DNA of 51,409 bases from Occallatibacter sp. Lineage in GTDB: Bacteria > Acidobacteriota > Terriglobia > Terriglobales > Acidobacteriaceae. Below the pieces are notes generated by a model that saw only the letters and a list, made by a program, of their open reading frames with translations, ran no database searches and was not told the origin of the DNA. The translations under genes were made by a program, and so were the position numbers. The DNA lies in assembly GCA_031296165.1 (NCBI GenBank), contig JARLGF010000037.1:1-51409 (forward strand). Reading direction: 5' to 3'. Positions 1-51,409 of this stretch are shown piece after piece; the stretch's first letter is position 1; each line of letters starts with the position of its first letter.

Positions 1-2670
1 CAGGAGAGCGAACTGTTCACCGGATGCGGCGATTTCCAGTTCTGCTTCCAGTCCCTTGCCGATGATCTTGTTCTGACGGGCTTCTTCCAGGATGCGGAGA
101 GCCTGATCGCGGACGGCGAAGAGCTGCGACCACTCGGCGAGAATCGGCGCGGGGTCTTCAGAGAAGACTTCCTCAGGCTTGGGGAACTGGGCGAGGTGGA
201 CGGAGATTTCACGGCCTTCCACCTTAGGTAAATACTCCCAGACCTCGTCGGCGGTAAAGCTGAGGATGGGCGCGACCAGACGGACGAGGGCCTCAGCGAT
301 CTGCCAGAGCACGGTCTGCGCCGAGCGGCGTTCGCGACTGGTGGGCGCGAAGGTGTACATGCGGTCTTTGAGCACGTCGAGATAGAACGAGCTGAGGTCG
401 ATGACCGCGAAGTCGTTGACGGCGTGGTAAACGCGATGGAACTCGAACGTCTCGTACCAGGCACGGACTTTTTCAGTGAGGTCGCGGGTGCGGGCCAGCA
501 TGTAGCGGTCCAAGGGTAGAAGCTCGCTCTCGGGAACGCGGTCGCGCGCGGGATCGAAGCCGTTGAGATTGCCAAGCAGGAAGCGGAAGGTGTTGCGCAG
601 CTTGCGATAGATGTCGGCGCAGCGCTGCATGAGGTTTTCGCTGGCGGCCATGTCTTCGCGGAAATCGACGGAGGCCACCCAGAGGCGAACGATTTCGCCG
701 CCCAGACGGTTGGCGATATCGACCGGGTCCACGCCGTTGCCGAGCGACTTGGACATGGCGCGGCCCTGTTCGTCGAGGGTCCAGCCGGCGGTGGAGACGT
801 GGGAGTAAGGCGCGCGACCGCGCAGGGCCACGGAGGTGAGCAGGGAAGAGTGGAACCAGCCGCGATGCTGGTCGCCGCCTTCTAGGTATAAAGTCTCGAC
901 GCCTTCGTTGTTCTGGAAGGAGGTGTAGGCGGTCTTGAGTTCCGGATCGGATTCGCAGACGGCGAACCAACTGGTGCCGGAGTCGAACCAGACATCGAGA
1001 ATGTCGGTTTCCTTGCGGAATTCCGTGCCGCCGCAGTGGGTACAGGCAGCGCCTGACGGGAGCAGCTTGGCGACATCGGTGGTGTGCCAAGCCTCGACGC
1101 CCTCGTTTTCAAAGAGAGTGACGATGGAGCGGTTGAGGGCGGCGTCGAGGATGGGCTGGTTGCATGCCGTGCACATGAAGACGGCGATGGGCACGCCCCA
1201 GATGCGCTGGCGGCTGATGCACCAGTCGGGGCGGGTGGCGATCATGTTAGTGATGCGCTCCTTGCCCCAGGCCGGGTCCCAGACTACCTTGTCGATTTCT
1301 TCGATGGCGAGCTGGCGGAAGGTGGTTTTGGAGCCGTCTTCGCGCTCGACCGGAGTTTCCATGCCGATGAACCACTGCTCGGTGGCGCGGTAGATGACGG
1401 GATGGTGGCAGCGCCAGCAGTGCGGGTAGGAGTGGTTGATGTCCTGGGAGGCCAGCAAAGCGCCGGACTCCTCAAGCATGGCGATGATGACGGGATTTGC
1501 GGCCCAGACGGTGAGCCCCTCGAATGCGGGCGGAGCTTCACGGTTCCAGACGCTGGGGTCCACATGGACGTGGCCTCCGGCATCGACGCGGCAGGTGGGG
1601 TCAAGGTTGTAGCGGACGCCGGTAAAAAAGTCGTCCATGCCGTGCGCGGGGGCGGTGTGGACCGCGCCTGTTCCGGTGTCGGCGGTGACGTAGGTGGCGT
1701 TGACGCCGAGGACGCTGCGGTCGAGGAAGGGATGCTGGAAGGTGATGCGGTCGAGCTGGCTGCCTTTGAAGCGGGTCAGTTCGGCGGGTGCGTCGAGATG
1801 GCAGGCGGCGGCGACAGAGGCAGCGAGCTCGGCGGCAACGATGTAGACCGGGGCGTCGGGGCGGTCGCCGGCTTCGAGCGCGACGTAGTCGAAGTCGGGA
1901 TGGAAGGCGACGGCCAGGGACGCGGGCAGGGTCCAGGGGGTGGTGGTCCAGATGATGGTATAGACTTTGCGTCCGGCCAGAGCGGGGGCGATTGCCTCGG
2001 GGTCTGAGGTGAGCCGGTAGCGCACATAGACCGAGGGGCTGGTGTGCATGTCGTACTCGACCTCGGCTTCGGCCAGGGCGGTACGGTCGTGGATGCACCA
2101 GTAAACGGGCTTGAGTCCGCGGTAGACGAAGCCTTTCTCCAGGAATCCGTAAAAGGCTTCGAGGGTGCGGGCCTCGTAGTCGCGGGACATGGTTTTGTAG
2201 GGCTTGCTCCAGCGGCCGAAGCAGCCAATGCGCTCGAACTGAGAGGTTTGCAGGTCAACGTATTTCTGCGCGTAGGCGCGACAGGCTTCGAGCACGGCCG
2301 GGACGGGCATTTCGCGCTTTTTGCGGCCTAGTTTCTCGTCCACCTTGATCTCGATGGGCAGGCCGTGGCAGTCGTAGCCGGGAACGTAGGGGGCGTCAAA
2401 GCCCGCCATGGTCCTGGACTTGACGACAAAATCCTTGAGGCCCTTGTTGAGCGCGTGGCCCAGGTGAATGGGACCGTTGGCGTAGGGAGGGCCGTCGTGG
2501 AGCAGGTAGGCAGGGCGGCCTCGGCCGGCTTTGCGCAGTTCTTCATAGAGCCGCAGCGAGGCCCAGCGGGCCAGCCGAAGCGGTTCATTGTGGGGCAGAT
2601 TGGCCTTCATGGGAAAGGCGGTTTGCGGCAAGGTAAGGGTTGCCTTCAACTCCGGCACAGCAACGGACAT
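1..2670 (-). CDS. ileS: isoleucine--tRNA ligase (3' part runs off the window start)
   Basis: Reverse-strand translation from ATG at 2670: MSVAVPELKATLTLPQTAFPMKANLPHNEP...LLHDGPPYANGPIHLGHALNKGLKDFVVKS (HIGH-type motif), and AMSKSLGNGVDPVDIANRLGG (KMSKS-type motif, ~710-760). Not in the ORF list because it has no stop inside the window. Confidence 0.95.
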   Translation of the reverse strand, partial: MSVAVPELKATLTLPQTAFPMKANLPHNEPLRLARWASLRLYEELRKAGRGRPAYLLHDGPPYANGPIHLGHALNKGLKDFVVKSRTMAGFDAPYVPGYDCHGLPIEIKVDEKLGRKKREMPVPAVLEACRAYAQKYVDLQTSQFERIGCFGRWSKPYKTMSRDYEARTLEAFYGFLEKGFVYRGLKPVYWCIHDRTALAEAEVEYDMHTSPSVYVRYRLTSDPEAIAPALAGRKVYTIIWTTTPWTLPASLAVAFHPDFDYVALEAGDRPDAPVYIVAAELAASVAAACHLDAPAELTRFKGSQLDRITFQHPFLDRSVLGVNATYVTADTGTGAVHTAPAHGMDDFFTGVRYNLDPTCRVDAGGHVHVDPSVWNREAPPAFEGLTVWAANPVIIAMLEESGALLASQDINHSYPHCWRCHHPVIYRATEQWFIGMETPVEREDGSKTTFRQLAIEEIDKVVWDPAWGKERITNMIATRPDWCISRQRIWGVPIAVFMCTACNQPILDAALNRSIVTLFENEGVEAWHTTDVAKLLPSGAACTHCGGTEFRKETDILDVWFDSGTSWFAVCESDPELKTAYTSFQNNEGVETLYLEGGDQHRGWFHSSLLTSVALRGRAPYSHVSTAGWTLDEQGRAMSKSLGNGVDPVDIANRLGGEIVRLWVASVDFREDMAASENLMQRCADIYRKLRNTFRFLLGNLNGFDPARDRVPESELLPLDRYMLARTRDLTEKVRAWYETFEFHRVYHAVNDFAVIDLSSFYLDVLKDRMYTFAPTSRERRSAQTVLWQIAEALVRLVAPILSFTADEVWEYLPKVEGREISVHLAQFPKPEEVFSEDPAPILAEWSQLFAVRDQALRILEEARQNKIIGKGLEAELEIAASGEQFALL

Positions 2671-2941
2671 CGCTACTCCTGGGATTGTGAACGCACCGGA
2701 GATGGTGCGAACTTGTTCATTTATTAGTGTAAATGGCTGGGGAAGATATTTTCGGTAACAACTGCGGGCGATCCTCGTCTATTGTTTATAGGAACCTTAC
2801 TACGCAAGAATATGAGGCCCTGGACGTTCAACAAGCCGTTCCGAGACAAATGCCAGCGCAGTCGAGCATAATAGTGGGACAGGTCCGGAAGCAGGGACGC
2901 TCCTATCGGAGCAGCCGATGGCTCCAGAGCCAGCATCAAAT

Positions 2942-3952
2942 ATGGCAAACGACTTACTGACACAGCCAGATACGGACTCACAAGCCGTCGCGGTCATCGC
3001 GGACGGCCATGAGTTCGATGGTTTTCTGGGACGCAGTTTTGAAGAGAAGTCGATCTGGGCGAGTCTTTACGAGAGCGTCCGCGACATTTTCTTTCCGCGC
3101 AAGCTGCCCCCGCTGCAACTGACCTCGAAGCCGATACCGGTGCCCGACCGGATGGCGGTGAAGCCTAACCCCTGGGCAATCGGGATCTCAACCGGCGTGA
3201 ATGTCGCCATTCTATTGGTTGCGCTTTTCTTTGTCGGCAAGAAGATCATCGATACGGTAAAGACCAAAGAGATTACAACCAACATCGACGTAGGAGTGTA
3301 TACGCCTAAAGGCCCCAAGGGAGACGCGGCCCACGGCGGCGGCGGCGGCGGGGCGCACGATCTTGTGGACCCCATGAAGGGCAAGCTGCCCAAACTGGAG
3401 AAGAACCCGGTAACGCCTCCCATGGTTCCCGTTGTCGACCATCCCAAGCTGGCGATTGAATCGGCAATCAATGTGCAGCCGGACATCAAGCTGCCTGATC
3501 CGAATCTGCCGAATATCGGCGTGGCCCATTCGACCAATGTAAGGCTGGCCTCGAACGGCCCCGGATCAGGCGGCGGGATGGGCTCAGGCAGCGGCGGCGG
3601 TTTAGGTTCTGGAACCGGCAACGGTTATGGGCCTGGGTATGGCGGGAACACAGGCGGCGGACTGTATCACATCGGTGGCGGGGTTTCAGCGCCGGTGGCT
3701 CTGAACAGTGTGGAAGCTGAGTTTTCCGACGAGGCGCGGCGGGCCAAGTATCAGGGTGTTTGCCTGATCTCGCTGATCGTGGATGCGCAGGGGAATCCAC
3801 AGAATCCGCGCGTGATTCGCGCCTTGGGCATGGGGCTGGACGAGAAGGCGATTGAAGCCGTGCGCAAGTACAAGTTCAGGCCAGCCATGAAGGACGGCAG
3901 GACGCCGGTGCCAGTGATGATTACCGTCGAGGTAAATTTCCGCCTGTATTAA
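2942..3952 (+). CDS. energy transducer TonB-like protein
   Basis: One TM segment after a cytoplasmic N-terminus, Gly/Pro-rich linker, TonB C-terminal-like domain (VEAEFSDEARRAKYQGVCLISLIVDAQGNPQNPRVIRALGMGLDEKAIEAVRKYKFRPAMKDGRTPVPVMITVEVNFRLY). Start may be 2918. Confidence 0.85.
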   Translation: MANDLLTQPDTDSQAVAVIADGHEFDGFLGRSFEEKSIWASLYESVRDIFFPRKLPPLQLTSKPIPVPDRMAVKPNPWAIGISTGVNVAILLVALFFVGKKIIDTVKTKEITTNIDVGVYTPKGPKGDAAHGGGGGGAHDLVDPMKGKLPKLEKNPVTPPMVPVVDHPKLAIESAINVQPDIKLPDPNLPNIGVAHSTNVRLASNGPGSGGGMGSGSGGGLGSGTGNGYGPGYGGNTGGGLYHIGGGVSAPVALNSVEAEFSDEARRAKYQGVCLISLIVDAQGNPQNPRVIRALGMGLDEKAIEAVRKYKFRPAMKDGRTPVPVMITVEVNFRLY

Positions 3953-3972
3953 GGGCTTGAGCGGTTGCAGAC

Positions 3973-4014
3973 AAAGAGAGCGGAGCGCATGGGCGCTGCG
4001 CTCTCTTTTTATTT
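3973..4014 (+). terminator. intrinsic terminator downstream of the tonB-like gene
   Basis: AAAGAGAGCGgAGCGCatgGGCGCTgCGCTCTCTTTTTATTTT stem-loop with U tract. Confidence 0.8.
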
Positions 4015-4480
4015 TGGGCTGAAACAGGCGCGGGCGAGCTGTAAGGCTTGCTGAGGTTCGTGGAATCCCGCACATTGTGCAATCTGTCAAAGCAGTGCCG
4101 CTGCAAGAAACATTGGAGCCTGATTGCAGGTGACAACGCGCACTGCCATTATCGACAATCTTCCTTAATTTGGAGGGAATGGAAGAAGTGGCGCACCTGG
4201 CAGACTTACCACAATGTTGTCAGGTTCTTTACGCAGGCTTGACAACACCTCTCACTGCGCATAGCCTTTGGCGCTGAGAATAAAATCACCACAGATTGGC
4301 CTGGAAAAGGCGACCACCGGGGTTTTGGCCCCCTTTGCCGCCATGCAGCAAGAGCGCCCGGGCTCTGTGGAGCAAGATCAAGAGCCGAAGGACCTGAGTA
4401 CGGCGAGCGCTGTATCCGCAGCTTCGGATTTGTCCGCACAATAACCTGGGTTGGTTCAACCCCAAGCCTGGAGTACACGT

Positions 4481-7400
4481 ATGCGTCGTTATGCAGCTTT
4501 TTTCTCTTCGATTTTCTTCATTCTTGCTATTTCGCTCAGTGGAGCCAGGGCGCAAGAAGCTCAAAAGCCCGATCTGTCGACCCAGCCGACCCTCTATGTG
4601 GTGGGCTACGCGCACCTGGATACGGAATGGCGGTGGGAATATCCGCAGGTGATAAACGAGTACATCAAGAAGACGATGGAGGAAAACTTCGCGCTGTTCC
4701 AGAAGTATCCGCACTACGTCTTCAACTTTTCCGGGGCGAACCGATACCGCTTCATGAAGGAGTATTACCCGGCTGACTTTGCCAAGGTGCAGCACTACGT
4801 GTCGACGGGGCAGTGGTTTCCTGCCGGCTCTTCGATGGAGGAGGGCGACGTGAACGCGCCCAGCCCCGAGTCCATCATCCGGCAGATTCTCTATGGAAAT
4901 AATTGGTTTCGCAAGGAATTCGGCAAGGCCAGCGCCGAGTACATGCTGCCTGACTGCTTCGGATTTCCGGCATCGCTGCCCACGATCCTGGCGCATTCCG
5001 GCGTGAAGGGGTTCTCCACGCAAAAGCTGACGTGGGGCTCCTCAGTCCCGCAGGGCGGCCCGGATTATCCGGAGAAAACACCGGAAGGCACACCGTTCAA
5101 TGTGGGCGTCTGGATAGGTCCGGATGGAGAGAGCGTGCTCGCAGGGGTGAACCCCGGCAGTTATGGCGGTGGCATCTCGACCGACCTGAGCAAGCCGCTG
5201 CCACCCGCCGCGCCGGATGAAGCGCTTAACGAAGCCCATGCAAAAATGCAGGAATTGCAAACGAAGATGCAGAAGGCGTTCACCAGCGGCGAGGCCCTGG
5301 ATCAAAAGGATATGCAGACCATGATGGCCCTGAGAAATCAGGTCGCCAGCCTGACGAAGGCAAAGCAGGACGAAGATTTGAACCGCTTCCAGGGCGACTG
5401 GGCAGGGCGTGTGGAAAATAACGGAAAGGCCACTGGGGTCTATACCGATTATCACTACTACGGGACCGGCGATATTGGTGGATCTCCCGACGAGGACTCA
5501 GTGAAGCGGCTGGAGGCGATCGTCACCAAGGGCCAGGTCGGGTTGCCCCCGGCCGGATTTGTTTCCCCCTTCGGCAGGCGTTCGCATCAGGAGTTTCCGG
5601 CGGTAGCGGTTGGAGACGGCCCGGTGCATGTGATCTCAGCGAAGGCCGACCAGATGTTCCTGGACATTACACCCGCAGAGGAAGCGCGGCTTCCGCAATA
5701 CACGGGCGAGATGGAGCTGACCAACCATTCGGCAGGATCTTTGACATCGCAGGCCTACCAAAAGCGCTGGCTTCGCAAGGAAGAGTTGCTTGCCGATGCA
5801 GCGGAGAAGTCTTCCGTTGCTGCGCTGATGCTGGGGGGGCGCACGTATCCGATGGACCGGCTGAACGGCGCGTGGACGCTGATGATGGGCGGACAATTCC
5901 ATGACGTGGCCCCGGGTACGGCGACGCCGAAGTCCTATGAGTTCGCGTGGAACGACGATGTGATCGCAATGAACCAGTTTGCGGACGTGCTGGGCGACGC
6001 GACGCGGGCGGTTGCGGCGGCGCTGAACACGGCGACCGACGGGACTCCCATCGTGGTCTACAATCCGCTGAGCATTGCGCGGGAAGATGTGGTGCAGGCG
6101 GCGGTCAAGTTCCCTGGCGCCGCGCCGGATGTGGTGTCAGTCACCGGGCCGGACGGTCGTGAAGTTCCCGCGCAAATTTCCGCGGGAAAAGTAACATTCC
6201 TGGCCAAGGTTCCTTCAGTGGGATACACGGTCTACAGCATCCGGCCGGCAACCGCCAAAACCGCTGAGACCTCCTCACTAAAGGTCACCGAGCACTCTCT
6301 TGAGAATGCGTACTACCGCGTGACGCTGAACAGCGACGGCGACATTGCCAGCGTCTTCGACAAGAAAATCGGCAAGGAACTGCTGGCAGGGCCGATGCGG
6401 CTGGCGATTTCGTACGACAATCCGATCCAGTGGCCGGCATGGAACATGGATTGGGACCAGGAACAGGCGCCTCCCAAGGATTACGTTCACGGGCCTGCTT
6501 CGCTGCACATTGTGGAGAACGGTCCGGCGCGCGTTGCCCTTGAGGTCACCCGTGAAACCGGCGGCTCAAAGTTTGTGCAAACCATCATGCTTGCAGCGGG
6601 GGATGCGGGAAAGCGTGTGGACATCGGCAACGTGGTCGATTGGAAGACCAGGGAATCGAACCTGAAAGCGGTATTTCAGTTGACCGCTTCCAACCGGATG
6701 GCCACGTACAACCTGGGGATTGGAACGATCCAGCGGCCGAATGCGCAGCCCAAGAAGTTCGAGGTGTTGGCGCATCAGTGGATCGACCTGACCGACGCAA
6801 GCGGTGTGTGGGGCACGACGATTCTGACCGACTACAAGAACGGGTCCGACAAGCCGAATGACAATACGATTCGCCTGACGCTGATCCGGACGCCCGGGGT
6901 TCGCGGCGGGTATCCTGACCAGGCGACGCAGGACCTGGGGCATCACGAATTCAGCTACGGACTGGCCGGGCACGCGGACGACTGGCGCGACGGACAGACA
7001 AACTGGCAGGGACAGCGGTTGAACGATCCCCTCATTGCCTTTGAGACGGCGAAACATCCCGGCGCATTGGGCCGCGAGTTCTCGCTGGTCAAAGCCAGCA
7101 GCCCCAAAGTGGAAATCATGGCGCTGAAACATGCCGAGCTGAGCGATGAAGTGGTTGTGCGGCTTGTGGAACTCGAAGGCAAGCCGGAGTCGAATGTCCG
7201 TGTCTCGTTTGCGGCGCCGATCAAGTCGGCCCGCGAGGTAAACGGGCAGGAGCAGCCGGTGGGTGCGGCAAAGGTCACAGGCGGAGCGCTGGTTACATCG
7301 TTTACGGCGTATCAGCCGCGGACGTTTGCCATCACGCTCGATCCTTCTGCTGTGCACGTTGCCCCGGTCAAATCTCATCCGGTGCAACTGCAATACGATC

Positions 7401-8080
7401 TGGCTACGTCCAGCAATGACGGCGCTTCGGTCACCGGAGGAATCGACGGAAAAGGCAATACACTGCCAGCCGAGATGCTGCCGGGCAAGATTGACTTCAA
7501 CGGCGTGGCGTTCCAGCTTGCGCCAGCAACGACCGGTACGGCCAATGCCGTTGTAGCCAAGGGACAGACGATTCATTTGCCCGCAGGCAACTACAACCGC
7601 GTTTATGTGCTGGCTACTGCTGTCAACGGCGATCAGGATGCCACCTTCAAGGCAGGAAATCTGGAAAGCACGTTGAAGGTTGAAGACTGGGGCGGATATA
7701 TTGGCCAGTGGGACAACCGGCAATGGCAGGCAAAGCAGGTGACAATCCCGGCGCGGCAGGGACGGCCGGCTCGCACCGAGATGAACGATTACGCTGAAAT
7801 GACGGGCATTGCTCCGGGCTACATCAAGCGTGCATCTCTTGCCTGGTACAGCGATCATCACCACGATGCGGCAGGGAAGAACGTGCCGTACTCGTATTCG
7901 TACTTGTTCGCGTATCCCATCGACCTGCCGCGTGGCGCAAGCACCATCACGCTGCCAAGCAACGACAAGGTACGCATTCTGGCGGTTTCCGTTGCGGAAG
8001 AGAACCCGCAGGTGACCTCGGCTGAACCCTTGTATGACACGCTGGGGCGGTCAGAACCGGCGGCTGCCGCGCAACAGTAA
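4481..8080 (+). CDS. secreted GH38 alpha-mannosidase family protein
   Basis: Signal peptide (MRRYAAFFSSIFFILAISLSGARAQ), YAHLDTEWRWEYPQVINEYIKKT, LPDCFGFPASLPTIL, GGQFHDVAPGTATPKSY; domain order of GH38. Start chosen at internal ATG 4481. Confidence 0.85.
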   Translation: MRRYAAFFSSIFFILAISLSGARAQEAQKPDLSTQPTLYVVGYAHLDTEWRWEYPQVINEYIKKTMEENFALFQKYPHYVFNFSGANRYRFMKEYYPADFAKVQHYVSTGQWFPAGSSMEEGDVNAPSPESIIRQILYGNNWFRKEFGKASAEYMLPDCFGFPASLPTILAHSGVKGFSTQKLTWGSSVPQGGPDYPEKTPEGTPFNVGVWIGPDGESVLAGVNPGSYGGGISTDLSKPLPPAAPDEALNEAHAKMQELQTKMQKAFTSGEALDQKDMQTMMALRNQVASLTKAKQDEDLNRFQGDWAGRVENNGKATGVYTDYHYYGTGDIGGSPDEDSVKRLEAIVTKGQVGLPPAGFVSPFGRRSHQEFPAVAVGDGPVHVISAKADQMFLDITPAEEARLPQYTGEMELTNHSAGSLTSQAYQKRWLRKEELLADAAEKSSVAALMLGGRTYPMDRLNGAWTLMMGGQFHDVAPGTATPKSYEFAWNDDVIAMNQFADVLGDATRAVAAALNTATDGTPIVVYNPLSIAREDVVQAAVKFPGAAPDVVSVTGPDGREVPAQISAGKVTFLAKVPSVGYTVYSIRPATAKTAETSSLKVTEHSLENAYYRVTLNSDGDIASVFDKKIGKELLAGPMRLAISYDNPIQWPAWNMDWDQEQAPPKDYVHGPASLHIVENGPARVALEVTRETGGSKFVQTIMLAAGDAGKRVDIGNVVDWKTRESNLKAVFQLTASNRMATYNLGIGTIQRPNAQPKKFEVLAHQWIDLTDASGVWGTTILTDYKNGSDKPNDNTIRLTLIRTPGVRGGYPDQATQDLGHHEFSYGLAGHADDWRDGQTNWQGQRLNDPLIAFETAKHPGALGREFSLVKASSPKVEIMALKHAELSDEVVVRLVELEGKPESNVRVSFAAPIKSAREVNGQEQPVGAAKVTGGALVTSFTAYQPRTFAITLDPSAVHVAPVKSHPVQLQYDLATSSNDGASVTGGIDGKGNTLPAEMLPGKIDFNGVAFQLAPATTGTANAVVAKGQTIHLPAGNYNRVYVLATAVNGDQDATFKAGNLESTLKVEDWGGYIGQWDNRQWQAKQVTIPARQGRPARTEMNDYAEMTGIAPGYIKRASLAWYSDHHHDAAGKNVPYSYSYLFAYPIDLPRGASTITLPSNDKVRILAVSVAEENPQVTSAEPLYDTLGRSEPAAAAQQ

Positions 8081-8163
8081 GTTTCGCGCGGAGGAGAACG
8101 AACGCGATCGCAACCCTGAGCGGGGGGGGCGAAAGTGTGAGTGCCCATTAGGGAACTCACGAG

Positions 8164-8197
8164 AGCATTTTCGGAATACACCGATTCCGAAAATGCT
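8164..8197. repeat. perfect 14-bp inverted repeat, REP-like
   Basis: AGCATTTTCGGAAT-acaccg-ATTCCGAAAATGCT. Confidence 0.75.
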
Positions 8198-8304
8198 GTA
8201 GCGGCAAACCAGGCCGCGCTTTTGCCAACCCGCCGGGTGAGCGGTTCGCACTGCCGGCAGCACGGACGTGCAAAGTCAACAGTCACTCAAACATTCACAA
8301 CATG

Positions 8305-8336
8305 AAAATGGCCTCTCGGATTCGAGAGGCCATTTT
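8305..8336. terminator. bidirectional terminator-like hairpin next to tRNA-Arg
   Basis: AAAATGGCCTCTCG-gatt-CGAGAGGCCATTTT, 14-bp perfect stem with flanking A/T tracts. Confidence 0.8.
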
Positions 8337-8374
8337 TACGTCCAAGTCATTGAATTTCTGGGGAAGGGAAGAAG

Positions 8375-8451
8375 TGGTGCGCCCGGAGAGATTCGAACTC
8401 CCGACCCTTTGGTTCGTAGCCAAATACTCTATCCAGCTGAGCTACGGGCGC
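8375..8451 (-). tRNA. tRNA-Arg(ACG), CCA encoded
   Basis: Reverse complement GCGCCCGTAGCTCAGCTGGATAGAGTATTTGGCTACGAACCAAAGGGTCGGGAGTTCGAATCTCTCCGGGCGCACCA; 7-bp acceptor, TTTGG-CTACGAA-CCAAA anticodon arm, GTTCGAATC T-loop. Confidence 0.95.
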
Positions 8452-8517
8452 ACACATTGGTTGCAAATGAACCATACACAGATTATCAGGGTTCTTGCGG
8501 TGGCGCAATGCGTGTTG

Positions 8518-8781
8518 TCAGGCCGCGGGCACCGTCTCCGGAACAGGCGGGGGAGGAATCAGCGGCAACTCCTCGGCGATCTCGAGGCCGGTCTGGCGGA
8601 CGAGCTTGGTCACGGTGGCGGCGCTGAGCCGGGTGGCGTCGAATTCGACGCGCAGAGTACGGGCGTCGTGATCGAAGCTGAGCCGCCGGATGCCGTAGAC
8701 ATCCCGCGTGTTGGCCAGCGCGAAGGTTACAGGCTCAGTGGGCGGCGTGGCGTACCGATAGAGAATTTCCACCGTGGTCAT
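8518..8781 (-). CDS. small hypothetical protein, HMA-like fold possible
   Basis: 87 aa from internal ATG: MTTVEILYRYATPPTEPVTFALANTRDVYGIRRLSFDHDARTLRVEFDATRLSAATVTKLVRQTGLEI; beta-alpha-beta pattern, no CxxC. Confidence 0.6.
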   Translation of the reverse strand: MTTVEILYRYATPPTEPVTFALANTRDVYGIRRLSFDHDARTLRVEFDATRLSAATVTKLVRQTGLEIAEELPLIPPPPVPETVPAA

Positions 8782-8828
8782 AGAGGAATGATAGCAAGGT
8801 GCGCGGTTGTAGTGCCTCAAAACCTGTT

Positions 8829-9323
8829 CTACAGGTTCTTGAGAAAGGCGCGGACTTCGGGGCTGGACCAGTCCTGGGCGCCGACGAATTTGCGGCGGAC
8901 AACGCCCTTGCGGTCGATGACGTAGGTTTCCGGCCACATTTCTGTTTTGTAGAGCTTGGGAACGGACTCCGAAGGGTCGCGGACCGTGATCAGGTCAACG
9001 TGTCGGTGGAGGATGAAGTTGCTGTACGCGTCGGGATCCTCGTCGATGCTGACGGCAAGAATGGCCAGATTGGGCTGGTCGTGGTGGAGTTGGAGCAGGG
9101 AAGGCAGCTCCACGACACACGGTTCGCACCAGGAGGCCCAGAAGTTGAGCAGCACCACCTGGCCGCGGTAGTTGGCCAGATGGATGGAGGTTGTGCCGTC
9201 GGAGATGGTGAAATCGGGGGCGGCACGGCCAATTTGGGCGGGATGCACGCCGCGGTTACAAGCCGGCACCAGCAGAGCCAACGGCAGCAGGAGAATGAAG
9301 GGTAGGGAACGAGAGGACCGCAC
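8829..9323 (-). CDS. TlpA/ResA-like thioredoxin-fold lipoprotein
   Basis: Lipobox-like LLVPACN and FWASWCEPCVVELPSL active-site motif. Confidence 0.85.
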   Translation of the reverse strand: MRSSRSLPFILLLPLALLVPACNRGVHPAQIGRAAPDFTISDGTTSIHLANYRGQVVLLNFWASWCEPCVVELPSLLQLHHDQPNLAILAVSIDEDPDAYSNFILHRHVDLITVRDPSESVPKLYKTEMWPETYVIDRKGVVRRKFVGAQDWSSPEVRAFLKNL

Positions 9324-9371
9324 ATACTTATAATACGGAGCGACGGGGCTGGAACGAAAGGGTGTGGCGTA

Positions 9372-10577
9372 ATGAGCATGGATGAGCCGAAGCCGGATGG
9401 CGCGGGCAACGCAGGAAAGTGGAAGCCGGTGCTTGGGCTTTCAGACGATCCGGTGGGACTGGTTGAAGGCACGGATTGGCGGGAATGGGCGGGCAAGACC
9501 GTGCCTGGGACGGTGTTTGACCAGCCGGAGCCGGAGGAACTGATCGAACTGACGGTGATTGTTCCGGCGCGGAACGAGGAGGATTGCCTGAGTGCGTGCC
9601 TGGAGTCGCTGGTGAGCCAGTCGGAGGAGATCTTTGCGCTGGGCAAGGATTGGGAACTGCTGGTGGTGGATGACCACTCGACAGACCGGACGGCGGAGAT
9701 TGCGCGGGGATTTGCAGGGGTGAGGGTGATCGAGGCGGGGAAACTGGAGAAGGGATGGACAGGAAAGACGAGTGCGATCTGGAAAGCGGCGAAGCAGGCG
9801 CGGGGGCGTTGGCTGCTGTTTACAGACGCCGATACGATGCACGAGCCGGGAGATCTGCGCCGGGCCATTCATGAGGCAGTGCGGCACAAGGTGGGGATGT
9901 TGAGCTATTCGCCGCGGCAGGCGACGAGCGGTCTGGCACAGCGGTCGCTGATGCCGCTGGTTTTCAGCGAGCTGTCGCTGGCTTATCCGCCGGCCAAAGT
10001 CTCCGACCCGAATACGCGGATTGCCGCGGCCAACGGGCAGTTTCTGCTGGTGGAGCGCGAGGCTTACCGGCGCTTGGGCGGCCACGCCAGCGTGGCGGAC
10101 AGGGTGCTGGAGGATGTGGAACTGGCGGTGCTTGCCAAGCGGCGCAAGGTGGGCCTGCGCTTCCGCTATGCCGACGATGCGCTGGCGGCGCGCATGTACC
10201 GATCGACGACTGCAATGATCGAGGGCTGGACCAAGAACCTGGCGCTGCTGTTCGACAATACGCTGGTGCTGTCGCTGTGGCGGGCGCTGGATATTTTCCT
10301 TCTGTTCGGGCTGCCGTTGCTGGCCGTGTGGCTGTGGAATGCCCGCTTTGCCGCTCACTCGCTGCAATGGCTGGGTGCGGGGTGGGTGCTGGCCCTGCTG
10401 TGGGTGCGGACACTGGTGCGGTTTTATGCGCGGGTGGCCAAGTCCAACTTTCCGTTTGTGGACTGTGCGCTGGCGCCGCTTGGACTGCCGCTGTTTGTGA
10501 TTTTGCTTTATCGTAGCTGGTTTCAGCATCGAATCCTGAAACAGGTTAGCTGGAAGGGCAGGACGTATCCGGGATGA
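9372..10577 (+). CDS. family 2 glycosyltransferase, membrane-associated
   Basis: LTVIVPARNEEDCLSACLESL, LLVVDDHSTDRTAEIA, LFTDADTMHEPGDL, RVLEDVELAVLAKR; C-terminal TM segments. Confidence 0.85.
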   Translation: MSMDEPKPDGAGNAGKWKPVLGLSDDPVGLVEGTDWREWAGKTVPGTVFDQPEPEELIELTVIVPARNEEDCLSACLESLVSQSEEIFALGKDWELLVVDDHSTDRTAEIARGFAGVRVIEAGKLEKGWTGKTSAIWKAAKQARGRWLLFTDADTMHEPGDLRRAIHEAVRHKVGMLSYSPRQATSGLAQRSLMPLVFSELSLAYPPAKVSDPNTRIAAANGQFLLVEREAYRRLGGHASVADRVLEDVELAVLAKRRKVGLRFRYADDALAARMYRSTTAMIEGWTKNLALLFDNTLVLSLWRALDIFLLFGLPLLAVWLWNARFAAHSLQWLGAGWVLALLWVRTLVRFYARVAKSNFPFVDCALAPLGLPLFVILLYRSWFQHRILKQVSWKGRTYPG

Positions 10578-10745
10578 AGAGCAGCTTTTAGCTTCTAGCT
10601 GCTAGCCTCTAGCTGTTCGTGCCGAACGGGTGGATAGTTTTCAACCACGAGGTTTTCGGCTTGAATTTTGAAGACATGAAGTGTGGTCTGCATTGGGTGA
10701 AACCATGGAGCGGATAGTGGCATCTTTATGTAAAGAGGACCAGGG

Positions 10746-11171
10746 ATGATCTTTCTGACGCGGCGAGCTACGTTTTCTGCTTCGCACTACTACTGGAACG
10801 ACGCCTGGCCTGCGGAAAAGAATGAGCAGGTCTTCGGACGCTGCGCCAATCGCAACGGGCACGGGCACAACTACACGCTGGAGGTCACGGTGGCGGGCGA
10901 GCCGGACCCGGTTACCGGATTTGTGGTCGATCTGAAGTGGCTGAAGGACGTGATGGAGCGGGAAGTGCTGTCGGCCTGGGATCATCGCCATCTGAACCTG
11001 GAGGTTACGGAGTTTGCCGCGGGAAAGCTGATTCCGACGACAGAAAATATTGCGATTGCGGCATGGAAACGGTTGGAACCGGTGGTTACGTTAGCCGGGG
11101 GAGCGCGGTTGAGCCGGGTTCGCGTGTATGAGACGCCGGAGATTTTTGCCGAATACCGGGGCGGGCTATGA
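10746..11171 (+). CDS. 6-pyruvoyl-tetrahydropterin synthase/QueD family (paralogue 1)
   Basis: TFSASHYY, VFGRCANRNGHGHNYTLEV, WDHRHLNLEV, PTTENIA, VYETPE. Confidence 0.9.
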   Translation: MIFLTRRATFSASHYYWNDAWPAEKNEQVFGRCANRNGHGHNYTLEVTVAGEPDPVTGFVVDLKWLKDVMEREVLSAWDHRHLNLEVTEFAAGKLIPTTENIAIAAWKRLEPVVTLAGGARLSRVRVYETPEIFAEYRGGL

Positions 11172-11590
11172 ACGCTGACTCTGGGACTGCCTACTTTGGC
11201 CGCCGCTATCTGCTGAGTGCCAGCCACCGGCTTCATGCCGATGCGCTCACCGCGGAGGAGAACCGGGCAACGTATGGGAAGTGCAACAATCCCCATGGAC
11301 ACGGGCACAACTATGTGGTGGAGGTAATGGCGGGCGGAGCGGTGGACCCGGAGACCGGCATGGTGGTGAATATGGCGGCGCTGGACGAGGCGGTGCGCAG
11401 CCGGGTACTCGATCGGTTTGACCACACCAACTTGAATCTCGACCCGTTGTTTGCGAATCATGTGCCGACTACCGAGAATCTAAGTAAGGCGATCTTCACG
11501 CTGCTCGATGGCGAACTTGCGCCAGCCAGGCTGACGCAGGTGCGAGTGGAAGAGACAGAGAACAATTTTTTTGAGTGTACGGGCGATTGA
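11168..11590 (+). CDS. 6-pyruvoyl-tetrahydropterin synthase/QueD family (paralogue 2)
   Basis: LLSASHRLHADAL, TYGKCNNPHGHGHNYVVEV, FDHTNLNLDP, PTTENLS, VEETENNFFE; ATGA overlap with the upstream gene. Confidence 0.9.
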   Translation: MNADSGTAYFGRRYLLSASHRLHADALTAEENRATYGKCNNPHGHGHNYVVEVMAGGAVDPETGMVVNMAALDEAVRSRVLDRFDHTNLNLDPLFANHVPTTENLSKAIFTLLDGELAPARLTQVRVEETENNFFECTGD

Positions 11591-11664
11591 TTTTTTGAAA
11601 GTTAAGTGGAAGTGAGTTTTGCGAGGGAATTCGCCCTATCCCCTGGGGCGAGAGGACGAGGACC

Positions 11665-12294
11665 ATGGCGCAGCCAATTGCAGTGAGCAAGGCAGTTCGG
11701 AGGGTTGGGAGTGACGAAGGGCTGAACGCGTTCAGCACCGAGGAGATGTATCGCGAGATTCTGATCCGGCTGGGCGAGGACCCAGGTCGCGACGGCTTGC
11801 GGACCACGCCGGCCCGCGTGGAAAAGTCGATGGCTTTTTTAACCAAGGGCTACGACGAGGACCCGCTCAAGATTCTGCGCGGAGCCATGTACGACGTGGA
11901 CTATGACGAGATGGTGATCGTCAAGGACATCGAGATGTTCTCACTATGCGAGCACCATATGCTGCCCTTCTTTGGAAAAGTGCATGTGGCCTATATTCCC
12001 AAAGGAAAAGTCATCGGGCTGAGCAAGATTCCCCGCCTGGTGGAGGTGTTTGCGCGCCGTTTGCAGGTGCAGGAGCGGCTGACCCGGCAGATTGCCGACA
12101 CGATTCAGCACGCCATCGAGCCGCAGGGCGTGGGCGTCGTGATTGAGGCGCGGCACCTGTGCATGATGATGCGCGGCATTGAAAAACAGAACTCGTCCAC
12201 GGTCACTTCGGCCATGGTGGGCTGCTTCCACCAGAAAGAGACGCGGGCGGAGTTCCTGACGCTGGTGCGGCATTCAAGCACGGGCGGCATGTGA
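11665..12294 (+). CDS. folE: GTP cyclohydrolase I
   Basis: [81 protein letters not shown]. Confidence 0.96.
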
Positions 12295-12324
12295 GCGGCA
12301 GGGCTTGTCGACTACAGTAGATAG

Positions 12325-13209
12325 GTGAATGGGCTTCTGATAGTCGACAAACCGGGCGGCATGACCAGCCACGATGTGGTGGGGCGGCTGCGCAAGATTA
12401 CAGGCGAGCGCTCCGTGGGCCACCTGGGTACGCTGGACCCCATGGCGACTGGCGTTCTGCCGCTGCTGCTGGGCAAGTACACACGCCTGGCGCAATACTT
12501 TTCTTCCGCGGAAAAGAGTTATACCGGGGCCATCCGCTTCGGGTTTTCAACAGACACGTATGACGCCGAGGGTGAAGCAGCCGGCGAGGACGTGTGTCCG
12601 GTGCTGACGCTCGATCAGGTGCGCACGGCGGCGAGCCGTTTCCATGGCGAGATGGATCAGATGCCGCCGGCTTACTCCGCAAAAAAGATTGGCGGCAAAC
12701 CGGCCTACAAGCTGGCCCGCGAGGGCAAGCCGGTGGAACTCAAGACGGCCAAGGTGCGTATTGCAGACTTTGAGATCACCGGGCTGGAGGGCGCGGAAGC
12801 TAGCTTCGCCATTAGCATCAGCGCAGGTGGCTATGTGCGCTCCATAGCGCACGAACTGGGCCAGGACCTGGGCTGCGGGGCGCATTTGAGCCGGCTGCGG
12901 AGGACGCAGGCCGGGGTATTTACCCTTGGCGAGGCGCACACGCTGGAGGAACTGCAAGTGCTGGCCGGAGATGTGGAGGCGCTGGAAGGCTTGTGCGTGC
13001 ATCCGCGCAGCCTGTTGCCAGAGATGCCCTCGGTTACTGGCGATGCCATGGCCCTGGGACGCTTGCGCAACGGCGCTCAAGCCAATCTGCCGGAGCTTTC
13101 GCGAGCGCCGCTGGTGAAGGTGTTTGCCGGGCAGCGGGAGCTGGTGGGGATTGCGAAGCGCGTGGCGGGAACACTGTTTCAGCCGGTGGTGGTGTTCAGT
13201 GGCCAGTGA
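12325..13209 (+). CDS. truB: tRNA pseudouridine(55) synthase TruB
   Basis: MNGLLIVDKPGGMTSHDVVGRLRKITGERSVGHLGTLDPMATGVLPLLLGKYTRL, MPPAYSAKKIGGKPAYKLAREG. Confidence 0.96.
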   Translation: MNGLLIVDKPGGMTSHDVVGRLRKITGERSVGHLGTLDPMATGVLPLLLGKYTRLAQYFSSAEKSYTGAIRFGFSTDTYDAEGEAAGEDVCPVLTLDQVRTAASRFHGEMDQMPPAYSAKKIGGKPAYKLAREGKPVELKTAKVRIADFEITGLEGAEASFAISISAGGYVRSIAHELGQDLGCGAHLSRLRRTQAGVFTLGEAHTLEELQVLAGDVEALEGLCVHPRSLLPEMPSVTGDAMALGRLRNGAQANLPELSRAPLVKVFAGQRELVGIAKRVAGTLFQPVVVFSGQ

Positions 13210-13231
13210 ACAGTGGTCAGTTTTCAGTTGG
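13204..13231. repeat. four degenerate 7-bp units in inverted orientation to the main array
   Basis: CAGTGAA CAGTGGT CAGTTTT CAGTTGG. Confidence 0.6.
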
Positions 13232-13281
13232 TTTTGCGGAGATTCGAACTATTGCGGCTGCCAGTAGATCGTGCGGGGGTT

Positions 13282-13516
13282 ACTGACAACTGACAACTGT
13301 TCACTGACAACTGTTCACTGACAACTGTTCACTGACAACTGTTCACTGACAACTGTTCACTGACTACTGACAACTGACAACTGACTACTGACAACTGACT
13401 ACTGACTACTGACAACTGACTACTGACTACTGACAACTGACTACTGACAACTGACAACTGACTACTGACAACTGACTACTGACAACTGACAACTGACAAC
13501 TGACAACTGACTACTG
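13282..13516. repeat. heptameric tandem array, 33 in-phase units of three types (ACTGACA / ACTGACT / ACTGTTC)
   Basis: Unit-by-unit parse with no phase break from 13282 to 13512, then partial ACTG. Confidence 0.95.
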
Positions 13517-14152
13517 GCCTTTGCGCAGTAAAGGCTTGAGGGTGGGAAGCAGTGTGTTGGCGATGATTTCAGAGCCTTTGGCGGTGGGATGGATGCCGTC
13601 TCTCTGAATAGTGTCGGGAACATTGACCAGGCCTTTGTAGATCATGGGCACAAAGGCGGTGTGATGTTTGGCAGCCAGGCTGCGGAAGACCTGGTCGAAG
13701 GAGTGGATGTAGTCCTTGCCAAAGTTGGGCGGCAGGGTGATGCCGGCAAGCAGAATTTTGATGTGCGCGTTTTCCAGCGCTGTGAGCACCTGATCGAGAT
13801 TGCGGCTGGTTTGGTCGAGAGGCAGGCCGCGCAAGCCGTCGTTGCCGCCGAACTCGACAATCACGACATCGGGGTGCAGGCGCAGGACAGTTGGCAGGCC
13901 GGCAACGGCGTCTTTGGTGGTGGCTCCGCTGGTACCTAGATTGTTGACGCGATGCCGATAGCCGCTGCGGTCCAGATCGCGCTGCAGTGCATCGGGAAAA
14001 GATTGCCCGTCGTCGAGGCCATAACCGGCGGTAATGCTGTCGCCATAGCAGACCAGGACGGGCCGGTTTGAGACAGGCTTTTGTGCGGTCAAGGCAGGAC
14101 CGGCCAGAAGCAGCAGCCCAAGCGAAACGATAATCGTACGGCAAACGTCCAC
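13511..14152 (-). CDS. SGNH/GDSL arylesterase (TesA-like)
   Basis: Signal peptide, VCYGDSITAGYGLDDGQSFPDALQRDL, VEFGGNDGLRG, RDGIHPTAKGSEIIA. Confidence 0.88.
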   Translation of the reverse strand: MDVCRTIIVSLGLLLLAGPALTAQKPVSNRPVLVCYGDSITAGYGLDDGQSFPDALQRDLDRSGYRHRVNNLGTSGATTKDAVAGLPTVLRLHPDVVIVEFGGNDGLRGLPLDQTSRNLDQVLTALENAHIKILLAGITLPPNFGKDYIHSFDQVFRSLAAKHHTAFVPMIYKGLVNVPDTIQRDGIHPTAKGSEIIANTLLPTLKPLLRKGQ

Positions 14153-14224
14153 AAATACAGTGTAGCGAAAAGCAGGGAATAGAGATCAGGTAAGACAGAA
14201 CAGTTCTACAAGCTTTCAGGAGGC

Positions 14225-14962
14225 TTGCGAGTGATTGAGGTACGGGATGCGAAGAAGTGGATTCAAAACGGCGCGCGCCGCGTGGAGATTCTGAAGGGAA
14301 TCACCCTGACCATTCCAGCCGGCCAGTTTGTGGCCATTGTGGGCGCCAGCGGCAGCGGGAAGAGCACGCTGCTGGGGCTGCTGGCCGGTCTGGATACGCC
14401 CAGCTCCGGAGAGATCTGGCTGGACGGCGTGCCCATCCACAACCTGGCCGAGGCGCAACTGGCCGAAGTGCGCGGCAGCAAGATCGGGTTTGTCTTCCAG
14501 TCCTACCAACTGATTGCCACGCTCACCGCTCTCGAAAACGTACTGCTTCCCTATGAGTTGAACGTAGAGGGCAGCGGCCTGGCGCGGGCGCGGCGTCTGC
14601 TGGGCGAGGTGGGCTTGGCGGAGCGTGTGGATCACTATCCCGTGCAGCTCTCGGGAGGCGAACAGCAGCGGGTGGCGCTGGCTCGGGCCTTCGTGGTTGA
14701 GCCGCCCATCGTGATGGCCGATGAGCCGACGGGCAATCTGGACTCAACGAACGGAAAACTGGTGCTGGACCTGTTGCTGGAACGGAACAAGCGGGCCGGG
14801 ACCACGCTGGTGCTGGTGACGCACGATCCTGAAGTGGCCCGCTGCGCCGATCGCAGGATTGTGCTGAAAGACGGGCTGGTAGTGGAAGACACGCTGTCCT
14901 TTACGGCAGAGTTGAGCAGCCCGGATGCGGGAACGGTTGCCGAGCGGGGTCAGAATGGCTAA
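14225..14962 (+). CDS. ABC transporter ATP-binding protein, YbbA/LolD-like
   Basis: VGASGSGKSTLLGLLAGLD (Walker A), LSGGEQQRVALARAF, VMADEPTGNLD; TTG start. Confidence 0.92.
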   Translation: MRVIEVRDAKKWIQNGARRVEILKGITLTIPAGQFVAIVGASGSGKSTLLGLLAGLDTPSSGEIWLDGVPIHNLAEAQLAEVRGSKIGFVFQSYQLIATLTALENVLLPYELNVEGSGLARARRLLGEVGLAERVDHYPVQLSGGEQQRVALARAFVVEPPIVMADEPTGNLDSTNGKLVLDLLLERNKRAGTTLVLVTHDPEVARCADRRIVLKDGLVVEDTLSFTAELSSPDAGTVAERGQNG

Positions 14963-17531
14963 GCGGGCACTGAGTTGGAAGCGCGCCGGAGCCATCGGCT
15001 GGCGGGATCTGAAATCCGCGCCAGGCAAGTTCGGTTTTGTGGTGCTGTCGGTTGCGGTGGGTGTTGCGGCGCTGGTGGGCGTACGGGGCTTCAGCGACAG
15101 CTTTCGCAGCACGCTCTCAACCGAGGCGCGATCATTGCTGGCCGGCGACCTGAGCGCGCGCCTGTTTCAAGAACCCACTACAGAGGAAAAGACAAAGATA
15201 GCAGCCATTCTGCAAGGAACCGCCGGGATGCGTTCGACCTGGATTACGGAGACCATTTCAATGGCTTCGGCGCCGCCCGATCCGGTTCCGCTGCTGGTCT
15301 CGCTCAAGGCCGTCGATCCCACCGAGTATCCCTACTACGGAACGGCCGAGCTGGAGCCGGCAATGACCTTGCAGCAGGCTTTGCAGGGCGACTCGGCGGT
15401 GGTGGCGGACGAGTTTCTGATTCGCCTGAATGCACAGGTAGGCCAGACGCTGCGGTTGGGCGGCAGGAACTTCAGAATCGCGGCCGTGCTGAAGCAGGAG
15501 CCGGATCGAATCACCGCCGGAGCCGGGATGGGGCCGCGGGTGATGATCTCGAAGGCGGCGCTGGACCGTACCGGCCTGCTGGCTCTGGGTAGCCGCGCCA
15601 CCCGCAAGCTGCTCATCAAGTTGCCGGAGAAGCTCTCAACCGCGACAGAAGCCGCAGCGCTGCGCAAGCAGTTGGAAGAGGCTTTGCCTGACGCGCAGGT
15701 GATGGACTACCGCGAGGGAAATCCCGCGCTCACCCAGGGGCTGGACCACGCGACCGCGATTCTGAGCCTGATCTGCCTGGTGGCGATGGTGCTGGGAGCA
15801 ATCGGCGTGGCCATGGCCATGCATGCTCACCTGGAACAGCGCATGGACATGCTGGCCATTCTCAAGGCTGTTGGTGCAGGGTCTGCCGATCTGCTGCGCA
15901 TCTTTCTCTTGCAGACGCTGGGGCTGGGGTTGGCCGGAGGCGTGCTGGGCGTGGCTGTGGGAGTAGGCGTGATGGTGGCGCTGCCTGCGGTGTTCGGCAC
16001 TCTGCTCCCGGTTCATGCGGTGCTGGCATTTCCCTGGCAGTCGGCGCTGGCCGGGCTGGCAACGGGTCTGCTGACGACGCTGTTGTTCTGCCTGCCGCCA
16101 CTGCTGGACGTGCGCGCGGTGAGGCCGGTGCTGGTGTTGCGCAGGATGGTGGAGCAAGGGCCGGAGGGCATTGGCGGCTGGTTTGCGCGCTGGTGGGCGC
16201 GCCGGCTGCAACTGGGAATCTCCGTGATCGTGGTGCTGGCGCTGGGCGGAATTGCCTGGGCGCTGTCGGACTCGGCCAAGGTGGGAACATGGTTTGCCGT
16301 GCTGTTCACCATGGCGCTGGTGGTTCTGCTGGTGCTGTCGGCTGTCTCGCTGCGCACGCTGCGTTTTCTGCTCAATCGCGTGCGGCTGCGGCTGCCGTCG
16401 TCGCTGCGCCACGGGCTGTCGAATCTGTACCGGCCAGGCAATCAGTCGGCCGCGGTTCTGGCGGCGCTGGGAACGGGCGTGATGCTCATCCTGGCGGTTT
16501 ACCTGATGCAGGCGGCTCTGCTGCGCGATTTGCGCGAGACTGCCTCGCCCAAGTTGCCCAATATTTTTCTGGTGGATGTGACCAACGATGAGGTTGCCGG
16601 CGTTAGGGATTTTTTTAGCCGCCAGCCTGGGATGAGCCAGTCGCTGGACCTGATGCCGGTGGTTCCCGGGCGATTCGTCTCCATCAACGGCCAGCCGGTG
16701 GAGCAGATGCAGGGGCAGCACTTTCCCCGCCGGATGCTGCAGAACGCCGAATTGACCTGGGCCGATGCGCCTCCTGAGGGCGACAAGGTGACGCAGGGAG
16801 CGTGGTGGACCGACGGGAGTGCAGCCGGGTTGAGCGTGAGCCAGGGCGTGGCCGAGCGGCTGCACATCGGCGTGGGCACGATGGTGGAGTTGGAGACTGG
16901 TGGAACGGTGCACAAGCTCACGGTGGCGGCTGTGTACCGCGCCGATGGGCAGCACCTGGGGTCGCGTGTCTCGTTTGTTCTGCCTTCAGGCCTGCTCAAG
17001 AACCAGCCGGCCACATGGTATGGCGGCGCGCATGTCGATCCCAAACAGGTTGCGTCGATGGAGCGGTCACTGTTTGCGGCTTATCCCACGATTACGGTGA
17101 TTAATCTTGCCGATGTGCTGGTGCGCATTGAAAGCGTAGTGAATCAGATTACGTTTGTGGTGCGCTTTCTGGCGGGCTTCTCCATCTTTGCCGGATTGAT
17201 GATTCTGGCTTCGAGCATTGCCAGCACACGTTTCCGGCGGATGCGGGAGGCGGTGGTGCTGAAGACGCTGGGGGCCACGCGGATGCGCATTGTGCGCACC
17301 TTCAGCGTGGAGTTCAGCGTGCTGGGGTTGCTGGCCGGGGCAGTGGGCGTGGTGTTTGCCAACCTGCTTACGCGCGTGCTGCTGCACAAGATGGAAGTTG
17401 GATTCCATATCGAGTGTGGCGCCACGCTGATTGCGCTGGTGGGAACGGCGGTGCTGGCCACGGCAACAGGGTGGATTGCGAGCTACCGGATTCTTGGCCT
17501 GCGCCCGCTTGAGGTGCTGCGCGAAGAGTGA
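14955..17531 (+). CDS. ABC transporter permease, FtsX/YbbP-like
   Basis: 868-aa ORF trimmed to ATG 14955; multiple TM segments; C-terminal FtsX-like LKTLGATRMRIVRTFSVEFSVLGLLAGAVG; overlaps the ATPase gene. Confidence 0.9.
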   Translation: MAKRALSWKRAGAIGWRDLKSAPGKFGFVVLSVAVGVAALVGVRGFSDSFRSTLSTEARSLLAGDLSARLFQEPTTEEKTKIAAILQGTAGMRSTWITETISMASAPPDPVPLLVSLKAVDPTEYPYYGTAELEPAMTLQQALQGDSAVVADEFLIRLNAQVGQTLRLGGRNFRIAAVLKQEPDRITAGAGMGPRVMISKAALDRTGLLALGSRATRKLLIKLPEKLSTATEAAALRKQLEEALPDAQVMDYREGNPALTQGLDHATAILSLICLVAMVLGAIGVAMAMHAHLEQRMDMLAILKAVGAGSADLLRIFLLQTLGLGLAGGVLGVAVGVGVMVALPAVFGTLLPVHAVLAFPWQSALAGLATGLLTTLLFCLPPLLDVRAVRPVLVLRRMVEQGPEGIGGWFARWWARRLQLGISVIVVLALGGIAWALSDSAKVGTWFAVLFTMALVVLLVLSAVSLRTLRFLLNRVRLRLPSSLRHGLSNLYRPGNQSAAVLAALGTGVMLILAVYLMQAALLRDLRETASPKLPNIFLVDVTNDEVAGVRDFFSRQPGMSQSLDLMPVVPGRFVSINGQPVEQMQGQHFPRRMLQNAELTWADAPPEGDKVTQGAWWTDGSAAGLSVSQGVAERLHIGVGTMVELETGGTVHKLTVAAVYRADGQHLGSRVSFVLPSGLLKNQPATWYGGAHVDPKQVASMERSLFAAYPTITVINLADVLVRIESVVNQITFVVRFLAGFSIFAGLMILASSIASTRFRRMREAVVLKTLGATRMRIVRTFSVEFSVLGLLAGAVGVVFANLLTRVLLHKMEVGFHIECGATLIALVGTAVLATATGWIASYRILGLRPLEVLREE

Positions 17532-17549
17532 GAAAAACAGGGAATCCCG

Positions 17550-18095
17550 CTACTCCGGGTGGTCTGGCGACATGAGGCAGATGTCGGGCAGGTTCCGGTA
17601 GCGCTCGGCGTAGTCCATTCCGTAGCCGATGACGAAGAGATTGGGAATGGAGAAGCCAACGTAGTCGGCCTCAATCTTTTCCAGCCGCCGCGAGGGCTTG
17701 TCAAGCAGCGTGGCGATGCGCAGGGATTTGGGATGCTGCTGCATGAACAGCTTGCGCAGGTAAGAGAGGGTAAGACCGGTGTCGAGAATGTCCTCGACTA
17801 CCAGGACATTCTTCCCCTCGATCGGCTGGTCGAGATCCTTGATGAGCTTGACCGCGCCGGAGGAGCGCTGGCCCTTGCCGTAGCTGGAGGTGGCCACAAA
17901 GTCGAAGGTGGCGTCAGCCTGTATGGTGCGGGACAGGTCGGCCAGAAAAGGCGCGGCGCCCTTCAGTACGCCGATCATTACCAGCTTTTCACCTTGCAGG
18001 TCGCGGGTAATCTGTGCGCCCATCTCGGCGACGCGCTCGGCGATCTGTTGACGGGTATAAAGAACCTCAAGCCCAGGATAAGTCGTGCTAGCCAT
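17550..18095 (-). CDS. hpt: hypoxanthine phosphoribosyltransferase
   Basis: VMIGVLKGAAPFLADLSR, VLVVEDILDTGLTLSYLRKLF (PRPP motif), ATLLDKPSRR, VIGYGMDYAERYRNLPDI. Confidence 0.94.
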   Translation of the reverse strand: MASTTYPGLEVLYTRQQIAERVAEMGAQITRDLQGEKLVMIGVLKGAAPFLADLSRTIQADATFDFVATSSYGKGQRSSGAVKLIKDLDQPIEGKNVLVVEDILDTGLTLSYLRKLFMQQHPKSLRIATLLDKPSRRLEKIEADYVGFSIPNLFVIGYGMDYAERYRNLPDICLMSPDHPE

Positions 18096-18217
18096 GCACT
18101 CAGTATCGCCTGAGCATGGGTCCGTTGGGCAAGCAGGCCTGTGCAAATCCTCGCTGAATTGCAGGGCAGGGCTGGGACACTCTCTTGCGGTTGCCTGCGC
18201 GGCTATACTTGAAAGAC

Positions 18218-19012
18218 ATGTTGCCTTTTTTACACGTTTGGCATTTCAACCTGCCCACCTTCGGGCTGATGCTGTGGCTGGCCGCCGTGGCCGCGGCTTT
18301 TGTCATGGATCGGGGATTCCGCCGCGCGCACATCCACAATGCAGACGGGACAGTGGCCGATGCGGTAGGCATGGTGGCCGTTGCCGTTGTTCTGGGCATT
18401 GTGGGCGCCAAGCTGTGGCACGTCATCGACACTCCCATGGAATTTCGCGATCAGGGCTGGCGCGTGTTGTGGGATTCGGCGGGGTTTGCCTGGTTTGGCG
18501 GACTCGTTTTCGGCATCTCGGCGCTGGTGTTTCAGGGCTGGTGGGCCAGGATAGGTGGCCTGCGGACGCTGGACCTGGCTGCGCCGGCTGCGGCTATTGG
18601 CTACGGCATCGGACGCATCGGCTGCTTTCTCTCCGGAGACGGCTGCTATGGACTGCCGACCACGCTCCCCTGGGGCATGAGCTTCCCCAACGGCATTGAG
18701 CCCACTCTCGTCCGCGTTCACCCCACCCCCCTTTACGAATTTGCAGCCGGGCTGCTGATCGGCTGGTGGCTGTGGCGGCGCGGCGGAAAACCGCATGGTA
18801 CGGGGGCCATTGTGGGCCAGTACCTGATGTTGAGCGGCCTGGCGCGCTTTCTGGTTGAATTTATACGCCGCAACCCCAAGGTTCTGTGGGGGTTATCCAA
18901 CGCCCAGTTGGCCAGCGCAGGCTCCGTGCTCGTGGGAATCGCGCTGATCTGGTGGGCCGCCACGCGCCCCGCCTTCAAAACGGAGCAGACTGCGGTGGAG
19001 AAGCCGGCGTAG
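18218..19012 (+). CDS. lgt: prolipoprotein diacylglyceryl transferase
   Basis: Multi-TM; AIGYGIGRIGCFLSGDGCYGLPTTLPWGMSFP, VHPTPLYEF, ARFLVEFIRRNP. Confidence 0.93.
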   Translation: MLPFLHVWHFNLPTFGLMLWLAAVAAAFVMDRGFRRAHIHNADGTVADAVGMVAVAVVLGIVGAKLWHVIDTPMEFRDQGWRVLWDSAGFAWFGGLVFGISALVFQGWWARIGGLRTLDLAAPAAAIGYGIGRIGCFLSGDGCYGLPTTLPWGMSFPNGIEPTLVRVHPTPLYEFAAGLLIGWWLWRRGGKPHGTGAIVGQYLMLSGLARFLVEFIRRNPKVLWGLSNAQLASAGSVLVGIALIWWAATRPAFKTEQTAVEKPA

Positions 19013-19145
19013 GGCAGCCCGACCGATCTGAATCGAATGGGGAAATCGGCCAGGGCGAAGGTTTATAGCACCGGAGTCTGAGCGTTTCAAGCTGGCCCAC
19101 TATGCCGCAGTGTCTCGTTTCGCTACAGTAAAATGTCTCGTTTCA

Positions 19146-19832
19146 CTACAGCCGCTTGATAAACGCCAGAGCCTCGTTCAGTTGCGGGAAGCACGCTTCC
19201 TCGGCTTTGAACTCGCGGGAGTGGACGCAGCGGCGCAAGCCGCGCATCTTCACCGGGTGCTTCAGGTGCAGCATCTCGTGGTAGAGCAGGTATTCGATAG
19301 CGTAGCGAGGGCTCGAGGGCCGGTCGAAGACGCGGCTCACCACAATGGTGTTGTGAGCCGCATCGTAATGACCCAGCGATCGCTTGGCCATGTGCTCGCT
19401 CCAGGTGAGGTCGGGGCGCCCCAGCAGGCCGCCAAAGAAGCGCAGGTTGAGCGTGTCGAAGACTTCATCCAGATTGTAGAAGCGGCCCTCGGGTCCAAAG
19501 AAGCGCTTGCTGCCGCGCGCATGACGGATCAGTTCGGTTTGCCGGGTAACGGCGGCCGAGGAGGCGAAGCGCTTGTAACGCAGGTTGAGCGTGGCGTCGA
19601 TGGGCTTTTTATACAGCTTGGCCAGCAGTATATGGGCAATGGCGTGGATGACCGACTCCGGCGCGCCCTCCAGCAGGTCGGAAAGGCTGACAAAAATCTG
19701 CCCTTCGCGCAGCCGTATGGTTGTATTGAGAGAAGTAAAGCGGCGGAACCGGACCGCGATGGGAGGCATTGGCGCTCTGGGCCGCAACGCCCTGTACTCC
19801 TGCTCGAAGATAGAAATAAACTCTGCTGTCAC
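19146..19832 (-). CDS. SprT-like zinc metallopeptidase-fold protein
   Basis: YLLYHEMLHLKHPV zinc motif and C-terminal RRCVHSREFKAEEACFP. Confidence 0.7.
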   Translation of the reverse strand: MTAEFISIFEQEYRALRPRAPMPPIAVRFRRFTSLNTTIRLREGQIFVSLSDLLEGAPESVIHAIAHILLAKLYKKPIDATLNLRYKRFASSAAVTRQTELIRHARGSKRFFGPEGRFYNLDEVFDTLNLRFFGGLLGRPDLTWSEHMAKRSLGHYDAAHNTIVVSRVFDRPSSPRYAIEYLLYHEMLHLKHPVKMRGLRRCVHSREFKAEEACFPQLNEALAFIKRL

Positions 19833-19845
19833 CTCATACAGATTA

Positions 19846-19966
19846 CTAGAGCAGTTTCAGAAATTATGTTGAGTCTCCAAATGTGTTGCAAGGCAGTCGC
19901 TCACCGATGGTCGCGCCGGCTGAGCTTCATGGATTTGCCCCATGCCATTCCTGAATCTGCTATAGG
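19846..19966. repeat. interspersed repeat copies (core reads CCATTYCTGAAWCTGCTATAG on one strand)
   Basis: CTAGAGCAGTTTCAGAAATT at 19846-19865 (reverse orientation) and TCACCGATGGTCGCGCCGGCTGAGCTTCATGGATTTGCCCCATGCCATTCCTGAATCTGCTATAGG at 19901-19966. Confidence 0.65.
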
Positions 19967-20139
19967 TGACAGGGAACAGGGAACTGGGACTCGTGTTCTG
20001 GCCGCTAGGTTTACCTGTTAGTAAATATTACTAACGTGTAAAATATGTATTACCTATAGCCACACTCCTTCCGTACCCTTGTGCACTAATGACCGTTTCC
20101 CACAGACTCGTTTACAGAAACAACGCAGATCTGGGGAAA

Positions 20140-20192
20140 GGAGTTCCCAGGCGGCATGTTTTCCATGAAGCCTGGGAACTCCTCTTTTTTTT
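20140..20192 (+). terminator. strong intrinsic terminator with no annotated gene immediately upstream
   Basis: GGAGTTCCCAGGC-(17 nt)-GCCTGGGAACTCC followed by TCTTTTTTTT. Confidence 0.8.
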
Positions 20193-20454
20193 AAATTTTC
20201 GCGGCTGGCCACGAAAAACAGTTCTGCGTAATGACCATTCAGCCCTCCCCAATGTCCATCCTTGCATCTGAGTATCCAGAGTGAGTTGTTCGCTCTGCAT
20301 GAGCGCGCCAACGGCGCAGAGATGCTGTACTCTGTTTCAGGATGCATCTGCGAGTCGCGTGGTTTCCATACATGGCATTGCAGTTTGTTATTCAATTCCT
20401 TAAGTTCACAACCATCCGCGGGAGGAAATTTCGCGGAGTGGAAAGGATATCGAT

Positions 20455-21144
20455 TTGAAAAAGACCATTACTTCCCTCTGCCTTTGCTTCATCCTGACCT
20501 CGACAGCGTTTGCCGGCTCCTCGCGCGAGGATTTGCAGGGCCGCCTCGATGCCGCCAAGATTGTCCTCGACCAGGTGATGGGCGCTGAGGACCGCAGTAT
20601 TCCCATGAATATCCTGGAGCAGGCTACCTGCGTCGCCGTTGTCCCCGGCCTTATCAAAGGCGCTTTTGTCTTCGGCGGCCAGTATGGTCAGGGCGTGGTG
20701 ACCTGCCGCACTGGTCACGGCTGGAGCGCTCCGGTATTTATCCGCATGGCGGGCGGTTCGTTTGGCTTCCAGATTGGCGGACAGTCCACAGATCTGGTTC
20801 TGGTGGCGGTCAACGATCGCGGCTTTCAGGATCTGCTGAAGAGCAAGTTCAAGATCGGCGGAGATGCGTCAGCCGCCGCAGGTCCGGTGGGCCGCAGCGG
20901 GCAGGCCGCAACGGACTGGAAGATGAGCGCCGAACTGCTCAGCTACTCGCGCAACAAGGGCCTCTTTGCCGGCATCGACCTGGACGGCACCAGCGTGAGC
21001 CAGAACTTCGATGACACCGAACACTACTACGGACAGACCCACAGCTTCGAGTCCATTCTCAAAGGCAACGTAGCAGTGCCGCAGAGCGCTGTTCCCTTTG
21101 TGCGCACCGTAGCCCGCTACTTCGTTGCATCCAAGAACCAATAG
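20455..21144 (+). CDS. secreted SYLF/YSC84-domain lipid-binding protein
   Basis: Signal peptide KKTITSLCLCFILTSTAFAGS; SIPMNILEQATCVAVVPGLIKGAFVFGGQYGQGVVTCRTGHGWSAPVFIRMAGGSFGFQIGGQSTDLVLVAVN. Confidence 0.88.
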   Translation: MKKTITSLCLCFILTSTAFAGSSREDLQGRLDAAKIVLDQVMGAEDRSIPMNILEQATCVAVVPGLIKGAFVFGGQYGQGVVTCRTGHGWSAPVFIRMAGGSFGFQIGGQSTDLVLVAVNDRGFQDLLKSKFKIGGDASAAAGPVGRSGQAATDWKMSAELLSYSRNKGLFAGIDLDGTSVSQNFDDTEHYYGQTHSFESILKGNVAVPQSAVPFVRTVARYFVASKNQ

Positions 21145-21246
21145 TCATCGTAGAGTGACCGGTCCACTCCGCCACAAGCGGAAAGGGACCGGTCATGAAG
21201 AAATAGGTACGATTCAAGGCCCGGAATCGTACCGAGACGATTATGC

Positions 21247-21312
21247 ATTTTTATTGCTGTTTCAGGAACGGTATAGCGCGAAGCCATGAAGCTCGGTTGG
21301 CGCGGCCATCGG
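21247..21312 (-). repeat. inverted copy of the 19901-19966 repeat
   Basis: Reverse complement CCGATGGCCGCGCCAACCGAGCTTCATGGCTTCGCGCTATACCGTTCCTGAAACAGCAATA aligns without gaps to the 19903+ copy. Confidence 0.7.
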
Positions 21313-21594
21313 GGCGCGGCAACCCTGCAACCCCTTTGACACCTCTCCGTAATTTGTGAACCCTCTCCAGGCGCCAGAAAAAGCAAACCAGGAAGAACAG
21401 GAATATTTCTGCTCTTTTGCAGTGAATTACCCTCCCAAGGCGCACAATCATTTCAGAGTGATTTTTTGTAACCCGGGGGATCGAATTCCGGAGTGAGCAG
21501 GGTGTTCAGTCCTGGTTCTTTGCCCCCTTTCCGGACCCGAAGGACATGCGCTGAAGGCCTACTCGACCCGGAGCAAAAGGTCCAAATACCGAAT

Positions 21595-21765
21595 TGCGGT
21601 ACGAAAATATGAAAAAGCACCAAAAAACTCCCGTAACTCCTTTGTTGTCGAATCTTTGCGTATAACTTCTTTATAATCTAATTCTTACGGCTATGGTCCC
21701 ATCTTATCTCTTTAAGAATGAATAACTTGATTAAATACATAGGGGGAGGGGGGGAGGGGTAATCA
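21595..21765 (-). repeat. ~175 bp interspersed repeat with G/C tract, copy A
   Basis: Reverse complement aligns along its length with 47534-47710; identical ACCCCTCCCCCCCTCCCCCT tract. Confidence 0.85.
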
Positions 21766-21872
21766 GATGGTACAGGGCCGAACTACCTGTACCGGGTGGC
21801 AGGGATGCCCGGCGACATTGGACCGGGCGCTTCGCTGACTGTTTATACCATTTCTGAAACTGCTATAGCGCG

Positions 21873-21918
21873 AAAAAATCCGCTCCGATGCCTGACACGC
21901 ATGGAGCGGATTTTTTTT
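21873..21918 (-). terminator. terminator of the M28 peptidase gene
   Basis: AAAAAATCCGCTCC-(16 nt)-GGAGCGGATTTTTTTT. Confidence 0.8.
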
Positions 21919-21939
21919 GAAGTGCCTTGCCGTGAATCG

Positions 21940-23724
21940 CTACTTCTTGACGGGCTCCGCCGGCGGAACTGCGCCGGGGAAGATGCCCTCAAGGGGAGCG
22001 CGCTTCATTTCTTCCTGAAGGGGCAGCGGCAGCGGCTTGCGCGGCATCATCTGGTCGCGCTGAGCTGCGTTATATACAAAGATGGCTTCGACAGTGGCCA
22101 TTTGCTTCAGGTCCGCGGGCTGCAATCGCTCCAGAACATCCTGGTTGGAGTGGTGCGTCCGAGACTCGTAGTCCAACATCTCCTGGATGAACTGGAATCC
22201 GGGGATGCCCACGGCGTCAAAGCTCAGATGATCGGTGCCGCCGGTATTGCGTAGCGTAATTGTGGTCACTCCGAGATCCTTCAGGGGGGCAATCCACTGG
22301 GCAAAGATGGGCGCAATGGCTGCGTTGCCCTGCGTATACACGCCGCGAATCCTTCCGGTGCCGTTATCCACGTTGAAATAAGCAGAAATGAGCTTCTGCT
22401 CCGGCTTGACTTCGAGCGGTCCAGCAGCCCGGCGTATGAACTCGGGCAGTGCCAGTTGGTCGGGCGCTGTGGAGAGTTTTGCCGAACCGAAGTGCTGGGT
22501 CACATAGCCTTTGGAGCCGAAGATTCCTTGTTCCTCGCCGGTCCACAGGGCAATGCGAATGGTGCGGCGCGGCTTTACGTCCAGCGCCTTGAGGATGCGC
22601 ACCGCCTCCATGGCAACAACGGTTCCAGCGCCGTTATCCGTGGCCCCGGTGCCAGCGATCCAACTGTCCAGATGGCCGCCCAGCATCACCACCTGCCCTT
22701 TCAGCCTGGGATCGGTACCGGGTATCTCGGCAATCGTGTTGAACCCATGCTCGTGTTCGCCGGTGAATTTGGTATCGACGTCGATTTCGACGCTGACCGG
22801 AGCGTGTGCCTGGGTCAGCCGGTAGAGGCGTCCATAGCTCTCAATGGCCGCCACCACCACCGGAATCTTCACGCGCTTCTCGGCAATGTAAGGCGTGCGG
22901 CCGAGCGTCGCGCCATTGTCGTCAAAGAAGGTGCCGCCGGAGCCGCCGCCGTTTTTGCCGTCGCGGCTGGGTTCGATGACGGCGGCCACTTTCTCGTCAT
23001 AGAAGAATTGCGCCACCTTGTCGATCAGGCGTAAGCGCTCCTGGCGTTCACGCATGCGGGCCTGCATCTCCGGTGGGAGGCCGCCCGCGCCGGCGGTGAC
23101 TGGAAACTCGGCAATCGCCTCGAGGTCGCTGTCGCTGTAACGCTCGAACAGGGCCTTGTCTACCGGAGGAACCTCGCGCATGGCGCCGAAGAGAACAACT
23201 TTACCTGCCAGCTTGCCCTTGTATTGATCCAGATCCTTCTCGTCGCGGATGCTGACAAAGGCCACATCGCCGGTGACGGGTCCGGCCGTTGCCGGCGACC
23301 ATGGCGTGGCCTGCACAATCAGAACGGCGGTGTCTGGCGTGACCATGCGCGCCCAGGTATTGAGTTGCTGCCAGCCCAGACCGAACTCGCCCCAGTCTTC
23401 CAGATGCGCATTCTCTAGGCCGATTTTGGTCAGCGTGTCGCGGGTCCACTCGTTGGCTTTCTTGAGATTGGGCGATCCGGTGAGACGAGGGCCGATGCCG
23501 TCCATCAGTGCGGAGGCAAACTCCATGATGTGCGAATGGTTCAGGCCCTCGTCGCGAATCCGCTGGTACATGTTCAGGTCCAGCGATTCGGCGGCGGGTT
23601 GTATTTCGGTGTAGGGGTCGGCTTGCGGTGGCGGGGGGGTGGATTTTGGTTTTTCAGCAGCGTAAGAGAACACAGCCACGGAGAGCAGGACCGCGGAGAA
23701 GAGGCGAAAGATTTTCACTGGCAT
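21940..23724 (-). CDS. secreted M28 family metallopeptidase
   Basis: Signal peptide; VVMLGGHLDSWIAGTGATDNGAGTVVAMEAVRIL, IALWTGEEQGIFGSKGYV, GGTDHLSFDAVGIPGFQFIQ. Confidence 0.9.
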   Translation of the reverse strand: MPVKIFRLFSAVLLSVAVFSYAAEKPKSTPPPPQADPYTEIQPAAESLDLNMYQRIRDEGLNHSHIMEFASALMDGIGPRLTGSPNLKKANEWTRDTLTKIGLENAHLEDWGEFGLGWQQLNTWARMVTPDTAVLIVQATPWSPATAGPVTGDVAFVSIRDEKDLDQYKGKLAGKVVLFGAMREVPPVDKALFERYSDSDLEAIAEFPVTAGAGGLPPEMQARMRERQERLRLIDKVAQFFYDEKVAAVIEPSRDGKNGGGSGGTFFDDNGATLGRTPYIAEKRVKIPVVVAAIESYGRLYRLTQAHAPVSVEIDVDTKFTGEHEHGFNTIAEIPGTDPRLKGQVVMLGGHLDSWIAGTGATDNGAGTVVAMEAVRILKALDVKPRRTIRIALWTGEEQGIFGSKGYVTQHFGSAKLSTAPDQLALPEFIRRAAGPLEVKPEQKLISAYFNVDNGTGRIRGVYTQGNAAIAPIFAQWIAPLKDLGVTTITLRNTGGTDHLSFDAVGIPGFQFIQEMLDYESRTHHSNQDVLERLQPADLKQMATVEAIFVYNAAQRDQMMPRKPLPLPLQEEMKRAPLEGIFPGAVPPAEPVKK

Positions 23725-23858
23725 GAGAAGTGGCTCCGTTTAGAGGAAGTATTTTCCATTTTCTGGAATTGTAGGCCATCCTCCATCGAAACCGATATTC
23801 AGCCATGCCGCCGGCATCTGGAATTCCGCAAGAAACAGGCAGGAGCCAGCTCAAGACT

Positions 23859-24494
23859 TCAGTCACTCTTGTCTGAGCTCTTATCTGTCCCGACGGGCAA
23901 ATCCAGTGCTACCAAGGCAAAGCGGGTCTGACCGTCCGCGGGATTTTCAAAGCCCACGATGTGCTGGTGGCGTTTGGAGCCGGCCTTCAATTCCAGGCTA
24001 TCTTTGCCGGTGCCGTAATCTCTCCGGTCGATCTGGACTGTGGTTGTGTTGTTCTTGTCGTCGGCGCAGGTCAAGCCTTCGGAGGTGGTGGTTGGAGTGC
24101 CCACCGGCGAATGGCCCTGGCAGGTAATCACGTTGCCGTAGCGGCCCAGGGCCTTCTTGTAAAAGGCGTTCACCTTATCCTGCGAGTCGGTGGTGGAGTA
24201 AGAAACCGCGCGCACGCGCAGTTCCCACTCGCCAAAGCCGAGATGTACGTCCGCCGACTTGTGGTCGCCGTCGCCCTTCACCAATACGGAGCCGGGATAG
24301 ACAGGCAACCCCAGATCCGTGGCCACAGTCTGGTCGGTATTTACGTGGACGCCGCCAAAGGGGGTATCCACCTGGACGTTTTTATCCTCGCCGTTGACGC
24401 CTTTGTCAACATGTACCCTGCATCCCGCAGTTCCGGCAATCAAAGCCAGTCCGGCCAGCAAACTTGTTGCTTTAGGCGTTTTGTTCCAAATCAT
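23859..24494 (-). CDS. hypothetical lipoprotein
   Basis: Lipobox-like LIAGTAGC after a signal peptide; 211 aa; no family recognised. Confidence 0.7.
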   Translation of the reverse strand: MIWNKTPKATSLLAGLALIAGTAGCRVHVDKGVNGEDKNVQVDTPFGGVHVNTDQTVATDLGLPVYPGSVLVKGDGDHKSADVHLGFGEWELRVRAVSYSTTDSQDKVNAFYKKALGRYGNVITCQGHSPVGTPTTTSEGLTCADDKNNTTTVQIDRRDYGTGKDSLELKAGSKRHQHIVGFENPADGQTRFALVALDLPVGTDKSSDKSD

Positions 24495-24560
24495 GGCAAT
24501 GGCCCTCTTGCCCTGTTATACGGCCACATGGGTTGAAAAGTTCCGGGAATCGGCTTGGTA

Positions 24561-24668
24561 TCAGTGTGTGGAGTGGCCGTCTTCCTTGCTGCTGGTTGCG
24601 AACGCAATGGCCGCCGCAAAAACGGCAACGATAACGGGGACGACGAAGAACGGGGAAGTAATGTTCAT
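24561..24668 (-). CDS. 35-aa putative single-pass membrane microprotein
   Basis: MNITSPFFVVPVIVAVFAAAIAFATSSKEDGHSTH preceded by AGGAG 8 nt upstream on the minus strand. Confidence 0.5.
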   Translation of the reverse strand: MNITSPFFVVPVIVAVFAAAIAFATSSKEDGHSTH

Positions 24669-24812
24669 GTGCAGGCTCCTAGAGCGGTTCTCCAATAGAT
24701 ATACTCCTGGCAAGATCATGGCAGGTGGTTTTTCCTTGCGGGAAAAGCCGCTCGGCAGCATGGGCTTCGGTGTACAGCAATTGGAGAATCGCTTAACCGC
24801 TTCCTGAGTAAC

Positions 24813-24846
24813 AAAAAAGGGGCTCCGTTTCCGGAACCCCCTTTTT
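24813..24846. terminator. bidirectional terminator-like hairpin after the second mannosidase
   Basis: AAAAAAGGGGCTCCG-ttt-CCGGAACCCCCTTTTT. Confidence 0.75.
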
Positions 24847-24862
24847 GCCGATGGAACCAGCC

Positions 24863-27800
24863 CTACATCTTTGGCCCGCCGCTGGGATAGTCCACGCGGA
24901 TGGTCAGAATCTCGTAGGGATGGATGGGAACCTTGACCACATCGCCTGCAACTGCCAGCGCTGTGCCTTCCGGCGCTTCCATCATGTTGGTTACCGTTGC
25001 GCCCGTCGCCCCTGGAGGCACGCGGAACTCAGCCGTTGCATTCTTGCCCGCCCACTCATACACGCGAAAGACAAGTCCGTTCGTATCTTCAGCCTTCTTG
25101 ACTGCGGTCAACACAACATTCTCCGGTGTGACTGAGACAAAGGAGTGCCGCGCTGGCAAGGAACCTGCATGAGCCGTGGTGACAACCGCCGACAGCGGGT
25201 AGTCATACTCCCATCCGTGGCGAACTGTGAGTGCATCCTTCCAGCTTCCGGCATGCGGATAGAGCGCGTAATGGAAGTGGTGATGTCCTTGGTCAGCAAC
25301 CGGGTCGGGTTCGACGGGCGAGCGGAGCAGCGTCAGGCGCAGCATGTTGCCTACTGCGTCGTAGCCGTACTTGGTCTGATTAAGAACGCTCAGGCCGTGC
25401 TTGCCGTCGCCCAGATCGGCCCAGCGCATGGCGGGCACTTCAAACTGCGCCTTTTCCCAACTGTTGTTGCGGGTGGTGGGACGCTCGATGCTTCCGTAGG
25501 GAATCTCGTACGTGGCAAAACCGCTTGATGCCGCCAGCGGAAACGCCGCCTTGAGCAGTACATGCTTCTCGTGCCAGTCGATGTCGTTCTCGACGTCTAC
25601 CTGGTTTGCGCCTGGCTTCAGGATGATGCTCTGGACGAACTTTGAACTCTGCCAGGTGCGAGTGACGCGGATGAAAGCCCCACCGGATTCGGTCTTGCCG
25701 GATTCAACCGAATCTGCCTTGTCTAGCAGGGTGGGCGGCTGATCCAGTGTTCCCGGATCGATATTCCAAGCGTCGTATTCCTTTGGTGTGTCCTTGAAGG
25801 CTTGCAGTTCGTTACCGCAGGCGCCGGAGGCCAGTGTTTCAAAGTTAGCGACCTTGTCAAAGAGGCTGGTAATGCAGCCGCTGGCCTTGTTGACCGTTAC
25901 CCGGATGGCCTTATTCTCAAGCGTCAGGCTGTCCGATGCTGGTTTCACTTCGACGTCAGCCGGGGCGGCATTGTGCGACACTTCGGGCACAACGTACACC
26001 GTTTTGTAGCCGAGGGCGGGTACATCCGACACTTGCATCCTCAGTTCGACATATCCGGTTTTCGCGTCGTAGCCCAGCACTTCGCTGGCCAGACGAGCAC
26101 CATTTTCCGAAGGATCTATCACCGGGAAGGAGTGCTGCTCCGGCAGGGCTTGCGGCAGTTGCAACTTCACTGTCACTTCGCCCGAGCGTGTCCAGGCCAG
26201 CGGATTGAAAACGATGACCGGCACACCGGAGGCGGCGGTCCTTGAGGCGGTGCCGATCCGCTCCGTTACCGTTTGCAACGCGCCCGTGTCGATTTCATCG
26301 GTCGACCACTTGACCACGTCGTAGTCCTGTTGTGCGTCCTTATAGATGACGCCTATACCGGAACCCGCGGCCAGATCATGGAACTGGTTGAAGAGTACCT
26401 TCTTCCAATCCTCAGTCAACTCGGCGCCGGGGTATTTCCTTCCGTCGAGCCAGGCCAGCGAGGACCATTTCTCCGCGTTTAGCACCTGCTCTTCGGAATG
26501 ACGCATGTTGCGTTTGTGGTTGGCCTGCGTGGTGAAAACGCCGCGATGATACTCAAGGTAAAGTTCGGTATTCCATGTGGGAATGGAAACTTCACCTGCT
26601 ACTGCCGGAGGAGCCGTATAGCCCTTGGCGATCGACTGGTAGTCCCAAACCGGGCTCCGTGGCGCAATTTGCTTCTCAACCGCGGTGAAGTAGGACTGTG
26701 CGGTGCCGAACTGGTATTTAGGCGTGACGTGACTGGTTCCATCGGCAGACGGTCCTGCCCAGTGGAAGCCCTCGTCGAGCATGGCGCGCGTCGGTCCGCC
26801 GCCGTGGTCGCCGATACCGTAGAGATCCATCATGTCCGTCATGCCGGTTGAGCGCTCACGCGCGGCAGCCAGATCGCTCGAAAGCCGCACCGGGTTCAGC
26901 GTGGTATTCACATAGTCGTGCGGGAAATAGGCCAGCACCTTGGACCCATCGGGCGACTCCCACCAGAACAGCTTGAACGGCAACTGGTTGGTGTCGTTCC
27001 ATGTCATTTTCTGGGTGACAAAGTAGTCCACGCCGCTCTTCTTGTAGATTTGCGGCAACTGCCATGTGTAACCGAAGGAATCCGGGTTCCAGCCGATGCG
27101 CACGTCCACGCCGTAGGCCTGCTTGTACCAGCGCTTGCCCACCAGCAACTGGCGCACCAGCGACTCGCCGTCAGGCATATTCAGATCGGGCTCAACCCAC
27201 ATGCCGCCGACAATCTCCCAGCGCCCCTCGTTGATGCGCTTGGCAATCTCGGAGTTCATCTCAGGATATTTCTGGGCCATCCACTCGTTGTAAGCAGCGG
27301 CGGACTGGGTGTAGGTGTACTGCGGATACTCGTACATCAACTGCAGCGCGGTGCCGAAGGTGCGCTTGACCACGTCCACAGTTTCGGTCCACGGCCACAG
27401 CCAGGCGGCATCGATGTGCGCGTTGCCGGTGAGGTGGAAGGTGGCCTGCTCAAGCAGCGGCTTGAGGTCTTCCAGCTTGGTGCGGGCAGCCTTCAGGCTG
27501 GCGTCGAACTTGGGTTGGTCATTTGCGTCGAGTGCGGCCACATCCACCGTGCGGATGGCGCTGTCGAGCGTGGCCAGTTTTGATGCATCGCCCGGCGCAA
27601 GCGTGGGAATCAGCAGCGCGGCAGACAGAAACTCTTCGCGCATATCTTCGGGATTGGGGCGGCTCTCAGGAAAGTCGATGCGCAATGTAGCGCCGCGGAA
27701 GCTCTTCGGTTCCACGGTGTGCAGCAGCTTGACCGCCACTACCACCTTGTCTCCGGGCTTTGCATTGTCGAACAGAACGATCGGTTCCAGATCGTCGCCC

Positions 27801-28240
27801 ATGGCTACCCGCCGGCCATTGAAGTAGAGAATCTGCGGGATGGGGCCGTCGGCGCGGGCATGAAACTGGAACCAGATGCGCGAGCCGGTCAGGTCATAGC
27901 CCTTCAGTGTCGCGGGGATCTCATAGGTCTGGCGAACCCAGACCGCATCGGCAGAGGCCTTGGTGCTCGCGGTGACGGGCGTCCAGGTGCTTTCGTCCAC
28001 ACCGACCGCCTCGCCGTGGGCCAGGTCGCCCTCGTGCAGCTTCCAGGCGCCATCGGGCAGATTCCTCATGCCGGAAAGACGGCTGATCACGGCGCGGGCT
28101 TCAGGCTGCAAGGTGGCGGCTGCCTTGGCTTCATCGCCAGGGCTGCGCTGGGCCGACGCGCGGCCAGCAAAAAACAACACTCCTACAAACAGGAGAAGGA
28201 GCAAAGGAATTCGAGATTTCAATTTCAAGACAGACTCCAT
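24863..28240 (-). CDS. secreted GH38 alpha-mannosidase
   Basis: Signal peptide; TGNAHIDAAWLWPWTETVDVVKRTF, GWNPDSFGYTWQLPQIYKKSGVDYFVTQKMTWND, FNQFHDLAAGSGIG. Confidence 0.92.
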   Translation of the reverse strand: MESVLKLKSRIPLLLLLFVGVLFFAGRASAQRSPGDEAKAAATLQPEARAVISRLSGMRNLPDGAWKLHEGDLAHGEAVGVDESTWTPVTASTKASADAVWVRQTYEIPATLKGYDLTGSRIWFQFHARADGPIPQILYFNGRRVAMGDDLEPIVLFDNAKPGDKVVVAVKLLHTVEPKSFRGATLRIDFPESRPNPEDMREEFLSAALLIPTLAPGDASKLATLDSAIRTVDVAALDANDQPKFDASLKAARTKLEDLKPLLEQATFHLTGNAHIDAAWLWPWTETVDVVKRTFGTALQLMYEYPQYTYTQSAAAYNEWMAQKYPEMNSEIAKRINEGRWEIVGGMWVEPDLNMPDGESLVRQLLVGKRWYKQAYGVDVRIGWNPDSFGYTWQLPQIYKKSGVDYFVTQKMTWNDTNQLPFKLFWWESPDGSKVLAYFPHDYVNTTLNPVRLSSDLAAARERSTGMTDMMDLYGIGDHGGGPTRAMLDEGFHWAGPSADGTSHVTPKYQFGTAQSYFTAVEKQIAPRSPVWDYQSIAKGYTAPPAVAGEVSIPTWNTELYLEYHRGVFTTQANHKRNMRHSEEQVLNAEKWSSLAWLDGRKYPGAELTEDWKKVLFNQFHDLAAGSGIGVIYKDAQQDYDVVKWSTDEIDTGALQTVTERIGTASRTAASGVPVIVFNPLAWTRSGEVTVKLQLPQALPEQHSFPVIDPSENGARLASEVLGYDAKTGYVELRMQVSDVPALGYKTVYVVPEVSHNAAPADVEVKPASDSLTLENKAIRVTVNKASGCITSLFDKVANFETLASGACGNELQAFKDTPKEYDAWNIDPGTLDQPPTLLDKADSVESGKTESGGAFIRVTRTWQSSKFVQSIILKPGANQVDVENDIDWHEKHVLLKAAFPLAASSGFATYEIPYGSIERPTTRNNSWEKAQFEVPAMRWADLGDGKHGLSVLNQTKYGYDAVGNMLRLTLLRSPVEPDPVADQGHHHFHYALYPHAGSWKDALTVRHGWEYDYPLSAVVTTAHAGSLPARHSFVSVTPENVVLTAVKKAEDTNGLVFRVYEWAGKNATAEFRVPPGATGATVTNMMEAPEGTALAVAGDVVKVPIHPYEILTIRVDYPSGGPKM

Positions 28241-28356
28241 GGCGGATAATCCCCCGGCTGCATTTTATAGCATTCGCAGCTTGCCGCACATGTACGCTCA
28301 GCACACGTCGGATTACCCGTAAAATTTACAAAAAGCTCGTCCAATCCGCCTGTTTT

Positions 28357-30393
28357 CTACCTCGCGGCTGCGGGCGATTTCCCCGTTCCGTTCTGCTCCA
28401 GGTACTGCACGTATCCCAGCAGCGCGCCCCAATGGTAAAAACGGTCGCTGCTTTTCACGTCGTCTCCCACCCCGGTGTCGGCATTGTAGTTTTCATGCAC
28501 GTGTCCGTTTTCTCTCCACTCCTTCAGAAACAGACTGTAGGACTTCTGCGCAAACTCCCGGCGAGTTGCCGCGTCGTCGTAGTTCAGCAGCCCCAGGTAG
28601 ACCAGGTAGTTCATCGGCCCCCAGATTCTGCCTCGCCAGTAGTTCTGATCCTTGAAGGCGGGATCGTTCCGCGCGATTGAAGGAATCACCCACTCTCCCC
28701 AGAACTCCTGCGGGTTGAGCAAGTGTTTCTCCAGCATGATTTTTGCCTGGGCCGGGGTTGCCGCGTGTGCTAGCAGAGGATAGAAATTCGTCGGAGAAAG
28801 CCGCTGGTTGAATGCGCCGGTATGCAGGTCCTTGTTGAGAAACATGCCTGCCTCGCTGTTCCACATCGTCTCCAGTTTTGCCTGGTACCGGCTGCTGCGG
28901 TCGCGCAGTTCTTTTGCCGCGGCCGGCTTCTTCAGAGCGTCTGCAATCTCCGCCAGCGCGTTGCAGTCCGCAATGTACATGCTCATCAAGCCCACATCGG
29001 CGTATTCCAGCGTGTGCGTTTGCGGGTCATAGACCGCCCCGTCGTACATCGGGCTGTTGTCCAGTCCCGATTCCAGGACGGCTCCCAGTTGTGTTCCATT
29101 GGCGTGATCGTCCAGATCGCCCGGCAGGTTTTCGCCATCACTGCCCCAGGCCAGGTAGCCATCCCGATCGCGATGCTCGCTCCACCAGCGATTCCAGCTC
29201 AGCAGCGGCTCGAATGCGTCCTCAAGAAACCAGCGGTCGTGATATTGCCGGTACAGGCCGAGCACGGTAATGGCTCCCACGGGCGGCTCCGAGCGGTCGA
29301 AGCTCTTCCATCCGCCGGGACGCGCGTAGTTGGGCACAAAGCCCGCGGGCGTCTCTTCGCGCAGGATTTCCAGTGCGTTGGCATAGGCCAGATCGCGGTC
29401 GCCGATGCCGGCCAGCGTCGCTGCGAAAAACGTGTCCCAGTCGAAGAGCACGTAACCGCCCCAGCCGATACACCACAGTCGGCTCACCGGGGAGATGACT
29501 CTGTGCTTATCAGGCTCGTAGATTGTGTCCCAGCCGAGCGTGGTTTCAATCGCGTCCACGATGGGGCCGGAATCGCCTTTTTCCGCAATGGGTTTCTGGT
29601 ACGCCTGCCGCTGCCGCTCGACAATGGCGGTAATCTCGGCCAGGGTGCGGCGCTTGCCGGTGCTTACCCCGACAGGCCCTGTAAAGTCCACGGAAAAGTA
29701 TGGCCCACCGGCGGGAATGTCCGCGTAATCCATGGCGGGATGGTCCGAGGTTGGGGCGCAGGTGCAATACACCGGTATGGAGCCCTGCTCGCCGCGTGTC
29801 TCAATGAAATCCGTGTGTTTGAGCGCCGTCCCCGGATGATTCCACAGGAAATCGGCCGAAAAAACCAGCGTCGGCGGCATCGGCGAAATCGGCTGCGAGG
29901 GCAGTGGCGTTGCCAGGACCACCAGGTCACCGCCGTCCTGCGCGGTCTGGATGCGCCAGCTATGTCCCTTCCACGTAATGCGCAGGTCGGTATAGCTTCC
30001 ATCCCAGGAATGCGGCCCGGGAACCACCAGTTCGGCTCCCGGGTCCCGCCTGCCGATCAATACATTCTCCAGGAACGCAGAGCCTCCCAGTGTGGAGTTG
30101 TGCTTGAGGCCGGCATGAATGGCCAGACCCTCGGGCAATAACACCTGCGTTGTTACGCTGTTCACGTCCCATGTGTTCCATCCCTGCGCCAGCCGCTGCT
30201 GTACCTGCCTGTAAGTGGCTGACATGGGCGCAGCGCTTGTCTCGTCGCCGGTAGACCTGGAGGCGAGAACGGTGATTGCCGGTTGGGCAGCGGTGGCCGT
30301 CTGCGCCTGCGCGCACACCGGACAATCGGCCATCAAGACTGTTGCGAGTACGTATGCGGCTGCAAGCGGCAGTGCCTTGCCGAACATTCTCAT
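28357..30393 (-). CDS. secreted GH63-like (alpha,alpha)6-barrel glycoside hydrolase
   Basis: LFDWDTFFAATLAGIGDRDLAYANALEILREETPAGFVPNYA, GLDNSPMYDG, YWRGRIWGPMNYLVYLGL, HENYNADTG. Confidence 0.75.
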   Translation of the reverse strand: MRMFGKALPLAAAYVLATVLMADCPVCAQAQTATAAQPAITVLASRSTGDETSAAPMSATYRQVQQRLAQGWNTWDVNSVTTQVLLPEGLAIHAGLKHNSTLGGSAFLENVLIGRRDPGAELVVPGPHSWDGSYTDLRITWKGHSWRIQTAQDGGDLVVLATPLPSQPISPMPPTLVFSADFLWNHPGTALKHTDFIETRGEQGSIPVYCTCAPTSDHPAMDYADIPAGGPYFSVDFTGPVGVSTGKRRTLAEITAIVERQRQAYQKPIAEKGDSGPIVDAIETTLGWDTIYEPDKHRVISPVSRLWCIGWGGYVLFDWDTFFAATLAGIGDRDLAYANALEILREETPAGFVPNYARPGGWKSFDRSEPPVGAITVLGLYRQYHDRWFLEDAFEPLLSWNRWWSEHRDRDGYLAWGSDGENLPGDLDDHANGTQLGAVLESGLDNSPMYDGAVYDPQTHTLEYADVGLMSMYIADCNALAEIADALKKPAAAKELRDRSSRYQAKLETMWNSEAGMFLNKDLHTGAFNQRLSPTNFYPLLAHAATPAQAKIMLEKHLLNPQEFWGEWVIPSIARNDPAFKDQNYWRGRIWGPMNYLVYLGLLNYDDAATRREFAQKSYSLFLKEWRENGHVHENYNADTGVGDDVKSSDRFYHWGALLGYVQYLEQNGTGKSPAAAR

Positions 30394-30555
30394 GAATATC
30401 CTCCTGCAGGAAACCATAAATAAACAGAAAGGAGAGTATCAGCCATGGTGCAACGATGCCGCAAGTCCCTGACGTAACCCGCTGTTCATGCCGTATCGGA
30501 TCGAAACGCATGTTGACACCGGAACGCATTCCATCGTGTAATTAAGTTGTTGCTT

Positions 30556-30620
30556 GTGGTGAAGGAGTTCACCCTTAACCGCTGTCCCTTCCGATAGGCC
30601 GGACAGATGATGACTCCTGA
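30556..30620 (+). promoter_or_regulatory. fluoride riboswitch aptamer (crcB motif)
   Basis: GGTGA-AGGAGT-TCACC stem-loop; loop AGGAGT complementary to 3' ACTCCT (pseudoknot); CTGTCC/GGACAG second stem; conserved TGATGACTCCT; lies upstream of crcB. Confidence 0.9.
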
Positions 30621-30783
30621 CAGGGGTTCCTGTCGGTGAGTCATGTCCCGGCGCGATCCCTAAGTACAAATCATGAAAGCGGGCGCCCTCGCTAACATTC
30701 GTGTGCTCCCGCAATCTTGCTGTAGCCACGCTTCATGAGTGCGGTGCAGCCTGTTTGTATAACCTGTACAAAGGAGGCCGGGA

Positions 30784-31161
30784 TTGCAGAAATACCTGCT
30801 CATCGCCGTGGGCGGCGCGCTAGGCTCGCTGGCCCGCTACTGGGTTGGCTCTACGATTTCAGGACGTTTGGGGACCAGGTTCCCCTACGGAACCCTCGTG
30901 GTCAACATTACGGCCTGTGTCATCATCGGTTTCTCGCTCACCTATCTGGGTCGGCGCGCGGACCTGAATCCCGCCTGGAGATACTTTATCCCCATTGGCT
31001 TTGTTGGCGCCTACAGCACCTTCTCGACATATGAATGGGAGACGCTGTCCTCGATGCGCGCAGGCGCTTTCACCCTGGCTGCGCTTTACGCTGCCGGCAG
31101 CCTGGTTTTGGGGCTTATTTCCGTCTGGGGCGGCTCTCTACTGGCGGAGGCGCTTACATGA
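30784..31161 (+). CDS. crcB: fluoride efflux transporter CrcB/Fluc
   Basis: GGALGSLARYWVG, FPYGTLVVNITACVIIGF, GFVGAYSTFSTYEWE; AGGAGG upstream of TTG. Confidence 0.95.
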   Translation: MQKYLLIAVGGALGSLARYWVGSTISGRLGTRFPYGTLVVNITACVIIGFSLTYLGRRADLNPAWRYFIPIGFVGAYSTFSTYEWETLSSMRAGAFTLAALYAAGSLVLGLISVWGGSLLAEALT

Positions 31162-31270
31162 ACGTGGTCCCCAGCCGCCCGCTCTTGCAGGGGGCAGGTA
31201 GAGGATGCTTCAATCCTCGCGTGCCCTATAGAGGGTTAGCTGCGCGGACCGTACCAGCAGGGGAGGCAGC

Positions 31271-32038
31271 ATGTTAAATGCCGGCAAGGCTATCAAGGTT
31301 TCCATTTACCTGAGCGACGGCGCCACCTACCAAGGGGTTCCGGTCTACTCAAGCATTCTCGACTTTCTTTTCTTTCGCGGCGTAGCCGGTGCAACCGTCT
31401 TCAAGGGCGTAGCGGGATTTGGCGCCGATCACCACATGCACTCCGCGAATCTGGTCGAAATCTCAGACCGCCTGCCCATCAAGATCGAGTTCATTGAGAC
31501 GCGAGAGAAGGTTGATGACCTCCTCGGCAAGCTGGAGGTGCTGGCTGGCAGCGGTCTGATTGAGATGCAGGAGACCACGGTTGCCAAGCCCGCCCAGGTT
31601 TCCAAGCCAAAGATGCCGGTTCTGCCGGCCCACCTCAAAATCGAGGGCAAGGCCCAGATGATGCGCATCTACCTCAGCGAGGAAGACCGCTGGAAAGACA
31701 AGCCGCTCCATGAGGCCCTGGTTGCTGCCTTGCGCGCCAACGACATTGCAGGAGTTACTGTTTATCGCGGCATCCTCGGCTATGGAGCGCATCGCCGCAT
31801 CCACAAGGACAAACCGCTGCTTTCATCGCATCACGGTTCCATCATGCTTTCCGCCATTGACACGGCTGATAAGCTGCGCGCCTTTCTGCCCCTCGTCGAC
31901 CAGATGGTGGAAGAAGGATTGGTTGTATTCTCCGACGTGGACATCATCAAGTATGCTTATCGCGCGCTCGATGTTGAACCGGGCGCGGCAGCGGCGGAGC
32001 AGCGCAGCGTTTCGGAATCAAAGCAGGTCCGGCCATGA
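31271..32038 (+). CDS. tandem DUF190-domain protein
   Basis: Two internally related halves: KVSIYLSDGATYQGVPVYSSILDFLFFRGVAGATVFKGVAGFG and MRIYLSEEDRWKDKPLHEALVAALRANDIAGVTVYRGILGYG. Confidence 0.85.
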   Translation: MLNAGKAIKVSIYLSDGATYQGVPVYSSILDFLFFRGVAGATVFKGVAGFGADHHMHSANLVEISDRLPIKIEFIETREKVDDLLGKLEVLAGSGLIEMQETTVAKPAQVSKPKMPVLPAHLKIEGKAQMMRIYLSEEDRWKDKPLHEALVAALRANDIAGVTVYRGILGYGAHRRIHKDKPLLSSHHGSIMLSAIDTADKLRAFLPLVDQMVEEGLVVFSDVDIIKYAYRALDVEPGAAAAEQRSVSESKQVRP

Positions 32039-32391
32039 AGGAAGAATTTTCCGCGCGCATGTTGCGCGTCCATTTTGGCGAGGATGACAAGTGGCAGGGC
32101 AAACCCCTGCACGAAGCCATCCTGGACATATGCAAGGAGTTGGCTATCGCCGAAGCGGTTGTTTTCCGGGGCATTGAAGGCTATGGATCGGCCAGCCGCA
32201 TTCGTCATACCAGCATTTGGCGGCTCAGCAAAGACGCCCCAATCCAGATGACCATCATCGACACCGAAGCCCAGATCGCCAAGCTGCTCCCTCACCTCGA
32301 CGCCATGGTCGAAGAGGGGCTGGTTGCATCCTCGACTGTTGAGGTCATCCGCTACTCGCGTAATCCCGCCAAGGATGCTAGCCAGCCTTAG
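32035..32391 (+). CDS. DUF190-domain protein
   Basis: MLRVHFGEDDKWQGKPLHEAILDICKELAIAEAVVFRGIEGYGSASRIRHTSIWRLSKDAPIQMTIID; ATGA overlap with upstream gene. Confidence 0.88.
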   Translation: MKEEFSARMLRVHFGEDDKWQGKPLHEAILDICKELAIAEAVVFRGIEGYGSASRIRHTSIWRLSKDAPIQMTIIDTEAQIAKLLPHLDAMVEEGLVASSTVEVIRYSRNPAKDASQP

Positions 32392-32399
32392 GCTTCGTC

Positions 32400-33950
32400 T
32401 TAACGCATAGACGTGAACGGGGAGGCCGGCAGCCCCTCGCCGTTGAACAGGTTGCACTGCGGGCTGTTCGTCCACCCGTACCGCACATACACCGGTTCGG
32501 CTACAGCGGGGCTTGTTACCACCACCGTTGTGCCTTCAATTGTGGCAGTGGCAGGTGAGAATTTTCCGTCTTTGCCTGCAACCTCAAATCCGGTCACAGG
32601 GCCGTCTTTTGCCGCAAGCCCTTTTGCATGGTCGAACCAGGCGCGGATCGCCGTTCCCTCCGGTGTTGCCTGGCGGAAGACCGGCCCGGAGTCCTCGATG
32701 TTTTCGCCGTAGCTGAGAACCCGGGCGGCACGCGCCAACCGCAGGCCCACATCCACTTTGTCGGTGGGGTGCACGTTGTCCGGGTTGCCGATGTCGATGG
32801 TCACTGCCATGGCTGTATTGCTCAGTCCCAGGGTCTTCAACTGCTGATCGCGCACCGTGGGCCAGTCCGCGGCCGGGGTGGCTTTGTAATTTGAAATCTG
32901 CACGAAAAGAAAGGGGAAATCGCCCTCGCTCCACTGCCGGCGCCAGTCTTCAATCATGGTGCGGAAGGCGCGTCCGTAAAGGGGCGCTCTAGCGAAATCG
33001 GTATTGCTTTCTCCCTGATACCAGATTGCTCCGCGGATGGGAAACGGCGTGAGCGGCGCGATCATTCCGTTGTACAGCATTCCCGGGCCCCAACTGTCGA
33101 GGCCAGCCACCGGGGGCGGCGGCGCCGGCTGGCCCTGCGCCCTGGCCTCCGCGATCTGCTGTTGCCAGTTCTTGTTGGCCAGCAGCAAGTCCGGTTCGAG
33201 CGCGGCCTTCCTGTCCCATGCGGCAAACAGCGGTGCCAGAGCCGCATCCTCGCCCAGGGCCGCCGTGCGCGTCCAGGCCTCTACCGGCGTGCCGCCCCAG
33301 ACGGTGTCAATCACACCCACGGGAACGTGCTCCCTGTGTTCGATATCCCGGGCAAAGTACCACGCGGCCGCGGAGAAATTCTTGGCAGTTTCAGGGCTTG
33401 ACGCCGCCCATCCATCAGAATCCACATCGTCCTGCGGGTACTCAATGGCGCGCTTCTTCACGAACAGCAGGCGGATGTTCGGATTGTCTGCGTGGGGAAT
33501 ATCCTGCGCGGCCGTGGCCGCCTTCCACATCTCGAACTCCATGTTTGACTGGCCGGAGGCGACCCAGACATCGCCTACCAGAACATCGTCCAGCGTAAGG
33601 GTGTCCGTCGCATCCGTGCCGCCTGCCACGGGAGTGCCCTTCACAGCCAACTGAAACGGACCGCCAGCCGCGCCCGGCGACAGATAGACGCTCCACCGGC
33701 CCAGCGGGCTAGCCTGAGTCGAGCGCGTTTCGCCGCGGAAGCTTACGCTTACACTCTCCCCTGGCGTCGCCATTCCCCAGACGTGTACCGGCAGGTCGCG
33801 CTGGACCACCATGTGGCTGGAGAGAATTTTGGGCAAGGTCACTTCTGCGGGCAAAGTCGCGCCCGGAAGCAGGGCAAACAGCAGCAGAATGCGCAGGTTC
33901 AAGAGGGAGCCTCTCTGGAAACGGAATGCCGGAAAACTTCTGCGCCGCAA
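32400..33950 (-). CDS. sialate O-acetylesterase family protein
   Basis: LSSHMVVQRDLPVHVWGMATPGE, WVASGQSNMEFEMW, GAIWYQGESNTDFA, VHPTDKVDVGLRLA. Confidence 0.9.
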   Translation of the reverse strand: MRRRSFPAFRFQRGSLLNLRILLLFALLPGATLPAEVTLPKILSSHMVVQRDLPVHVWGMATPGESVSVSFRGETRSTQASPLGRWSVYLSPGAAGGPFQLAVKGTPVAGGTDATDTLTLDDVLVGDVWVASGQSNMEFEMWKAATAAQDIPHADNPNIRLLFVKKRAIEYPQDDVDSDGWAASSPETAKNFSAAAWYFARDIEHREHVPVGVIDTVWGGTPVEAWTRTAALGEDAALAPLFAAWDRKAALEPDLLLANKNWQQQIAEARAQGQPAPPPPVAGLDSWGPGMLYNGMIAPLTPFPIRGAIWYQGESNTDFARAPLYGRAFRTMIEDWRRQWSEGDFPFLFVQISNYKATPAADWPTVRDQQLKTLGLSNTAMAVTIDIGNPDNVHPTDKVDVGLRLARAARVLSYGENIEDSGPVFRQATPEGTAIRAWFDHAKGLAAKDGPVTGFEVAGKDGKFSPATATIEGTTVVVTSPAVAEPVYVRYGWTNSPQCNLFNGEGLPASPFTSMR

Positions 33951-34242
33951 TGGGGTAGAAGTTCCCCGGAAAGAGAACGTTAACAGAGACTACGGGTTCC
34001 CGTCAGCCGGGTCTTTGCCTGCTACTCCGTCCCTGGAAGTAGTACGGCAACGCAACTTTTTTACCCAAGTGCGTGTCCAAGCTATTGATAGTGGTTTGCC
34101 GCCAGATGCATTTCATGGTCTCGATGGGACGTCCATGCAAACCCTGTAGCATACGTCTCCGAACAGAAAGGAACATGCCCGTTTTGCACGGGGTTTGCTG
34201 CACATCTTGAAGAAAAATCGCGAATTAGACCGAAGGGAATCG

Positions 34243-35316
34243 ATGCTTATGATGCGCGGCTTACGCAGAATTGCATTTGCTCTCATGGCTTTCGTGGCTT
34301 TTTGCTGCGTGCACGGCCAAGCTCAGGCAGCCCTGCTCATGGAAGAGCCGTACGGCTTCTTCGGTGTTGTCAATCCCACTGGGCACACGGCCATTTATCT
34401 GGAACGGGTTTGCGCCGAAACACCCGTAAAGCTGCGCCGCTGCAATGCGGGCGAAATGGGCGTCGTTCTCTCCCGCTACCATGGAATCGACAAGTACGAT
34501 TGGGTCGCGATCCCGCTCATCCCCTATCTTTATTCGGTTGAAAACCTCGCCGATGTTCCCGACCACGTGGACGGCGACACAGTTGCGCGGTTGCGCAGCC
34601 ATTATCGTGAAGCCCATTTGCAAAGCCTGGGACAAAATCTGCCTCCTGGCAACCTGATCCGTGCCGGCTGGACGCAACTGCTGGGCGAGGCCTATGACCG
34701 GCGCATCTACGCCTTCCGCTTCAACACCACCCAGGAACAGGACGACGCGCTCATTGCGCGCATGAATGCCGGCCCGAATCGTTCGCATTTCAACCTGCTC
34801 TTCAACAACTGCGCGGACTATGCACGGGTGGTTCTGAACACGTACTTTCCCCGCACCTTCCGGCGCAGCATCTTTCCCGATGCCGGCATTACCACTCCCA
34901 TACAGACCACCGACAAGCTGGTACGCTATGCGCGCAAGCATCCTGAGGCGGAACTGACGATTTTTGAGATTTCCCAGATTCCCGGCTATCGCCGCCAGAG
35001 CCCTTCGACCAAAGACATTGCCGGGTCGCTCACCACCACCGGCTATGCCGTCCCCCTCGTGCTAATGAACCCCTACCTGGCCGGGGGATTATTCGCGGAT
35101 TATCTGGCCCGCGGCCGCTTCCATTCCGTTCCCCGCCATCCACAGGTCCTGGACCCCGACAATTTATCGGCATTGACAGTTGCAGCACGTACCGCGCAGA
35201 ATCCCGGCAGCGCAGGTGTACAGGCCCCCAGCGCCGCTACCGGAGGCTCCGAGGATATTCGGACGCCAGGGCTAGCAAACTCCGGTCTGGGAGAAATCAA
35301 GGCATTTCATGAGTGA
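34243..35316 (+). CDS. secreted hypothetical protein (possibly DUF4105-like)
   Basis: Signal peptide; GHTAIYLERVCAETP and FNLLFNNCADYARVVLNTYFP suggest an H...NC arrangement; start chosen at ATG 34243. Confidence 0.6.
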   Translation: MLMMRGLRRIAFALMAFVAFCCVHGQAQAALLMEEPYGFFGVVNPTGHTAIYLERVCAETPVKLRRCNAGEMGVVLSRYHGIDKYDWVAIPLIPYLYSVENLADVPDHVDGDTVARLRSHYREAHLQSLGQNLPPGNLIRAGWTQLLGEAYDRRIYAFRFNTTQEQDDALIARMNAGPNRSHFNLLFNNCADYARVVLNTYFPRTFRRSIFPDAGITTPIQTTDKLVRYARKHPEAELTIFEISQIPGYRRQSPSTKDIAGSLTTTGYAVPLVLMNPYLAGGLFADYLARGRFHSVPRHPQVLDPDNLSALTVAARTAQNPGSAGVQAPSAATGGSEDIRTPGLANSGLGEIKAFHE

Positions 35317-35746
35317 GACAGTCCCGCAAAATCTCAAGAACCATGGTCGGTTCGATCCGCAGTACCACATGGTTGCGTTAACTGTCCTGTTCGTCAACCT
35401 TGTCATGTCCTTCATCTTCCTGGCGCAACATGTCAGCATCTTTTCTGAATGGCTGGTGATCCTTTCGATCGCGGTCTTCATCCCTTTCTTCAAGCTGCGC
35501 AGTTATCCTCTCAAGGTGCAAGACCGCATTATCCGGCTCGAGGAACGCATGCGGCTCCAGGCACTGGCTCCCCCGGAGTGGCACGCGCAAATCTTTCGCC
35601 TCAGCGAGGACCAGTTGATCGGCCTGCGCTTTGCCGCCGATGAAGAAGTTGTCGAGCTGGCGAAGATGGCGCTTGAAGAAAATCTGGACCGCAAGCAGAT
35701 CAAGGAGCGCATCAAGGACTGGCGTCCCGACAACTTCAGGATCTGA
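35309..35746 (+). CDS. DUF6526-like small membrane protein
   Basis: PQNLKNHGRFDPQYHM followed by two TM segments and a cytoplasmic tail. Confidence 0.65.
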   Translation: MSETVPQNLKNHGRFDPQYHMVALTVLFVNLVMSFIFLAQHVSIFSEWLVILSIAVFIPFFKLRSYPLKVQDRIIRLEERMRLQALAPPEWHAQIFRLSEDQLIGLRFAADEEVVELAKMALEENLDRKQIKERIKDWRPDNFRI

Positions 35747-35847
35747 GCAGAACCCGGTAAAAGCGAAACGGGAGGCAGGCAATGCCTGCTCTCCCGTTCT
35801 ACGTGCGAGTTCTTCCCATGCGCTCAACGCGAGCGTGCCGGCTGGCA

Positions 35848-36726
35848 TTACTCTCTGAAATAGGCGCTTAAAGTCAGTGCCAGCAGAACCAGCCCGATCA
35901 AAATCGCAATCGTCCCCACCACCCGGGTAAAGTTCACCAGCCAGGTAGCTGGCTCTTCGCTGATCCTGGCCTCCAGCTTGCCCTCGTTCTCCAGCTTGGA
36001 ATATTCTTCCGGGCGTTTTTTCTTGAATTCTTCCTCGCTCTCGACGCCCGTAAAGATCACCATGTCCATGGGGAAGCTGTCGGGGCGCAGATGGGTATTG
36101 ACGAAGTGAATGGAGAAGATGAAGAGAATGGCCAGCAATCCCTCTTCACTGTGAATCACCAGCACCGCATTCAATGCCCAGCCAGGTAGGAAACGGGCGA
36201 AGAACGGCGCAAACCACATGGCATAGCCTGAGAAGCCGATGACGATCATGCCCCAGAAAACTGCCCAGTAATCGAACTTTTCCCAATAGGCAAAGCGCCC
36301 GAAGTGCGGCTTTGGCCCCAGCCCCAGAAACCAGCGCATGTGTCCAAACAGGTCCTTTACATCCTTCCAGTTGGCCACCATGGAGTTCGATCCCCAGAAG
36401 ATACCCTTTTCCCGATTGACCACGCCGCGGGTGAAAATATCTTTCACGTGGATCAGAAACGCTAGCGTCAGCACCACGGCGCACAGCTTGTGAAAGAAGA
36501 TAATCGCGCCGAACCCGCCCACGCCGCTGGCAAACTTTCTTGCCCAGTAGCTCTCGCTGAAGCGCATCGGCAGTCCCGTTGCCGCCAGGCCAAGAAACGT
36601 GGTGAACAGCACAGCGTGGAGGTACCTCTGTGCCCGGGTAAAACGCATGAAGAAGCGTTCCTTCCCGTGGCCTTGCATCCTGCTTCCATCTGCAGCTTGC
36701 TCCAAATCAGGCATTCTTTCCTCCAT
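35848..36726 (-). CDS. cytochrome b561/formate dehydrogenase gamma-like membrane subunit
   Basis: Multi-TM with spaced His: RYLHAVLFTTFLGLAATGLPMRF, FHKLCAVVLTLAFLIHVKDIF, VIHSEEGLLAILFIFSIHFVNTHLRPD. Confidence 0.85.
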   Translation of the reverse strand: MEERMPDLEQAADGSRMQGHGKERFFMRFTRAQRYLHAVLFTTFLGLAATGLPMRFSESYWARKFASGVGGFGAIIFFHKLCAVVLTLAFLIHVKDIFTRGVVNREKGIFWGSNSMVANWKDVKDLFGHMRWFLGLGPKPHFGRFAYWEKFDYWAVFWGMIVIGFSGYAMWFAPFFARFLPGWALNAVLVIHSEEGLLAILFIFSIHFVNTHLRPDSFPMDMVIFTGVESEEEFKKKRPEEYSKLENEGKLEARISEEPATWLVNFTRVVGTIAILIGLVLLALTLSAYFRE

Positions 36727-38032
36727 TTGCCGACCGTCTCTTGATCTGGTCGTAACGCGAGCGGATCAGCCACAGTATGGTGTGAATCACAAAGAACGTA
36801 AGCGTGCCGGCCAGCAACAGGTTCATGAACAGGCGGATAAAGTACAGGGCCGGGTTTAGCTTGCGGTTGCGCGCGTTGGCGTGCGGTTGATATTGAACGA
36901 AGCTGGCATTGGCGCCCGCGTGGCATCGCCCGCAGGTCTTCACCAGGTTTGCCGGGTTCACCGGCGACCGGGGATCGGATGCCGGCAGAATTTCGTGCGC
37001 TCCGTGGCAGTCCCAGCAACGCGCCGTCTCCACATAACCGCCCAGGCTGCCTAGCTGCGAGTGAAACGTATCGCGATACGTGGATAGCTTGTCCGTATGG
37101 CAGGAGCCGCAGATCGGCGTGGACTGCATGCGGAACTCGGATTCCGTCGGCTGCAGGATGGCGTGCGCCGTGTGGCAGTCCGAGCATACCGGCGCCTTCA
37201 GATTGCCGGCCGCAACGGCCTTGCCATGCACCCCGCCCATGTAGTCGGACGTGATACCCGCGTGGCAGGTTCCGCAGGTCTGCGGGACGTTTGCCTTGTA
37301 CGTGGGACTGGCCGGATCTTTGTGGCTCAGGATGTTATGCGATCCATGGCAACTCTGGCAGTTGGCCGCCACCAGCAACCCTTCCTTGCTCAGCGCAAAT
37401 CCGTGGATGGAGTCGATATACATCGGGTAGATATTGGGCAGGCCGTGCTTCTTTGCCAGGGCATCGTTGCCGTGGCACGCGCCGCAGGTGCGGGGAATGT
37501 TGAGCGGATACACGGCCGACCGGGGATCGTTCTTGGGGAAGATGGAGTGCGCATCTCCGTGGCAACTGGTGCACGGATGGTCTGCCTTGTTGGAATGCAC
37601 GCTACCCGCAAGCCCGGCCGCCTGGTCGGCGTGGCAGGTTTCGCACTTGACTGGCGTCACGGTGTCGGGATGCGGATACTCCTTGATGGTGGTGTGGCAT
37701 TCGCCGCATTTTAGGCTGCCGTGCAAGCTCGACGCAAACTTCTGCCCATCCACGCTGACGCTGTGTCCAGCAGCGTTCTGCAGGCCCTGGTCGGCGTGGC
37801 AGGAGAGGCAATCGGTCTGCGCGCGCAGAGTGCCGGAACCTGCCGCAAGCTGCAGCACGGCCAGTCCCGCCGCCAGGATTGCAGCCTTGGCAAAGGCTCT
37901 TGCCCGGCCGCCGGCAGTCATGAAAAAGAACACCTTGCCCAGCCCCTCGCGGAAACCACGCTCTGCCAAATGTTTGTCCCGTGGAGCCGGTCGCGCGCTG
38001 GAGGACGCTTTGTTCACTACGGCTTCGTTCAT
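36707..38032 (-). CDS. 11-heme cytochrome c with C-terminal membrane anchor
   Basis: Eleven CxxCH motifs counted (CLSCH, CGECH, CETCH, CTSCH, CGACH, CQSCH, CGTCH, CSDCH, CGSCH, CWDCH, CGRCH), then one TM. Confidence 0.92.
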   Translation of the reverse strand: MNEAVVNKASSSARPAPRDKHLAERGFREGLGKVFFFMTAGGRARAFAKAAILAAGLAVLQLAAGSGTLRAQTDCLSCHADQGLQNAAGHSVSVDGQKFASSLHGSLKCGECHTTIKEYPHPDTVTPVKCETCHADQAAGLAGSVHSNKADHPCTSCHGDAHSIFPKNDPRSAVYPLNIPRTCGACHGNDALAKKHGLPNIYPMYIDSIHGFALSKEGLLVAANCQSCHGSHNILSHKDPASPTYKANVPQTCGTCHAGITSDYMGGVHGKAVAAGNLKAPVCSDCHTAHAILQPTESEFRMQSTPICGSCHTDKLSTYRDTFHSQLGSLGGYVETARCWDCHGAHEILPASDPRSPVNPANLVKTCGRCHAGANASFVQYQPHANARNRKLNPALYFIRLFMNLLLAGTLTFFVIHTILWLIRSRYDQIKRRSANGGKNA

Positions 38033-38174
38033 TCTGCCGTCTTCTTTCTCCAGGAAAAATGGATTGACGCCGTCAGTCCTGGCTCACCCTTCGCGGATTT
38101 CGCTCCGTTATTTTGCAGAGTTCTTCTCGCGGGGTTTACATCCTTGAGAAGATTCTTTGGCAAAGAAACCCGCA

Positions 38175-38188
38175 GTGACCTGAATCAC
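38175..38188. promoter_or_regulatory. CRP/FNR-family-like palindrome GTGA-CCTGAA-TCAC
   Basis: GTGA-N6-TCAC half-sites upstream of the 36707-38032 gene. Confidence 0.55.
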
Positions 38189-38352
38189 AACGCGCAAAAG
38201 GCCGAACCGGCGCATTCTTTTTCCGCCGGAAGCGGAACGGCCTGGAGTAAATCCCGTAGGAGCCTTTACCCTTGCGGATTCCGCGCACATCGCGCGGCCT
38301 TTCGCCGGGTTCTGTTGCAGAGCGGGCGCAACCACGCGATGCGCGAGCCGAC

Positions 38353-38366
38353 GTGATAAATGTCAC
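38353..38366. promoter_or_regulatory. CRP/FNR-family-like palindrome GTGA-TAAATG-TCAC
   Basis: GTGA-N6-TCAC half-sites upstream of the 36707-38032 gene. Confidence 0.5.
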
Positions 38367-38399
38367 GCGCAGCCTTCAGTCAGTCTGGCTGTTCAGCGC

Positions 38400-40388
38400 T
38401 TATTTGATAGGCGGTTTGGTCTCTCCCGGCTCGTTCGCAGAGGGTCCGGTTTCCGCATCCGCCACCGACGCGGTGTCCAGTTCGTGCTCATGGCGATAGT
38501 GCTCCACCGGCATCTTGCCATCCCACCACGCCCAATTCATGGGGTACACGTCGGGATCGAGAAACACCTGGTAGAAGTGCCACACCAGGATGGCCAGGGT
38601 GGCCAGAATGGCCTCGTAGAAGTGGATGGCTGTGGCCACGTCCACCAGCCAGCGCGCCGCCAGGTCACCCACCCATACCTTGGCCCAGATCATGATGCCG
38701 GTCACTGCCATCAGGGCCGTGCCCCACACCAGCGCCCAGTATTCCGCTTTTTCCGCATAACTGAAGCGGCCGTACTGCGGTTTTCTGCTGCTCAGGCCCA
38801 GGTAATACAGCATTGTTCCCCAGGCATCGAAGGCATCTTTCGGTCCCGGCGCCAGGTCGCAGATCAAGCGCCGGCCCTCGCGTGCGATGGCCAGGTAGAA
38901 CACGTGATAGAAACCTGCGCCGATGAGCACCACGCCCGCTACGCGATGGATGATGCCGCGCCATTTCTCGCCCATGCCCAGCACTTCGGCAAACCATGAA
39001 TCGGGGAACTTGAGCGCAAATCCGGTGATGACCAGGATGATGAAGCTGGCCAGCAGAATCAGGTGCTGCCAGCGCTGGTTGGTGGTCATGCGCGTCATCA
39101 TGGGATTCTGCAACCTGCGCCGCGCCACCGCCTTGCTGCGCCAGATGATGGCGTTGTGCAGGAACATGGCTCCAATCACCAGCAGAATCAAAATTACGTA
39201 AATCAGCCGCACCCACCGCACCGCGATCGACCCGATGTCTCTGGGATGGATGCCGTCTTCCGTGTGCACCTGGGTCTGGGTGAACTTCTGCGTGACTCCC
39301 TTATGGCATTTACCGCAGGTGGCGTCCAGGTTGGCGCGATTGATGGTCGATTTCGGATCGCTCGATGGCAGAATGTCATGCACGCCGTGGCAACTGGAGC
39401 AGTTGGCCGCAACCACCGAACCGCCTTCCGCGGCCAGCCCGTGATAGCTGTCAAAGTAAGAAGTTACCCGGTTGCCGGGGACGCCAAACTCCTGTGAAAG
39501 CCGCACGCCCTCGTGGCAGCGCCCGCAGGTATCGCGGGACAGGTTCTGTCCCGCAGCCGGCGAGTTGGGGTCGGAGTGGGACTTGATCGAATGGATTCCG
39601 TGGCAGTCCGTGCATACCGGGGCCATCTGGTTGCCCCGCGCAATCGCCTGCCCGTGAATGCTCTTCATGAAAGTGTTGTCGATGTCCGTGTGGCACTTGC
39701 CGCAGGTGGCCGGAACGTTGAACTTGTAGATCGGCGATTTCTGGTTGTTGGCGGGAAGAATCTCATGCGAGCCGTGGCAATCGGTGCATACCGCGGCCTT
39801 GGTCGATCCCTTCTCCGTGGCCCGTCCATGCACGCTTTCCTGGTAGGAGATGAACGGCTGCGCGCTTTCGCCGTTTGACTCCATCAAGAACTTCTGCCCA
39901 TGGCAGCGGCCGCAGGTGTACGGAATATTCGCATGATTGACCGGCGACTTGGCGTTGCTGGCGGCCATGATTTCGTGTACGCCCCCGTGACAGTCTTCGC
40001 AGCCTGCCGCCGGCGTGCCGGACTTGGTTATCTTTGCGTGGGTGCTGAGCTCGTAAGCATTATGAGCGTCCGCATGGCACTGCCCGCAGGTAACCCGCTT
40101 CGGCGTTGTCGTGTGTACCGCTTCCTTCACATCCGTGTGGCAATCCACGCAACTGAACAGGCTTCCGTGGATGGAGTGATTCAGCTTGCCCTCGTCCACG
40201 TACAGGCTGATCTTCTTGCCGCCTTCATCCGTCGTCATGGTTGCGTCGGAGTGGCAGGCCAGGCAATCGGCATTTTTCGGCTTCTGCGCGGCTTGGGCCG
40301 CACAGGCCCATGCAAGCAGGGATAAGGCAACAGACTGGAGGAGGATTTTACCGGCGGTTTTCACACCACAGAGGAGATTCCACGCCAC
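38400..40388 (-). CDS. fused 11-heme cytochrome c / cytochrome b561-type protein (CbcL-like architecture)
   Basis: Eleven CxxCH motifs (CLACH, CVDCH, CGQCH, CEDCH, CGRCH, CTDCH, CGKCH, CTDCH, CGRCH, CSSCH, CGKCH) followed by a multi-TM cytochrome b domain (QRWQHLILLASFIILVITGFALKFP ... AIHFYEAILATLAILVWHFYQVF). Start codon uncertain; GTG near 40364 is plausible. Confidence 0.9.
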   Translation of the reverse strand: MAWNLLCGVKTAGKILLQSVALSLLAWACAAQAAQKPKNADCLACHSDATMTTDEGGKKISLYVDEGKLNHSIHGSLFSCVDCHTDVKEAVHTTTPKRVTCGQCHADAHNAYELSTHAKITKSGTPAAGCEDCHGGVHEIMAASNAKSPVNHANIPYTCGRCHGQKFLMESNGESAQPFISYQESVHGRATEKGSTKAAVCTDCHGSHEILPANNQKSPIYKFNVPATCGKCHTDIDNTFMKSIHGQAIARGNQMAPVCTDCHGIHSIKSHSDPNSPAAGQNLSRDTCGRCHEGVRLSQEFGVPGNRVTSYFDSYHGLAAEGGSVVAANCSSCHGVHDILPSSDPKSTINRANLDATCGKCHKGVTQKFTQTQVHTEDGIHPRDIGSIAVRWVRLIYVILILLVIGAMFLHNAIIWRSKAVARRRLQNPMMTRMTTNQRWQHLILLASFIILVITGFALKFPDSWFAEVLGMGEKWRGIIHRVAGVVLIGAGFYHVFYLAIAREGRRLICDLAPGPKDAFDAWGTMLYYLGLSSRKPQYGRFSYAEKAEYWALVWGTALMAVTGIMIWAKVWVGDLAARWLVDVATAIHFYEAILATLAILVWHFYQVFLDPDVYPMNWAWWDGKMPVEHYRHEHELDTASVADAETGPSANEPGETKPPIK

Positions 40389-40395
40389 AAAATCA

Positions 40396-40417
40396 CGCTG
40401 TGACTGGAATCACAGCG
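40396..40417. promoter_or_regulatory. CRP/FNR-family-like palindrome CGCTGTGA-CTGGAA-TCACAGCG
   Basis: Perfect 8-bp arms in the divergent intergenic region. Confidence 0.65.
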
Positions 40418-40538
40418 AGCGATCCAATCGGATCGCGGCTTAATTTGCGCCTTGCTCAACATGCCGCAAGAGCCATGGATGCTTCAGATAGCTTTCTTGC
40501 CTGCCCATCGTGCCGAAAGCAGCAGTTGGTGCGCCAAA

Positions 40539-40552
40539 GTGATACATGTCAC
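40539..40552. promoter_or_regulatory. CRP/FNR-family-like palindrome GTGA-TACATG-TCAC
   Basis: GTGA-N6-TCAC in the divergent intergenic region. Confidence 0.5.
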
Positions 40553-40607
40553 ATGCTAAACCGCCCCTAATCAAGCACAATAACACCGCTGCTTGAGGAC
40601 ACATTCG

Positions 40608-42821
40608 ATGGGCACTGTGGCGCTATCCGAGACGAAAACCATGCTTACTCTCCCTGGCGATGCGGTGCGCCAGATTCTATGGCGGTTTGCCGATCGCTAC
40701 GATCTGCAGATGCTCGCTCAGTCGGCGCGGGCCGTGGCGCGGGGAACCGTGGCGCGGCTGGTGGCCTCCGGGGAGCGCAACACCCACGAGTGGACCCCGG
40801 CCAAGGCCGAGATGCTCGAGGCCTTCGATCGCTCCGGCATTACCGCCGCCTTTATGGAGCCGGAAGAAGGCGGCTTTATTGTCGGACCCAAGAACCTGGC
40901 GCTGGCGTTGGCTGCCTTTGAGCTGGCCTGGGTTGATGGCGGTGCGGCTACGGCCAGCCTGGCCAGTTTTCTTGCTCTCTCGCCCATCCACGAGCGCGGC
41001 ACACAAGAGCAGGTTACGCACTACAAGACGCTGGCCGCCCCGCCGCAGCCCGGCGAGGACCGCATCCCCTGGCGCGGGGCTTTTGCCCTGACCGAGCCCA
41101 TCCCCTACGTCGGCGTCGATACCGGCATGTTGAGCGGCAAAGTCAGCGTGGCCGAGTGGAAGGACGGCGAAGAACCCTGGCTGCAAGTGGACAAGCGCGG
41201 TCGCTTCATCACCAACATCGCTTTCGCCAACTTTGTCACCGCCGCGGTGGGTTCCATTGACCCGCGCATCAAGGGCAGTTGCGTCATTATTCTGGAAGAG
41301 GGCGACGAAGGCTCCTTTGACCGCGGAATCCCAACCAAGAAGCTCGTTCACCAGCTTTCGTCCACCGGCGATCCGATCTTCAATATGAAAGTTCCGGCCA
41401 GCCGCATCGTGGGTGGATACACCGTCAAAGACGGCGTCATCGTTCCCAACTTCAACCACGGCGAGATTATTGAAGCCGTATTCCGCCGCACCCGCGTTCC
41501 CGTCGGCCTGATGACCGCTGCCAAGCTGCTCTCCGCGGTCGAGCCGGTCATCCGCTATCAGCGCGAGCGCTTCCGCGGCGCCGAGGGCGCCAAGCCCGGT
41601 TCGGTTCGCTATGAGCAGGGCATCCAGCAACGCCAGGACGCACTGCACCGCCTGGTGGATGTGTGGGCAACGGGCGAAGCCGCCACCTCGCTGGGCTTTG
41701 CCGCCGCGCGCCTCTTCGACACCATCGAACCTCTGGAAAAACTCAAGACTGCGCTCCTCAAAGAGCAGGGCGTCCAGGGTGGCCGTGCAGAGATGAAGGC
41801 GCTCAGGGAAAGCGAGCAGCGCGCCATTGAACTGCTGTCGCTCACGCCCGCCGATCCCCGACGTGCCGAACTGGAGGCCGATCCGCTGGTCGACTATGTC
41901 CTCAAGGACGCCGAGGCCAACGTCATCTGCCCCGCGACCAAGCTCTGGAATACCGGACACGGTGCCAACATGATGCGCGAGGCTGTCAGCCTCATGGGCG
42001 GCTACGGCATCACCGAAGACTGCCCCGGCTTCCTGGCCAACAAGTGGATGGATGCACAGCTTGAAGCCACCTATGAAGGCCCTGAAGCCGTGCAGCGCCG
42101 CCAGTTGACAGTCACCATGACCTCGGAGGTTTTCCTCGCCGAGTTCAGCGCCTGGACCGCCGACATGCGCCGCATCGCCTCAGACCACCCCGGAACCGGT
42201 GCCTGCACGCTGGCTTCGGCCATGCATCTTTGGCAATGGACGCTGAACTATCTGCAGAAGACCACCGATCCCTTCGGCAACAAGCTCTATCACGGCCAGC
42301 GCCAGGGAGTGACGTTTGCCCTTGCCGACGCGCTTTGCTGGCTGCTTGCTTCGCGCTACCAGATTCTTGACGTTCTCGAACTCGAAGCGCGCGGCCCTGA
42401 AGATGCGGTTGCCGCTGAAGAACTGGAAGGCACATTGCAGTTCCTCAGCGACCTCTGCTACGTCCAGGCGGCGCAAGCCGCAGGCGAAGCCTCGCGCATC
42501 TGCGGCGAGCTGGTTTTTGGATACAACCAGCATCCCACTTGGGCGGATGAAGCGCACAGGGCGTGCTTCATGGCCAGCGAACTTGAAGTGTTCGAGGAGA
42601 CCATGCCGGGCATTACCGCCATGGCTGTCGATGTGCTGGCCGTAGACGGCAGCCATCCCATCAAGGCAGGCCCTTGCGCGGGTTGCGCCGGCTCCAGCGA
42701 ATTTCTTCGCCTGCAAAACAAATTGACCGCCTGCCTGAGCGGCTTCCGCCTGGCCAAGGACCGCGCCGCCGACACCGTCAGCAAGGTCATGATTCCCGAA
42801 GCCCTGGACTACCCCGCATGA
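40608..42821 (+). CDS. large acyl-CoA dehydrogenase family protein
   Basis: GAFALTEPIPYVGVDTGMLSG, GGYTVKDGVIVPNFNHGEIIEAVFRRTRVPVG, MREAVSLMGGYGITEDCPGFLANKWMDAQLEATYEGPEAVQRRQL. Confidence 0.85.
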   Translation: MGTVALSETKTMLTLPGDAVRQILWRFADRYDLQMLAQSARAVARGTVARLVASGERNTHEWTPAKAEMLEAFDRSGITAAFMEPEEGGFIVGPKNLALALAAFELAWVDGGAATASLASFLALSPIHERGTQEQVTHYKTLAAPPQPGEDRIPWRGAFALTEPIPYVGVDTGMLSGKVSVAEWKDGEEPWLQVDKRGRFITNIAFANFVTAAVGSIDPRIKGSCVIILEEGDEGSFDRGIPTKKLVHQLSSTGDPIFNMKVPASRIVGGYTVKDGVIVPNFNHGEIIEAVFRRTRVPVGLMTAAKLLSAVEPVIRYQRERFRGAEGAKPGSVRYEQGIQQRQDALHRLVDVWATGEAATSLGFAAARLFDTIEPLEKLKTALLKEQGVQGGRAEMKALRESEQRAIELLSLTPADPRRAELEADPLVDYVLKDAEANVICPATKLWNTGHGANMMREAVSLMGGYGITEDCPGFLANKWMDAQLEATYEGPEAVQRRQLTVTMTSEVFLAEFSAWTADMRRIASDHPGTGACTLASAMHLWQWTLNYLQKTTDPFGNKLYHGQRQGVTFALADALCWLLASRYQILDVLELEARGPEDAVAAEELEGTLQFLSDLCYVQAAQAAGEASRICGELVFGYNQHPTWADEAHRACFMASELEVFEETMPGITAMAVDVLAVDGSHPIKAGPCAGCAGSSEFLRLQNKLTACLSGFRLAKDRAADTVSKVMIPEALDYPA

Positions 42822-44776
42822 GCGCGGACGCCCTCAATACGGAGACGCCGGCCGAGCCTATAGACCGCCCAAGCATGGAAGTTGACATTGCCTGCGCCGG
42901 TTTTGGTCCCGCCATGGGCGGCTTTCTCACCACTCTCACCCGTGCATGGTCTGCGCATCCTGAAGATCCAGCCTTTGAGAGCAAAGTCGCTCCCGGAATG
43001 CCGTTGCAGGTGCTCTGTTACGAGCGTGCCGACGATCTTGCAGCGGGTGTCAGCGGCGTGGTCACGCGCGCCCAGAGTATTCGCGCCAGTTTCCCCGATC
43101 TGAACCCGGCTGAGATTCCCATGGCGGCAGAGGTCAAGCAGGAGCGCGTGCTCTATCTGCTGGACCCGATCGGCGCCAGCCGGCGCTCCCTTACGCTTCG
43201 TGTAGCCGATGCAGCCTTGCGCACAGCGGGGCCGTTGCTCGGCCTTCTCGACCATGCCTTTGAGCTTCCCTGGACCCCGGCCTTCCTCCACAAACATGGT
43301 GGCCTGGTGATGTCCATTGGACAGTTCAACCAGTGGGTCGGCTCGCAAGTGCTGGCCGGCGGTCTGGTGCAAATCTGGCCCGGTACGCCGGTCAGCGCGC
43401 CCATCTTTTCGGAGACAAACGGCAAGCACGATCCGGCTGCGGAGGCTGTCTTGGGCCTGCGCCTTGCCGATCAGGGCGTTGACCGCTCCGGCGCACCTGC
43501 CGATGGCTTCATGGCCGGAATGGATGTACGCGCCCAACTGACTATTGTGGGCGATGGTCCGGTGGGCGCGGTCGGCCAGGCTCTCGACGCGCGCCTCGGC
43601 CTGCCCCCGGGGCACGCCCGCCGCGAGTGGGCTCTGGGCATGAAGATGGTCATCGAACTGCCGGAAGACATCTCGAACCCGGATGCGCTGAACAAGGACG
43701 CATTGGCCAAAGATGCAGTGATTCGCAATGCGTCTGGCAATCCCTCCCCGCTCCAGCCAGGAACCGTCTGGCACACCTTCGGCTATCCGGAGCCGGAGAT
43801 CTTCGGCTTTCTCTATGTGCACCCGGATCGCCTCGTTTCTGTAGGAATCTTCGTTCCTTCCTGGATGGGCGATCCCTCCCGCACGGCTTACCGTTATTTG
43901 CAGCACTACATTCAGCACCCCGCCTTGTGGCGCTATCTGAAAGATGGGACGCTGCGCTCCTGGGGCGCAAAGTCACTGGAAGAGTCGGGCAAACGCGGCG
44001 AGCCATTTTTGGCAGGCAACGGCTTTGCCCGCATCGGCGAGGGCTCGGGTTCCACCAACATGCTCACCGGCTCCGGCGTGGACGAGGCATGGGCTACGGG
44101 CACGCAACTGGCCGAGGCTGTGGTTGAATTGCTCCGTGCTGGCAAGCCCTTCGACCGGAAAAATCTTGCCGACACCTACGAAGCACGCCGCCGCGCAAGC
44201 TGGGTGGAGCGCGGCGCTCTTGAGGCGCAGAACGCGCGCAATGGCTTCCATGGCGGAATCGTCAAAGGCATGATCGGCATGGCCCTGGCCGGCCTTACCG
44301 GCGGACGCCTCTCGCTTGGTGCGCATATTCCTCCCGCACCCAAGCAGATTCATCTTGAATCCTCGCGCCTCAAGATCAAAAACGGCACGGTCCTTGCCCT
44401 GGCCGACGGACGTCCGCTGCACGATGCGCTGCTGACCGCATGCGGCTGGCCGGAGATACCCTTTGATGGCCGTCTGCTGGTCTCGCATCAGGACGCGCTG
44501 CTCATGGGCGGCAAGGTCCAGGCCATGCCCGGCTTTGCCGATCACGTCGTCTTTCGGGACATACAACTCTGCATTTCCTGCACGGAGATGACCTGCGTAG
44601 CCATGTGCTCCGGCCAGGCCCTCACCCAGGGCGCGGACGGCATGATCTCCTTTGAACGCGAAAAATGCGTCCACTGCGGTGCCTGTCTCTGGAACTGCGC
44701 ACTATCGCCGGACGGCGAGCACTCCAACATCGAGTTCAGCGCCGGTGCGGGCGGGCTACACTCCGCGGAAAATTGA
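42818..44776 (+). CDS. ETF-quinone oxidoreductase-like flavoprotein with C-terminal Fe-S motifs
   Basis: GNGFARIGEGSGSTNMLTGSGVDEAWATGTQLAEAV; C-terminal CISCTEMTCVAMC and CVHCGACLWNC; ATGA overlap with upstream gene. Confidence 0.75.
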   Translation: MSADALNTETPAEPIDRPSMEVDIACAGFGPAMGGFLTTLTRAWSAHPEDPAFESKVAPGMPLQVLCYERADDLAAGVSGVVTRAQSIRASFPDLNPAEIPMAAEVKQERVLYLLDPIGASRRSLTLRVADAALRTAGPLLGLLDHAFELPWTPAFLHKHGGLVMSIGQFNQWVGSQVLAGGLVQIWPGTPVSAPIFSETNGKHDPAAEAVLGLRLADQGVDRSGAPADGFMAGMDVRAQLTIVGDGPVGAVGQALDARLGLPPGHARREWALGMKMVIELPEDISNPDALNKDALAKDAVIRNASGNPSPLQPGTVWHTFGYPEPEIFGFLYVHPDRLVSVGIFVPSWMGDPSRTAYRYLQHYIQHPALWRYLKDGTLRSWGAKSLEESGKRGEPFLAGNGFARIGEGSGSTNMLTGSGVDEAWATGTQLAEAVVELLRAGKPFDRKNLADTYEARRRASWVERGALEAQNARNGFHGGIVKGMIGMALAGLTGGRLSLGAHIPPAPKQIHLESSRLKIKNGTVLALADGRPLHDALLTACGWPEIPFDGRLLVSHQDALLMGGKVQAMPGFADHVVFRDIQLCISCTEMTCVAMCSGQALTQGADGMISFEREKCVHCGACLWNCALSPDGEHSNIEFSAGAGGLHSAEN

Positions 44777-44816
44777 ACAATCCCTGCTAGCAAGGCATTC
44801 GAAAAAGGAAAGAAAA

Positions 44817-45629
44817 ATGGCAAATGCTGTACACATTGTGGTTTGCGCGGGCATCGTTCCCGATCCTCTGCAAACCCTGGAGCCAATCACCGGACCCAAC
44901 GGCCCGGGGCTGAAAAACGAAATGGTGTTGCCTGCGGTCCTCGATCCCTGGGCGGCCAGCGCGCTTTATGAAGCCGCCAGCCTGGCTGCGAAGAACCCCG
45001 GCAGCAAAGTCTGGCTGGTCTCGCTCGGTCCCAAGGCCAAGCTGCAACAGGTCATGATGACGGTGGCCCAGAAAGTGCACTTTGACCTGGTCCCCATCGA
45101 TGGCCCTATCGGCGGTTTCCCTGACGCCCACTCTACAGCCGCAGCGCTGGCTGGCGCGATCAACGCAATCCCAGGACTGGACAAAGCAAAGCTCCTGCTG
45201 TTTGGCGGCTGGGAGTCGGCCACACGCGGCGCAGGCGTCACACTCCAGTTGACTGGCGAGCTTCTTAGCATCACTGACCAGTTTCAAGGCGTCGATCAGA
45301 TCGATCTGCGCGACGACGGCAGCTTTGAAGTTCTGGAGCGCGTCGAAGGCGGCAAGCATCAGGTCTCGGTCTGCGCTGGAACTCCTGCTGTCTTAGGCTG
45401 GGCCACCGGTAATCTGGCCGAGCCGCGCAACAATCCGCAGGTTGGTATGGTCAATATGCGGACGATCATGCCCGCGCTGCAAAAGGCCAAGCCTGCAACG
45501 CTGGCCGCCAACGGCCTGCGCTACGTCTCGGTGGGCCTGCCCAAACAACAGCGCACCACCCGCGTGGTGAAAGACCTCACACCCGACCAGATTGCCGCCG
45601 AGTTGGTCGAGTGGATTGGAGCCGAATAA
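44817..45629 (+). CDS. electron transfer flavoprotein beta-like subunit
   Basis: MANAVHIVVCAGIVPDPLQTLEP, LDPWAASALYEAASLAAKNPGSKVWLVSLGP, ...TRVVKDLTPDQIAAELVEWI. Confidence 0.8.
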   Translation: MANAVHIVVCAGIVPDPLQTLEPITGPNGPGLKNEMVLPAVLDPWAASALYEAASLAAKNPGSKVWLVSLGPKAKLQQVMMTVAQKVHFDLVPIDGPIGGFPDAHSTAAALAGAINAIPGLDKAKLLLFGGWESATRGAGVTLQLTGELLSITDQFQGVDQIDLRDDGSFEVLERVEGGKHQVSVCAGTPAVLGWATGNLAEPRNNPQVGMVNMRTIMPALQKAKPATLAANGLRYVSVGLPKQQRTTRVVKDLTPDQIAAELVEWIGAE

Positions 45630-46660
45630 TGGAGAACCTGCTGGTACTCACGCATGTAGACGAAACCGGCTCCGCACTGACCAAAGCCTCGCTTGAAGCC
45701 GTGACCGCGGGCAGGGAACTGGCCGCCCGCCTTGGCGCGTCATTAACCATCGGCATTGTCGCCGCTGACGCCGCCGCAGCTGCCGGTGTTCTGGCCTCCA
45801 CTGGAGCGCGCCTGCTGGCCGTATCAGGCGAAGCGTTCGCCCAGCCGCGCTACACAAGCGATGCCGCTGCCTGCGAAGCCCTCTGCCGCGCCGCTGCAGC
45901 CACCATCGTGCTTGCCCCGGGGAGTTCGCGCTTCTCCCGCGTCGGCGCCGGCGTTGCCCATCGCCTGGGCGGATTCATAGACACCCACATCACGGCTCTT
46001 GGCGGAACAGAAGCTGTGGAAGCGACCCGCTGGTTCTATCGCCAGCGCGTGGAAGCGGTTCTCAGCCGCGATGCGCGCCCCTGGTTTCTGCTCCTCGACG
46101 CTGGCACCCACGCGGCCTTTGCCGGCGAACCAGCCGCAGTGGCCGTTGAACAGGTCAGTGTGGAACTGCCGCCGCTGCGCACTACCGTCACCGGTATTCA
46201 CGCACCGAAACAGGACGCGCAGACCATTCGTCCCAACGCCAAACTGCTGCTCGTAGCCGGAGCCGGATGGACCAAGAAACAGGCAGACGGCAAGATCCAT
46301 GCAGAGGAGGCAGGCGATCTGATTCTGGGCTTCCTGCGCGCCGCCGGAGCATCGCTGGGCAGCAGCAAATCTCTGGTAGACCAGCGCGGCGAGGATCAGC
46401 CGGTGCTGCCGTTCCTTACCCATCTCAACCAGATTGGGCAAACTGGTGCAACGCCGAGGCACGCCATGGGTTTGTCTACATGCTGCCATGGGGAAGAACC
46501 TCACGTGGTGGGCTGGCGGTTCATTGCCGACCGGCGCGCGATCTCTCTGGACCCGAACTGCGGCTGGACTCGCGGTAAGGCAGACGTTGTTTATATTGCC
46601 GATGCGTTCCAGGTGATGGCGAAGGTGAATGCGCTGCTGGGCGCAGGCGCGGGGAAGTAA
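45629..46660 (+). CDS. electron transfer flavoprotein alpha-like subunit (divergent)
   Basis: MENLLVLTHVDETGSALTKASLEAVTAGRELAARLGASLTIGIV, GQTGATPRHAMGLSTC in place of the usual FAD-binding motif; overlaps upstream stop. Confidence 0.75.
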   Translation: MENLLVLTHVDETGSALTKASLEAVTAGRELAARLGASLTIGIVAADAAAAAGVLASTGARLLAVSGEAFAQPRYTSDAAACEALCRAAAATIVLAPGSSRFSRVGAGVAHRLGGFIDTHITALGGTEAVEATRWFYRQRVEAVLSRDARPWFLLLDAGTHAAFAGEPAAVAVEQVSVELPPLRTTVTGIHAPKQDAQTIRPNAKLLLVAGAGWTKKQADGKIHAEEAGDLILGFLRAAGASLGSSKSLVDQRGEDQPVLPFLTHLNQIGQTGATPRHAMGLSTCCHGEEPHVVGWRFIADRRAISLDPNCGWTRGKADVVYIADAFQVMAKVNALLGAGAGK

Positions 46661-46705
46661 AGCGAGCGTAGGGAAACATCTGACGAGGCTTGGACCTGTT
46701 GGGTT

Positions 46706-47380
46706 CTAGAAGCCTGTGGCGACAAGCCAGGCTTCGGTCAGGTCCAGAGCCGGCTTCTTCTCGGCCAGCAACTGCGCGTGCGCCAGCTTCACCAACACAT
46801 CGGCCTCGACGTTCATTGGAGCGCCGGGGGACAGGGTGTGCAGGTTTGTCCGCCAGTAAGTCAAAGGGAGAATCGCGATAGATATGGTTTCGCCGTCGAA
46901 ATCGGCGATGGTCAGGCTGATTCCCTCGACAGCGACCGAGCCTTTGTGGACCATCCACGGGCGCACATTTTCCGGCACCTTGACCTTGAGAGTCCAGTCG
47001 GTGGTTTCCTTGCTGAATGCGGGGTCGGCCGGGGGGATGACGGGATCAAGTGCCGCCATAGTGCCGCAGCCGTCTACGTGGCCTTGGACGATGTGGCCGC
47101 CGAGCGGACTTCCCGCCGCCGTGGGCAACTCCAGGTTGACCTTGGCTCCGGGCTTGAGAGCTCCGAGCGAGGTGCGGTCCAGCGTTTCCTGCGCCAGGTC
47201 GGCGTGAAAGAGGGTGGGGTCCACGTCGAGCGCGGTGAGGCAGACGCCGGAGACGCCGAGCGAATCGCCCTCGCGCAGGCGGCCGGCCAGGCCCTTGGCT
47301 TCAACCGTAATGCGGCGGACGCCGCCTGTTTCCTTGAGGCTGACCAGCGTTCCGGTCTGTTCAATGATTCCGGTAAACAT
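46706..47380 (-). CDS. ribE: riboflavin synthase alpha chain
   Basis: MFTGIIEQTGTLVSL, LGVSGVCLTALDVD, GHIVQGHVDGCGT, KGSVAVEGISLTI duplicated lumazine-binding pattern. Confidence 0.95.
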   Translation of the reverse strand: MFTGIIEQTGTLVSLKETGGVRRITVEAKGLAGRLREGDSLGVSGVCLTALDVDPTLFHADLAQETLDRTSLGALKPGAKVNLELPTAAGSPLGGHIVQGHVDGCGTMAALDPVIPPADPAFSKETTDWTLKVKVPENVRPWMVHKGSVAVEGISLTIADFDGETISIAILPLTYWRTNLHTLSPGAPMNVEADVLVKLAHAQLLAEKKPALDLTEAWLVATGF

Positions 47381-47394
47381 GGTTTTATTTTAAG

Positions 47395-47443
47395 GGGTCA
47401 GAGATCAGAGGTCAGAGAACAGGGATCAGGGATCAGGGAGCAA
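47395..47443. repeat. 7-bp periodic repeat, seven units
   Basis: GGGTCAG AGATCAG AGGTCAG AGAACAG GGATCAG GGATCAG GGAGCAA. Confidence 0.8.
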
Positions 47444-47533
47444 AATGCACCTCCGACGATTGCCGGCATGACATTTTTAGTGCCCGTTTCGCGGCCGTAA
47501 TGGATGCGCCGATCTGTGCGATCTATTGATTCT

Positions 47534-47710
47534 TTGATTACCCCTCCCCCCCTCCCCCTATGTTTTTAGTCAAGTTATCCAGTTTCAACGAGATACGATG
47601 GGGGTACCGCCGCAAAAATTAGATTCTAAAGGGGTTACATATCAAAAATTAGATAACAAAGGGGTTACGGGCTATTTTTGGCGTTTTTTTGAGGCTTTCG
47701 TACCGCATGT
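47534..47710 (+). repeat. ~175 bp interspersed repeat with C/G tract, copy B, containing two tandem 30-bp units
   Basis: Aligns with reverse complement of 21595-21765; internal CAAAAATTAGATTCTAAAGGGGTTAC (47613) and CAAAAATTAGATAACAAAGGGGTTAC (47643). Confidence 0.85.
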
Positions 47711-47776
47711 TGAGATTTCTATGCTTTTCATCGGGCTGAAATCTTCTTTCGGTGCGTTCTGTTCAGGTCCCGACGA

Positions 47777-47810
47777 CCCACTCATCGCGATAAAGCCGCG
47801 ATGAATGGGG
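47777..47810. repeat. hairpin repeat, variable-stem family, member 1
   Basis: CCCACTCATCGCG-ataaagc-CGCGATGAATGGGG. Confidence 0.75.
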
Positions 47811-47888
47811 TACAGTTTCGCCTTTTTGGGGATGGACAGGCGGATCGGTGAGTGGGCCAACTGCCCTTGGAAATTCGGCAAAAGACCC

Positions 47889-47951
47889 GGGGCTGAAGCC
47901 CCACGTTCATTCCAGCCTGTTTTCAGGGGCCTGAAGGCCCCTGCTCCCTCC
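47889..47951. repeat. double-hairpin REP-like element, copy 1
   Basis: GGGGCTGAAGCCCC ... GGGGCCTGAAGGCCCCTGCTCCCTCC. Confidence 0.75.
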
Positions 47952-48070
47952 AAAAATTCGATGCCTGGGTTCAAAAAGACACTATGGAACAATTGTGCGC
48001 CTGGGTGGGGTAATTATCTGCAAGTATCAGCGGTGCGGCAGACACGCTGCGCGTTTTTGGTTCGTGGTTT

Positions 48071-48116
48071 CCCACCCATTTCGCAAAAAAAAAAAACGCG
48101 AAATGGGTGGCGCACC
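48071..48116. repeat. hairpin repeat, variable-stem family, member 2
   Basis: CCACCCATTTCGC-A12C-GCGAAATGGGTGG, then CGCACC. Confidence 0.8.
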
Positions 48117-48400
48117 GCAGAGTGTGGGCGGGTCCTGGGAGGGCACCGGCGGCGAAAATCGGCGAAATGCGGCGCTGCAGAGGCAGCGGAGCGACGTTCT
48201 CCAGCGCGTCATTTCGGATGGATTGGCACTTTTTGGCGGATTTTGCCCGTAAAAACTGGCTGGATTTACGTGGAAACGTATGGTGGCTGGTTTTGGCCGT
48301 TGAGGATTCCTTCCGGATCGCCGGTGATTGGACCTGTAGAGATCAAAAGTTATATGCGACATCAGGGGGTGATCTCTGCCGATTGAGGTGTTGTTGCTTT

Positions 48401-48433
48401 CCCAGGTCTCAAAAAGCGAGACCTGGGGCACCC
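48401..48433. repeat. hairpin repeat, variable-stem family, member 3
   Basis: CCCAGGTCTC-aaaaagc-GAGACCTGGG, then GCACCC. Confidence 0.8.
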
Positions 48434-48521
48434 ACATGTCGTGGATCTATCAGCATTTCTCAAGACCTGGACCAGTCGTCCGATTCAGAGCGAAACCAGA
48501 GTAGGTGTAGCTCAACGAGTT

Positions 48522-49277
48522 TCACGAAGGTTGCCGCTCCCTGTTGGTCGCGTCGACTTGAGATCTTCTGTTTCGAGATACAGCAACTCTGGTTTCGCTA
48601 TAGCGGGCGGGGCAGGCAGTCTGGTCAAAATCGGCGAAGACAAAGCCGTCGCGGTCGACGACTTCTCCGGCTTCAAGAATCAATGGTGCGCTGAACATGG
48701 GGCCGGCATAGACGCAGGTGTGGAACTCGCCGCGTTCTCCGCAGGGGTCGGCCGTGGGCGGCAGATCGCGCAGGAGCGCTACATCGAACTCGCGTCCGGC
48801 AAAGGAACCGGGTAACTGCTTTGAGTCCACACAGGAGAGCCGGGCGCGCAGTCCACCGGCGATCATCTGGCGGGCGAGTTCGGGAGTGGGAATCTGCCAG
48901 AGGGGAAACAAGGGCTCCAGGCCGGTGGGCTTGAGCTGGGTTTCGCGATAGGTGCGGACATCGGGCAGGAAAAGGTCGCCAAAGGCGATGGCGTCTATGC
49001 GTTCATTGATGGCGCGCTGGCAGACCGCGGCCATGCGTTGCTCATAGATTTCGTTTGAGCAAGGCCAGGGAAGCGGCACAATCCACAAGGGCAGACCGGC
49101 GGCGCGGGCCTGCGCTTCCAGCACCGAGCGGCGGGTGCCGTGCATGGCGACACGCTGGAATTCTTCGTTGAGGGTGGTGAGCAGGCCGCAGAGTTCAATG
49201 CTGGGATCGCTGCGCAGAAGATGGAGAGCCCAAGCGCTGTCTTTGCCGCTGCTCCAGGAGAGGAGGACACGTTTCAT
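48522..49277 (-). CDS. Dph6-like ATP-binding protein (diphthine--ammonia ligase family)
   Basis: MKRVLLSWSSGKDSAWALHLL, DAIAFGDLFLPDVRTYRETQLKPTGLEPLFPLW, GGLRARLSCVD. Confidence 0.88.
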   Translation of the reverse strand: MKRVLLSWSSGKDSAWALHLLRSDPSIELCGLLTTLNEEFQRVAMHGTRRSVLEAQARAAGLPLWIVPLPWPCSNEIYEQRMAAVCQRAINERIDAIAFGDLFLPDVRTYRETQLKPTGLEPLFPLWQIPTPELARQMIAGGLRARLSCVDSKQLPGSFAGREFDVALLRDLPPTADPCGERGEFHTCVYAGPMFSAPLILEAGEVVDRDGFVFADFDQTACPARYSETRVAVSRNRRSQVDATNRERQPS

Positions 49278-49328
49278 AGCAAGATCATAACTGCTTGTTC
49301 GCGCATCGTCCTCACGATATCCAGCAAT

Positions 49329-49528
49329 AAAACGGCCTGTCGCGTGAAAGCGGCAGGCCGCAGAATGCCGACAAAGAAATTTGGTGATTCCAGGGAAGGA
49401 TCCGGGGCTAAAGCCCCCCTCAATCGATGGGCCTTATTCGTGAGGCTGAAGCCTCACGCTCCCTCCGAAAAAGCAAAGGAGGGTGGCATCAGTCTGTGGC
49501 CTGTCGCTATCACGCGGCAGGCCGTTTT
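49329..49528. repeat. 200-bp element bounded by ~37-bp hairpin-forming inverted repeats
   Basis: Left AAAACGGCCTGTCGCGTGAAAGCGGCAGGCCGCAGA; right (reverse complement) AAAACGGCCTGCCGCGTGATAGCGACAGGCCACAGA. Confidence 0.8.
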
Positions 49529-49548
49529 GCTTTTGTTTGTGTTGCGGG

Positions 49549-51409
49549 TTAGTTCAGCGTGAGGTTGGCGTGAAGCGGGGTGTCTTCACTGGAGTCGCCG
49601 ACGCGGATGACGAACTTGCCGGGATCGATGGTCCACTTGTGAGTCGGCGTGTCCCAGTAACTGAAGGCGCGCGCATCGAGGTTCAGAGTGACGTGTTTGG
49701 TTTCTCCCGGAGCGAGGCGGACTTTTTCAAATCCCTTTAGCTCGCGCTCGGGGCGGTCTGCTTTGGCGGAAGGATCGGAGACATAGAGTTGGGCTACTTC
49801 CGCTCCGGCCACGCTGCCGGTGTTGGTGACGTCGAAGCTGACCGCGACCGTGGAACCGGAGGCAGCCGTGGCGGGCACCTTGAGATTGGAGAAGCTGAAG
49901 GTGGTGTAGCTGAGGCCGAAGCCGAAGGGGTAGAGGGGATGCTTGCCGGTGGTGGTCCAGTAGCGATAGCCGACCATGAGGCGGTCACCGTAGTTGATGT
50001 GCTCGATGACGTAATCGACCTTGTGGCCATCGGTTTCAGTGACGTGGAGAGCGGTGTCCGCGCCCTTAACGGGATAGAAGTAAGGATACGAGGCGCTGGC
50101 CGTCCAACTGGTATCAAAGGTCACGGGCAGCTTGCCTTCGGGATTTTGCTTGCCGAAGAGGACATCGGCGACGGCGGTTCCACCTTCCTGGCCGGGATAG
50201 TAAAGCTGCAGGAGCGCAGGAACTTTGCTAAGCCAGCGCCGCGTGTCCGTGCCGACGCCGCCGGTGACGGTGACGATGGTGTGGGGATTGACCGCGGCCA
50301 TGGCTTCAATGAGCGCGTCCTCGCCCCAGGGCAGGGTGAAGGTGCGGTCGTGTCCCTCGCCCTCAGAGTAACGCTCAAAGCCGACAGCGACGACGACTAC
50401 ATCGGCGGCTGCGGCCATTTGCCTGGCTTCGGCGGAGATGAGGTCGGGCTCATAGGCGATGCCGAGCGCGAAGTGGTTGACGGAGTCGTGGGGCAGGTAT
50501 TCGGCCACGACGTTTATGGTTTGGCCTTCATGGAGATCGAGCGGCCAGGCTTGCGGGGTGTGGCCCTCGATGAGGCGATCGGCCTCCAGTTGCTTGCCGT
50601 CAATGAACACCTTGCGGACATCGTCGTTGGCGGCTGCGGTGAGGAGGAGATATTTACCTGTTTTATCGGCCTTGAAGGCGGTGGTGTACCGGATGCTGCG
50701 CGGAGATTTTTGCTCGGGGCCGCGCGTGTCCGGTCTCCAGTCGGCAATGGATTTGGGCGAGGAGATTACCGGTGCGCCGGTGAAGTCGCGATTGGGGAAG
50801 GTTTCAGCCTTGACGCCGCCGGTCCAGTTGGTTTGCTGGAAGAAGTCGGTGGATTCAGGAAGGCCGCGGCTGTAGAGCACGCTCACTTTGGGGCCGAGCA
50901 GATTGGCGATGCCTGTGATGGTGCTGACCGGCTCAAAGGCTGTGGCGAGGGAAGAACCGCCGCCGCCGATTACCGCCGGGTAGGCGTTGGGTCCAATGAC
51001 CGCGACGGTCTTGATTTTGGCGGGGTCGAGGGGGAGGAGATGGCCCTGGTTCCTGAGCAGTGTGATGCTTTCCAGCGCGCCCTGCAAGGCGACGGCGCGA
51101 TCGGCTACCGAGTACGTGGAGCTGGCGGGATCGAACTGCGGGTGATCGAGGAATCCGTAGCGGAGGGCGGTGCGGATGAGGCGCAGCACCTTGTCGTCGA
51201 TGGTGGACTCTTTAACGAGCCCGGCGTGCACTGCGGGGACGAGGGTCTGGACGTTCATGAATTTGGGAGTGGGCATTTCCAGATCGAGGCCATAGTTGGC
51301 AGCGCCGATGCCGTCGTAGGTAGCGTCCCAGTCGGACATCAAAATACCCTTGAAGCCCCACTCGCCTTTGAGCACCTTGAGGTTGAGGAACTCGCTCTGC
51401 GTGGCGTGG
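49549..51409 (-). CDS. GH3 beta-glucosidase-like, with PA14-like insertion and C-terminal Fn3-like domain (5' end outside the window)
   Basis: GFKGILMSDWDATYDGI near the window edge, VAVIGPNA, PA14-like RYTTAFKADKTGKYLLLTAAANDDVRKVFIDG, YPFGFGLSYTTFSFSNLKVP, AQLYVSDPSAKADRPERELKGFEKVRLAPGE. Confidence 0.93.
   Translation of the reverse strand, partial: HATQSEFLNLKVLKGEWGFKGILMSDWDATYDGIGAANYGLDLEMPTPKFMNVQTLVPAVHAGLVKESTIDDKVLRLIRTALRYGFLDHPQFDPASSTYSVADRAVALQGALESITLLRNQGHLLPLDPAKIKTVAVIGPNAYPAVIGGGGSSLATAFEPVSTITGIANLLGPKVSVLYSRGLPESTDFFQQTNWTGGVKAETFPNRDFTGAPVISSPKSIADWRPDTRGPEQKSPRSIRYTTAFKADKTGKYLLLTAAANDDVRKVFIDGKQLEADRLIEGHTPQAWPLDLHEGQTINVVAEYLPHDSVNHFALGIAYEPDLISAEARQMAAAADVVVVAVGFERYSEGEGHDRTFTLPWGEDALIEAMAAVNPHTIVTVTGGVGTDTRRWLSKVPALLQLYYPGQEGGTAVADVLFGKQNPEGKLPVTFDTSWTASASYPYFYPVKGADTALHVTETDGHKVDYVIEHINYGDRLMVGYRYWTTTGKHPLYPFGFGLSYTTFSFSNLKVPATAASGSTVAVSFDVTNTGSVAGAEVAQLYVSDPSAKADRPERELKGFEKVRLAPGETKHVTLNLDARAFSYWDTPTHKWTIDPGKFVIRVGDSSEDTPLHANLTLN

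Follow-up and report, generated by a model that had tools for sequence, protein, structure and literature searches.

Results

Two copies of a repeat in the window

The window, the whole 51,409-nucleotide stretch that was analysed, is one contig of an Occallatibacter sp. draft genome (G000; 2.78 Mb, 66% complete) and carries two copies of a repeat in opposite orientations, copy B (47535-47707) aligning with the reverse strand of copy A (21765-21595) at 79% identity over 173 bp (E 2e-36). A sequence-only reading of the window had reported this alignment, as well as two tandem units following a C-rich tract in copy B (47613-47638 and 47643-47671), and both are borne out. The same reading put the repeat at ~175 bp; the repeat is real, but this extent is too short, as conserved blocks of copy B reach ~48238 and a second block common to both copies (47939-48023 against 21502-21417, E 2e-11; delimited as B6 in Table 1) lies ~230-300 bp downstream of the 173-bp match.

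Table 1. Parts of the two window copies. Percentages for B2, B3 and B4 are mean column conservation across 50 G000 copies; module matches are from 1.17 Mb of sampled sequence.
Feature	Position	Strand	Remarks
Copy B, left module a, short form GCGATCTATTGATTCTTTGATT	47518..47539	+	18 matches, all beside cores, 0 elsewhere
Copy B, homopyrimidine tract	47540..47559	+	Varies within the family; opposite strand G-rich
Copy B, block B2	47570..47597	+	Site inverted relative to B3/B4; 92%
Copy B, block B3, first direct unit CAAAAATTAGATTCTAAAGGGGTTAC	47613..47638	+	97%
Copy B, block B4, second direct unit CAAAAATTAGATAACAAAGGGGTTACGGG	47643..47671	+	95%
Copy B, variable middle module mid1	47774..47865	+	17 matches, all beside cores
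Copy B, variable middle module mid2	47887..47951	+	
Copy B, right block B6 ATTGTGCGCCTGGGTGGGGTAATTATCTGCAA	47968..48023	+	Also upstream of CRH genes in relatives
Copy B, module post1	48027..48073	+	
Copy B, module post2	48154..48238	+	
Copy A, left module b	21768..21804	-	Adjoins tract; 78% match, 37 bp
Copy A, homopyrimidine tract	21741..21760	-	
Copy A, block B2	21703..21730	-	
Copy A, block B3	21661..21687	-	
Copy A, block B4	21630..21658	-	
Copy A, right block B6	21417..21473	-	

On the strand that carries the C-rich tract, the parts follow the order left module (a or b), homopyrimidine tract, B2, spacer, B3, B4, a variable middle region that holds modules, B6 and further modules. B3 and B4 are direct units of ~25 bp, set ~30 bp apart, and B2 is similar and inverted; the spacers are conserved at 78-79%, against the higher values of these three sites (Table 1). 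The conserved part is this array of ~25-bp sites, two direct and one inverted, plus the right block. Since the flanking modules occur in the sample nearly only beside cores, the element in G000 is a composite of several hundred bp.

The tract itself had been described as invariant, from which selection on it was proposed, and its G-rich strand as able to form a G-quadruplex. It is instead among the most variable parts of the element: the exact 20-mer occurs in 4 of the 50 G000 copies, 29 forms were seen, and in G007, a genome of the same genus, the tract is A-rich, A8(G/T)A7GGG. This takes away the case for tract selection as well as for G-quadruplex conservation, and we rejected both.

Three other features of the window are recorded here. 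A fluoride riboswitch (RF01734, 36.3 bits) occupies 30549-30626 on the forward strand. A separate unit of ~120 bp with inverted ends (CTAGAGCAGTTTCAGAAAT / CTATAGCAGATTCAGGAAT) lies at 19846-19965; it is like a classical MITE and resembles left module a of some element copies, and one of its ends also stands alone at 21850-21868, beside copy A. A strong hairpin, CCCAGGTCTC-AAAAAGC-GAGACCTGGG followed by GCACCC, lies at 48401-48427, and similar hairpins occur beyond B6 in several G000 copies. Elsewhere, G020 loci L262, L270 and L277 hold another repeat of ~115 bp, bounded by CGGTTCTCCAATT / AATTGGAGAACCGCTATAG, which seems to lie nested within the element or next to it.

Dispersed copies in intergenic DNA

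The repeat has many further copies in this genome and its relatives. BLAST of G000 gave 88 first-look candidates, and the 40 of these that were scored have 83-90% identity, the query itself apart; a profile of the B3-B4 unit detects at least 54 copies. At least 54 were found in G007, 53 in G072 and 45-50 in G020, with numbers ranging from 0 to more than 50 between species of the genus and zero in 39 genomes of other families. A 1.17-Mb sample of G000, enriched for contigs known to carry copies, provided 50 copies, the majority covering almost the full profile. Many copies lie within ~600 bp of contig ends (G000 C57, C52, C51, C45, C139, C87, C138, C89 and C67). The repeat is therefore likely to interrupt assembly, and the actual number of copies is probably higher.

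All 50 sampled G000 copies are intergenic, though ~74% of the sequence is coding, and none is overlapped by a predicted ORF, in keeping with the earlier statement that the repeat holds no conserved ORF; genes were called by a simple script using codon usage rather than by dedicated gene-finding software. Possible overlap with a gene was seen for 1 of 30 copies in G007 and 1 of 26 in G020. The tract side mostly lies 40-170 bp past a gene end. Taken together, G000 and G007 copies number 31 in convergent and 6 in divergent intergenic regions (p 4e-5 against equal numbers), against a G000 background of 46 to 46; the bias is absent among G020 copies. The convergent bias and the intergenic placement fit elements tolerated where promoters stay unbroken. 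A role as promoter for neighbouring genes was rejected because divergent regions are avoided in G000 and G007, and a coding remnant in the core because predicted ORF overlap is absent and the tract varies in length.

A cysteine- and histidine-rich gene beside the element

In G003, G020 and G029, a small gene on the opposite strand begins next to the tract; we call it CRH (cysteine/histidine-rich). Its products, mostly 127-200 aa, have an N-terminal C-x-H-x7-C-x10-C-x2-H pattern, a second cluster further on (C-x5-C-x2-C-x5-C) and frequently an acidic tail, the spacing being zinc-motif-like. The first members scanned had no Pfam or NCBIfam match, even at E 1; among 13 members scanned, 6 weakly match DUF5763 and 2 a primase zinc finger, with best E values of 1.2e-4 and 7e-4, respectively. 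No recognisable nuclease or transposase domain was seen, and no known fold was recognised, the structural model (pLDDT 81) matching no PDB entry better than E 1.6.

A search of genome contigs with a single CRH protein returned three loci, and two of the relatives are public as 'Acidobacteriaceae bacterium' MAGs JOPF174 and JOPF013. Of 59 genomes of the genus, 28 carry CRH if weak matches are counted, and two further genera of the class gave weak matches. Among genomes sampled across the phylum, CRH occurs in 29 of ~44 from the family against 1 of ~350 elsewhere. A phage or plasmid origin was rejected, since CRH is absent from phage and plasmid collections, no IMG/VR relative was confirmed and the core 23-mer is absent there. 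A search of the available literature returned nothing on these repeats or on DUF5763.

The CRH upstream regions are built like the element, with C-rich tract, B2, B3, B4, variable part and B6. The B3-B4 profile, trained partly on CRH loci, detects 17 of 30 such regions. Homology among the multi-copy CRH units of G011 runs from B6 to approximately the stop codon, with no common non-coding 3' end. Three CRH loci adjoin glmS (read from its translated start) in three species, so that this location is old. In other genera of the family (L241-L252), CRH upstream regions show a hairpin-plus-T-run between the site array and a B6-like block, as well as a conserved GGGGCTTGACAAGATTTTT stretch ~300-350 nt upstream of CRH. 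G020 L034 carries a fragment of an IS1595-like zinc-ribbon transposase inside its CRH upstream region (about 585-1465).

Copies without an intact CRH gene were found in G007, G020, G072, G011, G017, G035, G076 and others. The CRH region closest to these gene-less copies is that of their own genome for 28 of 28 copies in G007 and 22 of 28 in G020; own-genome matching is absent in the smaller samples from G011, G017, G076 and G035, where two subfamilies are common to several species. All 50 G000 copies are closest to the G003 CRH region, G000 itself having yielded no CRH gene. Plausible decayed CRH starts stand beside two copies, L274 in G020 (E 2.6e-6) and L326 in G011 (E 0.003), the other matches of the search beside gene-less copies being no better than controls. 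These two remnants suggest that the gene-bearing units are the source of the gene-less copies.

At the genome level, where two or more extra gene-less copies occur, CRH is present in 12 of 15 cases, compared with 16 of 44 for the remaining genomes (Fisher 0.006, shared ancestry uncorrected); the plain co-occurrence of copies and CRH (3.6e-7) is inflated because the CRH loci themselves carry the profile, and is likewise uncorrected for ancestry. No CRH gene was found in G068 (100% complete, 5 copies) or, as stated, in the 66% complete G000, so CRH is unnecessary for copies to persist.

Presence and absence at orthologous sites, and candidate mobilisers

At G020 L253, a copy lies between flanks that stand 540 bp from each other. 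The matching flanks in G029 (87% identity) are separated by 28 bp, and the copy is likewise missing here from G030 and G035, giving three relatives in all. The inserted stretch reaches further than the tract and the right block, and divergence at the junctions is too great for a target duplication to be read. Gain in G020 is likelier than loss in the relatives. The L274 site of G020 is unoccupied in G029, and the L275 site is occupied in both. The earlier suggestion of a non-autonomous repeat is thus supported by orthologous-site presence/absence, by the dispersed intergenic copies and by a sharp left boundary in the sister species G007, where conservation upstream of the tract is zero across 29 copies.

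Although short, non-coding and present in many dispersed copies, the element has no convincing terminal inverted repeats, the local score being 7.5 in G000 against 6.2 +- 1.2 for shuffled sequence and 4.5 against 4.4 in G007. No transposase was found in it, and its gene-bearing relative carries CRH and no known transposase. Y1-type transposases are present in all five genomes tested, with a core copy near only 1 of 12 Y1 loci; a Y1 partner was rejected on account of this lack of linkage.

Folding of the element

The sequence-only reading had also considered a structured RNA. Consensus folding with RNAalifold on both strands of 50 G000 and 28 G007 sequences yielded energies between -1.3 and -7.0 kcal/mol for 150-200 nt, and the covariation terms were at most 0.5 in size in either set and on either strand. 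No structure emerged on either strand from 25 CRH sequences, whose alignment is too gappy to inform. Neither window copy matches an Rfam family. With no consensus fold on either strand and no Rfam match, a structured RNA was rejected.

Discussion

The element is probably a mobile-type repeat that derives from, or co-evolves with, CRH units. Somewhat less firmly, our best reading overall is of a high-copy non-autonomous DNA element whose ancestor was the upstream region of CRH. Direct support comes from the homology and common order of parts in the two kinds of unit, the high copy number, the intergenic placement, the subfamily match in two genomes, one clear presence/absence site and two CRH-start remnants. 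The element may be the detached upstream control region of CRH, and with it the passive partner in a mobile-element pair not described before. The gene-bearing units run from B6 through the variable part, B4 and B3 (direct) and B2 (inverted) to the low-complexity tract and the CRH start codon; the gene-less copies retain the part from tract to B6 and, on this reading, have spread to many intergenic sites.

It is plausible that the B2-B4 array is a protein-binding array, with CRH or a partner binding it and aiding its spread, and with most copies being tolerated passengers. The zinc-motif-like CRH protein is the natural candidate for the binder, although that CRH itself helps to move the element is a tentative proposal at best. 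More speculative by some distance is the idea that CRH is a new mobilising or copying protein, small, with two zinc motifs and without a known nuclease fold, that recognises its own upstream array and drives its spread, the gene-bearing and gene-less units then forming a new class of mobile element confined to one Acidobacteria family.

Foremost among the alternatives, though unlikely, is an ordinary miniature transposon moved in trans by the transposase of an unlinked insertion sequence, CRH having once been adjacent or been captured. The element is indeed discrete, intergenic, high-copy and ORF-free, and Y1-type enzymes are present in every genome tested; the scarcity of copies near Y1 loci, terminal inverted repeats that are weak in G000 and lacking in G007, and the co-variation of CRH region and gene-less copies in G007 and G020 all tell against it. 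A shade less probable is that the copies are host binding sites, with CRH or another regulator binding its own promoter and many dispersed sites, as a regulon or in chromosome organisation, and selection keeping them in place. This would account for the strong conservation of ~25-bp sites against variable spacers and for the same array before CRH genes across the genus, but such conservation is also expected if only intact copies spread, and the avoidance of divergent promoter regions in G000 and G007, the range of copy numbers within the genus and at least one site that is empty in relatives fit it poorly.

We consider it very improbable that the repeat is a short retro-copied element with its terminal tract as a tail analogous to that of eukaryotic SINEs. 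The tract does vary in length and composition, stands at one end and meets unrelated flanking sequence at a sharp junction; against this, it is also found before intact CRH genes, and the other end shows no progressive truncation in G000. Least credible of all is the structured RNA or G-quadruplex element first proposed, for which several G-runs on the G-rich strand in G000 and the inversion of B2 relative to B3/B4 might speak, and against which stand the absence of a consensus fold and of any Rfam match and an A/T-rich tract in G007.

If the derivation from CRH units is correct, an uncharacterised protein family present in most sampled genomes of a major family of soil bacteria would acquire a role that can be tested, that of partner to a high-copy repeat, and an origin would be found for repeats that reach dozens of copies per genome. 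The pair would moreover be REP/RAYT-like while built on a protein without a known transposase fold.

Comparison with known systems places the pair beside several described ones. On the protein side, the similarity to DUF5763 and zf-primase (Pfam) is weak and holds for some CRH proteins, the members first scanned falling outside it, and DUF5763 itself has no assigned function. Like prokaryotic MITEs (PMC10969869), the element is a few hundred bp long, non-coding, dispersed, intergenic and modular, with a variable interior; unlike them, it has its conserved part in an internal site array and a low-complexity tract at its end, and terminal inverted repeats are weak in G000 and absent in G007. In REP/RAYT systems (PMC2817692), REPs are short palindromes found on either side of a gene that encodes a Y1 transposase. 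Our element resembles these systems in combining many dispersed intergenic repeats with a low-copy cognate gene that adjoins the same sequence, in that repeat and gene change together, and in the orthologous place of the gene in several species. It differs from them in having a long site array that is not palindromic and lies only upstream of the gene, in lacking a stable consensus fold and in a cognate protein without a transposase domain. As the MITE label fails on inverted repeats and the REP/RAYT label on palindrome and Y1 gene, we call the element a MITE/REP-like repeat of a new variety.
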